Positions 1 to 64,000 of a DNA stretch of 64,000 bases are shown in pieces. The notes below the pieces were generated by a model, which was not told the DNA's origin, searched no databases, and saw nothing but the letters and a program-made list of their open reading frames with translations. The translations under genes and the position numbers were made by a program. This stretch comes from Trichodelitschia bisporula (lineage: Eukaryota; Ascomycota; Dothideomycetes; Phaeotrichales; Phaeotrichaceae), in contig ML996692.1 in NCBI GenBank assembly GCA_010356995.1, forward strand, positions 879,933-943,932, given 5' to 3'. Position 1 is the stretch's first letter; every line of letters begins with the position of its first letter.

Positions 1-1403
1 AATGCGTTCACCGGCACCCGCTCACCCGTACTCCGCCTCGCATGCGGCCCGTTCCCGAGCCGAGCCCTCGCCCAGATCATCCACCCACAAGCGATGATCT
101 TGTCCAGACCCAACGGCCAAGGATAGGAAAGGCGCATCCAAACCCCATCTTGAGACTCCTGCACCTACTATTTTCTCCCCACACTGATATTCATCTCTCA
201 CCGGACACCGATCCCCGCGTTCCCCGCCCGAGCGCATGTATCTGGGGTTAGGTCCGGGGAAGCGGGGAATGGAGTCTTCTGCAGCCGTCCTGAATGCAAG
301 CTCCACAGGACACATGCACTAACAGTCTTGACAATCCTCACCGGCCAGAGCAGCTGCAGAGACGAAGAGATGCAGAGGGGCGCGCAACACAGGCAGCAAA
401 AGGAACGCCTCAAAGGGATAAACTTTAGCCAATATACAGGCCTAACGCCTTCCCTAAGAATCCGATGCAGAAAAAGCGGGGTTGCAGCGTGGGGGTGCTC
501 AGAGGACGCGCCGCCCGGCGACGCTGTACGTTGGTACGGTAACACTGCGAAGGTGCTGAAAGCACTAAGGGATGGGTCTCAGGCTGGACGGGCGCAGCTG
601 TGATGGGGTCAACGTGACTGCAATGCACCCCCATTGAAACACCGGGCGTCAGGTCTTACAGCCCAAGATCTAACAAAGACTTCGCCCAGCAAACTGTACC
701 TCTGTCTCAAGTGCGCCATGCCCTTGGCGAATCTTAGCTACAAAGGTTGTTGCTCCACCAAGGCACACCCGCCGGGGTCTCCGGCGCTTCTGGACGGCTT
801 CACGATCTTTATCATATCTTGCCAAGTAATTAGCTGCGGCTTCATTAGCCCTGGAGCCACTTCTTCAGAATCAAATCTGCGGGAATACTTAGGTATCCGT
901 GACCGAACATCGCATAAGCCATGATGGATTAACACGTGTGGCTTCTTTTATCGACGTTCACAAATGCAGCAACACTATGGCGGTAGTATAGGTAAGAACT
1001 TGTACTTTTGCGGCTATTAAGCATGTTGGATATAGAACCCCGAATGATAAGCACGCTCGCAAAAGAGAAAGGCTATTGTGTGCGACCGGTGCACTAGAAC
1101 CGCCAAGCAGACCCCCCGAGGCCGTGAAACCAGCTGTGACCACAGCCTCACTCCAAAACCCGACGGCAAAGAATAGATGTCATCCGAATTGACCATGAAA
1201 ACTGCAAAGGCAACCGGAAGAAACGCGGATGAAAGTGCTGTCACCGTCCCCTTATCAGACAGTTAGAAAGCGGAACCTCCCCAGTAAGGGATTCCTCCTC
1301 CGAGCATGAGCGACGACGGTTGATGGAGCTGTCATTGCCAAGTGATGTCAGCGACACCATGCCAAGCTGCGTGACGGTGCGCCGATATCCCAAGTAGGCA
1401 CCC
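1..1403. other. No gene recognised
   Basis: Short overlapping frames occur on both strands, but none shows a recognisable motif, splice pattern or biased composition. I see no RNA gene here. The right part is the 3' flank of the minus-strand gene that ends at 1404. Confidence 0.6.
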
Positions 1404-1814
1404 TCATTCCTGCTCGATGTCGACGTAGTCCGAAGTGCCCCTGTCCCCGCCGTTGTGGACTGGGTTGAGCACCAGGAAGCGGCGGCGGAACAAGGCGCTG
1501 CCGGAGCTGGCAGTGCTGCTGGAGCGCCTGTCCTTGATGATCTTGTCCTCAGGACCGGCGGGGGTGCTGAGATCAACGGCACAGGGCTCACCGCTGAGCA
1601 GTGCAGTCGAGAGCGCCGATGTGAGCGGGCTGCCGGCGGCAGCGGTGACGGAGGGGGAACCCTTCTGCGTGGGGTAACCTGCCGACAGCACCGGAGCCAG
1701 GCTGAGGAAGATGGAGTCGCGACGGTGAGTCGGCTTCTGCTGAGGGGTGGGGATGGCGAGAAGCGAGGGGGAGTCAGCAGCAGCCTGCGTGGTCTTATCG
1801 GCGGAAGAAGTCAT
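1404..1814 (-). CDS. Small conserved fungal protein, function unknown
   Basis: One uninterrupted frame of 136 residues opens at an ATG at 1814. It is rich in Ser, Ala and Pro and looks mostly disordered. It has an Arg/Ser patch (DRRSSSTASSGSALFRRR, about residues 95-112), then a conserved-looking tail, FLVLNPVHNGGD at about 113-124, and an acidic end. From memory, many ascomycete genomes encode small proteins with an RRxSSS stretch followed by a RFLxLxPVHxGE-like motif, so I read this as a member of that unnamed family. No signal peptide, membrane segment or enzyme motif is visible. The sequence upstream on its own strand is CT-rich, as expected for a fungal leader. The role is unknown. Confidence 0.72.
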   Translation of the reverse strand: MTSSADKTTQAAADSPSLLAIPTPQQKPTHRRDSIFLSLAPVLSAGYPTQKGSPSVTAAAGSPLTSALSTALLSGEPCAVDLSTPAGPEDKIIKDRRSSSTASSGSALFRRRFLVLNPVHNGGDRGTSDYVDIEQE

Positions 1815-4800
1815 TCTGGTGAGGAGAGGGGGTGAGTGTAACGCTGAGAGTGGAATTTGATGTGAAACTGAGAGGTGGTGGACGGTTGACAGAAGAGGGC
1901 GAGGTTGTTGTTATTGTTGTTGGAGAAAGATGGAGAGCGCTGATGAAGTGCGGAGGTTCGTTGGCGAAAGAAGGCAGCAGCAGAGGGTCGCGCCTGCTTT
2001 TTTTATATCTGGCCAAGTTGGGGGGAGGGAAGGCAGGAGCGAGGCGTGGCGGGGTGATAGTAAACGTCGACCCGTGGGTGAGACACGTGGATAGGCGCCG
2101 CGCTGGATTCGAGCGGGGGGCAAAGAATTGCCAAAATCTTGTGTTTGGCAATTTTTGCTTTGTTTTCAGGCGTTGCGCGCCTTGTGCGGTGGGCGGTGTG
2201 AACTGCGTCACTACTGAGGAGGGGCTGACCGAGCAGGAGGGGCGAAGAGATGTTGTGGTGGGTAGATATCCTGGGCAGTAGGGCCGTAACGTGAAGTACT
2301 CCGTCAACTATCAGGAGTTTACCCGGCGATAATGCAAACGGGATATCCGAAGACCGAAGAGAACTTTTTCTCAATTTTTGATTTTCGATCAACTTGTCTT
2401 GCCTAAATCCTAGCTCCGGCTGAAGGGAGGAGATGATGGAATGGCGGGGGACGGAAGCGTAACTACCATCAGGATCTTGTCGCTGCGGGAAAGCATGGCT
2501 TAACTTATACTCGATTGTCGGAAAAGGAAATCAGATATGCGACCCTAGCCGTTCCCCAGGCGAACGATCCCTATGACGGCGGAGTGCGGCGATACCTGGC
2601 TTGTCATTCGTCAATGCTCGGGAGTCGACGAACTGAACTCGGGAGTGGGACTGCGGAAGGTCGTGTTTAGAGCCATGCACTATGGGACTCTGAAGTGGTA
2701 TCAAGGTAGATTTCTGGGGTAGACTGGCTTTAGCGGCGATTCCTCCCGGTGTCCCTATCACATCCGAAAGAGGGGTTGGACATTGCCTTGGAATTACACC
2801 TTCCCCTCCACCCTCTCATGCTCCTCACACTCTTCGCTCCCCTTGCCTGAAATTTGGTTTATCCTCGGTGACCTGACATTCTTTACTGAGCGTGCAGTTC
2901 GCAGCAATCATCGCGACTGATCAGCAAAATTCGCAGTTAGGCGCTGATAGTCGGACAGCTGATTAGTCCAAGGCGTATCACCAGACCCGCGGCGCAACAG
3001 GCCTCGGCGCAACCACGGGGGGCAATTGGCAATAGACAGTCACGTTGTCCACTTCTTCTTTGCCGGAGGGTTTGAGAAGCTCGAAGGAGCGCTTATTCTA
3101 CCGGCAATTTGATGGGGAAGATAGGTAGGGGGGGGTAGGGAAGGGAAGGGAGAAAAAGGCGGTTTAGTGTGGATGGCATGACAGTGAGAAGATGTTTGCG
3201 GGCGGAAGGCAGGCCTTGTATCATGCCTGCTAATCTCCCCGCATTCCCCAGATCGCGGAAATCGGGAGATTTACCAATAACAGCCCGCCGCTGCCTCCGG
3301 TACGTTTTCGGGGTATCGGGTCTGATCGGAACGGCCGCCCATAGAAAGATACCCCTGCCGGCCTCACCTCAAGTCGACTTCACGATGCCCTAAAGCCTCA
3401 CCTCATTGGCTCTCATTGACGAAATCGCTGCCAGGTACTCGTTTTCCGCCACACTCACACTGCAAGGTTTTTTGCCGCAGCTACGGTAATGGCTCGTGCC
3501 GCGAGGGTCCCACCTGTGCTGAGCTAAGGCGCTGAGAAGCTTCGCAGCAGCAACATCAAGCTTCCTGATGCGAAGCTCTTTGAGACCGCTCTCATGCCTA
3601 TCATCTCCTAGTTATATTCGAACCTTCCTTCCATGATTGACATGCAGTGGGAAGCCAGATACGCATGTTTCACGTCTGAGGTTCTCTTCTCGTCGGCTAA
3701 TCCGTCCTTGGACCCAACATGGGGCATTTGGCAATGTCACGGTTTTCGTTCTACCGGTTAAAAGTCACCTCCCGAGCCACTCGCAATCTCGGTCACCGTT
3801 TCTCTAAACTTTAGAATCCTGGGTGTCTCGGAGGCCTCGCCATAGTCCCTGCCTGAAGCTTGTGTAGTGAACTCAAGTTTGCAGGTGAAGCCGTTCTTTG
3901 CTGCCCGAATTGCAGCCCGAAAACTTCAACGGCTCGAGCGGCATCTCTCAGCACCACCACTGTTCGGATGACCCTGGAACGATGGGACATTGGGGTCGGT
4001 GGTATTGACGCCTAACAGCCCCGCAAGATCTGCAAACATATCGATAGATACGTCAAATGCGGTATGCAATGTGCCACATTTCGCCCACCGGCATTGCAAC
4101 CCGCCGCAAGATGAAGTGACACGATGCAGAGGCGGATTTCCTGCGTGTCCTTGACCTTAGACACCGTGAATCGCCTGGATGGGTACATGATCATGTATCG
4201 CTCTGTAACGCGAGCCATCGGTATTGAAGGTGGCATCGTCTCCGGCATCCCGACTGGTCCAAACGTGTACCGGAATTAGCAACGAGACATTACAGTTGCC
4301 GCGGACAAGAATTCGATTGCAGAACCAGTGACCGAATATCCTACATCTCTGATGAGCCCGCCGTGCCGTTGACATCGCGTGGAGGCTCGCCGCTCCTCGG
4401 TGCAAGTCACCTCTACAATTCAAGAAGTAATCGTCGCACTTCCTTCCCAAATACCATATACGCGTCCCTCCTGCTCGCATAGCGAGTAGCTTACAGGATA
4501 TGGGCATTTGCGTCTGCATCACGACGCAGGCGAGGAGCATTTCGGAGATAGAGGAAGGTATGAGGCTCATGGGAGAGTTCAGGCATCGTGTGTTTGTACA
4601 GTACGGTGCAAACAGGAGCCTCGGCCAAGCCTTTGAGTTTGTGCACTTTGCACATGTGTTTCGGAGGCTCCGCCTGCGCTGCCTTGTTTTGTTTGAGCGC
4701 TCGTCACTCCGTGCCCATCTGTCCTCAATATGAGGGCCTACATCCTGACCACGGTACCTGGTACGGCAGCTCGAACAGCCGACGAGTGTTCGTTCATTTT

Positions 4801-7800
4801 CAACTTTGCGGCTGTGTACCGTATTGGGATATCTGTGACAATCCAAGCACGGGAAGGGCTAGGAGGGCATGATATCCTAAAGCTGAAGGACTTGTAGTAT
4901 CATGGCTTGAACAAAGCCGAGTATTGCCAAATCTGTTTTCTAATATGGAGCAACCCACGCTTTCAAGCGTTCGCGCGAGAACACGATATGTGCGAGACAG
5001 GCAGCCGATTCAAAAGCCTAGATCCTCCCATACATTAGCAACGCATCAAGGGGCCTGGGTTCCACCACCTTTCATCTAGGTAAGAGATCTTGCATCTCAA
5101 TCCATGGTTTGGGCCACATCGTGACGAAGTTTATACAGAAACATGGTGTGACCCAGGAAAGCACCAAGGTTCACACTTCGGCAGCTCATTTCGGCGGTCG
5201 GCACCGCGTCTAGAGCAGCAACCGAAGGTAGCCGACGGGGCCTTGGGCCGTGAAGAAATTGAACGAGCGCATTACGCCGATGCCGAGTCTCGGCGCGGAG
5301 ACGTCCGAAAGCGCTCACCTGAGCGCGCTGGAGACTCCTGTAGCACGACTCCAGTAGTTACTATTCCCGGGATATGGCTGTTTGACCTTCGTGCTCGCCG
5401 GGACCGATGGCGGTAGACGCGCACGATTGCAAAACAACACTCGCGTGGAATACTCCGTTTCGAAGAGCCCGACCCGACGTGCCGGGAACGGTGTATATCT
5501 CATGATAGAGTCATGCTTGCCGAGGCGGGCGAGCAGATGCGGCACATTGGCGTACCGTCGGCGTCGGCGGGAACCAGCCGAACCTGAGACTGTTCAAGAA
5601 CTCGGTGGTTGCAGTTTCGCCTACCCTGGTGGGAAATTCGTCAGCTTCCAGGAACAGCGACTACGGTACGGTACGGGTACCTATTTCTCGTTCTAGACGC
5701 TTCGAGACTCTGGCCTAACGAGCGATGTGATCAGTCGCGACATGAACGTGATCTCTGATATGCATGTGGAAGGCGACTATGGCGTCGTGGCTGGAGCTGG
5801 TGCACGGCTGCGGAAGACTCGCGTCCACGCCGCACGGAGTGGGATGCATGCTCTAGGCGACGCCTCCCCAGGGTTCCTTCCGTCTTCCAGAGACCGCCGT
5901 TGGACGGTGGGGCAGGAACACCGTGAACGCCACTGCCTTGTTCAGCCTCAGGTCAAAAGCTCGCAAAAGTGGCCGTTTCATGTTTCTCAAAGGTCCGGGC
6001 GGGACGGACATCTTTCCGACTCCTCTTCCAAATTGCATCAGGTCTTTGACCCCAGGGAGAACAGAGGAGGCTGGACGGCCCGGATCTCGTGGTCATCCTG
6101 CTTGCTCGGAGCGCATTGTCGTCATGTCCACGACTCGTGGCAGTTATCTGTCATGAAACAGGCTGCGGCTCAATCGGAAACCGCTTCCGCTCAGTACAAA
6201 GCCTTTCGAAGCAGGCTTTCCGGCGACTTCGCTCCACGTCTCACAAACGCTGCGGTCACCGAGGCCCGGCGGCTTGCGTGCTGCTTTTCCACCCATCGCC
6301 AGTCAGACGTCAATCAGCAAGCCGGCGGGCGGGCTTTGGGAGTCGTGGAGCAACGCCGCACGACCCGCCGGCTTCTTACGCTGCTGATGAGGACCTGCCG
6401 CGGTGCATTAGGTGCTACGGCGCGTGGCTGCATTTGCGGAGTTTGTGCGAGCGGGAGCTAGCATCTTGGTGTTGTGGTGCTGTGAAGGTTGCATATCAAC
6501 TCCATTACACCACATCGAGTCCACACTCCTTGTGTTCGTAAGGTTCAGTAAACTGTCTCCAGCGCCGCCGACGGATGCTCGGGCTCTGACAGATCGGATG
6601 GCTTCGCACTTCGATTACTGATTTCTTGCCGATCTCAGCAGTCTCCAGGCCGACATCTGCGTTCCCCAAAGCTGCATTATCTCTCCAAGGCGGGTGTGCG
6701 CGGTAGCGTAAGTGAATACATGCAACCATGGTGTCGCATCTGACCAAGCGCCACACGCGGCCCGGAATGGCAAACCGAAGTTGCCACATGGCTTTCGCTT
6801 TCGCCGCAGTGCAGGTATCTCGGAATCTAACGTGATGGCCTCTAGCGGCACCTTAATGATCCCGATGGATGTGCAGTACGCTCTGCACCTAACTGCCGTC
6901 CAAGTGTTTGTGATGCACGAATGAGCGGAACAAGGGATGTAGTTCAAGAAACCCTCATGAACACCTGCTCCCTAGTGGAAGCAAAATCCCCCATCCATGC
7001 GGCATGGGAGTCGGGCGTCCACGGCGCGCGAAGCCCTGTAGATCATGTCGCCAGGGTTCCCGCGTGGATTGTTCTATGTGGCTTGCAGAAAAACTTTGGC
7101 CTTGACGATCAAACAGGAACTCAAAGATACATATGCATCAAAAGTAGAACGGGATGGAGGTAAAAAATGGAGCATGTAACGATTCGCGTCCCGGACAGCA
7201 AGACGACGCGGCAATTGAAGCAACAGGGCAACGTGCGGACTTTGCCTTTCTGCAAGCTTCGGTTTGCATGCCGATAGCCGTCATGGCGCGTGGAGCCTGC
7301 TGTGCGAGTAACGACTGCCATGTGCTAGGGAGCAAAGCGGGAGAACCTCAATACTGGAGCGCCGGCCCGCCACTTCACAGACTCGGAACAACTTCCAGCG
7401 ATGTTTGATTATTGCACCGGAGCCATTGAGACGGTTGCAGCGGTAATTCGGTAGGTAACCGGCTGCTCCAACAAACACCGGCGGCCAAGGCGCGTGCCTG
7501 CGTCCGAAAACCAATAGTATATGCGTAGTTGTTTGTGAAAATGGGAAGGTTGCGATCATTACATGTGTGGTACCTGACGATAGTTCGCAGAGCGGCGTTC
7601 GTTCGACAAGAAAAAGAGGCCACATGCTGGCAAGGCTGAGGAGGTGCCTGAGGGCGAAGCCCACGCGTGCCCCGTGTTCCATGACAGGGCGCGAAGCGAA
7701 GATCGCCGACGATCACTTCGGCGTGCGTTTCGACGGCTGCTTCGCACAGGGCATGCAGCAGGGTCCCCCATCGATAGAAAATCGAGCCATTAGGGTCTAG

Positions 7801-9900
7801 GGAAGACCCGGGTGTTGCAAAGGAAGAATCGCAACATGGCTCGTTGCTGCTGCTACCGCTGCTGCTCGGACCGTGGAGAGTGAAGCGTCAAGCTGCGTAG
7901 CTGGGACGGGGCGGCGGCGTAGGGTAGATGTCATGCGAGGGAGAACCTAGCAAACAGGTACCGGCCTCTGAGCCCTGCGGAAACCATGATGGCAAGCGAT
8001 TTTTCTCGAAGCGCGATGCAAACGAGGGGCACATCGTGGGCCTTGCAACAGGCCGAAAACGTGCATTGGCTGCAGCTTCAGACATGGGGGAGGGAAAGAG
8101 GAGAGATGCAGACAGGGAAGGAGAGTCGTAGTTGAATCGAGAGCATTGAAGGTTCGGAGAGACCGTTTACGATAATCTCGATATATCAGTATCAAGAATC
8201 CATCGCGGGTGGCCTCTGCAACTGAAGCGTTGCACTGTGCGCCTATTCCGAGCGGTTTCCGAGGGAGGTCAAGGCGTCGACGGCGGTGGTTTGCGATGGT
8301 GGAGGTGGAGGTGGGTATAGAGGGGTGGGGCCCCCTTCAGTTGACGCCTCCTAGCGACCTAAACCCCATTCAGGTCCCTTGCGCCCTCGTGGACTTGTCC
8401 CTTATGAGCTTTTACAACAGACGAGAAGTGTGTGACAAGCCGTGTCGTCTCCAACAGAGAGCCGGTGCCGGCGGGCCTGCTGTCTGCCACAACGGCATAT
8501 CCGCAATTGGGGACCAGGTAAGGGCTGCAGACAGGCAACATACACTGGACATTGGACGAGACGAAGTGCTCGTAGCTTCGCGGAAGCGCGGGCGGGACTC
8601 GGGTAGAGCATAACGCAGAAGGGTAGTTTGAATCGTGATTTGAAGGTTTGTCGTGTGGGCTGTCGTGAAGTTGCGGGGACTAGAGATAAGCGGGACTAGT
8701 AGAACTGCAGCTCGCGGCAACACACCCTCACACCCACACACCCCACACTAGACTTGCCCGCAGTTGACCAAGCGTCACCATCTTTTCTGAGGGTTGGCAA
8801 GGAACAGACGATGGAAGCGTCCCTACAGGCTGAGCATTTCATGGCCTGGACAGGCCACGGCAGGTAATCACCCACCTTCTAGCCGTCTATGGCCTGGGTG
8901 GGGAGGGGTTAAGGACGCTCCTTATCCGGATGCACTCAATCTGAAGGTGTTGCCAGTTAGTGGCAACCTGCAAGCACCTTTAGCGCTAAGCGCACACGGC
9001 AAAATAGGCCACGCCCCGGAAATGTGCCCCTAGGGCCAGCTTACTTTGTGTAGTTTGCCTATTGCTGTCGTCAGTGTGTGCGTGTGTGTTCTCAGTATCC
9101 CAAGCCAGAAGCTGCTCAAATCATCGCTTCACTCTTTAGAAACGTCCATCACAGCTTCACGGCTTTACCGGGCGCCTAACCGATGTGATGGGACCAAGCT
9201 TCTCGTTCCTCCTCTCGCCAAAAAAGTCATGGAACCATCAATAACCGCCATCGGCGAGCTGATGTCCCTCTTCCACATTTCGACTGCCTTTCGTAAAGCT
9301 GTGATTTGCCAGGCTCTCCCTGCTGCAATGTTACCGTGCAGTAACTCCGTAGCCCGCACGGCCCAGCGGGTCCCTGGTCTCGCTCTTTCTGTTGGCAACT
9401 GGTGAGAGTGAAATGTGAGGGCAAAGAGGAATGGCGCTGAAGCGCAAGGCTATTGCCGGAGCACCGCAAAAAGTTAGAGACCTGGTCCCTTTCAGAGGTT
9501 CATGAGTAGCCAACAATGGGCCATTCATCCCCGGGTCAGAGAGCATTGAAGGGCCCAAGGGCATCTCCACGTGCACGATGGATCAAAAGACTCTGAGCCA
9601 GCCTTCAATGTAGCAGAAAGAATACGCCCTTCCTCCCTAGCCATAGAACGCTAACTTGAAGGATGATTCCCCGTCGAGTTGCTGGGTGTTCTGTGGGAGA
9701 ACCTGACCGTATAGAGGTGCCTCTGGCGGCGGAGAGAAGGGAGAGGGAGACGGGTAGAGTGGTGGGGATGGGTCGACCTTGCCTTTTCCCGCGTGGGAGT
9801 GGAGTCAACGGTCAACTGCTTGTCGCACTTGATGTCGCAAACGGCAGCAATTTAATCAGGTTATCCATACAGTACTCATCATTTCGGACTCGCGAAGAGA
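1815..9900. other. About 8 kb gene-poor stretch
   Basis: The first 500-600 bases are the CT-rich (on minus) leader and promoter of the gene ending at 1404. Beyond that, many medium frames overlap on both strands, the longest about 230-245 codons near 4.2-4.8 kb (minus) and 5.7-6.5 kb (plus). They lack recognisable domains, and several open only at non-ATG codons. Base composition is ordinary rather than AT-rich, so this is not an obvious RIP-mutated repeat. A purine-rich tract lies at about 3112-3160. I cannot support a gene, but a multi-exon or species-specific gene could be missed. Confidence 0.5.
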
Positions 9901-9916
9901 GATCCTGATACCCTCT

Positions 9917-9924
9917 TATAAAAG
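9917..9924 (+). promoter_or_regulatory. TATA box of the small Cys-rich gene
   Basis: TATAAAAG at 9917-9924 is a near-perfect TATA element. It is followed within about 100 bases by a strongly pyrimidine-rich tract running to about 10700, which is how leaders of strongly transcribed fungal genes look. The next plausible start on this strand is the ATG at 10712, so the leader would be about 750 nt unless it is spliced. Confidence 0.5.
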
Positions 9925-10019
9925 TATCCTCCCGCCCCCAGTCCTAGTATACGCTTTTCCTGGTCGATACTCTGCTGTCGATCGATACCAGCTCACCTCA
10001 AAAAGAGTCAATAATCATA

Positions 10020-10711
10020 TTCTAAACGTCCCCCATCCCACTCCAAACACCACCACCTCCTCCTTCAAAACACACAACCCTCCCCACCTCTCCCCCCCTT
10101 CCCCTCACCCCCTCGCTCCACCACCCCCTCACTCTTCACTACCCCCTCCTCGCCCATACATACCTCCCCTCCCCCCCCTCCTCCTCTCGTCCCATCTTTT
10201 ACCCATCTACCTCCAAAGTTGCTTTCCTCAATCAACTATCGCCTACACACACACACACACACATAACACCTCCCCGTCGAACACTGGCCGCATCTACGTC
10301 TTCCACCTATTCGCTTCTCCAATCCCTACATCGCCCTACCACCCACCTGAAGCTTGAGCTTGCTTACTCTGTCGACTCTCATCTTACCACGCTCCGACTT
10401 TCGCTAGGACTGCCTGCAAAAGGGTCCAATTGCTTTCCCCACAGCCTGTCGGCACGTTCGCATTCACTCCCGTCAAAGCCCTAGCTCGCGCTTGCCCGCC
10501 TTTATTTGCTCGTGAAAGCGCGCTTCCTCCACCCCCGCCCCCGGATTCCACGCGAAGAAAGCGCCTTTCAATCTCGGGGTTTCCCTCGCGCATTCCCGTC
10601 TCGACTCTGCTCATTCATATTTTTTTTCTTCGAAGAGAACATCAGCTCCCTTCTACCCCATCACAACCAAGCCAGACCTCCTCTTCTCTGCGCCCCAACT
10701 TCTCACACACC
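10020..10711 (+). other. CT-rich 5' leader with an AC microsatellite
   Basis: This roughly 690-base tract is dominated by C and T, with long runs of CCTCC and CCCC, and includes an AC dinucleotide repeat at 10245-10263. Such pyrimidine tracts mark transcription starts and leaders in filamentous fungi. The tract ends directly at the ATG of the small Cys-rich protein. Upstream ATGs exist within it, so uORFs or a leader intron are possible. Confidence 0.45.
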
Positions 10712-10873
10712 ATGTGTCAACGAATAATACATATCTACGGATGCGGCCACCAAAACGAGAATGACTTTGTGCCATGCGCAAGTTCGAGGACACACGGCCG
10801 GCAATGTCCTACGGCCGACATAAAAATACGTTATGTCAAACACGACGAGAAGTGCGAGTATTGTGATGGATGA
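10712..10873 (+). CDS. Small Cys/His-rich protein, likely metal-binding
   Basis: The ATG at 10712 opens a 53-residue protein that starts MCQRIIHIYGCGH and ends VKHDEKCEYCDG. Six Cys and several His are spread along it: C2, C11/H13, C22, C31, then C48 and C51. This suggests a compact zinc-binding fold, which is inference. From memory, very small fungal proteins with an MCxRIIHxYxCGH start and a KHDEKCxxC end are widespread and unnamed. The start is favoured because Met1-Cys2 matches that family and it directly follows the long CT-rich leader. A GTACG donor-like site just after the stop could mark a 3' UTR intron. The function is unknown. Confidence 0.68.
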   Translation: MCQRIIHIYGCGHQNENDFVPCASSRTHGRQCPTADIKIRYVKHDEKCEYCDG

Positions 10874-13800
10874 CAAGGTACGATTACTACCCACTTTATG
10901 CGACTCGCTTCTTGCAAGTTTATTTGGTCTGACCTGTTCCCCAGTTACTGTACTACCAAAGCATGCCTTCCGCGACCCTCTTTTCCTCTCGTCAAAAGTC
11001 CTCAACCCGCTGCAGCGCCTCTCTCTATTGAACGGGAGGTTCGCAGCACACGGCTCCCTCACCCATGGACCTTGTCGCAAACAGCATCGAACCGCAGGAT
11101 TTTCGCCTGACGCGGGCGTTCTACATCATTCTCTTCTTCATTTCTCGACTTTCGACATGTTTACCACGAGCAACCGGGAACCCACGTTCACGCGCGATTC
11201 GTGATATCGGTGCATAACACGGCCAACGGGGATATTTGTGGCACAACGCGAAGCATTTCCCGGCGTCCGGGAGGTTAAAAGTGCGTGCGGGGCGTTTGAG
11301 GCAGCCCAGGATCTTCCCTTTTTTCCATTTGTCTCATTTTCTTTCTCATCTCGTCGAATCTAATGGGCAAAGGGCGGCGGACAGGCGTTTTCAAGACCAA
11401 AAAGACGGGGGTTTACCTCTCGTTTCTACATCATCTGTATTATGAATCTTTTGCGTACTGGGGAACGGAGTATTGGGGGAGAGAAATGCTGGAGAGAGGA
11501 TCAAGCACGACGAGCATACGACCACAGGGAAAGCAAATTGTTTATCCCCATCACATGTCAGACGATACATGCCCCTCATCTCTCACCACATTTGCTTACC
11601 CCTCCACCTTGCCCAAGGGCGTGAATCAGGATATCTCCCAGCAACTATATCAGGTTTGGAGGACGGACCGGGAGAGGTTGAGGCCACCCCAGATATTAAG
11701 AGCTGGGACCAGACAGCAATGTGACATCGCTCTCATTCCACGCAAAGATGCCATTCGCAACTCGTTTTCATCCATTGACTTTTGCCGGGATATACTCCGG
11801 ACGTCGCGGAGCGCGGCAGTGTTGGGACACGCTCGCGAGACGTCCGCTTCGTAAGGCGGACAGACTACGTGCGTGACTTGACAGACTACTGGGGTGGTGC
11901 GCAGGACACAAGGAAGCCGTTGGGTCGTAACACAATGCGCGGAAAGGACCTTGTCAACCAACGCACACCACAGATCCTGTGGCGCCTTCGCCAATCGCAA
12001 CACCGCGTTAAGCGGCCGTTGAGCTCTTGCAGTGGCGGGTGCTACAAAGACCCGAACCGTCTGCTCACTGCTCTCCAAGTGGCCTTCTCCTCCTCCTAGA
12101 CCCCCGGTGCCAGACATCGCCCAACCAGCAAATGCGGAAGGATGACTTCGGGGAGGATCATTGGCTATTGGGGAAATGGCCGTCGGTTGATTCCGCTTGC
12201 CTCTTTTCTCCAATCTACAGATTTTTCGGGCCGCTGGTACGTGGAATGATACCTTGTTTTTGCTCTCTTTGATCTCAGTGCGGCCCGCGATCCCCAGGGA
12301 AGCAGACAGGCTGGTGATTGATTATTGGAAAACACGGATAGCTACAGCGTCGGAGCTGGGTGAATTGACGACCGACGGACCCGGATCCATGGCAAGCTGG
12401 CTGAGCGGAGGCCCACACAGTAGCCCGCGGGAACAAAGCTCTCGGTTTGTTTAAATCAGACGTTGAAAAGCTGAAGTCCAATGCTAGCCCTCTGAATATG
12501 GTTAAGCAAATTGCTGCGACGGACCGCGGGGGCCGTAAGTGCAGCCGACGGTGAAGGTTTTGGAAGGTGGGTGGTGGGGGGGGGGCGGGCGCAGTGCGGG
12601 GAGTTTTCGTTGTCCTTTTTCCCACCGGTATTCTCGTTGAGGATGCTAGAAGCCAGGAGCAAGAAGCATACTACCTAAGATGAGAGACCGCAGATGGACG
12701 ATATGACGAGGGGCAGCTTATGGCGCAATGATGATAGGGATGGGTCAATATGGCGATAAAGCTTCCGCCGTAGGCTGGTAGGAGCTGCGAGTGAGGGGCA
12801 TCTGCAAGCAAAAGCTGCCCCTCCATCCCAGTTGCTTTTTTCTCTCCATTTCCCCTCCCCACCCACTCCAGACACCGTTAGAAGGCCAGGAACGGCCCGT
12901 AACCTCAGACAGCCCCGCCAAATCTCCACGCCACCCGTTGGCTGATGATCCCGATCACCGCTTGCTTTTTTAACATCTACTTACGCAATTGCTCCAACCA
13001 GGGCTGCGGGAAAGGTAACAAAGGCGGCCGGATATGCAAGGTTCCAGCAAAAGTTGAGAAGGAGGGGGGACCGAGATGGGCAAATAGGCGACACGGAACA
13101 CCCCCAAACGTCCGCCGCTCGAGTGGGGACGTACTCTATTCCAGCCCCTCATGCACGAGGGCGCATACTCTCGGCCCTCAGGTGCTGCACGCCCTCCATC
13201 TCTTCCGCCTCCAAACCTCAAACCCCCACGCAAAGCGGGAGCAAAGGTTGGGGGTCACTCAGCCGTGCGTGCATGCCTCTCACCTCCAACATCATCCGAC
13301 TCTCCCGTTACGTCTTCCACCTGGCGCTGCTGCCTTCTGACCCTCATACGCGTTACGGCTTCGATATACAACGCTGCTCGTCGCAAATCCACTCTCTCGC
13401 CTTCAATTCCCTCATATTCGTTCTACATCATGGGTGTTCCAGGCACTGCGCTCGCTTGCAGATGGCGGTACACCGGCCGACTGGTCGTAAAGGCGAGGGG
13501 ATTACAGGCAGTGAGAGGTTGATCTTCCTCTTAGTCCCAAACTGCCATGATGAATGATCTACTTGGCCGACGTGAGCCGCTTCCACGCTTTCCGAGCCCT
13601 GTTCGTCGACCAGCTTCCCCCATGCCCATCGTCTCTTGGTAACTCGGAGGTGGACCGACCTCGATTTGAGAGCTACTCTGCGCGGTGGCGGTCCCAGCAT
13701 TGCTACCCCTCATCGTGTTAAACCTGAGTCTTTTTTAATCGGCGCCGCGCCTGATAGTCTGGAAGCGCTAGTCGAATCAGTCTCACGTGGATGTGATGGA

Positions 13801-15144
13801 TTTTTCTTCTCTATTGCTCTCATCTTATGGTTTCAACTCATCGCCCCCCAGCTGCCTTCATATCCTATCAGTATTCCAGAAGCGAACCTCTGCATACATC
13901 CCCATGAACGGCAATCCCTGTAACGGGGGTCCCAGGCCCTCGAGCCACCATCTGTGAAGATGACGTGGAAAGGGGATTGGGGGAGCCGGGAACCAGAGTG
14001 AGAGAGAAACACGAAGGCGTTAAAGGAAGGGAAGGAAGAGGTGATGCTAGGGGACGGTGCCCAGATTAATCTTCGGCTCCAGCTGTGTACCTGGCTCAAC
14101 ACCTGGGTTCAGTGTTGGCGGGTAACCTGCCCGATGAGAGCATTTATATTGCCTGCTGCTCGCTTCATTTCGCGTGGCAATCATCGCTATGGCTATTGTT
14201 CCTGCGAGTGTCACCAAGACGTTCCTGTGAACCTGGGAGCATGTGTCGCTCGAACTCGTGGATGCACTTTAGACCTGGAACGAACTGCGCCATGACAACG
14301 CGGGTTGCAGCGCCTGGTTCTGACATGTGCTTATCTATCGCGCAGGTGTGCTAAGCAGCTCGTGGGATGTGCATACGAAGCCTCCCCGGTTGCACTTCAC
14401 CGTCTGGAAACTGTGGCGACGAGATGCTTGTAGTTGGAATGGGGGGGGGATGTAGGCAGGTCGTCAAGATGGCGCAGAAGCACGACCGTAGTGGCCGCTC
14501 TCCGCTGTTGGCCGTGCGGCGGCGGGCGCATGTCCGTAAGGGCCTAAAAACCCTCGGAAGCGCGCTTGAGTTGCTTTTGCGGGCGGCTGTTTGGCCGCTT
14601 GAAATCGTCCAAAACAAAAACTCCCACAGTCGGCGATGTGGTTGGTCCGAGCGGCAGTATTACTGGAACCTCAACTTTGGACATCAGCAACACGAAGCAT
14701 CAACAGTCAACACCAGGAACTGCCCACCACCGTAGGCCCAAATATGTTGAAAAGATCATAAAACGGTATCCTACGCAGCAAGCCTCGACACATGCGTCAT
14801 TCGACGGCCCCAGACAGCAAAAAAAAAACCCGAGTCTCGGAACTACGATTCATGTATCTCATACTTGCGCCCTGCTGCTACAACCTACCCTCGTCACTTC
14901 TCGGCTGATTTACTACCGCACGCACCATCTGAGATTGTCCACGAACTGCACACGGTATCCCCTAACCATCCAAGGCCACCCGGGACGCAAAAAGGCACCA
15001 TTCCCTCGGGCCCAGGTCCGCAACTCCGTCCCCCACCCGGCCGGCGAGTAAGTGAAGCACTTTGTGGTGTGTATGTGCAGCGTCGCCATACCGGCCTATA
15101 CCTTGAGGCACATCGTCCCATAAACCGTCCCCCAGCAAAAAGCC
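10874..15144. other. No gene recognised (4.3 kb)
   Basis: Overlapping frames of 60-190 codons occur on both strands without domains. A G-rich run lies at about 12567-12590. One plus-strand frame from about 14566 (reading SCFCGRLFGRLKSSKTKTP) looks protein-like, but it has no ATG and a stop just upstream, so I do not call it. The last 300 bases are the leader of mdm12. Confidence 0.5.
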
Positions 15145-16509
15145 ATGTCGGTCGATATCAACTGGGAAACTCTGACCGAAGGGCCTGATGGCCTCCGCCT
15201 CGCCGAGGCTGTGCGGGCCTTTGTGCATTCGAAGTTTCAGTCCGTGCCACTGCCGCGTTTTATCCGCTCCGTGCAGGTACGCGCCTTCGACTTCGGCAAC
15301 GTGTCGCCGGAGGTTGAGATCAAGGACGTCTGCGACCCCCTGCCGGACTTTTACGATGAGGTTGATTACACCGACTCTGAATCAGATGGCGACAGCAACG
15401 GTAGCCGTGACGACAATGTTGCATCCGGACTGCGCGATGGATCACCAGCCCCTCGAGGTACTTCGGCGTCGGCAGCCGCGTCTGCACAGCCGCCAGGCGA
15501 GACAAGCGCGGCTCATCAACATCACCATCAACAGCACCACGACCCTGTGTCGCACCATCTCCACCATCGCGGATCCCACCCACCCGAATCTCACCCTACG
15601 TCACCTCTGCACCCCCAGCGTGCAGGAATTCCAGGTGGCACCTCCAACCTGAACTATTTTCATCTCCCACTCGGCGGTCTCTCTGGTGCCGCGACCCCTC
15701 TTGCGGCTGTCGCTGGCGCGCATTTTCCCGGGCATGGCCATAATGGCTGGGGAGATGTAAACGTTTCCCATGGCCCATACGTGCTTCCCCAAACACCAGG
15801 AGCGCGACCTGTCCCAATCGGTCATGGCCAACCGACCACTCCGCCAAGTGCAATATCACTCACACCGCCGTCATCGGCAGATCCCTCCTCACGACCCCCC
15901 TCCCAGCATGCATCATCCGCTACAGGTGTACACACTGCGCGGACGCAGTCTAAGGATGGGAGTGGCGATCGACCTCCCTACTTCCCGTCTGAGCATGGTG
16001 CGCCGAGTCCACCGCGGATGTCGACGATGCGGGAGCAGAACCAAAGTCCTGAGGACATCCAAGTCGTCGCCCACGTGCGGTACGCAGGTGATCTACGGCT
16101 CTCGTTGACAGCGGAGATCCTGTTGGATTACCCGATGCCAAGTTTTGTGGGGATTCCACTGCAGCTCAATGTAACGGGCCTGACGTTTGATGGGGTTGCA
16201 CTGGTGGCGTTCGTCAAGAAACGTCGCCGGGCGCATCTCTGCTTCCTAGCCCCAGAGGACGCGGAGGCGGTTCTGGGCGGGGATGGACTTGATGATGAAG
16301 AGGATGAGGGTGAAGGAAGGAGGCCCGTGGGAGGGAAGATGGGCGGCTTGCTTGAGGAGATTCGCGTCGAGAGCGAGATTGGACAGCGCGAGAACGGCAA
16401 GCAAGTGTTGAAGAATGTCGGAAAGGTGGAGAAGTTTGTTTTGGAGCAAGTGCGACGCATCTTCGAGGACGAGTTTGTGTACCCCAGCTTCTGGACGTTC
16501 TTGGTCTGA
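15145..16509 (+). CDS. mdm12: Mdm12, ERMES complex lipid-transfer subunit
   Basis: This is a single-exon gene of 454 residues. The opening MSVDINWETLTEGPDG and the block FDFGNVSPEVEIKDVCDPLP at about 50-70 are diagnostic of Mdm12. With Mmm1, Mdm10 and Mdm34, Mdm12 forms the ERMES bridge between ER and mitochondria and moves phospholipids through its SMP-LTD domain. Here that domain is split. The N-terminal strand region is residues 1-75, and the second half runs from about 305 to the end (VRYAGDLRLSLTAEILLDYP; ending in FVYPSFWTFLV). Between them lies a disordered insert rich in Pro, Ser and His, including a dense His cluster at about 130-150. An acidic EDEGEG loop sits near 375-390. Fungal Mdm12 proteins commonly carry such inserts, but the His cluster is notable. 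Confidence 0.95.
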   Translation: MSVDINWETLTEGPDGLRLAEAVRAFVHSKFQSVPLPRFIRSVQVRAFDFGNVSPEVEIKDVCDPLPDFYDEVDYTDSESDGDSNGSRDDNVASGLRDGSPAPRGTSASAAASAQPPGETSAAHQHHHQQHHDPVSHHLHHRGSHPPESHPTSPLHPQRAGIPGGTSNLNYFHLPLGGLSGAATPLAAVAGAHFPGHGHNGWGDVNVSHGPYVLPQTPGARPVPIGHGQPTTPPSAISLTPPSSADPSSRPPSQHASSATGVHTARTQSKDGSGDRPPYFPSEHGAPSPPRMSTMREQNQSPEDIQVVAHVRYAGDLRLSLTAEILLDYPMPSFVGIPLQLNVTGLTFDGVALVAFVKKRRRAHLCFLAPEDAEAVLGGDGLDDEEDEGEGRRPVGGKMGGLLEEIRVESEIGQRENGKQVLKNVGKVEKFVLEQVRRIFEDEFVYPSFWTFLV

Positions 16510-19302
16510 GGGGCGAGGCTGAAGCTCCAAATGTCTTTCCAGCCTATGGCGACTCCAGATGTGAAGGCCCTGTTTCTAAGTGGCGGATATCCTCCCAGTG
16601 ATCAGGGAGGTGGCTAGCGGTGCATAGGAAGAGCCATATTGCCAGCTACTGCCAAGGAGCCTTTCCTGTGCAACGCGACCAACGACTTCTCCCTTCAATC
16701 CACTTCAGACGTTGACGCCCCTTCGCGCTGTGCTACCAGCATGACATCTCCCGTGCTAATGGGTAGGTAGACGCCGTGCAGCAAAAGGAATTAACTCTCG
16801 CAGGCGCAAATTGCAATAGAACCTCGACGGGAAACTATCTTTGACAGTAACCGCAGCAAGCAACGGCATTGCGGCAAGCGACGTCAATCATTCTGGATCC
16901 TCCGGCTTTCTTCGAGCTTCTCCCCCGCCTTGCGTCACCGTGCCACGGCATGCGGCAAGGTTGCACGCGTACAGAGAAAATGGATGACGGCTCGCAACGG
17001 CAGCGGCACAGCAGCACCATCGACGGCAACAGAAGCAACGGCGGCAGATACTGCACAGTGGCGTGTGATAGGCGCGGTGATTTTGTCTTCGCTTTCTTTC
17101 CTACCCCTCGCGCCGCGCCGACAGGCTTGTACTCCAACGTTGCATCTGACTGTCGTTCTGTAACACGATAGTCACCATTTTTTTCGAGGACTTGTGCGAC
17201 GGCTACCGTCTGGCTCGCGTGGCTTTGCTTCAGTTTGGCGCAGCTAGGTTGATTTTGACATTACTTATTATTTCAATTACATCCGATCCCTCTGTTGATT
17301 TGTGGTGTGCAGTGCATGGGGTCGAGTCGGCTATGTGCTGGCCTGGTACAAATTCCCGTGTGGTCTACCGGAACCTTCCCCGTGGGGTTTTGCCCCTTTG
17401 GAACTGTTTGCTGGTCTCGTGAGCGGGCCGCGGGTTGGGGGATTTGTGTTGCAGATGAATGGCTGCCGTAGCTCCGTCATGCCGCTCTCCCCGGCACCCG
17501 CTTCACTTCTGTTGTTCCCATGCACTATTTGTTTGTCTACTGTTGGGGCGGCAATGGACTCGGAACTCCGGAGATTTGAAAAACACAATGGGATACCATT
17601 GCCGTTTTTGGAGTCTGTCTTCTCACCTTGCTCGTTGGGAATTGGACAGGTCGGGTACCGGACGTTGCATTTGGCCTTCATGGTTTGGCTAGTCGGTCGG
17701 GAGAAGCTATAATGACACAACTCTCTTCACCAGGTCCTTATTGATTTGGATATCAATCCGGTGATGAGTCGGCTATTGGCACGTAGCGCCGTGGGAAGCT
17801 GCAAGCAGAAGACAATGGCCCTACGCCTTGACGTTGAAAACTGTGGGTAATCGAAGCCGGGAAGTTAGTTCTAGGCTTTGAGGGCTGAAGAAGGCAAACG
17901 GCTAGCAGCATCTAATCCTCTCTCCGGCTAGGGTAATTGGCTTAAAGCCGCGCCAGCGCGGATTACGTACGTGTCTCTGCATGGTGAAGTGGTCATTTTG
18001 TGATTTGGTACTCTGTCGCTGTCACTTCCTACGAGACAAAGAAATATTGTGGCCTCCGACAACATCCACTCCCAATGCCTTCTACCTCCGAACGGCGTGA
18101 GCTTCTCCACGACACAATATTTGAGCTCACCCTAGTCACAATCAGACTACCTCCGCGACGGGAGTCAATTCCACCGATACCATATAGACCTTGACTCCCT
18201 GACACACATCACAGAATCCGCCCGCACCTACCAACTTCCCTTTCGGTGGAAAGGCGTCTCTCGCCGCACGTCTGCATGTCCAGCCTTACCCCGCTTGCGA
18301 CCCCACTGCGCAGCGGGCTGGTTGTTCCGTCAACGCTGTCCCAGATCATGGCGGAGGGTAACAGGCCATATTTGACGCGCATAATTGCCTCAGGCGGTCG
18401 GCCGCTGTGACGTCGTTTACAGGCGGGTGCAACTGTTGACAGCCGCCAAGTAGTAGTGCATATATGGCAGGGTACCGGTAGTCAAACAGAGCTGTGCGCA
18501 TCCTTTGGCGGGTGGTTAGTGGTGACGCGGTTCAGGTGAAGTGAAATATAAGCGGCATTGGCGTTGCCGCGAGCCGCTAGACACTGCGATGCCTCCCTAC
18601 CCTAACGGTTAGCCTAACGGTGTTCCTGTGAACGTCAACCTCGCGCTCGGCTAATGCAGTGAAGTCGGACGTCGACGGATCGAGGAGCAGCTACGACATG
18701 CAGTCCCTGCCAAGAGGAGCCTATTCAGTCGATGTGCATGTCGAATATCTCCCGTCATCCCCTCGATTGTTCAGTGAGCCCATGCAAGCTGGCAACGATG
18801 ATTCGTGGAGCCATGGTATACAGGAGTCAGTCATCACATGACGAGTGCGCCATGATAGGGCGGGAGAGTGACGTCTGAGGAGCGCCCAAGGGCTTAGCGA
18901 AAAGTCGTGACCGCCTCTGCGAAAGTCTTTGCCCACATGTTAAGCAAAAGTTCTTAGTAGGAGTCGGCTAGAACTCCACAACTTTCTAGGGGGCGCTCAT
19001 GACTTTTTCACCCAGCCCTTGGCCCACGCCACGTCCGCCAACCCGCATTCCAAGTTTCGAGGCAGATCCACTGCGATCCGATCTCCGCTCCCCGCAACTT
19101 TCACCATTGCAACACCTGCGATGCTCCACCGCCTCTGCTGTCCGCGCGACGCGCCTTCCGACCCGACGATAACTGCACAGGCCACGGGTCCGACACCGGA
19201 CGCGTGATAACGAGAATCGGATCTAGCGCGGGAGCGTACACAACGCAAGGAGGCGAACACTGACAGCGAAACGCGAACCTAGCTACCGACCGGTACCGCA
19301 CC
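16510..19302. other. No gene recognised (2.8 kb)
   Basis: This covers the 3' flank of mdm12 and the promoter region of the gene at 19303. Frames of up to about 135 codons exist near 17.3-17.7 kb but show no domain or biased composition. I saw no tRNA or other RNA gene. Confidence 0.5.
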
Positions 19303-20043
19303 ATGGTGCTAGAGCTCCTCGCTCTAACGGGACTGCCCGTGGCGATCGCAACGGTGGAGGGCGTCCGGTATCATAACGAAAAAGAGGCGGAAAAGGAGGA
19401 CGCGGTGCGCATGCGTGATTTTCACATCGACGTGTACTGCAGCTCGACGTCGCGGAAACGGAACGAGGTGCATAATACGATGGTGGTTCTAAGTGGCAAG
19501 AAGGTATGTCAGTGGGTAGGCGGGGGCGCTTGCCTGGTCCTTGCTGATCGTGTGCAGCTGTATCTTGCACGCAAAGACAGCGAAACGGAAATGCCCCTTA
19601 GTGCTGATCCCGCTAGTCCACCGCCGCATCCATTCACTGGCTTCTTCCTCGACCATTACCCGGAGGGGGCAGCCCGCAGTGATAGCATGTTTACCCGGCT
19701 AAATCGGGCGGAGAAGATTCGCGGTCTTGTCAGCACCATCTCCGACCATCCGCCGACGCTAAACTGGGTGTACGTTGATCGTCAGACACTGGAGCTGAAG
19801 TACGGAAACCGAGACGACGTTGAGGGGCACATTGTCGGCCCATGGGACTGGACCGAGGATGAAGTCGGCCTGACATTTGAAGGTTGGGAAGGGTTCGTGG
19901 CTGTTGAGGAGCAGAAGGGCATCTGGGCCGTGTATTTTGATCGTGACGACGATAGGCTCAAGGGGGTTGTTAGTGGGAAGAGGGTGTTGCCATGCAGTCT
20001 GGAGAGGCGACTGCTAGATGATGAGGAGGTCGTTACCCGCTAG
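19303..20043 (+). CDS. Conserved fungal protein of unknown function
   Basis: The frame from the ATG at 19303 is open throughout at 246 codons, but it very probably contains a 54-nt intron at 19504-19557. That intron has a GTATGT donor, a GCTGATC branch-like site and a CAG acceptor. Because 54 is a multiple of three and the intron has no stop, the frame stays open either way. Splicing gives 228 residues and joins SGKK to LYLARKD. The middle carries STISDHPPTLNWVYVD, then ELKYGNRDDVEGHIVGPWDW and FEGWEGFVAVEE. From memory this is an ascomycete family of soluble proteins without a described function. There is no signal peptide; the first 15 residues are mildly hydrophobic. Confidence 0.8.
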   Translation: MVLELLALTGLPVAIATVEGVRYHNEKEAEKEDAVRMRDFHIDVYCSSTSRKRNEVHNTMVVLSGKKVCQWVGGGACLVLADRVQLYLARKDSETEMPLSADPASPPPHPFTGFFLDHYPEGAARSDSMFTRLNRAEKIRGLVSTISDHPPTLNWVYVDRQTLELKYGNRDDVEGHIVGPWDWTEDEVGLTFEGWEGFVAVEEQKGIWAVYFDRDDDRLKGVVSGKRVLPCSLERRLLDDEEVVTR

Positions 20044-20351
20044 GGTGACAGCTAACCTTGATGCTGAGATGTGCATCTGGGAGTTTTGGAGCCGAGGTCT
20101 TGATGTCTTCTACGAACTAAGGGAGAGAAGAATTGATTCCTCATCTTGGCTGCTGTGCATCAGCAAGTAAAGCAGACAATCTACGAAGATCAATCTTCGT
20201 CCAACATCTGTATCCCTAAAAGTGCAGTCCTCCTGCTCGAAGTGTACACAGCCGCTGCCTTGAGTATTCCTGGCCCAACAAAAATGAGGCAACACAGGCC
20301 TCTTCGTTCAACTGGGTCACGCTATGTGAAAGGCAAAAAGGTAAAATAAAG
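20044..20351. other. Intergenic, nothing seen
   Basis: This lies between the unknown protein gene and the tRNA-Phe. I found no coding or RNA feature. Confidence 0.5.
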
Positions 20352-20445
20352 TGCGGCTTACCCGGATCGAACGGGTGACCTTCAGATGCTCTGATGACCG
20401 AAGTTCAACTTCAGTCTGACGCTCTCCCAACTGAGCTAAAGCCGC
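20352..20445 (-). tRNA. tRNA-Phe (GAA) with a 21-nt intron
   Basis: On the minus strand a full cloverleaf can be drawn. The acceptor stem is GCGGCTT/AAGCCGC with discriminator A. The D arm is GCTC/GAGC, the anticodon stem TCAGA/TCTGA with loop CTGAAGA (anticodon GAA), and the T arm ACCCG-TTCGATC-CGGGT. The mature part counts to exactly 73 nt. A 21-nt intron at 20388-20408 follows the base 3' of the anticodon (position 37/38), the usual place in eukaryotic nuclear tRNAs. It can pair with the anticodon through its TTGAACTTC stretch. Confidence 0.95.
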
Positions 20446-21676
20446 TACCTTGGATAAAAGGCTGCATTGGATCATAGGCTATGACAACAAAACTTTTTGT
20501 CACGAAACAATTTCAATGGCACGAACCGACAAGGCTGAGGAATGACCTTGGCAATGGAGAGGGGAGCTGTCGGAGGCAGTTCGACGCCAGGGGTCAATTG
20601 GTAGGCTGGAAAAACATGACAAGATCCGCAGAGGTGAGTATCGAAGTTATCAAAGACTTCACTCTATGCCGGTGGTGTGGAGCCAGGGACCATGTGCTTT
20701 CTGAAGCCATGGTTAAAGGTCTCTACGAATGTAGTCTGAGCGACTCAAAATCCTCTTTGGGAAAGGCTGGAGCAAGTGGAGAGAGAACTACCTGAACTTG
20801 ACCAGGGACTTTGAGGCCTCTGAGGAGGTGCGAAGGGAAATCCCGTAAGTATCAAGAATATCTCATGAGGAAAAGCCAACAGGTATCCATCTTATTTATA
20901 TATGCCACGCTCCACACTGCATTGCCGGAGAAGCCAACATATTTGCTGATGCATTCAGCAGTGCAAAGGGCCATTTGAGAATCTTGGTGCAGGCCCATCT
21001 CTGAGGTCCAAGCGCCTACCGCTTCATCCGCGTCTTATGCGGCCAAGCTGCAGTGGAAGCGGCATGGAAGCCTTCGCGACTGAGTCTGAGCGCAAAAGAG
21101 AAACTTTAAGACAGGTTGATGACGTGGGTTGGGAGAACGTCGTTTTCCGCAGACTTTCTTCAAGGCCCAGATAACTGTGAGATGCGATATTTGCTGCGCG
21201 TACCCGATTCAGTCTGGTCTTGACGGTATCGTGACGACGGTGCTTTGTAAGGATTGCAAGGCATGTAGGAGGAGGGGTAGGATTGGCCGATACGAATTAG
21301 CTAACCGTGCTGCAGACAGAGCTCCTTGTTGAGTGCTGCTGCGTGCATGATGTGGTGGGTGATGAACTGAGGTCCAAGGTATCGCTGGGCCGCGCCTGCA
21401 CCCGGTGAATCATGGCATGAGTGCCCCGCCACCTCTAGAACCGTCGAGATCGAACCACAACCACCACCCAACACCAGAAAACTCCAGAAAACACCCCCAG
21501 CCCTATCTCACCGGGCATCGGTCATTACACGCGCCAAATCGACTCACAGAGCGACAGAACAGCATTTACGGCACATTATTTGCCATCTCGTTGTCTCCCT
21601 CGCCAACGGGAACACGTCGACGTTTCCACACCGATCCACGCTCGCCCACCCACCACGGTACAGTCAACGTCTCACA
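20446..21676. other. Intergenic, no gene recognised
   Basis: No convincing coding frame is present. The last 250 bases, rich in C and A, look like the leader of the GFA-domain gene that starts at 21677. Confidence 0.5.
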
Positions 21677-22472
21677 ATGGCCGACAGCCAACTGCACGGC
21701 GCATGCTCTTGCGGCCGCAACATCTACGTGGTTGACGTACCACGCGCTTCTACACAACGTGCGCAGGTCCTCTTCGACAATAGCAGCCAAACCAGTACGT
21801 CATTCCCCATACCAGCAATGTCGCGCTTGCGTCTGCCCGAGTCCGGTCGCGGGGGCATCCCATATCTCATCTCGCTCTCGTGTCTAACAGTTTCCAGGAC
21901 GTCAGTTCGCATCACCGTTCACCGCATGGCTTCGTGTCCCCTTCTCGTGGTACCGTAGCACGACGTTCGCCTTCTTCCCTGACGAAACGCACCGGAGCAT
22001 CCGGCGCACATTTGTCTCACCATTTGAGTCCAACACTCGCCGCCAGTTCTGCGGGTACTGCGGTACGCAGCTGGCCCAGTGGGAAGATGTGGCTAACCCG
22101 GCTGACGAATACATCAATTTGACGCTGGGGTCACTGTTGGACGAAGATCTCGATTTACTTGAGGGCATGGGTCTTCTCCCAAGTTCTGATAATGAGGAAG
22201 AGGTGGAGCAGACCACACAGACCGTACGAAGCCCCCCTTCCCAGGTGGTCGCTCCCCGGGGCGCACCATGGTTCGAGTCAATGGTCAGGGATTCGAGACT
22301 GGGCAAGTTCAAGCGTTCTAGGGGCGGGCACACGTCTCGCGATGGTTCCGTCAAGGTGGCGTGGGAGGTCGTCGAGTGGACTGGAGAAGACGACAACGAG
22401 TCGAGCAACGGCGGAAAGAGGAAGTTCAATGAGGCGGAGGAGGGAGCTTCGGATGTTCATATGCGTGGTTGA
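21677..22472 (+). CDS. GFA/CENP-V (Mss4-like fold) zinc protein
   Basis: Two exons, 21677-21794 and 21898-22472, flank a 103-nt intron (GTACGT..CAG) and give 230 residues. The start MADSQLHGACSCGRN supplies the first CxC zinc ligand pair. The spliced core continues AQVLFDNSSQTRRQFASPF and reaches RRQFCGYCGTQL, the second CxxC pair. The spacing is typical of the GFA (glutathione-dependent formaldehyde-activating)/CENP-V family, whose fungal members are mostly uncharacterised. The C-terminal 100 residues are acidic and probably disordered, with a late GGKRKFNEAEE that could be a nuclear-targeting patch. Enzyme activity cannot be inferred from sequence. The splice model is strong because the two exons are in different frames and the junction restores the family motif. 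Confidence 0.85.
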
Positions 22473-24772
22473 TCTTCGGTAACAACAGGTTTAGGCTACA
22501 TGACCAGGCCGCGGTTATCAGAAGGCTAAAAGCAGTCGCGATTCTTGGTTTGTGAGTTCATGGAAGGCCATTGAAGGCGCTCGTCAGGATGATAGACTAT
22601 AGGTGTTCTTGTTCACGACTTCTTTTGTATGATACTCGTTATGAATTTACAGCGTTAGCAGTCTATGAAAAGATATTATGCCCACGATCCTGCGGCTCAG
22701 CAGCTTCTGGTAGAGATGCCGGAAGGTGGTACGTCACCTAACCTCGGACGTGCTGTTTACCGGTCTGGGAAGACCAGACCCGCTTTCAATGCGCTCGCCT
22801 AGCATACAATGACGACGGACCATATCTTCGACCGATTCAACTGGTGACAGCACGCCTGGCTGTCCCAGATGCTACATGGAGAGGTCAGAATTTGGCCTTC
22901 CATGGCTTCAGAGTGGTATATGTTCAATGCCGCCGCTTTGCGACAAGCTCTGACGATTCATGTCCAAGGTGATATTCGGGCTCAACTCATCCTACCATGT
23001 CATATTTAAGGTGATCGCTACCGTGTACATACAGGCAACCACATATAGACAAAGAAGATAAAAGAAAAGCGTGAGCAGTGTCCGAAATACGCAACGTCCA
23101 CTATGATCCCAGCAGCAATGTGGGAAGCCGGAGACCAGTTAAGAAGTCTAAGGAGAGATGGCAGGCTATCGTTACTTGCCCTATCTAGACAGAAGTGGTA
23201 TGAGTGACAAGACTTCTCGGCTCAGAGTTGGCGGATTTGTTTAGTGTTCTTGATGCGATGTGGATCGTGCCCCGCTAAGCGGAACGATCTACGGATTAAT
23301 GTGTCATCCTTACCATAGAGTGGATATTTAGTGCTACGGAGCGGCCGACCACGGAATTCGGCTCGAGGACGAAGACCTGCAGGCTGCTGCTTTCGATATA
23401 TTCCACCTCAAATCCGATCGCGTGATCATGTGATGTCGTGATGGAACAGTGTGTGAGCTTCGGCTCAAATTATGCTCCTTTGTTTCACTAGTAGAGAATG
23501 GTGACTGCATGTAGTCTCCTATCGATCCCAGCGGTGAGGCGGGAACTTATGCTGCAAAGTACGACCCAGACGCGGAATGTCTAGACTATTCTTTGTGAAG
23601 AAGTTCAAGTGCTGTTCAGGGAGGCGTACGAGAATTAAGCGGCGCGTTGCGTCCCTCACAATTTTCGAGAAACCCTTGCGATGGTCATCTGCTCTTAGGC
23701 TCGACTGCGAAGATCAGCCTGCAGCTATCAAGGCGTCCATGAGGAGATACGGATTACTATCGTCACCCTAACCCAGCCGTCAGATTGCCCGTCGACTGAT
23801 ATCTCAGAGACTCTTCGCAAAGGCAGGCAATTCGTGTCCAAGTGCAAACACCCGGCAGACGCTCGGCAGTCATCAAAGAGTCGCAGCAGCCGACAAAGTC
23901 ACATCGGCGGGGCGCTCAGTCAACACGACCGGTCAAAGAAATTCTCGTGTCGTCGTTGTACTGCAGTACCGCGTCGGGCAGCGTGCGGCCCCTGCATATC
24001 GGAACCAAGCCGACTCGGGCCCCCTTTTCGTTGGTCCCCTGCGCCAAATCTGCCGGACATCCTGGGCGATGGCTATTTTCGGGAATAATGTCGAGACGTT
24101 CCCGTATCTGTGGCTTGCGGGGGCCGAGAACATGATGAGGGGCGTGCGAACATTATCACAGTTTTAAGCACAGTGCCGGTAGTTTTAGAGTACAACAGAA
24201 CGACTCAGTATGTCGATGGATATGTGCTCGGACTCCTCGACGGTCAATCGTTCCTGACGCTCACAGTAGCACCGAGTAGAATTGGCCTTCCCAATCTTGC
24301 CTCAATGCTCCCTTTCCCCACCATCGATGAACCTGCGCCTCAAGCTGAGATTAAACTCCCGCGCCATGACAGCCTCAGCCTCGTGGGTGGCTGTTAAAGT
24401 CTGCAAACAACGGCCACCAGCTGAGAGGCTGAGATGGGGAATTACCGCATTGCGTCTAGTCGCCGACCCACTCCCAAACGCCCCACACCCCACGGACCCC
24501 TCAGCCCAACTGGCCTAATCTGACGGACCCCTCGTCACGGGCCGTGCAATGCCTGCAAACCCACGTCGGAGGTCTGGTCAGCGGGATGGGCTTCGAATGC
24601 TGCGGCGGAGTGAGCTTTATTTCTCGTTATAAGAATCCGCCTTTCCCCGGTCTGCGGCGATATTCCTACTCCTACAACTCCAACTACATACGAATCTTCG
24701 GTCTTTTTACACACTCTCTTTAACTAACTTATCGCCTACGGGTTTAATCGATCGAACACCTTCACCTCCACA
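22473..24772. other. No gene recognised (2.3 kb)
   Basis: The stretch is somewhat more AT-rich than its surroundings between about 22.5 and 23.6 kb. Only short frames occur. The last 150 bases are the PLAC8 gene promoter and leader. Confidence 0.5.
24628..24633 (+). promoter_or_regulatory. TATA-like element of the PLAC8 gene
   Basis: TATAAG lies about 140 bases upstream of the PLAC8 ATG and is followed by a CT/CA-rich leader ending CACAATG. Spacing and context fit a fungal core promoter. Confidence 0.35.
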
Positions 24773-25279
24773 ATGTCTGCTCAACAGGAATGGCACGCGT
24801 CTGGCGCCGACTGCTGCTCGCCCCTGGGAACTTGTACGTTCCTCCCCGGCACTGATCTCTGATGCCCAGCTAACGAATCCTCAGGCTGCATGTCGTGGTT
24901 CCTCCCCTGCGTCGTCTACGGCCGTGTCCACCACCGGATGCACAAAGACAGCCAGCTGCAGAACTGGAGCATGTTCAACGGCGACTGCTTCGGGTACTAC
25001 GCTCTCACGTGCTGCGGCTTCCAGTGGATCCTGCAAATGATGCAGCGCGGCGAGCTGCGCCAGAAGTACGGGCTGAAGGGCTCTGGTGCGTCTCATCTAC
25101 CTTCGATTACTGCGTATCCCCTAACGACGATAGGGTGCACTGACTGCCTTTGCGCGTGCTGCTGCACTCCTTGCGATCTGGCGCAGCAGGATAAGGAGGC
25201 TGAGTTCCGTGAGAATGAGAAGGCGGGCCTCATCAATGTGCAGCCGAATAAGATGGACAACATGCAGTATGGGTCGTGA
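24773..25279 (+). CDS. PLAC8 family Cys-rich protein
   Basis: Three exons (24773-24833, 24885-25085, 25134-25279) give 135 residues. Intron 1 is 51 nt (GTACGT..CAG) and intron 2 is 48 nt (GTGCGT..TAG). Both are multiples of three, but intron 1 contains a stop. The protein starts MSAQQEWHASGADCCSPLGT and has the PLAC8 hallmarks: a CCMSWFLPCVVYGRVHHR block followed by CTDCLCACCCTPCDLAQQ near residues 92-109. PLAC8 proteins are small Cys-rich membrane-associated proteins. Plant and yeast-like relatives influence cell size and metal or calcium handling, but the role in moulds is unclear. The hydrophobic middle (GYYALTCCGFQWILQMM) may sit in a membrane. The gene converges with the SDR gene. Confidence 0.88.
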
Positions 25280-25566
25280 GCGGGACATGTTAGTCCGGCT
25301 GGAGGGGGATATACATCCATGCGTACGATTGTTTTCAAGGGGGTCTTCTTTTACTTTCCAGGGCTGATGTACGGACTGACGGGCGTATTTACGGAGGAGC
25401 TGAATGATACCACTGTCGCGGCGGCGGGGGGACAGGTTCGCTGCGCGGAATTTGCTATCTACCGATTCCCTTCCCTGCGTTCCTTCCCGTGAACCCACCG
25501 TCGCCCTTTCCCTCCCCAATCGCCTCAAAGCCGTACGTCCCACCCCCTCCATTCCCCGAACATGAC

Positions 25567-26431
25567 CTACGCCAAACTCCTCCCTCCATCAACATCCAAA
25601 CACACGCCCGTCAAAAACGACGCCTCCTCGCTCGCCAGATAACACGCTGCATTCGCAACATCAGCGGGGCGCGCCATGCGTCCCGCCGGTATATTCGCGG
25701 ACAATGCAGCGCGGCCCTCGGGCGTGTCGGTACCGCCTTGGATGACGGTCCTGCGCCATTAGCATCAACCCTCATCGTAAGCCCGCGAGCCCACACTCAC
25801 AACATATTCGTCTCCGCAATCACCGGCTGAATGCAATTATACCGGATCCCAAACGGCGCCATCTCAGCCGCCAGCCCGCGTGTCGTCTGCTCCATCAGCA
25901 CCTTCCCTCCATCACTCACGCCGTGAGACCTACCGCCGTAACCGCCCCCTTACTCGCCGCATACCACACGAGATTCGGCCTCGGCCGCGGCGCACTGATA
26001 CTACTGATATTCACCACGATCCCCCCGCCTCCCCTCTCTTTCCAATACGGCACCAGCACCTTAGCTGAATGATACAGCGGCTTGACATTCACATCCCACA
26101 GTCTATCCACCACCTTCTCCTCCACATCCAGGCTGCTCATGGCCGGGTACACGATCCCCGCGTTATTGACTAGCACATCGACGCTGCCCCACTTTTGGAC
26201 GCAGGTCTCGAGCGCGCGGCTCCAGTCCGCGGGTTTAGTGACATCGCCTTCGAAGGCTAGACCGAGGGCATTGGGTAGTGAACTAGCTACGGCGGAAGCG
26301 GAAGCAGAGTCGATATCCCAGACTAGGACGCGAGCACCTTCGGACGCGAATTTGGCGGCTATGCCCGCGCCGAAGCCGGTGCCGGCGCCGGTGACGATGG
26401 TGACTTTGTTGGTGAGGCGGCCTGTGCTCAT
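25567..26431 (-). CDS. Short-chain dehydrogenase/reductase (SDR)
   Basis: Exons 26431-25934, 25886-25801 and 25750-25567 (introns of 47 and 50 nt) give 255 residues, a normal length for a classical SDR. The cofactor loop TGAGTGFG is at about 15-22. The acidic Asp at the end of beta-2 (VWDID) suggests NAD(H) preference, which is inference. NNAG is at about 90 and the active-site Ser in NISSIS. The catalytic Tyr and Lys form WYAASKG. Splicing is needed: the first exon alone runs into a stop just after the catalytic helix. The introns restore [20 protein letters not shown] and the C-terminal [19 protein letters not shown] and [15 protein letters not shown]. The substrate is unknown. Confidence 0.9.
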
Positions 26432-26873
26432 GGTTGTAGACTGTAAGATGAAGTCGGAGGGGAGTTAGCTATGCGGCGGGTTCAAAGCGATACTTCGGCG
26501 GTTAAATGCGATATATGGCTGGACGCGGGGATGTGTCGCGCGCCGGGTATGGGAATGGTTTGCCGGACCTGGCCCCGCATCTCTTTACGGGTTGGACGCA
26601 CTGTCCCCCTGAGGAGAGATGAGGGGCTGATCGACGGGCTGATTGTGCGGGGTATGGTGCTCGACGCGGCCCAGACGTGAGGGGTGATACCCGTTCTGGG
26701 CATTGCGGGGGAGGATGTCATCACCGGCCCAAGGGGCCGCTCCGCGCGCAGGGACGGAGGCAATGTCAGGCTTGACTATCCCGTATTCATGCTACATCCA
26801 ACGCTCGTAAACCATAAAACCGCCCAAAAGCTCGTCCTCAACGCCCTGCTCCAATCGCGCTTCAACGCCTACT
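26432..26873. other. Intergenic between SDR and PDK-type kinase
   Basis: This is the promoter side of the SDR gene and the 3' flank of the kinase gene. No further feature was seen. Confidence 0.5.
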
Positions 26874-28332
26874 CTAATCCACCCTCCCCACGCCCCTCAA
26901 GCTAAGATAAACATCCGTCCCCCAACCCCAAAGACTCTGCACCGCAATCCCACCGCCAAAATACTCCGCATACGCCCTGCCCAGCGGGAGCCCGTACCCC
27001 AAGCCAGCGAGTGAACTCCCACCGCCCGCGCCCGAAATCGCATTCAACGCGTCGTCGCCATCACCACCGCCACGCCCACCCAGCGTCTCGCTCGCCTGGC
27101 TCTCATTGAACGTCGTGAAGCTGTAGTCCCAGATGCGCCCGTAGTTCTCGGGCGCAATGCCCCCGCCCCTATCGCGGATGCGGATCGTCACGCCGGGCGT
27201 CTCGCGCTCGAGCGGGCGGATTGCGTCGCCGTGCTCGTGCAGGTGCGACTCTGGCGACATGCTCGCGAGGTCGAGATTGCCCTGGTCGAGGTGGGTGACG
27301 ACGGAGTCGCGCCCGCCTGTCTCGGGGGCTTCGGGTAAGGGCGCGATGGTGATTTCAACGGGTTCGCGCTCGGCGCCTTTTTCGATGACGGCGCGGAAGG
27401 CGTTTTTCAAGAGCTCGGTTATGATGTATTCGAGGTGGACGGGGATGTGCGCGAAGGTGTAGTCCGGCTCGCCGGCGATGGTGACGCGTGGCCGAACGCC
27501 ATATTTGAATTCGCAGATGTCGCCGACGACGGATTCGCAGTGGCGAATTATGGAGGCGGGGCGGAGGTCGGTGTCTATTACGCCAATGTAGGAGGAGCTG
27601 TGGTGTTCAAGGACAGTGGGCGTGTGTTGGCTTCCCGAGGAGTCGGAGGAGCTAGAGTCGGAGAGCTCGTGGTGGGGTTGCGACGAGAAGTGCAGCGCGA
27701 TATGCTGCTCGGCGATAAGGCGGGTGCCGATGCGGGCGCGCAGGTGCTCGTCGAGGAAGCGCGTGACCTCCTTGGGACTGATGTACTTGCGGGCCTCGAG
27801 GAAGCCGCGGGCGAGGATGGAAATGGTGTTGTTGTGCGTCTGGACGAGGTCGGCCATGCACTCGGTGAACTTGATCTCATCCTCGAGCGAGTTGATCTCG
27901 CGCTCGGCCCACGGCAGCAGCGTGCCCAGTGAGTGCATATAGTTGCTGTGGATCTTGGAGATGTGCGGATTGGTCACGACGATGAAGGGCAGGTTGCGCA
28001 GGGACTGGATGCGGTGTGCGAGGCGCGCGGGCAGGATGGACAGGGTGAAGTTTGCGGAGCTGAAGAGCGCCGACGACGAGATTGGGGGGCGGCCATGTCT
28101 GGACTGTCAGATATGCGCGAGGGGAGCTACGAGAGACGTACTTGATCAGGTCAGCCAGCGTCAGAGGGTGCAGCGGCTTCGCAGCGAGTTCGGTGAGGAC
28201 TTCGTCGGTGACGGGCGCCTTGGTGAGTGACGACGAGCGCTCGGAGAAGGATCTTGCGAAGGGGACATTATGGAGCCACGGTGGGCGCAGACACAGTGAT
28301 TGTATGGTCACTGGCCTTGGGATGCGTGCCAT
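26874..28332 (-). CDS. Mitochondrial PDK/BCKDK-type protein kinase
   Basis: Two exons, 28332-28142 and 28098-26874, flank a 43-nt intron (GTACGT..CAG) and give 471 residues. The Arg/Ser-rich N-terminus (MARIPRPVTIQSLCLRPPW) looks like a mitochondrial presequence. The family inhibits pyruvate or branched-chain 2-oxoacid dehydrogenase by phosphorylating the E1 alpha subunit, using a GHKL-type ATP site rather than a classical kinase fold. Visible motifs are the helical-domain THNNTISILARG, the N-box EYIITELLKNAFRAVIE, the G1 box IRIRDRGGGIAPENYGRIWD and the G2 box GLGYGLPLGRAYAEYFGG. A Gly/Ser/Asp-rich insert of about 30 residues lies in the ATP lid between the G boxes, and Ser-rich low complexity lies near residue 220. 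I cannot decide between the yeast Pkp1 and Pkp2 lineages. Confidence 0.9.
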
Positions 28333-28927
28333 GATCTAGCATCATGGTGGAGGGGAATTGTAGTGCGAAGGACGGAGGTGAGCGTGAGGGCAGAAAAGCA
28401 AAGGCCTCCAAGACAGCGGTATCCCAGGCGAGGCGCTTCCCTGCAGCTTGCGTCGTGCAGATGCGGGAGAGGCACAGAGCCAGATAATAATGGGAGGGCA
28501 GGTGGAAAAGAAACCCAATTCACGAGATCAAGCGCAGATGCCGAGCTGTCTTGTGCTTTTTGAAGCTTCAGTACGGTAAATCGGGTTTGACCTCAACGCG
28601 TCCGGTGAAGTCATCGAACTAACCGCGGCCCCGGATCAAGGGCCGCCGACCAGCTTTACCGGGGCCCCACCAGGTGTGCGGCTCCGCATGTGCGAATCGC
28701 AACCGCGGGGTGACGATGCTGCAGGGCACGGCAACTACATAGTGGAGCAGAATAGGGGGAACGCACGATGGACATCACATGTGGTTTAATTGCTTCTGGC
28801 TCACGTCTTCATCGGCGTATCTCAACTGATATCGGCCCAGACCCATGCTCCATGCCCCAGGCACCAACCACCCCACCACCCCGCACTCGACGCTCTCGCG
28901 ATGCACCATCAAGCCACCCATCTTAGC
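28333..28927. other. Intergenic, nothing recognised
   Basis: This is the promoter region of the kinase gene and the 3' flank of the I9 inhibitor gene. I found no further coding or RNA feature. Confidence 0.5.
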
Positions 28928-29341
28928 CTACTGCGTCGAAACCGTCTGGTCTGCCTCAACGGTATATTGATCGTTGGTGGACAGCGTGTGCACCTTGTCC
29001 TCGGGGAACTCGACTCTGCGTGCCGTCAGCGCTCCGGATTACCATTACGTAGCAATGTCCATACTGGATGCTCTTGATCAGCTTCGACTCGTGCACAATC
29101 TTGCCGCCTTGGTCGATGGCCGTCTTCTTAGCGCTGAAGGCGACATTAACACCTGCTACACAAACGATGTGTCTTCGTAAAAGACCGTGAGAAGTCTGAA
29201 GCTTACTTCTCCAGCTCGCCGGGGCTTGCACCCTCCTTGAGCGTGATCTGTAATCCTCATTAGCCCCCTCATGTAGAGCGCGGCTGGACACGAGGTCCAA
29301 GCCAGGCAGACATCACGCACCATAACAGTGTTGCCAGGCAT
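28928..29341 (-). CDS. I9 proteinase inhibitor (Pbi2-like)
   Basis: Four short exons (29341-29321, 29247-29207, 29133-29065, 29015-28928) separated by introns of 73, 73 and 49 nt encode 72 residues. The spliced protein starts MPGNTVM, followed by ITLKEGASPGELENAKK. It then has AIDQGGKIVHESKLIKSIQ and VEFPEDKVHTLSTNDQYTVE, and ends STQ. This is the free-standing inhibitor I9 (subtilisin propeptide-like) domain, as in yeast Pbi2/IB2, which inhibits vacuolar proteinase B and supports vacuole fusion. The first coding exon is only 21 nt, which is why simple frame searches miss the gene. All junctions use GT..AG and restore the family pattern. The leader ends CTTTTAAACATG on the minus strand. Confidence 0.88.
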
Positions 29342-29951
29342 GTTTAAAAGGTTGAAAGTAGTTGTTCAAAGTGTAGTTGGAGCTGTGTATGAGAGAAGTG
29401 CAATGTAGTTGTATCAAAGGAAATCTTGAAGTCAGACCTTCCCTCTTTAAACCCCTCTCTCGCCCTTACCCCATCGCAAGGCAGTGCACGCGCCCACTCT
29501 TCCTGGCCGATGACGTGCCTGTCCGCTTCAGGAAGGCTAGAACCGGCTCCGCCCGACGCGATGCGGGCTCCGCCCTCCGCCTCAATGCCCAAGGCCTGCC
29601 GGAGAGACATCCATGCCCCGCCTCCCCACTTTGCGCGGCCACTAAGCATTTAAGGGGACGAGGCCGCCGTCAGACTGACTTGGAGATGATCAGTACGGTG
29701 CAAGGTGCCGGATGGTACAACAGGTCTCTTATATTAGTTGCGGCGTATTCCAGCGAGATAATTAGGTCTATGTTCTCTCGGGGCCGTTGAATCGGGTATC
29801 TCATAACAGCAGTCCGCCTCGCCTCCAAAACAGCAAACTTCCCTTCGCCTGAACCAAGGCCAACTCCTCCCTAGCCGTATCCAAACTCCCGATCCAAGCT
29901 GTACAAGGAAAGATTAAATGATAGTGACGATAGTGCACGAAACGCGAGAAA
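29342..29951. other. Intergenic, I9 promoter side
   Basis: On the minus strand this holds the CA-rich leader of the I9 inhibitor and a TTTAAA element about 100 bases upstream of its start. The rest is the 3' flank of the coiled-coil gene. No other gene was recognised. Confidence 0.5.
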
Positions 29952-32324
29952 CTAGGCCGCAGATGGCCCTTCCGCAAGTGACTCCCTCAGCGCGTCTTCA
30001 TTCAACACCGTGGCCTGCACTTGCGAAGGAGCCGGCGGCGGCGGAAGAAATCCAAAAATCGGTCCGGGCTGGTTGACGCCAGGAGAACGGAGTTTGAAAG
30101 GTGAAGGCGCAGGAGCTTGCGCCTTAGACGCGGCATGTCGGGACGTCGCGGGACCCTCCTCGTCCTCCTCCATGATCGACGAGCCTGAAGCAATGCTCCG
30201 CGCCAGCCGGCCTCCCACCGTGGCATCCGATCCAGGCGTCGATGACCCCTCGTCGTCCTGCAAGCGAGGGGCAGCCGAGTGACCCCACTTGTTCCACACC
30301 CAGCCACCAACTATCTGACCGAGCTGGCCGAAGCTTTGCCTTTTCTGCAGGCCTCCTGACTGGCGTCGCTGGTTGGCTGCGAGGTTGGAAAGATATGAGC
30401 TACCTGAGCGGCGCGAAAGAGCTGATGGTAAAATGGCCGTGGCATTTGCATCGCTCAATGAAGCAAGAGACGTCCCCGTTGAAGGAGCAGCCGGGTTGAC
30501 GTATAGCCGCTGACCGACGAAGCGTTGTGAGGGCCGGGATTGTAGAGTATGAATGTCCATTCCGGAGATAGATATTAAGCTTTCGTGGGACGCTGTCCGT
30601 CGCAGAGAGGGTATGAAGGCTTGGGGATCATGGTCGTGTTCGTCGCTGTGTCGAGAGGAATGCAAGGACGCTTCAAGATCCTCGTTTTCTTCGAGGATGG
30701 TGGAATGGCCTGCCTGCCACAAGTCCTGATCCAGCGAAGAAGGTTCTCGCCAAGGGCCCTTGCCCTTGCTGCTTCGGGCACCAGACGGCTGCGCCATCAC
30801 GACTGAGCTGCCAGACGCCGAACGCGACCCTCCATCGAGGTACAATCGCGGAACGGAGTCTCGCTGCGCATGGCCGAGGATCCGCGGAGACATTGTGGCA
30901 TTGCTTTCCGGGCTGGTGGGACGTGAAAAGTCCGTACCGCTGTCTCCGAATGCGCGATCGAAGATGGACTCGGTGCGTGGAGAGCTCGGGAGTGATGAAG
31001 AGCTGGTGAATCCGGTCTGGTTGGATTGCATAGACCAGCGATGCGGCCTATGTGGAAGAGAGGCTGAGGTCTCGGAAAGAATGGTGTTGATAGACATAGA
31101 GGACTGCGGTCGGGTGATCGATACGGACGGACGAGGAGTGTGCGAACCAGAGGGGGCGACGAAATGACCTGACGTGAGGCTGGTGCGCTTCTTGCGCGGC
31201 CGCCGTGCGGTTTGACGGCTGCTAGATGCGTCGCCACGAGCCGGCGCGTGATAGTGGTGGTGTACATGCAGCTCTTTGGCGCCTAACTCGACATTCAAGT
31301 TCGTCGGCTGGGTAACCGGAGACCGCTGTCCTTCGGGGCCGTCAAACATCTCCTGTCGTAGTGTCTCCACCTCATCATTAGAGCGATTCAGCATCTCGCG
31401 CAGCTCCAAGATACCGAGCTGGAGGTTGGCGTTGTCCTGCAGTATATCCTTAACAAAGTGGGACACCACATTTCCACCGCTCTCCGCCGGCAGCGTCCGG
31501 CTTCTGGCGGCCGACTTAAGGCGATCGGCAGCAGACTCCAGTTCCAGCTCAACGGCGTGTCTCCTACGCATGCGCTCGACGATTTCCTCGTGATTGGTGC
31601 GTTCGTCCGAAGCCTCGCGCTCGATCTGATCAAGCTGGCACTGGAGATTGTATATGGTGCGTTCGGCCTGCTGCCACTTGGAAACCGCCGCCCTCTCCTC
31701 GTCACGCGTCATCTCTAGCGATGAGTGTAGTAATGCCTCCTCTTCTTCTAGCCGCGCCAGCTGCGACTGCAGCATCTCGACGCGTGAGGCAAGCCCATTG
31801 AGTCGGGCGACCTCCAGCTCCGTCGCACGCAGCGCACCCGTCAGCGCCTGGACCGAAGACTCTGAGTCGACGGCAGCAGCATTGAGCAACTCAAGGTGTT
31901 CGAGCAGCTTGCGGTTCTCGCGGATCATATTCGCATTCTTCGCTTCGAGGTCGTGTTTCTCGTGCTCGAGGGCTTCCATTTTCATGAGGAGTTGGCGGCG
32001 ATCGCGTTCGACGTCGGCAACATAACTCTCATGCCGTGCCAGCAAAGCCTGCACCGCAAAAGTGAGTGACATGTTCAAGTGGGGGATGCGCAGTGCAGAA
32101 TGCGATCGGACTGGATTAGGAAGGAAAGTGGGGACTCGCTAATGGGGCAAGGGAAGGGCAGATGCGCATACCTGACCTAGTTCAGCGGCAGTCTGAGCAT
32201 TGCGCTCTGTTTCGCGCAGAAGCTTGCAGGAGTGGGCGAGGAATGCGCAGTCGGAACTTTGGCAGCAACAACGAGGAATGTGTTGGATCGCGTGTTGATT
32301 CTGCGCGTCTGCGGGGTCATGCAT
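29952..32324 (-). CDS. Large coiled-coil protein, function unknown
   Basis: Two exons, 32324-32172 and 32048-29952, flank a 123-nt intron (GTATGC..CAG) and give 749 residues. The first exon carries a Cys/His patch (IPRCCCQSSDCAFLAHSCK) and ends AAELGQ, which joins to ALLARHESYVADVERDR. Residues from about 50 to 270 form near-continuous heptad coiled coil, broken once near 205. Next comes a basic, Ser-rich region with a curious ELHVHHHYHAP motif, then a long disordered Ser/Pro/Gly tail. Near the C-terminus there is a short conserved-looking segment, FGQLGQIVGGWVWNKWGH. From memory, fungal homologues with the same Cys patch plus coiled coil exist without an agreed name. The architecture would suit a cytoskeletal or spindle-pole scaffold, but that is only a guess. 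Confidence 0.82.
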
Positions 32325-33377
32325 GAGGACTGTTACCTCGGGAGTGATAGCGTAGTAGGGTAATCAGGTTTGGTTTGACGATAAGGATGAATCATAGCAA
32401 GAAGAAAAGAAGGACAAATTCACAGTTTAAAGAGCAGGTGAAGAAGGATGAGAAGAGTGAATGGGGAGGGAGGCGATAGATGCGACTGAAGGTTTATTGG
32501 ATGTTCGGAGTAGGTACGGTATGAACTGGGTTCCTACATAATGTATAGTGGCACAGACGTGGAGCCAGCAGAACAAGGGCGAAAAGCAGGTCCCAGCCTG
32601 TGAGCTGTGGGGACAAGATGTTAGTGGGGGGGCCTGTTTATTGTTCTAGGGGGGAGGGGGGTGGGGGGTGGGGGAAGCTGTGAGAGGGGGGATTCGGGTA
32701 TGGGGGGCAGAGGAAGAGGGAGGCGGGGAAACAGAAGTGAACGCGAATGAAGATTCGCTGTTCCTTCTTTCCTTCATCCCCAGCCACCTTACTTTTTTCT
32801 CTATCGCACGAAGCGTATGTTGCCGTGGTTGCATTTGGGGAGACTTCAAGTCTCCACAGCCAACCAGTAAAGTCTATCTCTTTCCTCATGACGATAGGGC
32901 ATAAAGACGGGCGACGATGGGCTAGAGTAACGTCATGCATCCGAACAAGGAATGTGGCTCATGGCTCTTTGCGGTGCCGTCACATGCTCTGGTATTTCTG
33001 CGGTGTTTCCTCAATGGGACCTTTGCCGTTTCAGGCAACCCACAAGTGGTCCAGAATTGAGATTGAAAAAATCCATGATCCATGGTCCTTGAATCCAGAT
33101 GAATCCATGAACCATTCATGACGTGCAGTGCCCTTGCTCTTTGCTTAAGGTTAGTCACTTCTGTTTCGACTGATGGCCGACCTCACGTCTTCCTCGCCAT
33201 GCCTCCTCCCCACACTCGTGGCGCTCTCCACTCTCCACTTTTCACAGCATGAGCATACCCGTAAAGGTAATTGGAGCAAAGACTCTGGATTGAAGATCGG
33301 ATCTGCTGTAGCACTACCTAAACCTCAAACATACCGTCTGATACCTCCTGCCAGTGAGCCCTTCCGAACTCTCTCCC
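32325..33377. other. Promoter region of the coiled-coil gene
   Basis: The stretch includes a dense G-run tract on the plus strand at 32649-32674, followed by more G-runs to about 32708. It lies about 330 bases upstream of the coiled-coil gene start. No coding gene is visible between it and the end of the Clr2-like gene. Confidence 0.5.
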
Positions 33378-35435
33378 TTACGGGGCCGTATCCATAGCTT
33401 CCCCCTCGTCCTCCGTAGCTTTGCCTTCGTCCTCCGCAGCTTCCCCTTCGTCCTCGGCAGCTTGGACTTTGCAGACTTCCAGGAGCTGGTTGAAGATCTT
33501 GGCATCCTCAGGTTTCCAGGCCACCCGAATGCCGCGAACAACGGCGATGCCCAGAGCCTTGCAGCGGTCATCGTTGGTGATCCACTCCTTACGCCCAGTC
33601 TCTTCAATTTCCCTTTTGCAGTTGTTCAGGTAATCGATCATCGCATCCACTGATTCTTGTCTCACTTTCCGAGCCCAAGCCTTTTGGAAAGGACCCCAGC
33701 CCTTGAAAGGCCGCACACGCATAATGACACTCTCGATGTCGATGCTCACAGACTTGCCGACAGAGCGGTTCCCAATCGTAAAAGAGGTTCCAGTCAAGCG
33801 GCACTGTATCTGCCGCTTCTTGCCACCCATGCCTATGATAATCAGGATTTCCTTGACCTGAAGCTGAGAGGGCGGCCGCATAGGTTGGTCGTACAAAACC
33901 TCATCGCCGACATTAACTTTGTCCCAGCCGATGAAGGCCGACTGCAAAGAGATGAGATGAATTTTCTCGTGGCGGACGTACACAGTCTTCTCGATGGGCG
34001 AGAACGTACGCGCGAGCTTGCTACCCCACGCCACGGACGGGTGGAGGCTGTCGGTATCATCTCGAAGCACCGTCATGATGAACGGGCTCAGATTTTGATG
34101 GTGAACCAGATGGATGGGAGCTGCCGCGTTCACCGGCACAGCAGCCGGATCGACGAGCTCTTGCACATGGTACATGCCGTCATAATTTGAGTCCGAGTCG
34201 GAAACACTCAAGGGGATGATCATACCAGCAATCCATTCGACTCCCTTGATCTCATTCGGCTTCTTGGTGAAGATGACGATTTCACCCACGCGTGGAGCGA
34301 AGGGGTCGGCCTCTTGCTCGCGGACATATTCGAGGCCCTTGTGGCCGATGACGTAGTCCGGGCTGAATTTCTCCGTAATCGGTTCAGCTGTGTTGCCCTT
34401 GGCGCGCATGAGGTCCGCATACACGTCTGGGGCGCCGTGCTCATCGGTCTTCGGGCCAGCAATGGCATCGGGCTCCCAGTCACGAACGGTGTCGGTCTCC
34501 TGGTCAGCTTCGGCATCGGGCGCCTGGTCAGGAGCAGCATTTGTAGCCGGGTTAGGAACGGGAATGTTCTTCCGCTCTAATGTCAAGTCATTAGTATCAC
34601 ATTTACTTGTATAGCGAGCTGCCTTACCTTTGCGCGCTTTCTTAGGCGGTACAGCCTCCGACTCATGACTAGCTGTCCGCTTCTCCAGTGCCTTGGTGTT
34701 CACAGCCGAGGGCCTAGCAAGGATACGAGCGGAGCGGCGGCCAGCTGCCGAGATTGGGCCAACGTCGTCGGTGATCTCAACCTCAGCGTTAGAAGCCGAC
34801 ACAGCGTTGCCGACATCTGCACTAGGTTCAGGATTCGACTGAGGCTGAGGAGCCCGGGCCCGCGGAAGCGTCTTGCACAGGCGGCACCGACACGGAATTG
34901 GAGGTGAATTTCCATACTTGTCCAGGTGGACGGCATGATCGGCCATCGACGTGGCCGAGTTGAAGTATTTGCCGGACGGATGTCCCCAGGCATAGAAGTC
35001 AGTACGATCCTAGCCAATTAACAACCATCTCATCTTCAGTTGGAATATACTTACACCATTGGTATGGCTGTACATCCGATACCCGTGAGGCAACTCATTC
35101 AACACGTAGTGGCGCCCTGAAGCATGTGAGCATTTGACAGTTTCAGATGGTTGCTCCGAGCTTCGCGGAGCGATGAGATGAGGGCTTACCAGCGAGCGTT
35201 GCCGCTCTACCATTCCGGCTCTCCTGGATTCTGTCACCCATGACTTGACGCCATTTGGCCGTGCCAGACTCGCCCAGCAGGACATAAGGGGGGTTGCGAT
35301 TCGGCGCCACTTTGCTCGCGTCCCCATCTGACTTGCCGTCGTCGAACTCGATAATCACCCACTCAACCTCCTCACTGTAGCGGCGTCAGTAATAGAGCAC
35401 GAAGGGATGGAGGATATATGGACGGACCTAGCCAT
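33378..35435 (-). CDS. Clr2-type heterochromatin silencing protein
   Basis: Five exons (35435-35428, 35374-35190, 35116-35055, 35009-34628, 34576-33378) give 611 residues. Introns are 53, 73, 45 and 51 nt. The N-terminal module is restored only by splicing. It contains SEEVEWVIIEFDDGKSD, HYVLNELPHGYRMYSH, RTDFYAWGHPSGKYFNSATS, then CRCRLC, which matches the Clr2 N-terminal domain (LPxGYxLY, YxxGHPSG, CxCxxC). The C-terminal half, from VGEIVIFTKKPNEIKGVEWI to MRVRPFKGW, fits the Clr2 silencing domain. In fission yeast Clr2 is a subunit of the SHREC remodelling/deacetylase complex that silences heterochromatin. The protein ends in imperfect AEDEGE repeats. The first exon is only 8 nt and uses a weak GTCCGT donor, so the start is the least certain part. 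The fourth intron (branch TACTAATGAC) is in frame and stop-free. Confidence 0.82.
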
Positions 35436-35525
35436 TTTGGGCACCTTTCTGGTGATTAGCACCAGACAACAAGAACGGCGAGAAGGGAGCGAAGAGAGCT
35501 GGTTGGGGGCTCGTGGAGGACTGGT

Positions 35526-35567
35526 GGAGAATCAGTGCTGGAGAATCAGCGCTGGAGAATCAGTGGT
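35526..35567. repeat. Three tandem 14-nt units
   Basis: The unit GGAGAATCAGYGCT occurs three times with one or two changes (35526-35539, 35540-35553, 35554-35567). It lies about 90 bases upstream of the Clr2-like start. Confidence 0.7.
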
Positions 35568-35948
35568 GGTTCGGTGGTGGACAATCAAAGGTTTCGTCGG
35601 AGAGGGAGGCACACCGATACTTAAGGCCACCGTTGGAGGCCCATTCACGGATCCTCCGGGCCGTCAGAGCTCCGAAAGGTTTTGGCGAGCCAACCAGCTC
35701 GCCGGCTGGCGAACGGGGAAGAAGTGGCCGCTGGGGGCGGGGGACCGGGAGGGGGGGTATTTCCCGAAGGGGCGGGTGCTCGGGAGACAGTCTCGGCAGA
35801 GGGTGCCGGCCCGATGGGGCGGGTGCAGGCGCAGGTCTCGGCGTGCGCGCCGTTGCCGAAGTGATCTCCGGCGGCTATCGCCCCTGCACGTCGCGGCTGT
35901 GCGGCGCGGCTGAGAGGGCGAAGAGGAGGAGGGTAAGGCGAGTACAAC

Positions 35949-35991
35949 GCCCCCTCACGGGGGATGTGATAGGGCACCCCCGTGAGGGGGC
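35949..35991. repeat. Perfect 15-bp inverted repeat (hairpin)
   Basis: GCCCCCTCACGGGGG at 35949-35963 is the exact reverse complement of 35977-35991, with a 13-nt loop. Each arm is itself nearly palindromic (CCCCTCACGGGG), so cruciform or slipped structures are possible. Confidence 0.85.
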
Positions 35992-36675
35992 ATGCTCCCT
36001 TGTGGAGCCAGAAAAATATCGTCAAGTCAAATGAAAGTAAAGATTATAATGATGCCAAAGGCTCAAAACAAACAGGCCCAGTATATGTAGGGGGGCGGTC
36101 GTTAGGTATATGACCTCCGTAAGGGGCGGTGATCCCATGTAGAGGGAGAAGATATAGGGGATAATTAATGATGCCAAAGACATCGGTCGGGACTGCATCG
36201 TCGGGGTTGCATAGCGAGATTGAAGGTGGTCGCGGCACATGTCGATGGTTGCAGATTGAGGACTCTTGGTGAGGAGGTGTGTTGTTTCGTGGAAAGAAGA
36301 GGATGGAGTTGAAAGATGTCTAGGGAAATGGATGGTGGTCAAAGCGCCAGGCTTCGGGCCTTCAACCGAGGTTTTACCGAAAGTTTTTCCATGCCGCCGG
36401 AGCTACACGTGTGGGTAGAGCTCGTGATGTGTGTATTACCCGCGACTCAGACCCCGTGCAATGTGGTACTTCTCTGTGTATCGCGTTCAAGCTGGTGATA
36501 CCCAGTCTGCGGTTCGAAAGCGGCTTCCTGCTGGCCCATGGGCAGAACGAATAGACATGCTCGATCACGAGATGCAGACATGGCCCACCGAGGAGATTCA
36601 CCTATGATAGCACCTCAGCACATTCAATATAATGCAGGCGGTAAGGCGTAATGCAAGACCCACGAGGGCATCTCA

Positions 36676-38935
36676 TCACATTCCAAGCCAAACCTCACGC
36701 TCCCGGGGCTTCTCACTCAATCCCCTCAACGCGTGGGCCAACTCACTCGCGTTCTCTCCCAGCACGCCTATCTCTTCCTCATAATCAAACGGGCCACCAA
36801 GCAGCTCACACACGACGCCAGGGGGCGGCATCTCGCCTCGCTGAAAGTACGCCCGAACGGCCCGGGCCACACACCTCCCAGGCTGGGCGAGCGTGCTGTG
36901 CCCATCTGCGTCTTGGACCAGGACGCGTGAGCCAGGAAAGCGCGCGGCCATGGCATACGCATTGCGCAGCGGCGTGACGGGATCGCGCGTGCTGCTTAAC
37001 CAGAGCAGCGGGTGCGCGGTACGCGGCGCAGTTATGTTGCGCGTAAAGGGGGCGGCAGGGCGGATGGGCCATGATGCGCATGCCATGCTAATTTCGAGCC
37101 AGCGTCCGGCGAACGTGGGAGACTGGTCTTGCAGCTTGTGCCAGCGCTGGTAGAAGTCGTCACGCGTCAGATGCGTCAACGGCGCGCCATCGCTACAGAG
37201 GATCGCGCTGGTGGTCTGTCCGACGAATTGCGGAAAGGTGTTGGAATGACACCTTTCGCCCCACGGGTCCGTCTCGCACGCCTGGCTACGGCAGGGGAGC
37301 GGCACGCGCCGCGCCTTGTCGTGCGCGAGCCCTGTCCCATTTCCCTGGCTAAGATCGACGATTGCGCGCGCCAGCCGCGGGAACCCAGTGCGCGGCATGT
37401 ACAGGGCTTCGATGACGACTTCAAGCAGGTCCTGGTGGGTCACTATGTGTGGGCCGTAGACGCCGTGAGCAGGAACCGGAAGCGGGTTGTCGAGCAGGTC
37501 GGCTAGAATACGGGTGTATAGGGCACGGGATGAGGCAACTCCAGCGGGAGTGTACAGCGGGCACTTGGAGGGCCCAGCGTGCTGGCACTCCGTGAAGAAG
37601 CTCATGAGTTCGAGTTCCGTGTCTTGTAGGTTTTTGAGCCAGCCAGCTGCGGGAGGAATTAGGGGGTGCGGGTAGTGACAGGTAAAAGGGGCTCACTGGA
37701 GTAGTAGTCCTCAGAGTCGACGACACCATCGAGAACGAGTCGCCCGACTCGCTCGGGGTACATGCTCGCGAACGTCGCGCCCAGGAGCGTACCGTAGGAA
37801 AAGCCCCAGTAGAGGAGCTTCTCCTCGCCCCTCTTCCATCGGGTGCGTTCGTCGGTCTCGTCGTTCATCACGGAGCCCACGATCCTGCGCGCCTCGTCTT
37901 CGCGCCACTCGCCCAGGGCCTCGGCCATGGCAAGCATATCGCGTGCCACACTCGGAGTGCCCACGAACCGGCCGCTGTCCGCCATCCTCCACGCACAGCT
38001 GCCACCAATGCCCAAATGACGCGCCCAGGTTTTGGCGAGTGTATCGTTGCGCCCGGCAACCGGCGAGCCCTCGGCCATAGCTCGAAGTACCCAGGCTGCC
38101 TCGGTCACATCGTCGGGGAAACAGGAGGTGTACGGAGAAGAATTGTTTACGCCTCGCGGGTCGAAACCGATGATATCGAAGGACTTTCCCTCGGAGTCAC
38201 TGGCGATGATCTGCAGCATGTGTGCTCTACTATCAGCGAAAGCCACGCCCGATCCGCCTGGCCCGCCAGGGTTGATGAGGATGGAGCCGCCATAGCTTGG
38301 ATGAGTTACTGGGACGGAGGCGGGAAGGCGGGTGAGCGCAATGGTTACAGTTCGGTTAATTGTGAGAGGTGAAGTGGAGAACCAGTCGAGCGGGACGGAG
38401 AGGCGTGCGCATTGGAGAGCGGGGGAGAGGTTATCAGGACATGGCGAAAAGATGAGGGTGCTCGAGGGGTTGATCTGGTGGATTTGAGTGAACGTTTGTG
38501 GTCACGTGTGGCGGGAATACCTCAGTCCAACTCCTCGGGCGGTCGGTGCCCTGGGAGCTGGCTGTCAGGCCGGTGAGGCCCGAGGGTAGGAGCTTAAGTA
38601 GAGGAGCGAGATGGACCAAGGGGGAGAGGTTGTGGAGATCTGAGGAAGAGGTGAGGATGGTGGAGGGCTTTCTCTGATGGATTTCAGTGAACGCGCGAGA
38701 TCACGTGAGGCGCGAATACTTCGGAATAACTGCTCCGGCCTCTCGCTACCGGGCCGGTGAGGTCCAAAGGATGGAGTTTGAGCTGGTGCGGCCGGAGGTG
38801 GATGATGATGAGGGCAAGAACGGTGGCGAACAGCAGGACGAGGCGATGCTTGAAGCTGTTGGTGTTGCGGGCCGTGATGACGGCGTTATGTCGGGCCGAA
38901 GGGGAGGTACTTGGACGGAGAACTCGATCTTTCAT
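36676..38935 (-). CDS. S33 tripeptidyl aminopeptidase-like hydrolase
   Basis: Four exons (38935-38720, 38673-38521, 38474-37697, 37646-36676) give 705 residues. Introns are 46, 46 and 50 nt. Exon 1 encodes a basic stretch, then a signal-anchor helix (HRLVLLFATVLALIIIHL, about 30-47), so the enzyme is probably secreted or a type II membrane protein. The alpha/beta-hydrolase part has the oxyanion region LINPGGPGGSG, the nucleophile elbow GFSYGTLLG, the acid STRDPVTP and the histidine DADGHSTL. It also has Cys-rich lid segments (FFTECQHAGPSKCPLY) typical of TAP-like peptidases that take tripeptides or short N-terminal residues from peptides. The 5' end is unusual: exon 2 and its flanking introns come from a local tandem duplication (see findings). 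Skipping exon 2 would keep the frame. Confidence 0.85.
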
Positions 38936-39874
38936 GTTGACACGGCAAAGGAGAACAGAGCGGCTTCACAGGTAACGTCAAAGGAAATAGCAGGAGAACA
39001 CGGAGTGAAGAGTCTATACATCGTGCAAGATGAGGACTTGAGGTCGAGGATGATCGTCGCCGGCATCCTCGTATCGGGCACAGAACGCAGTACTCAAGGA
39101 TAAGGTCATGCAGGCCGGCTTCCCGCAGCTCTCCCCACATAGCGTCTGGGCACTCAGGATCTCAACACGTAACCCCGGGTGGTGTATCAACACCAACGCA
39201 TCTCCATTGACCCATCACTGCAGTACCGTACCTGAAGAACCAGATCTTGAAAAGTAGTACGGATCTAAGTGGAAACACCTCATCTTATGCATCACCCAGC
39301 CCGCATAAGGATTTCAAATCCCCTGCTCCACCACGCGCCACCAATTCCCCCTTTCCCCATCCGGCCCTCGTCCCGGGGCCAAACGCGTCGGGGCGCGGCC
39401 GCGCGCCGATCGGCCACGCGAGCGGGCGTGCGCATGCTGTCCCTTCGTACGTAGTGGTTGCTAAGGAGTTTGGGGGCTGGCGGGTGGGCGTGCTGGGTGC
39501 GCTGGGATTGGGGAATCAGACGAGAACGGGCGTGCGTTCCTGCACCGGCTGGCCTGGACCTGGGACGTGCGCGTTGATGAGCTGCTGGGGCTGAAGACCG
39601 AGGATCAGGGCGTTCGGGGGCCATTGAGGAGTTGGGTCTTTGTGTTCTTCTCTTCTCTTTCAATCTTCGTCTTCAGAGATCGTCGTCTTGTCTTTAGCAT
39701 TGTGTTCGTTGTGGTTCTTGTCGTCATTTTTGCGGACTATCTTATCGAGTATCATTATTCTACAGCATCACCATTCTAATGCCTAATCTTTGAACAACCT
39801 CCTTCATCGGCCTCCCAGGGGCGCGATCCGCATCTTCTTCAATCGAACCCAAGACCGCCGCTACCGGCTTCACT
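38936..39874. other. Divergent promoter region
   Basis: This lies between the S33 peptidase start (minus) and the Ser-rich membrane protein start (plus). The frames inside it are shadows without domains. The right end, T-rich from about 39640, is the leader of the plus-strand gene. Confidence 0.5.
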
Positions 39875-41151
39875 ATGACCATGTCCTTCTTTACCAGCAA
39901 GACCAAAGGCACGAAGCTGCCCTCGGACGACGATGGCGCCCTCCCGCCCACCAAGCGCATCATCACGCCCGCAGGATTGCGATTGTCAGTAATCATGGAG
40001 CCACCGCAACCGCAAGGGCTGCAAGGGAGCCCCTTCCGCAACCCCAAGCGCAACAGCCGGCTCTCGGCCAAGAGCAGCACCCTGAGCAACGTGACGGAGC
40101 ATCCTCGGGAGAGCAACGAGTTCGCGGCCGGCGGCAGCGCGGGCGGGTACTCATACAGTATCTTTTCGGACCAGAGTGCCGCGCCGGTGACGGAGAAGGG
40201 GGCCGCGGAGGCGGAGAAAGAGAAGAGACCTAAGGGGTGGTGGAGAAGGATGGCACTCTTTTTTGCTCTGTTTGTTGTGGTTATTGTCGCGGTGGCCGTG
40301 GGCATGGCGCTTGGGTTGAAGAAGCATAGTACCGGGTATGTGGTTGTGTATAGCTTCCTATTTTGTCGCGACTAACGCCTTCCAGCGGCGCGACTTCTGG
40401 CTCCAACAGCTCCCACGGCTCCTCACCCTCTGGCTCGTCAGCTTCTGGTTCGTCATCCTCTGGCTCCTCCGGTTCCTCTGGATCGTCAGGCTCATCTGGC
40501 TCATCTGGCTCAAAAACTGGCTCCTCCGGCTCCTCCACCTCGTCCTCCGGCCCCGCCCTCCCCTCCAACTTCCCCCTTGGCAGCTGGAGCATGGTAACCT
40601 ACCTCGACACCGTGCAAACCGCCTGCACCTCCCTCAGCAGTACCTGGACCTGCAACCCCGGCACCATCTACAACAGCAACCACCTCGCAGCTCTCACAAC
40701 CTTCAACTGGGCCGTCACGGTCCCCTCGAAGGGCGGTTATGCCATCAGCTCCGACGGCGCAGCTGCAGGCCTCAGCTTCCGCAACGCGCCGCTCACGCTC
40801 GTGGGCGCCGGCACCAGCAGCGAGCGGTGGACGTTCCAAGCGATGATCGACAAGACGGTGGATGTGACCATCAAGGGTGTTGCGGCGACGTGCACGTACA
40901 ACGCGACAACTTTCCAGGGGTACATGTTTACGAAGCGCGCGAAGGAGTATCCTAGCCCTGATGATCCGGTGCCCAAGACGCAGAACCAGATGTGGCCGTT
41001 TGCGGTTCGCGTTGAGGAGGTTATCGGTGGTGGGCTTGCGAGCCCGACGTGCGTGAAAAAGGATGGTGGAGACCCGGTGACGGATGGGATTCAGGCGCAG
41101 GACGCGGGGAGCTTGTGTAGCTGTCTTTATCGGAATTGGTTGACCCCATAG
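39875..41151 (+). CDS. Ser/Gly-linker single-pass membrane protein
   Basis: Two exons, 39875-40335 and 40386-41151, flank a 50-nt intron (GTATGT, branch GACTAACG, CAG) and give 408 residues. The cytosolic N-terminus is basic and Ser-rich. One membrane helix lies at about 128-152 (ALFFALFVVVIVAVAVGMAL), followed by a long GSS linker including seven or so GSS units. An extracellular Cys-containing domain follows, with GSWSMVTYLDTVQTACTSLS and WPFAVRVEEVIGGG and several N-x-T/S sites. From memory, this layout matches a family of ascomycete surface proteins, often mis-annotated as Tat-signal proteins, with no known role. A second ATG six bases downstream (MSFF) is equally plausible as the start. 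Confidence 0.83.
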
Positions 41152-41943
41152 AGGTCGTAGGTGGGGGAAAGAAAGCGGCGAGGAAAAGGGATATGCTACC
41201 GCATTGCGGGGTGTGCGGAGTGCTTGACGGATTTACTGCAGCGAGGCGTTTTTGGGTTTTTGAACAGGGAGCGCCACAGTAGACGCGGGCTTCGGGGACG
41301 ATATATACTCGATAATGCGGGCGGAGATGGCGAGGCGTTGGAAAGCCTGTCCATAGATATCAGAGTGTGTGCATATCAACGGCATATATACTGCATGCTG
41401 GACGTCTCGTGTCGATGCGTAGTGTGCCTTTACTCCCCCCCTCCTCTGTCTACCCCGAGGACATGAACAGCGAGATGAATTATGGTGTAACCGACTGCCT
41501 CGGCCAGGGATGTAGAGCTCAGGAAGGAGCATTTATACCCTTGGAAGGGGCTGGGGAAGATAATGGAAGGAACTGTGGAGGACACAATCATCAGTATACA
41601 TCTAGATATGAACGGTCGCGCCACTCTCCTCTCTCTTCTGTTCTTTGTCTTTTACAATGCTCTCACTGTGCACTTGTTGCCTTTGAATGTGCCTTGAGCT
41701 ATGCTCCCATTAGCCATTTCAATTGGTATCTCCCTAAGGTTGAGACTTGTGAGCTTTCGAGCTGAACGACTATGCCGGGCGCATCGTCAGTTCCTCAACC
41801 GGCTGCAAGGCATAGGAGCGCTCTCCGCGTAGAGGCCGGCGGAGCTATAGCGGAGAGCCTCATACTCCGCGGACATGTCCTTCACGTATGCCATCGCACG
41901 GCTCCAGGTAAGCTATAAAATCCATCCCTCCTTAACTCCAGCT
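41152..41943. other. Convergent 3' flanks, nothing recognised
   Basis: The stretch separates the 3' ends of the Ser-rich membrane protein gene and the Mpv17-like gene. Only short, feature-less frames are visible. Confidence 0.5.
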
Positions 41944-42532
41944 TCACCCTTTCCCTGCCCCCTTCCCACTCCTCCCATTAATTACAGCCAAATAAGAATT
42001 CCACCCCAACGCAACAACATTAACAACCAGGACGCGATGCGCCAGTGGTACATATGTAAAATTGACCGCTTGCACCGCCGGCCAAACCATCAAATTCCCC
42101 TTATACGCCGGCCAAAACGCCTCCGCGAGGCGCTTGCGCGGACTCGCGCCCTCGGTTGCGGCCATAAAGCTGAGGAAAGCGCATAGATTGACCGGCGTGA
42201 AGAGAAGCTGATCGGCTCCGATCCGCGCCGCCAGCCCAGTCGCCCCGGACACCGGCATCCGCGCGAGGAACTTGTACCAGGCTGTGGCGGCGGGGCCGAA
42301 GATCAGTCCGCCGTAGGTTGCCATGCGTGCTGTGCGGCTGATGTCGTGCCCCTGGGGAGAGGGCGCAAAGACGCGCTGAGCCAGGATGTCGCCGGTGCCG
42401 AAGAGGACGGCGGTAGTGGTCATTTGCGTGACGAGCGGCCGCCGCTGCAATGACGTAGTGTACCTTGGCGTGTTAATAAGATCGAAAATGTGGGGTTGAG
42501 GGGGGGTGATACCAGCGGAAGAGGCCCGCCAT
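41944..42532 (-). CDS. Mpv17/PMP22 family protein (Sym1-like)
   Basis: Exons 42532-42513 and 42463-41944 flank a 49-nt intron and give 179 residues. The first exon is only 20 nt (MAGLFR plus two bases of Trp) and splices to the sequence YTTSLQRRPLVTQMTTTAVL. This yields the classic family start W-Y-x-x-x-L-x-x-R-P-x-x-T-Q. Further signatures are FGTGDILAQ, then YGGLIFGPAATAWYKFL, and the C-terminal WPAYKGNLMVWPAVQAVNF and LGWNSYLA. Mpv17/Sym1 proteins are four-helix proteins of the inner mitochondrial membrane (or peroxisome), linked to stress tolerance and metabolite flux. The C-terminus carries a short GKGAGKG tail. Without the small first exon the frame would lack a proper start. Confidence 0.9.
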
Positions 42533-43513
42533 TGAAACTGGACGCGTGAGGGCGACGGTTTGGAAGGGTGGAAGGGTTGGGTGGAGTGTGGTGGGGATGG
42601 AATTGCAGTGTAGTAGGGAGCAGGTTTGGTGGTGATAAAGAGGTGAGGTTGGATATCGACCAGGGTGACGTTGATGGCGCAGGGGTTATTGGCCAGGTAG
42701 TGAGCTTCCATCGAGCTTTCCCAATCGGGGAGTTTGATGTGAGACAGGATGCAGCGAATAGGAGGGTCAATTGGAATAGTCGAGGCAGACGAACATGCGG
42801 CATCTCTGCACGTATACTCGAGGACAAAGCTAGCTACTCTGCATGGACGGTTTGGACTCGAACCAGGCGTTAAATAGAAATTGTATATCGAGGAGAGACA
42901 AACATCACAGGTACCCGTTTACCGAAGTCGTAACAGCTCTTTCCAGAGCAGCATACCAGTTAACATCCTGAAAGGCGTCCGGCTCCAAAGCTCCAAGTCC
43001 CAATTCTGAGGCCCAACGACGCCAAACCGCCTCAAACACCATACACCCACCTCTCCGGAAGCAATCAAGCATCACAATCGCAATAGCACAACGAACGAAC
43101 GACCGGCAGCAGATGCGACTCATTCAGCTCGCCAACGCGAGGATAGGACAGGCCATGCTCCAATCCCCAAGGGCCACCTTCCACTACCGTACACTACGAC
43201 ATCCGCTAGTCCGTACGAAAAGGCGTGTAAAGTCCCGTCCAGCCCTCTCATCCTCGATTCCCCACCGGTTCCCCAGCTGCGATCCCTGTGCAACATCATC
43301 GCCTCCCTCGCACGGTGCAGATCATGGCAAGCCAGCAAATACAGGATGCCCATACGCCCAACGCCCGCTTCCCCCGCCCGCTGAAACTACGACCAAAGGA
43401 AAAAAAGCCAACAAAGCAAGCCCCTCGCAGTGTGGTATATAAAGTGCAACAGATCTTTTAGCGACAAATGAGTGAGATCAAAAACCAGTGCGCCGCATGG
43501 AAGGAGCTTTGTA
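42533..43513. other. Intergenic, nothing recognised
   Basis: This is the upstream region of the Mpv17-like gene and the 3' flank of the UPF0658 gene. A GGTTCGAGTCC-like T-arm string on the minus strand near 42860 has no matching cloverleaf. Confidence 0.5.
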
Positions 43514-44695
43514 TTAGTCTATCTCCATCCGACTGCTCGTTGGCATGTTCACCCGGTGAGGCATGTCGTCAATGTACAGCTTATCCGAGTCGACGTTGTG
43601 GGGTTGCCGCTTGCTCAAATGCGGCTTCAGACCCTTGTTGAAGTTGAAAGTGCACCAACAGGCCACGATGATGGTCACTACGAGTAGTGCTATCGTTATC
43701 ACGGCGAAGGTGGTAAGCGTTCGGCGTGCAGGCAGGTAGTCGGCACGGCGACCCGCATCGGAACCGTACATGCGGACGAGCTTGAACATGAAGTAGGCCA
43801 GCGCACCAAAGTACACAATCTGGGAGCGGTTAGTGGATCCACAAATGGAGGGAGAGAAAGGGACGTACGATGACGCAAATCATGCCCACGACGCTCTCAC
43901 GCCGAGTGCTGTACGCAGCAAGTAGCAGCAGCAGGATGGTGATGGGAACGGACGCCACCGTTAGGTAGAACTCGACATCGCTGGTGTTGACGACGATGAC
44001 CAGGAATTGGACTTCGAAGCCGAGGAACAGGAAGAAATCGAACTTCAGGAGCGCAATGTAGATCTGCCAGCTGTCAGTTCGTGTCCCCAAGCCCCTCCAT
44101 CCTCCGTGTACGCACCTGATAAATCAGATAGCGGCGCTTCAAGCGCAGATCGGCGCTAATCTGCTTGTAGATTGTCCATGCAAACTCGTCATACAACTTC
44201 CACGCGATGAAGCTCATAATGAGAGAGCCGAGGGCGACGACGCACGGCAGGGCGATGAGGAAAGGCTTGACGATGGTCCAGTACTCGAGGGCAATGTAGC
44301 CCTTCGTGGAAAGCGTCACCACAGCATCCTTGATCTGGTCGATCTGAATGGCGGTATAGACGAGGATGCCTAGATTGTAGATACACAATCCGATGACCTG
44401 AATGGTGTTCTTGTGGTGTAGCGCATCGTAGACCAGCGCCAACTGGTAGAGGAATCCGAAGATGAGGAGCGAGAGGTATGTGGGGATAGTGCGCGCGCCA
44501 GTTTCTCGTTTGTTGTTGGCTTCATCGCTGAGGGCGACGGTGAACTTGCCGAAGACGTAGCTTGAGTTGTCAGTTATGCCCGTCCTCTCATCAATGGGTC
44601 GAGGCAACATACCCTTCGAGCGCAAGCGCGATGATGGCCTGCACGATGGCGGTGATCAGGAAGGACCACGTCCAAAGACTGTTAGGCCGATACAT
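43514..44695 (-). CDS. UPF0658 Golgi-type multi-span membrane protein
   Basis: Four exons (44695-44613, 44560-44116, 44063-43869, 43819-43514) give 342 residues. Introns are 52, 52 and 49 nt. The chosen start reads MYRPNSLWTWSFLITAIVQA, which matches the start of the fungal UPF0658 family (for example fission yeast SPAC23H3.04, reported at the Golgi). Seven hydrophobic helices can be traced, among them IPTYLSLLIFGFLYQLALVY, FLIALPCVVALGSLIMSFIA and VQFLVIVVNTSDVEFYL. The tail is cytosolic and ends SSRMEID. Upstream of this ATG the frame stays open for 73 more codons with protein-like sequence but no ATG, so the true N-terminus may be longer. The family's molecular function is unknown. Confidence 0.87.
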
Positions 44696-46857
44696 GGTGC
44701 TGCGCTTAGGTGCAGTAGGCACCGATGATGAAAGGCCTTGACGATCGTGAAATCCGCCAGCGGCGTAAGGGACGTAGTTACGGTCGACGAGGGGAGGGCC
44801 TCCGAGAAGGGAGGCGCGCGACTCGTGGGATGGAATTTTGGCGGTTGCGAGGAGAGAGCCGCCGGGTTGGGCAGCTCTTGGGGAGGAGTACTGAGGCTCG
44901 GCGACGGGGGACACTCACACGAGCGAGGGGGTGCGTGTGGCACCTTTGCACTTCGTCGCCCGGGGCTTTACTCTGCTATGTTCTCCTTGGTCCGATGGGA
45001 GGCGTCTCTCAGCGGGAAATAGCTCCTTGGCTTTTTCTTTTCCTTTGACAACGACCGACTGTTCGATGTTGGAACAGAGCCGATGAAAGTGACGAGTGAC
45101 GACAGGGCTTGCGACGCGACAAGAAACGTTCACACGCGAGGCCGAGGTGTAGAGGCAGGGTGTTAAGTTGCAAGATGTTCAAGGATGGAGAGTTGTGTTT
45201 CGTCGGAAGGTCGCAAAGCAGGTTGTTGGTACTGTTTGGAGTTGGGGGTGTGTGGAGGGGGGGTAGCGCTGGAGACGTCGCTGAAACACAGGGGGAGATG
45301 GCAGATGAGTTTGGTGTTGTTGAATTGCGCAAAGGCGACTGGACCGATCAACGGGGGAGAGATTATTGGAAGGGTTGTTGAAAAGGCGTGGACGAGATAA
45401 AAAGAGGCAAAAGAACGTTGCGTTGATGCTGCTGCTGCTTATTGATGAAAGAGAAGACAAGCGAACGGAAGGATGAAGAGAGAAAGGAATAGGATGGCAG
45501 GAGTTTTTTTCTCTCTTTGCCTTTGGGGAGGCTGATGAGAAGATGAGATGACTTTTGGGGCTGAGCTCTGCTGCCGCTGCTGCTTCTTCTGCTTCGCAGG
45601 AATGCCTGGTTGGATTGGGGGGGTGGTGGCCAAGCCTTGAGAGGATCCTCTTTGCGTGCTTTGCCGCCCAGTCCCTGCTTGCGCTTGGCCTTTGTACTTG
45701 CTGATCGTTCTTATTTTGCTATGTACTCGGCTGTCGAGAAGTGGGAGATGGAGTGACAGATGGAGATGGAGATGGAGACGGAGAATGACAATATGGTGGG
45801 AGAAGGAGAGCGAAAGTCTTTCCATCAGCATCGGCAACGGAATCCCCATGCAGTATCGCCTTAGATTGCCCGCTGACCAGATCAACAGCCTATCCTAACC
45901 TTTCCAGCAGCTTGCAGGTTGCGTAACCGTTGTTAGTCTAGAACTAGTCGTTCTCTTCAAGGCCCATTCCCTCACTGATCCCTCGAGTCTCTCTTCCCCG
46001 CCAAAGGACATAGATTAAGGTACATTGAATGTGATATCACCATCGTCCTTACCACCAAAACCACGCCAAACCTTACGAACGGGAGCGGCTCAGCCGCCAC
46101 TAAAGGAAATGTGGCGCCATCCGCTCTGTTGGTTGTGGCTTTTGGCTCACCGGCGGTGCATTCGGGGCGGTGCGCGGGCATGATGGCGGCACGGCATCGG
46201 AGCTAAGGAGAGAGAGAGAACAGAGAGAGGCCGGTCGGTCGGGCTGGGCAATATCGATTCATCAATTATTAATGCACAACACCATGGCCCTTTATGCACC
46301 TCGTGCTATTCTCATCCTTGATCGGCGGCCTGCCTTAGTGACGACATCGCATACTCTCTTTACCACCTTGTACATGGATTGTTGAAATTGAATGTTCGTT
46401 GTGTTGACATCCCCGCAGGAAGCCAAACGCGTATGCTGTCCTCATTTTGCTTACGAAGGAGTGGAGATGGAGAATCCATTAGGGAGCAAAGGGCCTATCC
46501 AAGGGTCTGAGGGTGAGAGGTTCGGTCCCACTTTGCGGAGGAACTAGAACTAATTACCCCCACCAGAGAGGCTGCTCTAGCCAGTGAATACGTATCATTA
46601 GTTGGACCCTGGACTGCGGACGACGACCTCTGGTCTCCTGCGTTTGAACTCACGACATCACCAGCCACCATCAGACTTAAGTTGAAATCAGTTACTTATC
46701 TTTGTATACGACGAAGACAAGATGAAACCGAACGTCCATCTCGACACCCGCATTATCAATCGGCCTGTACATGCGTAAACGTAAACCGTTACCCTTAGCG
46801 TCACTGCAATGCCGATATCGATACGGTAACCGTCGTATATCCATAAGTTGCGCTCGC
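44696..46857. other. Long leader/promoter region of the UPF0658 gene
   Basis: From about 44915 to 45830 the minus strand is CT-rich and has no ATG at all, so it is probably a long 5' leader. Between 45.9 and 46.8 kb nothing was recognised. The right end is the 3' flank of the TmpA-like gene. Confidence 0.5.
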
Positions 46858-48546
46858 TCAAGAGTCGAAAATGGGTCCAAAGGCCGGAACCCCTCTCGCC
46901 TCCATCTCGAAGACCACCTTCTTTGTGACAGTAGGGTTGCTGATCACGAAGACCGCCTCCGCTCCGAAGTCCTTGTAGGCCTTCCACGTCAGTCCCACCA
47001 TGTCCGGTCTACCACTCATCGCGGTGTCGAAAACCACGGCCTCCGGATCCTTCTCTCTCACAAGCCGGTTGATTTCGTCGCCATAGGTCTTCATCGGGTC
47101 CCGGGCGCTCCACAAGACGCGAAAGTTTGTGTCTTTTACCGGCCCCAGCATGAAGCTCAAGGCCGGCCCGATTCCGGATCCAGTCGTCACAATCACAACC
47201 CGCCGGAAGAGGTACGCCATGGCTAAGAAGCCCGTCTTTGGGATTCCCTTCACCCAGTAACGCGGCCGCGGCCCGGTGATCGTCGAGGATGTCCAGTCTC
47301 CAGACCGAGAGATGATCATGCTGCTTCCCCCATCGCGACCCGGAAATAAGGCGAACTGGTGCCATTCGCCCAATGGTGAGCGCGCAATAGCTATCCCGCT
47401 AATGGGCGCCCATTCGTGTTCCGTGTTAAGGCGCAGAGCGTGCCGGGAGAGGAACTCGGACGTGAAGATGAGGCGGCGGAGACGCAGCCACGGGAGCACC
47501 GTATGGACGGTGATGATGGCGGTGAACCACGTCGGCGGCAACAGGAGGAGTGCCATTCCCTGCGACACCCCCGTCTGCGAATGGATCTGTTGGGCAATCA
47601 GCGCGAGCTCCACCCAGAACAGCGCAATGGTAAGCCAGCTCGCAAAGCGATGCGTGTACTCAAACGAGTTGTGCACCACGGCCCGCAGATAAGGCAACGC
47701 AAAGACGACGATGAGGCAAAGCAGCGCTATGATAAAGTACGTCAGGAGCACAAAGGCCAGCGAACCGAATAAGAGACGGCGCAAGTCGCTCGACACCGAC
47801 ACCGTCAGTCCGATGAACCAGAAAGTCCCCGCCGTCGCGCTAGCTGAGTGTATCCCGCCGCATTCATAAATCTTGGCCAACTGCCATCGAATCCACAGGG
47901 GGGTCGAGTGAGGAACGAGCTGCATAATGGAGTAGAGGGTGTTCAGAACGTAGTCTTGCCGAATAAGCACCGCGAGCAGGAGGTTTGCCGAGGCCACCGT
48001 CGCGAGGACCGCCGGAGTGAAGGCTGCCAACGACCCCGATTTGAGGACTATGGCGCCCAGGGTGACCAGATTGAGGACGAAAACGGCGAAGAAGAGACAA
48101 CGATACGCGCTGAAGATGAGGTAACGAACCTGAGCGAACAAGCGACGATGCGCCGATATCTGCGGCACCGAGTATGGCTCAATCTGCAGGGTCTCCCCCT
48201 GAGCTCCCTCGAGGTGCGATGGCAACGGCGTCGCTGCTATGGCGATGTCCTTCTCCAGAGGGGATTGCGCTCTCGACGGAATCGTGGGCGAAACACTACC
48301 TGATCCCGAAAAGGAGTTGCTAGCGGCCGATCCGAGCAGTGTGACAGTCGAAGTCGCCCAATTGCCGTTGCTGCCACCTTGAGGCAGGGAGAGGGTGCTC
48401 GAGCTGCCATGAGCAACATTGGGCACAGCCAGGCGGTTGGCCTCCTGCTCCGAGTTTGCAGCCGACAAACCGCGCATTTCGTAGGCGCCCATGGTACCGC
48501 TTTCGTCCGCGGAGGAGCCGGTCGTTGTCGAGCTCCAGGCCTTCAT
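46858..48546 (-). CDS. TmpA-like membrane flavoprotein/reductase
   Basis: This single-exon gene of 562 residues starts at an ATG at 48546. About 130 Ser-rich cytosolic residues precede six predicted membrane helices (for example CLFFAVFVLNLVTLGAIVL, LAFVLLTYFIIALLCLIVVF, WLTIALFWVELALIAQQI). A cytosolic reductase-like half follows. It carries FAD-side residues around GEWHQFALFPG and SRSGDWTSS, then the nucleotide-binding VVIVTTGSGIGPALSFML, and a C-terminal FVISNPTVTKKVVFEMEARG. The layout matches Aspergillus nidulans TmpA, a transmembrane oxidoreductase involved in a signal that triggers conidiation, and the related C-terminal part of NRPS-like proteins. Haem-ligating His pairs of true ferric reductases are not evident in the helices. 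A decayed adenylate-forming gene diverges from it. Confidence 0.8.
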   Translation of the reverse strand: MKAWSSTTTGSSADESGTMGAYEMRGLSAANSEQEANRLAVPNVAHGSSSTLSLPQGGSNGNWATSTVTLLGSAASNSFSGSGSVSPTIPSRAQSPLEKDIAIAATPLPSHLEGAQGETLQIEPYSVPQISAHRRLFAQVRYLIFSAYRCLFFAVFVLNLVTLGAIVLKSGSLAAFTPAVLATVASANLLLAVLIRQDYVLNTLYSIMQLVPHSTPLWIRWQLAKIYECGGIHSASATAGTFWFIGLTVSVSSDLRRLLFGSLAFVLLTYFIIALLCLIVVFALPYLRAVVHNSFEYTHRFASWLTIALFWVELALIAQQIHSQTGVSQGMALLLLPPTWFTAIITVHTVLPWLRLRRLIFTSEFLSRHALRLNTEHEWAPISGIAIARSPLGEWHQFALFPGRDGGSSMIISRSGDWTSSTITGPRPRYWVKGIPKTGFLAMAYLFRRVVIVTTGSGIGPALSFMLGPVKDTNFRVLWSARDPMKTYGDEINRLVREKDPEAVVFDTAMSGRPDMVGLTWKAYKDFGAEAVFVISNPTVTKKVVFEMEARGVPAFGPIFDS

Positions 48547-49225
48547 GATTGCTGATGGCGGAGGTTGAGGTTGTAAAGGGCGGAGGTTGGCCGTGGTGGC
48601 GGATATGGTTGCTGGGGATGGGGGAGGTTCAATCGAGGTGAACCAGGGGGTGTTGTGTGGAGGTCGTGTGATAAAGTTCAGTTCTGCCAGAGGAAGTGGT
48701 ATAGTTATCGCCTGGTTGGAAAGGCATGGCCGGGGAAAGGGTCTCGGCGACGTGCGCTTCCCGATGCGGAAGGCAGTGACACCTTTGTCAATCGTTTGGT
48801 AAGGGCTGCAGTTGCCCTTTCGGGGAGGAGGGCATTGTAGACGTTCTTATATCAAGGTCAGTGCATATCTAACACTGCCTTTTACTTACATGTGCGGCTT
48901 ATAATTTCTATAGTCGTGAGCTGCGTTCAAACGATGTTTGATGGCGAGTGGTGTTGCTATGGCACTCGTTTATATCTTAGGCATCTACCGGCCTTTCGTC
49001 CCTATCCATTTTGAATCCAGCAACCCGATATAAATCCATGCCAGCAGTATCTATAGTGCTGTTGTCGGTCGCCAAGCTCGCAGCAAGCAAAATCCCGACG
49101 TGTGTACTTCGCCTAGGACTCTTTCACAAACTCCGACCTTTCACAACACTCCGCTTCACAACGGAGAGCCTCATTTAGCCCCCGCCCCATCAACAATCTT
49201 GCACCTTTCGATCTTGACCACAGCA
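48547..49225. other. Divergent intergenic region
   Basis: This lies between the TmpA-like start (minus) and the decayed AMP-binding gene (plus). It is a plausible former shared promoter. No other feature was seen. Confidence 0.5.
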
Positions 49226-49960
49226 ATGGATCAAGTGACGCCAGTTTCCGAGGCTACCAATCTTCAGATGTCGTCCTCAACTAGCGACGTCAGGTCCCTA
49301 ATTATTAGTCAAACCCCCCCCCCCCAGCATCGGTTTTCGAAGACGTCAATCTCCTCACCTGGATCTTCCGCGAGCCTGCCGGTGACAAGGATTCCTCGAA
49401 GCCTATTAGTAGCCTATAAGACTGTCAATGACTTGTACATCGAGCCCGTCCCGTTTTTCTTTCACTGTCGTACGGAGATGTTCAAGCCCCTGAGATTTCG
49501 GGCCCTACGTCCAGGGGACGCCACCCAGCCCCAGAGTTACGAGTCGCTGATTCTAGCTCCCGCCGATTACTAACTATATGGGTTCTCATCGACCCCTTAA
49601 GCGGCGTGTCGCTCAGCAGGGAGACACTCTAGTTCTATACCTGTGTTCGGTCCCTCATTGGCGGCTTCAAAGCTGCAGGCATCCAGCCCGGCGATTGTGT
49701 GTGCATCTATGCGCACAATGACATCCACTACTTTGCGCTTGTCCTCGGCATTGTTGGCGCGGGTGGCATCTTCACTGGCATCAGCCCGTCCGCGAACGTG
49801 ACCGAGCTGCAGACTCACATGTACATGACAAAGCCAAAGCTCTTTCTCGTCTAGTCCTCGCCCGGCGTTGGCAACGCCCTCGTCGACAAAGTGGCCCCTA
49901 CGGACTTGCTGGTGGGGACTGCACTGTTTCGGCAGCATCTCCGTTGGTGGCTCACAGTTT
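49226..49960 (+). pseudogene. Decayed adenylate-forming (AMP-binding) enzyme
   Basis: Fragments of an acyl-CoA-ligase-like N-terminus appear in more than one plus-strand frame. An opening MDQVTPVSEATNLQMSSS is followed by FEDVNLLTWIFREPAGDKDS (from about 49335). Further on comes SLIGGFKAAGIQPGDCVCIY and LVLGIVGAGGIFTGISPSAN (about 49650-49800). These match the N-terminal domain of fungal adenylating enzymes. The frame is broken by frameshifts and stops, one of them a TAG right after KPKLFLV near 49851. The remaining two thirds of the enzyme, including the AMP-binding core motifs, is absent. I take it as a dead host gene, once divergent from the TmpA-like gene. Confidence 0.75.
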
Positions 49961-50125
49961 TTTTCTGCTATGTCGCTCGTCATATTGCCCAGCATAGTTG
50001 ATACCAGATATGCAGAATGAGGATTTGCTCCATGAACAAGCGGAGAACGTGACACTCTACATGACGAATCAATGACCTATTACACGCTACACGCTACAGT
50101 ACGCTACCCAGGATATCATACCGCC

Positions 50126-51958
50126 CTACACAGAAACCTTAACCTCCTCCTTGCCATGCCCGTTCTCCGAGCCCTTGACATCGGAGCCCTCCCCCTTCCC
50201 TTCCCCCACCAACGACAGCCCATCCGCCCAATCCCCCGGCCTAACCCGTCCCCCCTCAAGCCCCTCATTCAAATACCCCTCAGCATCATACCCAAGCTCA
50301 ATAAGCCCCTCCTCGGATCCCCACTCCCCCATCGCCATCAAGCCAATCGGCACCCTCCCCTCCCCCTTAACCGGCTCGCCATACCCAACCGGCACCGTAA
50401 TCGCCGGCGCACCCGTAAAATTCGCCAACCACACGTACTCCATACTGCGGATACTCATATCCCCATCCGAGCACCCGTACTTCAAATCGCTCTCGCGCTT
50501 GATCGCCCACCCCACGGCAGGGGTCGTGGGCGTCACAATAGCCAACCCGGGATGTTCCTTAAACAACCACGCCAAGTGCGCCATCAAAATCCCGCGCACC
50601 TTCTGCGCGAGCAAAAAATCTCCCGCCGGCGCCGTCCTCGCCAGTGCGAACAAAATCCTCGTCGCAGGACTCAGATACCCAAGCTCACGCTGCGCACTCG
50701 CCGCCTCGTTCATAATCGTTAATGCATGCGCCAGCTGCCCCTCCGTCAGATACGGGATCTCAATCTCAACCACCGAGTACCCGCGCTTCGCGACCAGCCA
50801 ATCGATCGCCGCCTGGCACTTGACACGCACCGGCTCGTCCGCGCGCTCGAACCATGCCTTGCACACGCCGAGCACCTTCGGCCGGTCGCCCTGGTGCCGC
50901 TGCGGAGGCGCAAAGGATGCCGACGCCGGGACAGCTGGGTCGGGCGCAGCCATGACGCGGTACGCGACCTCGAGGGCGCTCATATCCGCGGCGATGGGAC
51001 CGACGACGGTGCTCGTATTCGCGAGACTCGGTGTCGGCGCGTCGCTCACGCGGCCGTGGCTCGGCTTCAGCCCGAAGACGCCGCAGTACGACGCCGGGAT
51101 GCGGATACTCCCGCCGCCATCACAACCGAGCGCGAAGGGGACCAGGCCAGCGGCGACGGCGTAGGCGGACCCGCCGGAGGACCCGCCAGTGTAGTACGAG
51201 GCGTTGTACGGGTTGCGCGGCGTGCCGTGCAGGGGGTTGAGGTTCGTCGTGTCCATGCCCATTTCGTGCATGTTCGTTTTGCCCACGACAATTGCACCGG
51301 CGGACTCCCATTGCGCTACGCACCAGCTTGTTCCTCCGGCACCGGGGAAGGACCGCGCAGAGCCGTATCGCTTGGAGTACCCTTCTATGTCGACTTCGTC
51401 TTTCACGGCAACGGGCACGCCGTCGAGAACGCCGAGCGGTTGGCCCGCTGCATAACGTGCGGTGGAGGCTGCGGCGGCGGCGGTGATGAGTTCGACTTGT
51501 GATTCGAGGAAGGCGGTTGCGTGGTCGTTGCGCGGGGTCGCGTCGCGCCGGATGAGTGGGAGGAGGGCCGCGACGACGGCGCTGGGCGTAGTGCGGCGCT
51601 CAAGGTAGGCATTGTGGTAGTCGGCGACGGAGGGAAAGCGCGCGGGCACATCTGGGGGTGCGCGGAGGGCGTCGCGGGCCGTGTAGCTGCTCGACGCGGG
51701 GGCGGGACCGGAGGCTAGGGGGATGACGGTGGGGTCGTAGCGCGTTTCTTTGTTGTCCAGCTCGGTGAGGGCGCGGAGACAGCTGAAGCCGGCGTTATTG
51801 TAGAGGAAGGATGCTAAAGGCGGGAGGGCGGTCACCAGGTGGGCGCCGACGACGAGGGGTATGCCGCGGAAGATGGGGTTTTTGGCGGGTGGAGGAACAG
51901 AGTAGGGGAGGGAGGTTTGCTGGGCGGCTGGGTAGTTGGCGAACTTGAGGGAGGCCAT
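50126..51958 (-). CDS. Amidase signature family hydrolase
   Basis: This single-exon gene of 610 residues starts at an ATG at 51958. It contains the Ser-cisSer-Lys triad of amidase-signature enzymes: Lys186 in [10 protein letters not shown], the cis-Ser near 260 in [16 protein letters not shown], and the nucleophile Ser284 in [20 protein letters not shown]. These enzymes hydrolyse amides (acetamide, fatty-acid or aryl amides, or aminoacyl amides); the substrate cannot be told. The N-terminal 140 residues are an extension with a hydrophobic patch ([21 protein letters not shown]) that might bind membrane. The C-terminal 30 residues are Gly/Glu/Lys-rich. The 17-nt tandem repeat lies just upstream of the start. 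Local GC content is high. Confidence 0.92.
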
Positions 51959-51986
51959 TGTGGGTGGTGTGAAATGGGGATTGGAG

Positions 51987-52023
51987 TGGGTGGTGATGAT
52001 GGGTGGGTGGTGATGATGGGTGG
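51987..52023. repeat. 17-nt tandem repeat, 2.2 copies
   Basis: TGGGTGGTGATGATGGG occurs at 51987-52003 and 52004-52020, followed by TGG. It lies in the probable leader or promoter of the amidase gene. Confidence 0.8.
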
Positions 52024-53537
52024 AGGTGAGGTTGTTTAATCAAGGGAGGTTCAACTCATGCCGACGTTGAATTGGTACCGTACGGCTGAAACATAGAGGG
52101 CCTGGCCGGGTCGCGGGAGCTAACACGTTTCTGGCATGTGCGACTGGTCTGATTCACGTGCGATGTGGGGCCAGCCTCGGCCGTTTTACGCAAGGCTAGA
52201 CTAGGCAAAAGTATACTCTATTCCTTTCTTCCTTTCTCACTTCGGAGCACAAAGTTTGAGAACTACTATTTTGCCATTGTAACTATAACTAGAGACTGTT
52301 CCTTCTGTGAGGTTTTGCGACTTTCGTGTTTTGTTGTTTGCTCGTGCCTGGAACGTCCTCTTCAATCAGCTGAAGTTGCTTCGCGATCATGACCAGCTTG
52401 CGACGAGCCCATACTTTGGCCGAGAGGCTTTTATATAGCTGCTTATAGGTCACCAGTGCAAGACATTCTGCTATAGTCCACGGCCATGCAGCTTCGTTGT
52501 CCAGTACATTCAGACAGGAGATGTACCAGCCTCCATGATGCTGGGATCAACTTCAAAGAGTGGCTGAGCAAGTCGACAGTGTGGTTTGTTGGATGACGAT
52601 GGAAGTCACCGTGCGGACAGGACGCTTTCAGGCCGATGTCTTATGGTCATGGTCAGCCGCGGTGATGCACTGCTTGGGAAACTCACCTGCTCTGGAAGTA
52701 TACTCGCACTTCCAACATATAAAGTTCCCCGTCGCTGCCCTCTCGCAGACGGTATATTACTTCGGTAGCTGACGTGACGTATATTTCTTCCATGCCTTGG
52801 ACCACTGTCGAGATGTGCCCCTTTTTGTTGTCCTCGAGTATTACACTGCCGGGCACATAGTATGCTGCGGAGCTTGTTTTACTCAATCTGCTCAAGCTGG
52901 CGCAACTTCTCTATAATTTTGGGAAGAAGCTCGAGGGATTCAAAGCTGCAAGCCTGCTCGTGACAGCTAGTGCCTCAAGAGATGGAGACGAGCTCTAAAT
53001 CCGTCATCCGCGCCGTGGAGTTGTCAGAGTGGATGCTGAAGGCTGAGCTCACATACGTATATACCCGAACGACAGGCTATAGGCAGAGCGAGAAGGCCTT
53101 TATATAATATACGAAATGTGCCTTCCAAAGGACTTCATCATTATATCCCCCCCTTGTATACAGCGGACAACCACTCGGCTGCGACAAGCAATCACGAGGG
53201 TTGAAGTTGTAGGGGCCAAACGACGGCAGGCCATTGAACGGACCCGTAAATGGCCTCGAGTCCGGAGAAACTACCATTGACGTTGCTAAGATTATTGCGC
53301 TTAAGCGCGCCTGGATTCCGAGCAACAGTCAGTACAATGATCTCAGTCGCCTGTCTCCCTTTACAGCACCACCCGCCAGCTAACGCCTATCACCCAGCGG
53401 ATAACTCCCGACGAGGCGCCTCAGAGCGTAAACTTCACCAGCGAATCCCTCGCACTGCCAGGCACGACCAGGCCTGTACAACCACGCCACCCGGTCGGCC
53501 GTACTCATGAGCAGCTATAAGAGATGTCAACCTCTGA
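52024..53537. other. Low-coding-potential stretch
   Basis: Only short frames are seen. A minus-strand piece at about 53077-53325 (GPFNGLPSFGPYNFNPRDC) reads like protein but has no ATG and no recognised family. Together with the following 3.5 kb it looks like a graveyard of decayed genes. Confidence 0.45.
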
Positions 53538-54249
53538 CTACGAAATGCTGTCAAACCGGAAAGCAGCCAGGGAGATACACAAAAAACTAACCTCTGCGTA
53601 CTGGATCACTTGGATCCGCTCGGAGTGTGCACGAGTCACACTCGGCAAGACGAGGCGGTCCACCAACCGGCAAGCCGCCCGAACATCCTCCAGGTCGACG
53701 CGGGACAGAGTCATCGCGCGGTCCTGCACCTCCATCATGCGCCGATACAGACCCGGGACGGATGTCGGATGCGGTGCCGGTGTGCGCTGCTGCGAGGCTT
53801 GATCTAGTTCCATGGTTAGCAAACAAGGCCTTCGACTCCGAGAGCTGGACAACTTACGCGGCGGCGGCGGCGGCGGCCGGCTCGGGGGAGGCGGGAACCC
53901 CCCAAGAGGCGGAAAGTGCAGCGAGAGCGAGTCCGACGAGGGATAGTGAACCAGCCGCCGGTCCACCACCTCCACGAACCCATGACGGAACCGACGCTCA
54001 GCTCCCTGCTGGCTGCAGGGGATGGCGTCGTCGGGATCACCGGGTGGCGGCAACAGCGCGGAGGCTGGTGGGTCTGGGGTCGCAGGGGGACTCGGCCCGC
54101 TGAAGGGGAATGGCGGGATTGGAGGGTGCAGGGAGCTCTGCGACGCCTGTTGAGAGATAAATTAGCTGATTGTTTGTGATTGCTGGGAATTGAGCAGAAC
54201 ATACCCTTAATGGAGGCGCAGGTGCGTTGGTCCGCGAGTTGCGCGGCAT
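53538..54249 (-). CDS. Proline-rich orphan protein
   Basis: The proposed exons are 54249-54205 and 54146-53538. The 58-nt intron has a GTATGT donor, an AGCTAATT branch-like site and a CAACAG acceptor. The result is 217 residues starting MPRNSRTNAPAPPLR. The first 110 residues are very Pro-rich, including runs of six to seven Pro. The end is helical and amphipathic (YRRMMEVQDRAMTLSRVDLE, then RLVDRLVLPSVTRAHSERI). A further in-frame 54-nt intron at 53804-53857 (GTAAGT..TAG) is possible and would give 199 residues. A TATATATC element about 55 bases upstream of the ATG, followed by a CA-rich leader (CATCGTCAAACTACAATCC), supports real expression. No family was recognised. It is the one apparently living gene in a decayed region. 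Confidence 0.5.
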
Positions 54250-54300
54250 TGTTGGAGGATTGTAGTTTGACGATGTTGTTGTGGTTGTGGTTTTTGAAAA

Positions 54301-54308
54301 GATATATA
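54301..54308 (-). promoter_or_regulatory. TATA-like element of the Pro-rich gene
   Basis: On the minus strand TTATATATC precedes a CAAAAACCACAACC-type leader and the ATG at 54249 by about 55 bases. This is unusually close but typical in sequence. Confidence 0.4.
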
Positions 54309-54360
54309 AGGGGCGCGCAGCAGCGCTGAATGGCCAAGCTCTGATGCTGTATCCGGGCAA

Positions 54361-54720
54361 CTACTTTGTCCGCGGCGGCATTCCGGACGGTAGATAGTTG
54401 ATCATGGTTTCGGATGGGAGTCCGGCCAAGAGTGGATTCAGCGGATAGCACATCTCGAAGAAATTGATACCTAGTGTATACATGTCGACCTTGTCGTTAT
54501 AGGTGCCGGATGCACCAGTCCTCATGCATTTGAGATATAGGCACTGGCCATCATACTCGGTGCCCAGCTTCTTGTACTTGTCTTCGAAGTCATTGCGCTC
54601 TTCGACAGTCTCATCCAGCTTCTTCTGCAGGGCGCGGCAAACCTTTCGGTCATGGCCTTCTCTTGCTGTTCCCAAATATTCATTTTGAGAGACTCTTTCT
54701 CCTGCGACAACTGCGCCTGA
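54361..54720 (-). pseudogene. Chimeric fragment: coiled coil joined to a GCN2-like kinase piece
   Basis: The minus strand first shows coiled-coil sequence in two adjacent frames, one of which reads RALQKKLDETVEERNDFEDK. It then runs straight into SGTYNDKVDMYTLGINFFEM at about 54436-54510. That string is the subdomain IX region of eIF2-alpha kinases of the GCN2 type (YNDKVDMYSLGIIFFEM in true enzymes). No ATP-binding lobe, HRD or DFG motif is present, and the frame ends soon after. It is a non-functional fragment that seems to fuse parts of two unrelated host genes. Confidence 0.6.
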
Positions 54721-57700
54721 TCTATACCGGCAAGGATTTATTCTAGCAAACTGCCTTGAGTATTGCTATACTGAAGGGGATGGGGCCAGGCCGGCATGAA
54801 GCCGGGATGCTTGGAGAGCACCGGCGTGAGGTATATATCGCTGAGTTTGCGCGGCTGGCTTTCTGCGTTTGGACCATGGTCGCGCTGTAAACCACAACAC
54901 CCTTGAAGAAGCCGTGTCCAATGTGTGAAGTCCCAATCTGCGTGGCCATTCTGCGGCTGTATACATCCTTCCTGAAAGAGGCGATGTTTGGAAGAGCTTC
55001 TGAAAGACGGATAAAGATGAGAATCCGATGTGGACTCGAAACCTAGGTCGGTGATCAGCGCTGGCGCTCAAAGCTCGGAGTACTTACAGTAAGATCAGAA
55101 ACGTTGTCCGGAACTTCTTCCGGTACGCGGATTTCTTCGTGGCCACGTCCGGCACCACCGTCGTCGTATATAGGCCGCCCATTTCGTAGTCCTGTGGTGA
55201 AATTGGGTATAGGATTGTGACGTGTATGTTCATCTCAATGAGGGAATCGGGCGGAACTTGGTTTCCAGGGGCGCGAGCAGGGTGGGGGGAGGCTTTGCCG
55301 GCGCGGCAACTTGGTACTTCTTCGGAATACCCTTCGCCAATTATGTAGGCGGTATAATATTCCGCCTTTTCACCACGGCGAAACGTCTGGTGTTGCTGGG
55401 AACCTAGTCTGGGATTCTTCCGGCGCTGTGGTGATAGTGAAAACTGAAGGAGTCTTCATCCGTCTCTCCTATAGGGTCGGGATCTAGAAGCAGATCGAAG
55501 TCGGTGTTGCCTCCTTCTGGACCTAAAATGACATAAAACATCTGGCGCCGAGACTACGATCGGTGCTGAGCACCTAGCGAAAGTGATTGAGTTCCACCAA
55601 GAGTCCCTCATAATCTAGGAGTTAACCAGAGAGCCGATCGACCGATGTCCAACCACACCCTCAACATTAGCATAATCACAAAGTACATTCATCTTCAAAC
55701 CAAGCTCCACTGCGGACCGGAAGGTTTGAACAGGATGATCAGCAGGACAGGCTAGCAGCGGCTGTTAGCACATCCCCTTTATCGTCGTTCGTTATGGTGA
55801 CTTACCGGGAGAGTGACCTGCTGGTGGTCCTGAACCTCCTCAGCCGCGATGTCGTCGTAAAGCGTTGAACAGGCTGTGCCGCAACTGGCAGTAGTCGATA
55901 TTTTCCTTGAAACTTTTCTGCTGTCTTACCCGGCGCTGTGAAACCTATAGGCCAGACTGCTGCCGGCCGTCGAAGTTGGGAATAAGCGCCCGGAGCCTCT
56001 TCTGCTTCTTGAAGGAGTCTATAGCTTTCTCAGTGTAGCTGATGACACAGGCGACGCGATGGCCGTTCAAGGAGCGCTCATATCAGGCACGGAGGCCACA
56101 CGGGTACCAGTCTCCGACGAGCCTGACGTACTCGTCGACTCTGTCGTGCTTGACCGATTTTCCCGAGCTATACCGTCTGGACAAAGACCACAGCTCGAAT
56201 CATCTTGCTGCTTCTGCTGCTCACTAAGAAGAGTGGCGATTTCGTCCGGCCATATGTATCTCCAGATGCTAGCATGTCTCCTACGCCGTCGTTTGCTAGG
56301 GTGGCTTACTAGAACCGTCTCTTCGACGGACTCAGCAGCAGCTTCGTTGGCCTCGGCCGCAGCGTCTTCCGCAACGGACTTGTGGACGTGCATCTTGATC
56401 TGGACTTTGCGCATCACGCGCCGACCCGCGGCTTTCCCGTGAGGGCGAGTGGCACCAGTGGTCTCCATGGATGAGCCTTTTGACGACATGTTGCTGGTGA
56501 TTGTCAGCAGCTTGGTCGGCGGTTTTTGCTTGGGCATGAGGGGGATATGAACCTCTGGGAAGGTCTTGTCTGTAGATTTGAAAAGGGCCTCTTAAGGTTA
56601 GTGCTGGGATACAAAAAAGACGGATGAGCTTGCCTTATATAGGGGACGAGTTCCCTCTCAAAACCGGCCCGACCTATAGTACGGTACTTGAACTTCTGAT
56701 ATAGGTTCCTCTCGTGCTTCTCTTCGATTATAGCGAGATTCATCGACTCCTTTGATATGGATTTGTAGTATTGAGATAGTGCCTGTCCGACCCAGATCGG
56801 CGCTCAAGATCGAGGTAAAGGGAGGTTGCCTCAGTGAGTCATATCGAAGGAATTTTGAATGATGATGACAGGTGTAGGAGATGGTTGGTTGTTGATGGCA
56901 ATGTCACGGTTCCTCAGCGAGGGCATTCATGAGAACATTCGCAAGCACGGGCACCGGGGAAACATTGCACGCGAAGCACGGACCTGAATTCAGGAGCCAA
57001 GTGTGTGGTATTTTCGGTTTTGAAATTTACTATACACCGGCCTCAGCCAGTTTCTATCCATATTGCCAAAGTAGTTGTTGTCTTAAGTGAGTTGAGATGA
57101 GAAGTCACAGGCGTGAATAGATGAGCATCAAGAGGTGAGGTTGAAGTTGAGACGGCGGCAAGGCGGAAGCCAAACATCAGCCACAACCTTGGCAGCCTTG
57201 GCAACATCTGCGGATTTGGCCACAGTCGACAGTCAGCAAGTCCAACACCAAACGCTTCACAGCACTTCACAACTCCAAATATAGAGCAGTTGATCTTATC
57301 TTCTTTATCGCGACTTTCTGTCATGCTTCTGTCGCGTGCCATATCCTCCGGCGCCTGGTGGTGCAACCTTCTCCACACCGAGAACCGTTCTGCACGAACG
57401 CCGCTTGCGTAGCTGCATCTTGACGTTGCATCGCCTTGCCCCCAATTCCAACCTCCTCCAACAAACAAGCTTATCCCCGCCCAAGCTTATCAACACCCTG
57501 GGCAATAGAGTAGGATCGTCAATCGCATATCTCCGAAATGCCTATCAAGCGCTCCCGCCTTAGCCAAAACCACCTGCCCGATCAAAGCTTCGTCCGATGC
57601 ACATTTCGGTCCTGTTTCCCTCCGCATCCGGTATTTCTGCCGCTTCAGTGACCCTAGCCCGCGGCCCTGACCAACAACATCACTGGAGTGGCCATTCTCA

Positions 57701-57935
57701 CTGTCGCGCCGGTGTTTTTCGAGAATCCTTCGTTGATGTGGGGGCAATCGGCGCACCCGGTTTAGGCCTGCCATCCACGCGGCGAAACCCGCAGTGTCGA
57801 TCTGGGATCGCCCCGTCGCACCGGCATATCATGGTCGTCGCACCCGGATTCTGGACACGCGATGCATTTAACCCCGCAGCGCGTTTTGTGATCCCCCTCC
57901 GCTGTGAGCCTGCTGGGTTTTGAACTCAACTTTCA
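54721..57935. other. Decayed coding remnants, families not recognised
   Basis: Short minus-strand pieces read like protein, in several frames. At about 55080-55200 there is a Lys-rich piece (VVPDVATKKSAYRKKFRTTF). At about 55660-55760 there is TFRSAVELGLKMNVLCDYAN, and at about 55950-56040 SYTEKAIDSFKKQKRLRAL. At 56067-56537 an open Ser/Ala-rich frame follows, and at about 56650-56745 NLAIIEEKHERNLYQKFKYR. Donor- and acceptor-like sites occur between some of them. I cannot name a family or defend one gene model. The last few hundred bases are the promoter and leader of the nucleoside transporter. Confidence 0.45.
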
Positions 57936-59985
57936 ATGTCCCACATGGCACATACCAGCCCTGATCAGCCGGCTGCGGCTCCGATCCAGGAACCGACTTC
58001 GGTTTCGGGACACCATGAGCACGCGACGACGCCGACCGAGCATGTCGCAGATCCAGTTCAGCAGCGCCGAAATGACGCCATTGTGGATGAGAAGGTGCCG
58101 GATGAGAAGCACGACATCACTAGCCATTCCACCACGTATCGGCCTCAGAATCGCGACGATGGGCTGGAGGAGAAGCCAGCGTTTTCGTACATCAATCCTA
58201 ATGACAGCGAGAAGGGCGTCGGCGAGGTCAGCGACCCGGATGAAAAGCCCGGGAAGCGGGCCAAGGCAATGGGATGGCTCAAACGCCATCGCGGTCTCAT
58301 CCATCTAGCTCTCTTCATCGTCGCAACCGGGTAAGCCCCCTCCCCACCCTTCGCGCACAAAAACTCACAACCCCACAGCTGGTGGATAGCCGGCCTGGTC
58401 CTGCACCGCAAAGACAAGCCCTGGCTCGTCCCCTTCATCATCTGGCTTGCCTTCGTGCTGCGCCTGTTCTTCTGGCACGTCCCCATCTCCATCATCACCC
58501 GCCCCATGCACTGGATCTGGACCAACACCGCCGTGCGCTTCGTCGCCCTGATCCCACACAACATGCGCACGCCCCTGGGCGCCGTCTTCGTCGTCGCCGT
58601 CATGCTCGCCGGCAGCATGGGCAGCAAGCCCGTGGGCGACAACTCGCGCGGCAACCGCGCCATCAGCCTCCTGGGCCTCGCGATCCTGCTCTTCGCGCTG
58701 TGGGCCACGAGCCGCAACCGGAAGCGCGTCGTTTGGCACACGGTCATCGTGGGCATGCTGTGCCAGTTCATCGTTGGGCTCTTCGTGCTGCGCACCAAGG
58801 CGGGTAACGACATCTTCAACTGGATCTCGTTTCTGTGTCTCAAGCTCCTGGGGTCCGCGAACGCGGGTACCGCTTTCCTAACCAGTGCCGATGTGCCAAA
58901 TCTCGGTTGGTTCTTGGTCGGCGTGCTCCCGCCCATTATCTTCTTCGTTGCCTTTGTGCAGGTGCTGTACCACTACGGCGTGCTGCAATGGGTCATCATC
59001 AAGTTCGCCGTTTTCTTCCACTGGGCCCTGCGCGTCTCGGGCGCGGAGTCGGTGGTCGCTTCCGCATCGCCCTTTATCGGGCAGGGCGAGAGCGCCTTCC
59101 TGATCCGCCCCTTTGTCCCGCACCTTAGTTCCGCCGAGCTACACCAGGTCATGTGCTCTGGGTTCGCGACGATCGCGGGGAGCGTGCTGGTCGCATATAT
59201 CAAGCTGGGCATCGACGGGCGCGCGCTCATTTCCAGCTGCGTCATGAGCATCCCCGCCAGCCTAGCCGTTAGCAAACTGCGCTACCCCGAGACAGAGGAG
59301 ACGCTCACGGCAGGCCGCGTCGTCATCCCCGAGGACGACAGCGAGGAGAAGCACGGCAACGCGCTGCACGCTTTTGCCAACGGTGCGTTATCCCCCCCTA
59401 TCCCCCTAACATTCACCGGCTAACGGGTGGGCGGCAGGCGCCTGGCTGGGCCTCAAAATTGCGGGCATGATCCTGGCGACGCTGCTCTGCATCATCGCGC
59501 TCGTGTCCCTGATCGACCAGATACTTACCTGGTGGGGCGGCTACCTGTCCATCCCGCACCTGACCCTCGCCCAGATCCTGGGGTACATATTCTACCCCGT
59601 GTCCTTCCTGCTGGGCGTGCCGCGGGTCAACAACGACATTGCGCTCGTGGCAAGGCTCATTGGGCTCAAGGTCATTGCGAATGAGTTTGTGGCATACGCT
59701 GCGCTGCAGAGTCCGGAGTATGCGGGGTTGAGTCCGCGGAGCAGGATCATTGCGACGTATTCCCTGTGTGGGTTTGGGAATTTGGGTTCTTTGGGGACGC
59801 AGATTGGGGTTTTGAGTCAGATTTCTCCCGGCAGGAGTAGGGATGTTGCGAAACTGGCGGCGAGTGCGCTGATGAGTGGCATTTTGAGCACGTTGAGCAG
59901 TGCGGCGGTGGCGGGGATGTTGGTTACGGATGAGGGGACGAATGCCATTGGGCTAGTGCACACTAACGGGACGACGACAGCGTAA
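57936..59985 (+). CDS. Concentrative nucleoside transporter (CNT)
   Basis: Three exons (57936-58330, 58379-59382, 59438-59985) flank introns of 48 and 55 nt and give 648 residues. About 125 hydrophilic cytosolic residues precede the first helix. The CNT/NupC core is clear: ASASPFIGQGESAFLIRPFV, MCSGFATIAGSVLVAYIKLG, VPRVNNDIALVARLIGLKV, ANEFVAYAAL and YSLCGFGNLGSLGTQIG. The G-Q-G-E-S and NEFVAY-type motifs line the nucleoside and cation sites. The protein should import nucleosides across the plasma membrane, driven by protons or sodium. Both introns interrupt coding between conserved blocks, and the joins (VATGWWIAGL and FANGAWLGLK) are smooth. Confidence 0.94.
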
Positions 59986-60347
59986 TCGGCCAGAAGTGTG
60001 CGTTTTCTCGTAGTTAGTTCTGGGGCTGGAATGCCAGACATGCGGCCGGGGACATCGAAGTCTAGATAGGGGGTAGATAAAACTACGACCACTTTATGCA
60101 CCGAAACGACCTTGATGAGCTCGCAAAAAGCTCCCACCTGCATTACAAAGCTACGTACCATAACCTACCTACCGCCCCTGCCGCCCCTACCACCCCTACT
60201 GCCCAACTCAAGGCATCAGCCGAGTATACTCGAAGGGTATCAACGCAAAAACCGCCCGCCCGAAGCCAGCCCAGGACCACCAATGCACCCGAACCTAAAC
60301 CCAAGCACCCACCATTACCCTTCCATCTCCCCCCTCAAACCCATCAA
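59986..60347. other. Convergent intergenic, nothing recognised
   Basis: This holds the 3' ends of the transporter (plus) and the disordered protein gene (minus). Confidence 0.5.
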
Positions 60348-61775
60348 CTAAAACGCAACACCAACCTCCTTCCCCACCCCCCCCATCCCGACCCCAGAAC
60401 TAACAACCGTATCCACACTCCCCCTCCCAATAACCGGCCTCACCCTCCTCAACCTCCCCTTCAACACCGCATCCACGCTCACCCGCCCCTCATACGGACT
60501 AACCGGACTCCCCACCGTCGTCGCCCTCGTCCCCTCACTCGAACTCCTAACACTACTCCCCTCACTCCCCACCGTCGTCGGCGTCGCACTGCGCGTCAAC
60601 CCCGGCATCGGCGGACTCGGCGCGCGCCCTCCCTCGTGTCCAGGGCCGGGCGTCGCGGGCCCCGGCGTCGGCGGCCCAGACATGCTAACGCTCATACTCC
60701 GCCTCAACCACCCCGCCAGCCTTGCGCGCATCGTCGGGGCTTCGGGCATATCCTCCCAACTCGCGCGCCCCTCCTCCTCATCCCGGACAAACCGCGCCCG
60801 GCCCTCCTCCCGCGCCACACTAAACGCGCTCCCTATATCGCTCAGCGTCTCACCGCGGGCACGTAGCTTCAACCCCGGCGCCACGGCGGGGACGTGCGTT
60901 GGCGACGTGGGTGCGGCACTGCGGCGCAGGGCGGAGCGGCGCCGCTCTTCGACGATGGTATTTAGTTCGCGGATGGCGGATTCAATCGGGTCGGGTGCGC
61001 CCCGGTCGGAGGAGGAGGAGGTGGTTAGGGTCAGGCTGCGCCGCAGGGAGGGCAGGCGCGCGGGTGTGCCGGTGGTGGTGCTTCGTGCGCGCGTGGCGCT
61101 GGTGAGCGGGGAGGGCGAGCGGAGGCGCGGGGGGAGGGTGCTGCTGCTGGGTGTAGGGCGGTGCGTAAGCGGCGGCGAGAAAGCGCGGTCCGTCGAGGGA
61201 CGTTCCGCGGAGGGACGCTGCGGTACGGCATCGCGTGTGCGAGCCGGAAGGTCTTCAGACCGACGTGGCGCATCCTGCAACGTCGGGCCCGGGCCATTGT
61301 CCTCGAAGCCCGCGGTATCCCCCGCCCCGCCCTCCAACGCGCGCAGATCAAACGTATACGTCGAGACGGGCTTGCGGCGGACGCGGAAGGTCTCGCCATC
61401 GGTGGTGGCGCGGCGGAGGAGCGCGGCGGGAGGGGGGCGGACGCGCGAGTCGTTGTCTATGGCGAAGGAGTCGAAGTCCGGCAAAGGGGAGAGGCGGCCT
61501 GAAGGGAGGTAGATGCTTAGCTCGAGGGGCCGGAAACTGGCTCGGCGGGCGGGGAGGGGTTCGGTGACGCGGCGGAAGTTGGTGGGGGCGGAGATGCTGG
61601 GGCGCGCTGTGGAGGGGCGGGGGCGGGTGAGGAAGGTTAGGCTTGAGGAGCGGGAGGTGCGGGATGGGTTGGTGAACCAAGGGGTGGAGTGGCGGGAGAA
61701 GGTGGTGTCGGGTTGGGGGATGGGGTGGGTAGGGAAGGTGGGTTGTTGGATGGGGAGGGGCTGGTCGAAGACCAT
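60348..61775 (-). CDS. Disordered conserved fungal protein
   Basis: A 475-residue frame runs from the ATG at 61775. Most of it is Ser/Pro/Arg/Thr-rich and disordered. It has one conserved-looking block, SFRPLELSIYLPSGRLSPLP at about 79-98. From memory, ascomycete proteins of unknown function share this PLELSIYLPxxRLSPLPDF motif. A short helical piece, DPIESAIRELNTIVEERRRS, follows near residue 265, and a basic Trp-containing helix (MRARLAGWLRRSMS) near 362. An intron acceptor with a CTAAC branch site and CACAG sits just upstream (exon edge at 61795, in frame with NERGISMV). A first coding exon upstream is therefore likely, and the N-terminus given here may be incomplete. GC content is high. 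Confidence 0.72.
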   Translation of the reverse strand: MVFDQPLPIQQPTFPTHPIPQPDTTFSRHSTPWFTNPSRTSRSSSLTFLTRPRPSTARPSISAPTNFRRVTEPLPARRASFRPLELSIYLPSGRLSPLPDFDSFAIDNDSRVRPPPAALLRRATTDGETFRVRRKPVSTYTFDLRALEGGAGDTAGFEDNGPGPTLQDAPRRSEDLPARTRDAVPQRPSAERPSTDRAFSPPLTHRPTPSSSTLPPRLRSPSPLTSATRARSTTTGTPARLPSLRRSLTLTTSSSSDRGAPDPIESAIRELNTIVEERRRSALRRSAAPTSPTHVPAVAPGLKLRARGETLSDIGSAFSVAREEGRARFVRDEEEGRASWEDMPEAPTMRARLAGWLRRSMSVSMSGPPTPGPATPGPGHEGGRAPSPPMPGLTRSATPTTVGSEGSSVRSSSEGTRATTVGSPVSPYEGRVSVDAVLKGRLRRVRPVIGRGSVDTVVSSGVGMGGVGKEVGVAF

Positions 61776-62220
61776 TGATATGCCGCGTTCGTTGCCTGTG
61801 GAGCGTGTTAGTGAGGGTGGACGATGTGAGTTTGAGCGAGGTGCAGTGTGGAGGGATAGTTGGACTCGGACAATGCTGCACAAGGCAGAGGACGGTACGA
61901 CATTGACAGGTATCGGGGAGCAGGTTCCCGATTGTGTAATGCACAGCCTTCTGCCGTTGAAGCCGTAGCATCAAGCGCCGAACCCGACGAGGCTGTGTAT
62001 TCCAATCGGAAGATAAAAAAGCACAGAAGAAGCAGAGCGGAGCGCGTAATGACGATGCAAGAAACATAAAATCAACATCGATCTTCCATACCTCCATGTC
62101 CAAATGCCTCCTCATCGTCTCCATACTCTTTCGGTGCACAGCACCTTAACGGCGAAAGCGGCGAGTCCAGCCAGGAGCGCTTTGGGCCCGCAGGAGTGTT
62201 CTGATTATTATATTCCATGG

Positions 62221-62256
62221 TTGCGATGGTTGCGATGGTTGCGATGGTTGCGATGG
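62221..62256. repeat. Four copies of a 9-nt unit
   Basis: TTGCGATGG is repeated exactly four times in tandem. Confidence 0.9.
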
Positions 62257-62537
62257 TGATGTTTGGGTGTGTCGTTCGTCTCAACAGTTCAGCCTTTCCA
62301 TGCTCTTTCTTCCGATAACAAAAGCTGCAATGACGACGGTCTCTCCAGATTAAAGCTCAAGGGAAAATAGCGATTAGACGGCAGGACCAGCTTCCAGAGC
62401 TCAGCAGGTTCGATAAAATACGTCAACTCGCCCCAGGCGGTCGGAATGCGCAAACGATTATCGCAAACGTGAGAGAGGTCGTGAAGTGGCAACCAACGAC
62501 CAAAAAACACAGTCGAAGGAAGAACAAAAAAAGCGGA

Positions 62538-62585
62538 GAGAGAGGACGAGAGAGGACGAGAGAGGAAGAGATAGGAGAGAGGACG
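62538..62585. repeat. GA-rich 10-nt tandem repeat
   Basis: GAGAGAGGAC recurs with drift across about 48 bases. Confidence 0.7.
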
Positions 62586-64000
62586 ACAACTCCTCTTCGT
62601 AGGGAAAACAGCTGCATACAAAGCGGGGCGGCAAACCCATCCATCGAAGACCAGAAACAGCCTCTCCCCTCCCCCCGCCGCCCAAAGGGCGTCGTCAACG
62701 TCTCACGCCTAGCCCATTTCCCCACGCGCCCAATAGCGCGCCCCGACGGCGCCGCGAGCGCTTGGGGCCCGCAGATCCGGCCGCAGGCCAGTGCCGACCG
62801 TCCACGCGGGCTCCGCTGGGAGGGAGTGTGGTCGGGAGGGGTACGGATGGACTGTTTGGTGGTGGAGAGGGCGCGAGAGGCGTGCCGGGCTTGACCCCGC
62901 GCAGGGCTCGGCGTTAGAGGACTGGCCAGATACGCGCCGCCATTGGGCCCGGGGCCGCCGCGCTCAAACACACCCCGCCCACTGCTGGCATGCCAGGCAC
63001 GGAGAGGGATTGGGGATACGGATATGGGGTGCGTTGCTTGGGGGGTGTGGGTGTGGCTGCGACGGGAGTGATGCTGGAAAGAGTTGGGATGGGGAAGTTT
63101 GCGTCGTGGAGGAGAGAGAGATGTGGAGAAACAGCGAGAAGAGACGGAGGTTCGTGAGGGGGAAGGGACCGGCTCTTTGCGGGGGGGACGTCATGATCGT
63201 TCCCTTTGATAGCGATAGGCACTGCGGAGAGTTTGTGCCTGCATGACACCAGGCCCGATTGACGACGACCATCGCTGCGAGCTGCGAAATCGGCCAGACG
63301 CAGGCCGATGAATTGCAAATCGCGCACGCACTTTGCTGCACGTCGTCAATGGCCCCAAAGACAAGCCTCGTCAGTCCCCGCGCTACACTACTATCCTACC
63401 CAATTTACTCCATCTGATCTGACATGGCTCCTCTCAACCCGCGAGATACCTGCCGCCCACACGCTGGCTCGAACATGCCTCAGCCGCGCCATGTCATCGT
63501 CGACATGTCACCGTCGCATCGTGCAGCCGCTCCCATCGCTTCCGTCGAGCCGAAGGAAAGAGAAAAAAAGAGGCTGCATCGCCTGCCGACCGCGCAAGGC
63601 CGAGATGGCCATCTTCTGCACCTCATTGGCAGACCAGCCAAATACCGTACAACCCCCCCGGCCCATCTCACTCTCTCTCCAACACTCCCCCTTTCAATGA
63701 ACCACTCGGACCACGACAGTCATCCAGAAGCCGACGGACAAGCTCTCCTCTTGCAAGAAACAAAACAGCAATCTGCAGTTCTAGTCTTCTCTAACCCTTC
63801 TGTGCTCTCCTCTAAAACACATCTGACATTCTCTGCTACGGCCCGTCCCATCCCTGCTATCTCCCCCCGCATGTCGCAAGGCCTTGTGCCAGGCCACAGA
63901 GGCTTGGATACCGTAAATGCAGGTCTGGAGCATGCACCTACGCACAGACACACACCCACTGCTGCTCGTGCTCGCAAGGTGGAATTCAAATAGCTGCAAG

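Follow-up and report, generated by a model that had tools for sequence, protein, structure and literature searches.

Tandem duplication of an intron-bearing segment within a fungal S33 peptidase gene and the probable inclusion of the resulting exon

The window analysed here, a stretch of 64,000 nucleotides from the ascomycete Trichodelitschia bisporula, contains on its minus strand a gene for a TAP-like S33 serine peptidase in which, as judged from the sequence, an intron-bearing segment is duplicated in tandem. Duplication of this type is an already known way in which genes grow, and the peptidase gene looks like a clear example of it, one in which the wholesale copying of an exon-intron-exon unit can still be read. 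The duplication itself, of about 190 bp, is confirmed; on balance, we consider it probable that both 46-nt introns are removed and that the exon between them, exon 2, is normally included as an extra length of stalk, which would alter how far the catalytic domain lies from the membrane. Because the two introns are natural near-replicates, the gene would allow a clean test of what organisms with short introns do with a duplicated exon, absorb it or make it alternative.

Gene structure and identity of the peptidase

The gene model runs on the minus strand from an ATG at position 38935 to a stop at 36676 and yields a product of 705 residues. Exon 1 (38720–38935; 216 nt, 72 codons) encodes a short basic N-terminus, a hydrophobic segment at about residues 27–50 and the start of the stalk, with a hydropathy peak of 1.99 at residues 32–50 (19-residue window). 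It is followed by the predicted intron 1 (38674–38719; 46 nt, GTATTC...CATCAG), the predicted exon 2 (38521–38673; 153 nt, 51 codons, phase 0), which has a coding-like codon score, and the predicted intron 2 (38475–38520; 46 nt, GTATTC...CACCAG). Exon 3 (37697–38474; 778 nt) holds the beginning of the S33/TAP-like domain, including the two family cysteines and the GFSYGT nucleophile motif, and is separated by intron 3 (37647–37696; 50 nt, GTGAGC...CTAAT...GCAG), which has ordinary signals, from exon 4 (36676–37646; 971 nt), which encodes the remaining peptidase including the PF08386 TAP-like domain and ends with the stop codon.

The S33 peptidase identity that an earlier note had assigned to the product is borne out by profile matches to PF08386 (77.8 bits against a cut-off of 21) and Abhydrolase_1 (68.4 bits against 25.8). 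The gene encodes a TAP-like S33 serine peptidase, and its predicted membrane anchor, called from hydropathy only, lies ahead of exon 2, where the same note had placed it. The stretches GFSYGT, STRDPVTP and DGHST, taken to be the motifs of the catalytic Ser, Asp and His, each have a counterpart in the alignment with a PDB relative. The product resembles the TAP-like S33 serine peptidases represented by PDB chains of Hip1, carboxylesterase A, a protease, TnmK2 and a secreted hydrolase, with which it shares the Abhydrolase_1 pieces and TAP-like domain, the GFSYGT motif and a start of the form L-x-(W/F)-x-x-C and (E/Q)-C-A. What sets it apart is an intron-bearing gene with an additional exon of 51 codons, and a hydrophobic segment at the N-terminus. 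Searches of the genome for a paralogue returned none: the PF08386 profile gave one match and a protein search two, all of them in this gene, and none of the 17 matches that a PF00561 search placed outside this gene (19 in total) was reported by the protein search. A literature search for an S33 tripeptidyl aminopeptidase in basidiomycetes gave no match. A neighbour of the peptidase gene, the minus-strand ORF at 41944–42711, carries an Mpv17/PMP22 domain.

Anatomy of the duplication

The repeat consists of adjacent direct copies on the minus strand, which score 129 in a local DNA alignment, whereas 500 two-base-block shuffles average 30 and never exceed 54. A repeat scan gives the core of the repeat as 120 nt ungapped at 73% identity with an offset of 199. 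Copy 1, made up of the tail of exon 1, intron 1 and the head of exon 2, extends in the alignments over about 38599–38782 (184 nt), and copy 2, made up of the tail of exon 2, intron 2 and the head of exon 3, over about 38400–38598 (199 nt), the boundaries having been set by eye and being accurate to a few bases. To within a few bases, copy 2 adjoins copy 1 head to tail in the same orientation, and in a fuller alignment the two differ by one 15-nt in-frame indel. Since the exon 1-intron-exon 2 and exon 2-intron-exon 3 segments are adjacent copies, exon 2 is a chimera: the first 25 codons, from the downstream half of copy 1, go back to the head of the former second exon, and the last 26, from the upstream half of copy 2, to the exon 1 tail. 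Across 264 kb, comprising the 64-kb window and 20 stretches of 10 kb from the same genome, this was the only pair of copies with at least 70% identity over 110 nt at an offset of 60–400 nt.

The homology spans the intron and both coding flanks, beyond the motifs first noticed. LKLHPLDLTGP...SYSE of exon 1 is aligned with LKLLPSGLTGL...SWTE of exon 2, and RKPSTILTSSSDLHNLSPL of exon 2 with INPSSTLIFSPCPDNLSPAL of exon 3, so that the LTGP/LTGL and RKPSTIL.../INPSSTL... pairs to which the earlier note had drawn attention do face each other. Its description of the introns (each 46 nt, sharing GTATTC donors, CCA(T/C)CAG acceptors and about 37 bases) and of exon 2 (153 nt, phase 0, stop- and Met-free, with an in-frame SYSE-INPSS join when skipped) was reproduced on re-measurement, the introns being identical at 37 of 46 bases.

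The copies differ at 9 of 46 intron and 39 of 120 exon positions; the idea that the introns are the more conserved part was dropped, the difference not being significant (Fisher p = 0.13). Estimates of dN and dS between the copies are similar (0.43/0.47 in the downstream and 0.37/0.54 in the upstream part), a pattern to be expected when constraint on one of the copies is relaxed, and over the first 57 nt there are 4, 8 and 7 substitutions at codon positions 1, 2 and 3, respectively.

The two copies can be told apart by the family cysteines. In the best 80 of 227 relatives, drawn from bacterial and archaeal genomes and described here as bacterial, the position of the second cysteine of exon 3, that in LQCARL, is Cys in 80/80. 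The first, that in FSPCPD, is covered by the alignments of 43 relatives, 35 of which have Cys there, the other 37 of the 80 stopping short. Exon 3 keeps both cysteines, and exon 2 has Leu and Asp at these positions. As the copy in exon 2 lacks both, the functional start of the domain appears to lie in copy 2, and copy 1 to have drifted. Before the first cysteine the bacterial relatives, compared there in 45 of the best 80 rows, align inconsistently. Fungal family members presumably carry a W-S/T-x-I-x-P-S motif there, and RSWTE-INPS, formed when exon 2 is included, would be closer to this norm than SYSE-INPS.

Coding capacity of exon 2

The phase-0 codon score of exon 2 is 0.126 per codon, which places it at the 28th percentile of in-frame 51-codon windows (n = 436) taken from long ORFs; 0.8% of the off-frame windows of these ORFs, which also trained the score, reach it. 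Its codon use thus looks coding in phase 0, a bias that may be inherited. The exon has neither an in-frame stop nor a Met. The open frame was considered as proof of coding and set aside: 36% of shuffles and 42–81% of randomly mutated copies are also free of stops, and with such sequences this common the open frame is uninformative. An N-L-S sequon is kept in both copies, and exon 2 is without a second strong hydrophobic segment (hydropathy maximum 1.22). Skipping of exon 2 joins SYSE to INPSS in frame and leaves an intact protein of 654 residues. Retention of intron 1 leads to an internal stop, and retention of intron 2 to a frameshift into a stop; the anchor and the catalytic domain can therefore be joined only if some splicing takes place.

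Splice signals

Ranked from the weakest by composite splice signal among 79 reference introns, introns 1, 2 and 3 take places 5, 7 and 29, respectively, the weakness of the first two being exaggerated by a reference set picked partly on signal strength and strong coding flanks. Among 225 GT...AG 46-mers from the plus strand of the window, 20% score as high as intron 1 and 13% as high as intron 2. None of 150 reference introns has the donor GTATTC; in the top 80 of them, G stands at +5 in 80% and CTRAY is present in 71%. Introns 1 and 2 are absent from, and intron 3 is present in, the de novo set of 150 introns, an absence that the flank filter may explain. The donors of introns 1 and 2 are the same hexamer, and the acceptors are nearly the same.

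As regards length, strict-signal intron candidates in the 264 kb outnumber those of a swapped-dinucleotide control at 30–69 nt (32 vs 10) and show no excess over it at 70–89 nt (6 vs 8) or 90–329 nt (53 vs 96). With the excess confined to about 30–69 nt, an intron of 46 nt would be typical here and a 245-nt skip atypical. The short intron candidates in the genome carry CTRAY branch-like motifs, as fits a fungus.

Inclusion, skipping or loss of exon 2

In the reading that we consider probable, a head-to-tail duplication of about 190 bp copied the tail of exon 1, the phase-0 intron of 46 nt and the beginning of the exon that followed, with a chimeric 51-codon exon between anchor and catalytic domain as its product. 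The catalytic domain would have kept its functional start in copy 2, and the coding part of copy 1 would have drifted to stalk sequence and lost both conserved cysteines. We infer that the spliceosome pairs the sites across each 46-nt intron and removes both, so that exon 2 would normally be included and would add 51 residues and one N-glycosylation sequon to the stalk. Skipping would restore the architecture that preceded the duplication and probably occurs, if at all, at a low level or by accident. Intron definition is described in PMC2219887 as the presumed mode in fungi, with failed recognition leading to retention, and PMC6616335 argues for it in ascomycetes.

The earlier note had seen in exon 2 a cassette exon. 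Were the exon alternatively included and left out to a considerable and perhaps regulated extent, long- and short-stalk peptidases would result, which we regard as doubtful. What stood of this proposal is that skipping is frame-neutral and yields an intact protein; in addition, the identical donors and near-identical acceptors, all of them weak, make competition conceivable, weak signals leaving room for leakage. Skipping is also known in basidiomycetes, with 1,527 coding-region junction events reported for Schizophyllum commune (PMC5034255) and 12 of 193 events for Ustilago maydis (PMC2219887); the latter paper cites numerous cases in Cryptococcus neoformans, and PMC6142364 reports exon skipping in every eukaryotic lineage studied, intron retention being more frequent. 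However, the share of skipping among assembled S. commune transcripts, 1% of coding-region events (PMC5034255), and the 12 of 193 events in U. maydis both speak for inclusion, and in the peptidase gene skipping needs a 245-nt intron, outside the range of lengths found in excess. The actual use of exon 2 as a cassette stood less well for a further reason: a frame-keeping duplication over one phase-0 intron always gives a skippable exon, so that frame neutrality is automatic, gives no sign of selection and is no evidence of use. Of the two, constitutive inclusion appears the likelier default. Somewhat more doubtful still is a fuller version, in which the identical donors and weak signals would lead the spliceosome to make both the long-stalk and the ancestral short-stalk peptidase from a frame-neutral fungal cassette born by the copying of a whole minimal intron. 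If true, it would be a fungal coding cassette whose birth mechanism remains visible in the sequence.

Other ways of joining exon 1 to exon 3 come from an enumeration of in-frame joins with introns of 38–300 nt, which gave 4 one-intron and 47 two-intron solutions, the model with both 46-nt introns being ninth of the 47 (mean signal score 9.5; top 12.5). The best of the one-intron solutions, a single 245-nt intron, scores 10.0, slightly above that mean, and would fit a gene in which the acceptor of copy 1 and the donor of copy 2 are unused, exon 2 is dead weight and the ancestral protein is kept. The loss of the family cysteines from exon 2 and the closeness of dN to dS would agree with this; on the other hand, the inner donor is the same as the outer, the inner acceptor falls only a little short of the outer one (2.6 vs 3.5), the phase-0 codon use of exon 2 is still coding-like and long introns are not in excess in this genome, and we hold such an outcome to be unlikely. 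The top two-intron solution pairs the exon 1 donor with a candidate alternative acceptor within exon 2, called by signal score only (38551–38571, minus strand; a CTGAC branch-like motif followed by CTCCCAG), and leaves an in-frame exon of 30 nt (GTDRPRSWTE) before exon 3. This arrangement outscores intron 1's own acceptor, but it requires a 169-nt intron besides the 30-nt exon, and the acceptor sits in the 15-nt stretch that has no partner in copy 1 in the alignment. As 72 site pairs and their combinations were tried, a high score is expected somewhere, and a shortened exon 2 of this kind seems to us quite improbable. Two similar introns of the same length in one gene might also bring to mind an introner-like or otherwise mobile intron element inserted twice, to which we give hardly any credence. 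The similarity runs on through both coding flanks, the copies adjoin each other and an intron pattern of 34 places, allowing at most 3 mismatches, has just two matches in the 25.65-Mb genome (30 contigs), both in this gene; within the 64-kb window, the best match to intron 1 elsewhere is 27 of 46 bases. An introner-like element was rejected on these grounds.

Comparison with known systems

Intragenic tandem duplications that add an intron-exon unit are reported as a source of novel intron positions in Drosophila (PMC2891723) and in a potato RdRp gene (PMC4974935), where, as here, a short head-to-tail duplication lies within an ORF. For the Drosophila cases, duplication of a proto-splice site is the proposed origin of the intron (PMC2891723), whereas in the peptidase gene a complete existing intron was apparently copied and the sequence still shows the duplication. 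The constitutive inclusion that we favour has a likeness in the vertebrate COE genes, whose duplicated exon is reportedly always included and not alternative (PMC2394523); that exon belongs to the HLH motif in a transcription factor, whereas the peptidase exon is stalk-like and known from one genome. Exon II of rtnA shows that skipping of a coding exon can occur in a fungus; it proceeds there by way of a stwintron (twin intron; PMC6616335), an arrangement not noticed in the peptidase gene. Among the titles found by a literature search, none named a case of fungal tandem exon duplication with alternative splicing.

Other features of the window

A tRNA gene of 94 bases on the minus strand (20352–20445; Rfam RF00005) is long enough for a small intron. 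Short tandem repeats occur in long ORFs at 33396–33463, with a 21-nt unit, and at 40417–40536, with units of 9, 15, 18 and 27 nt.
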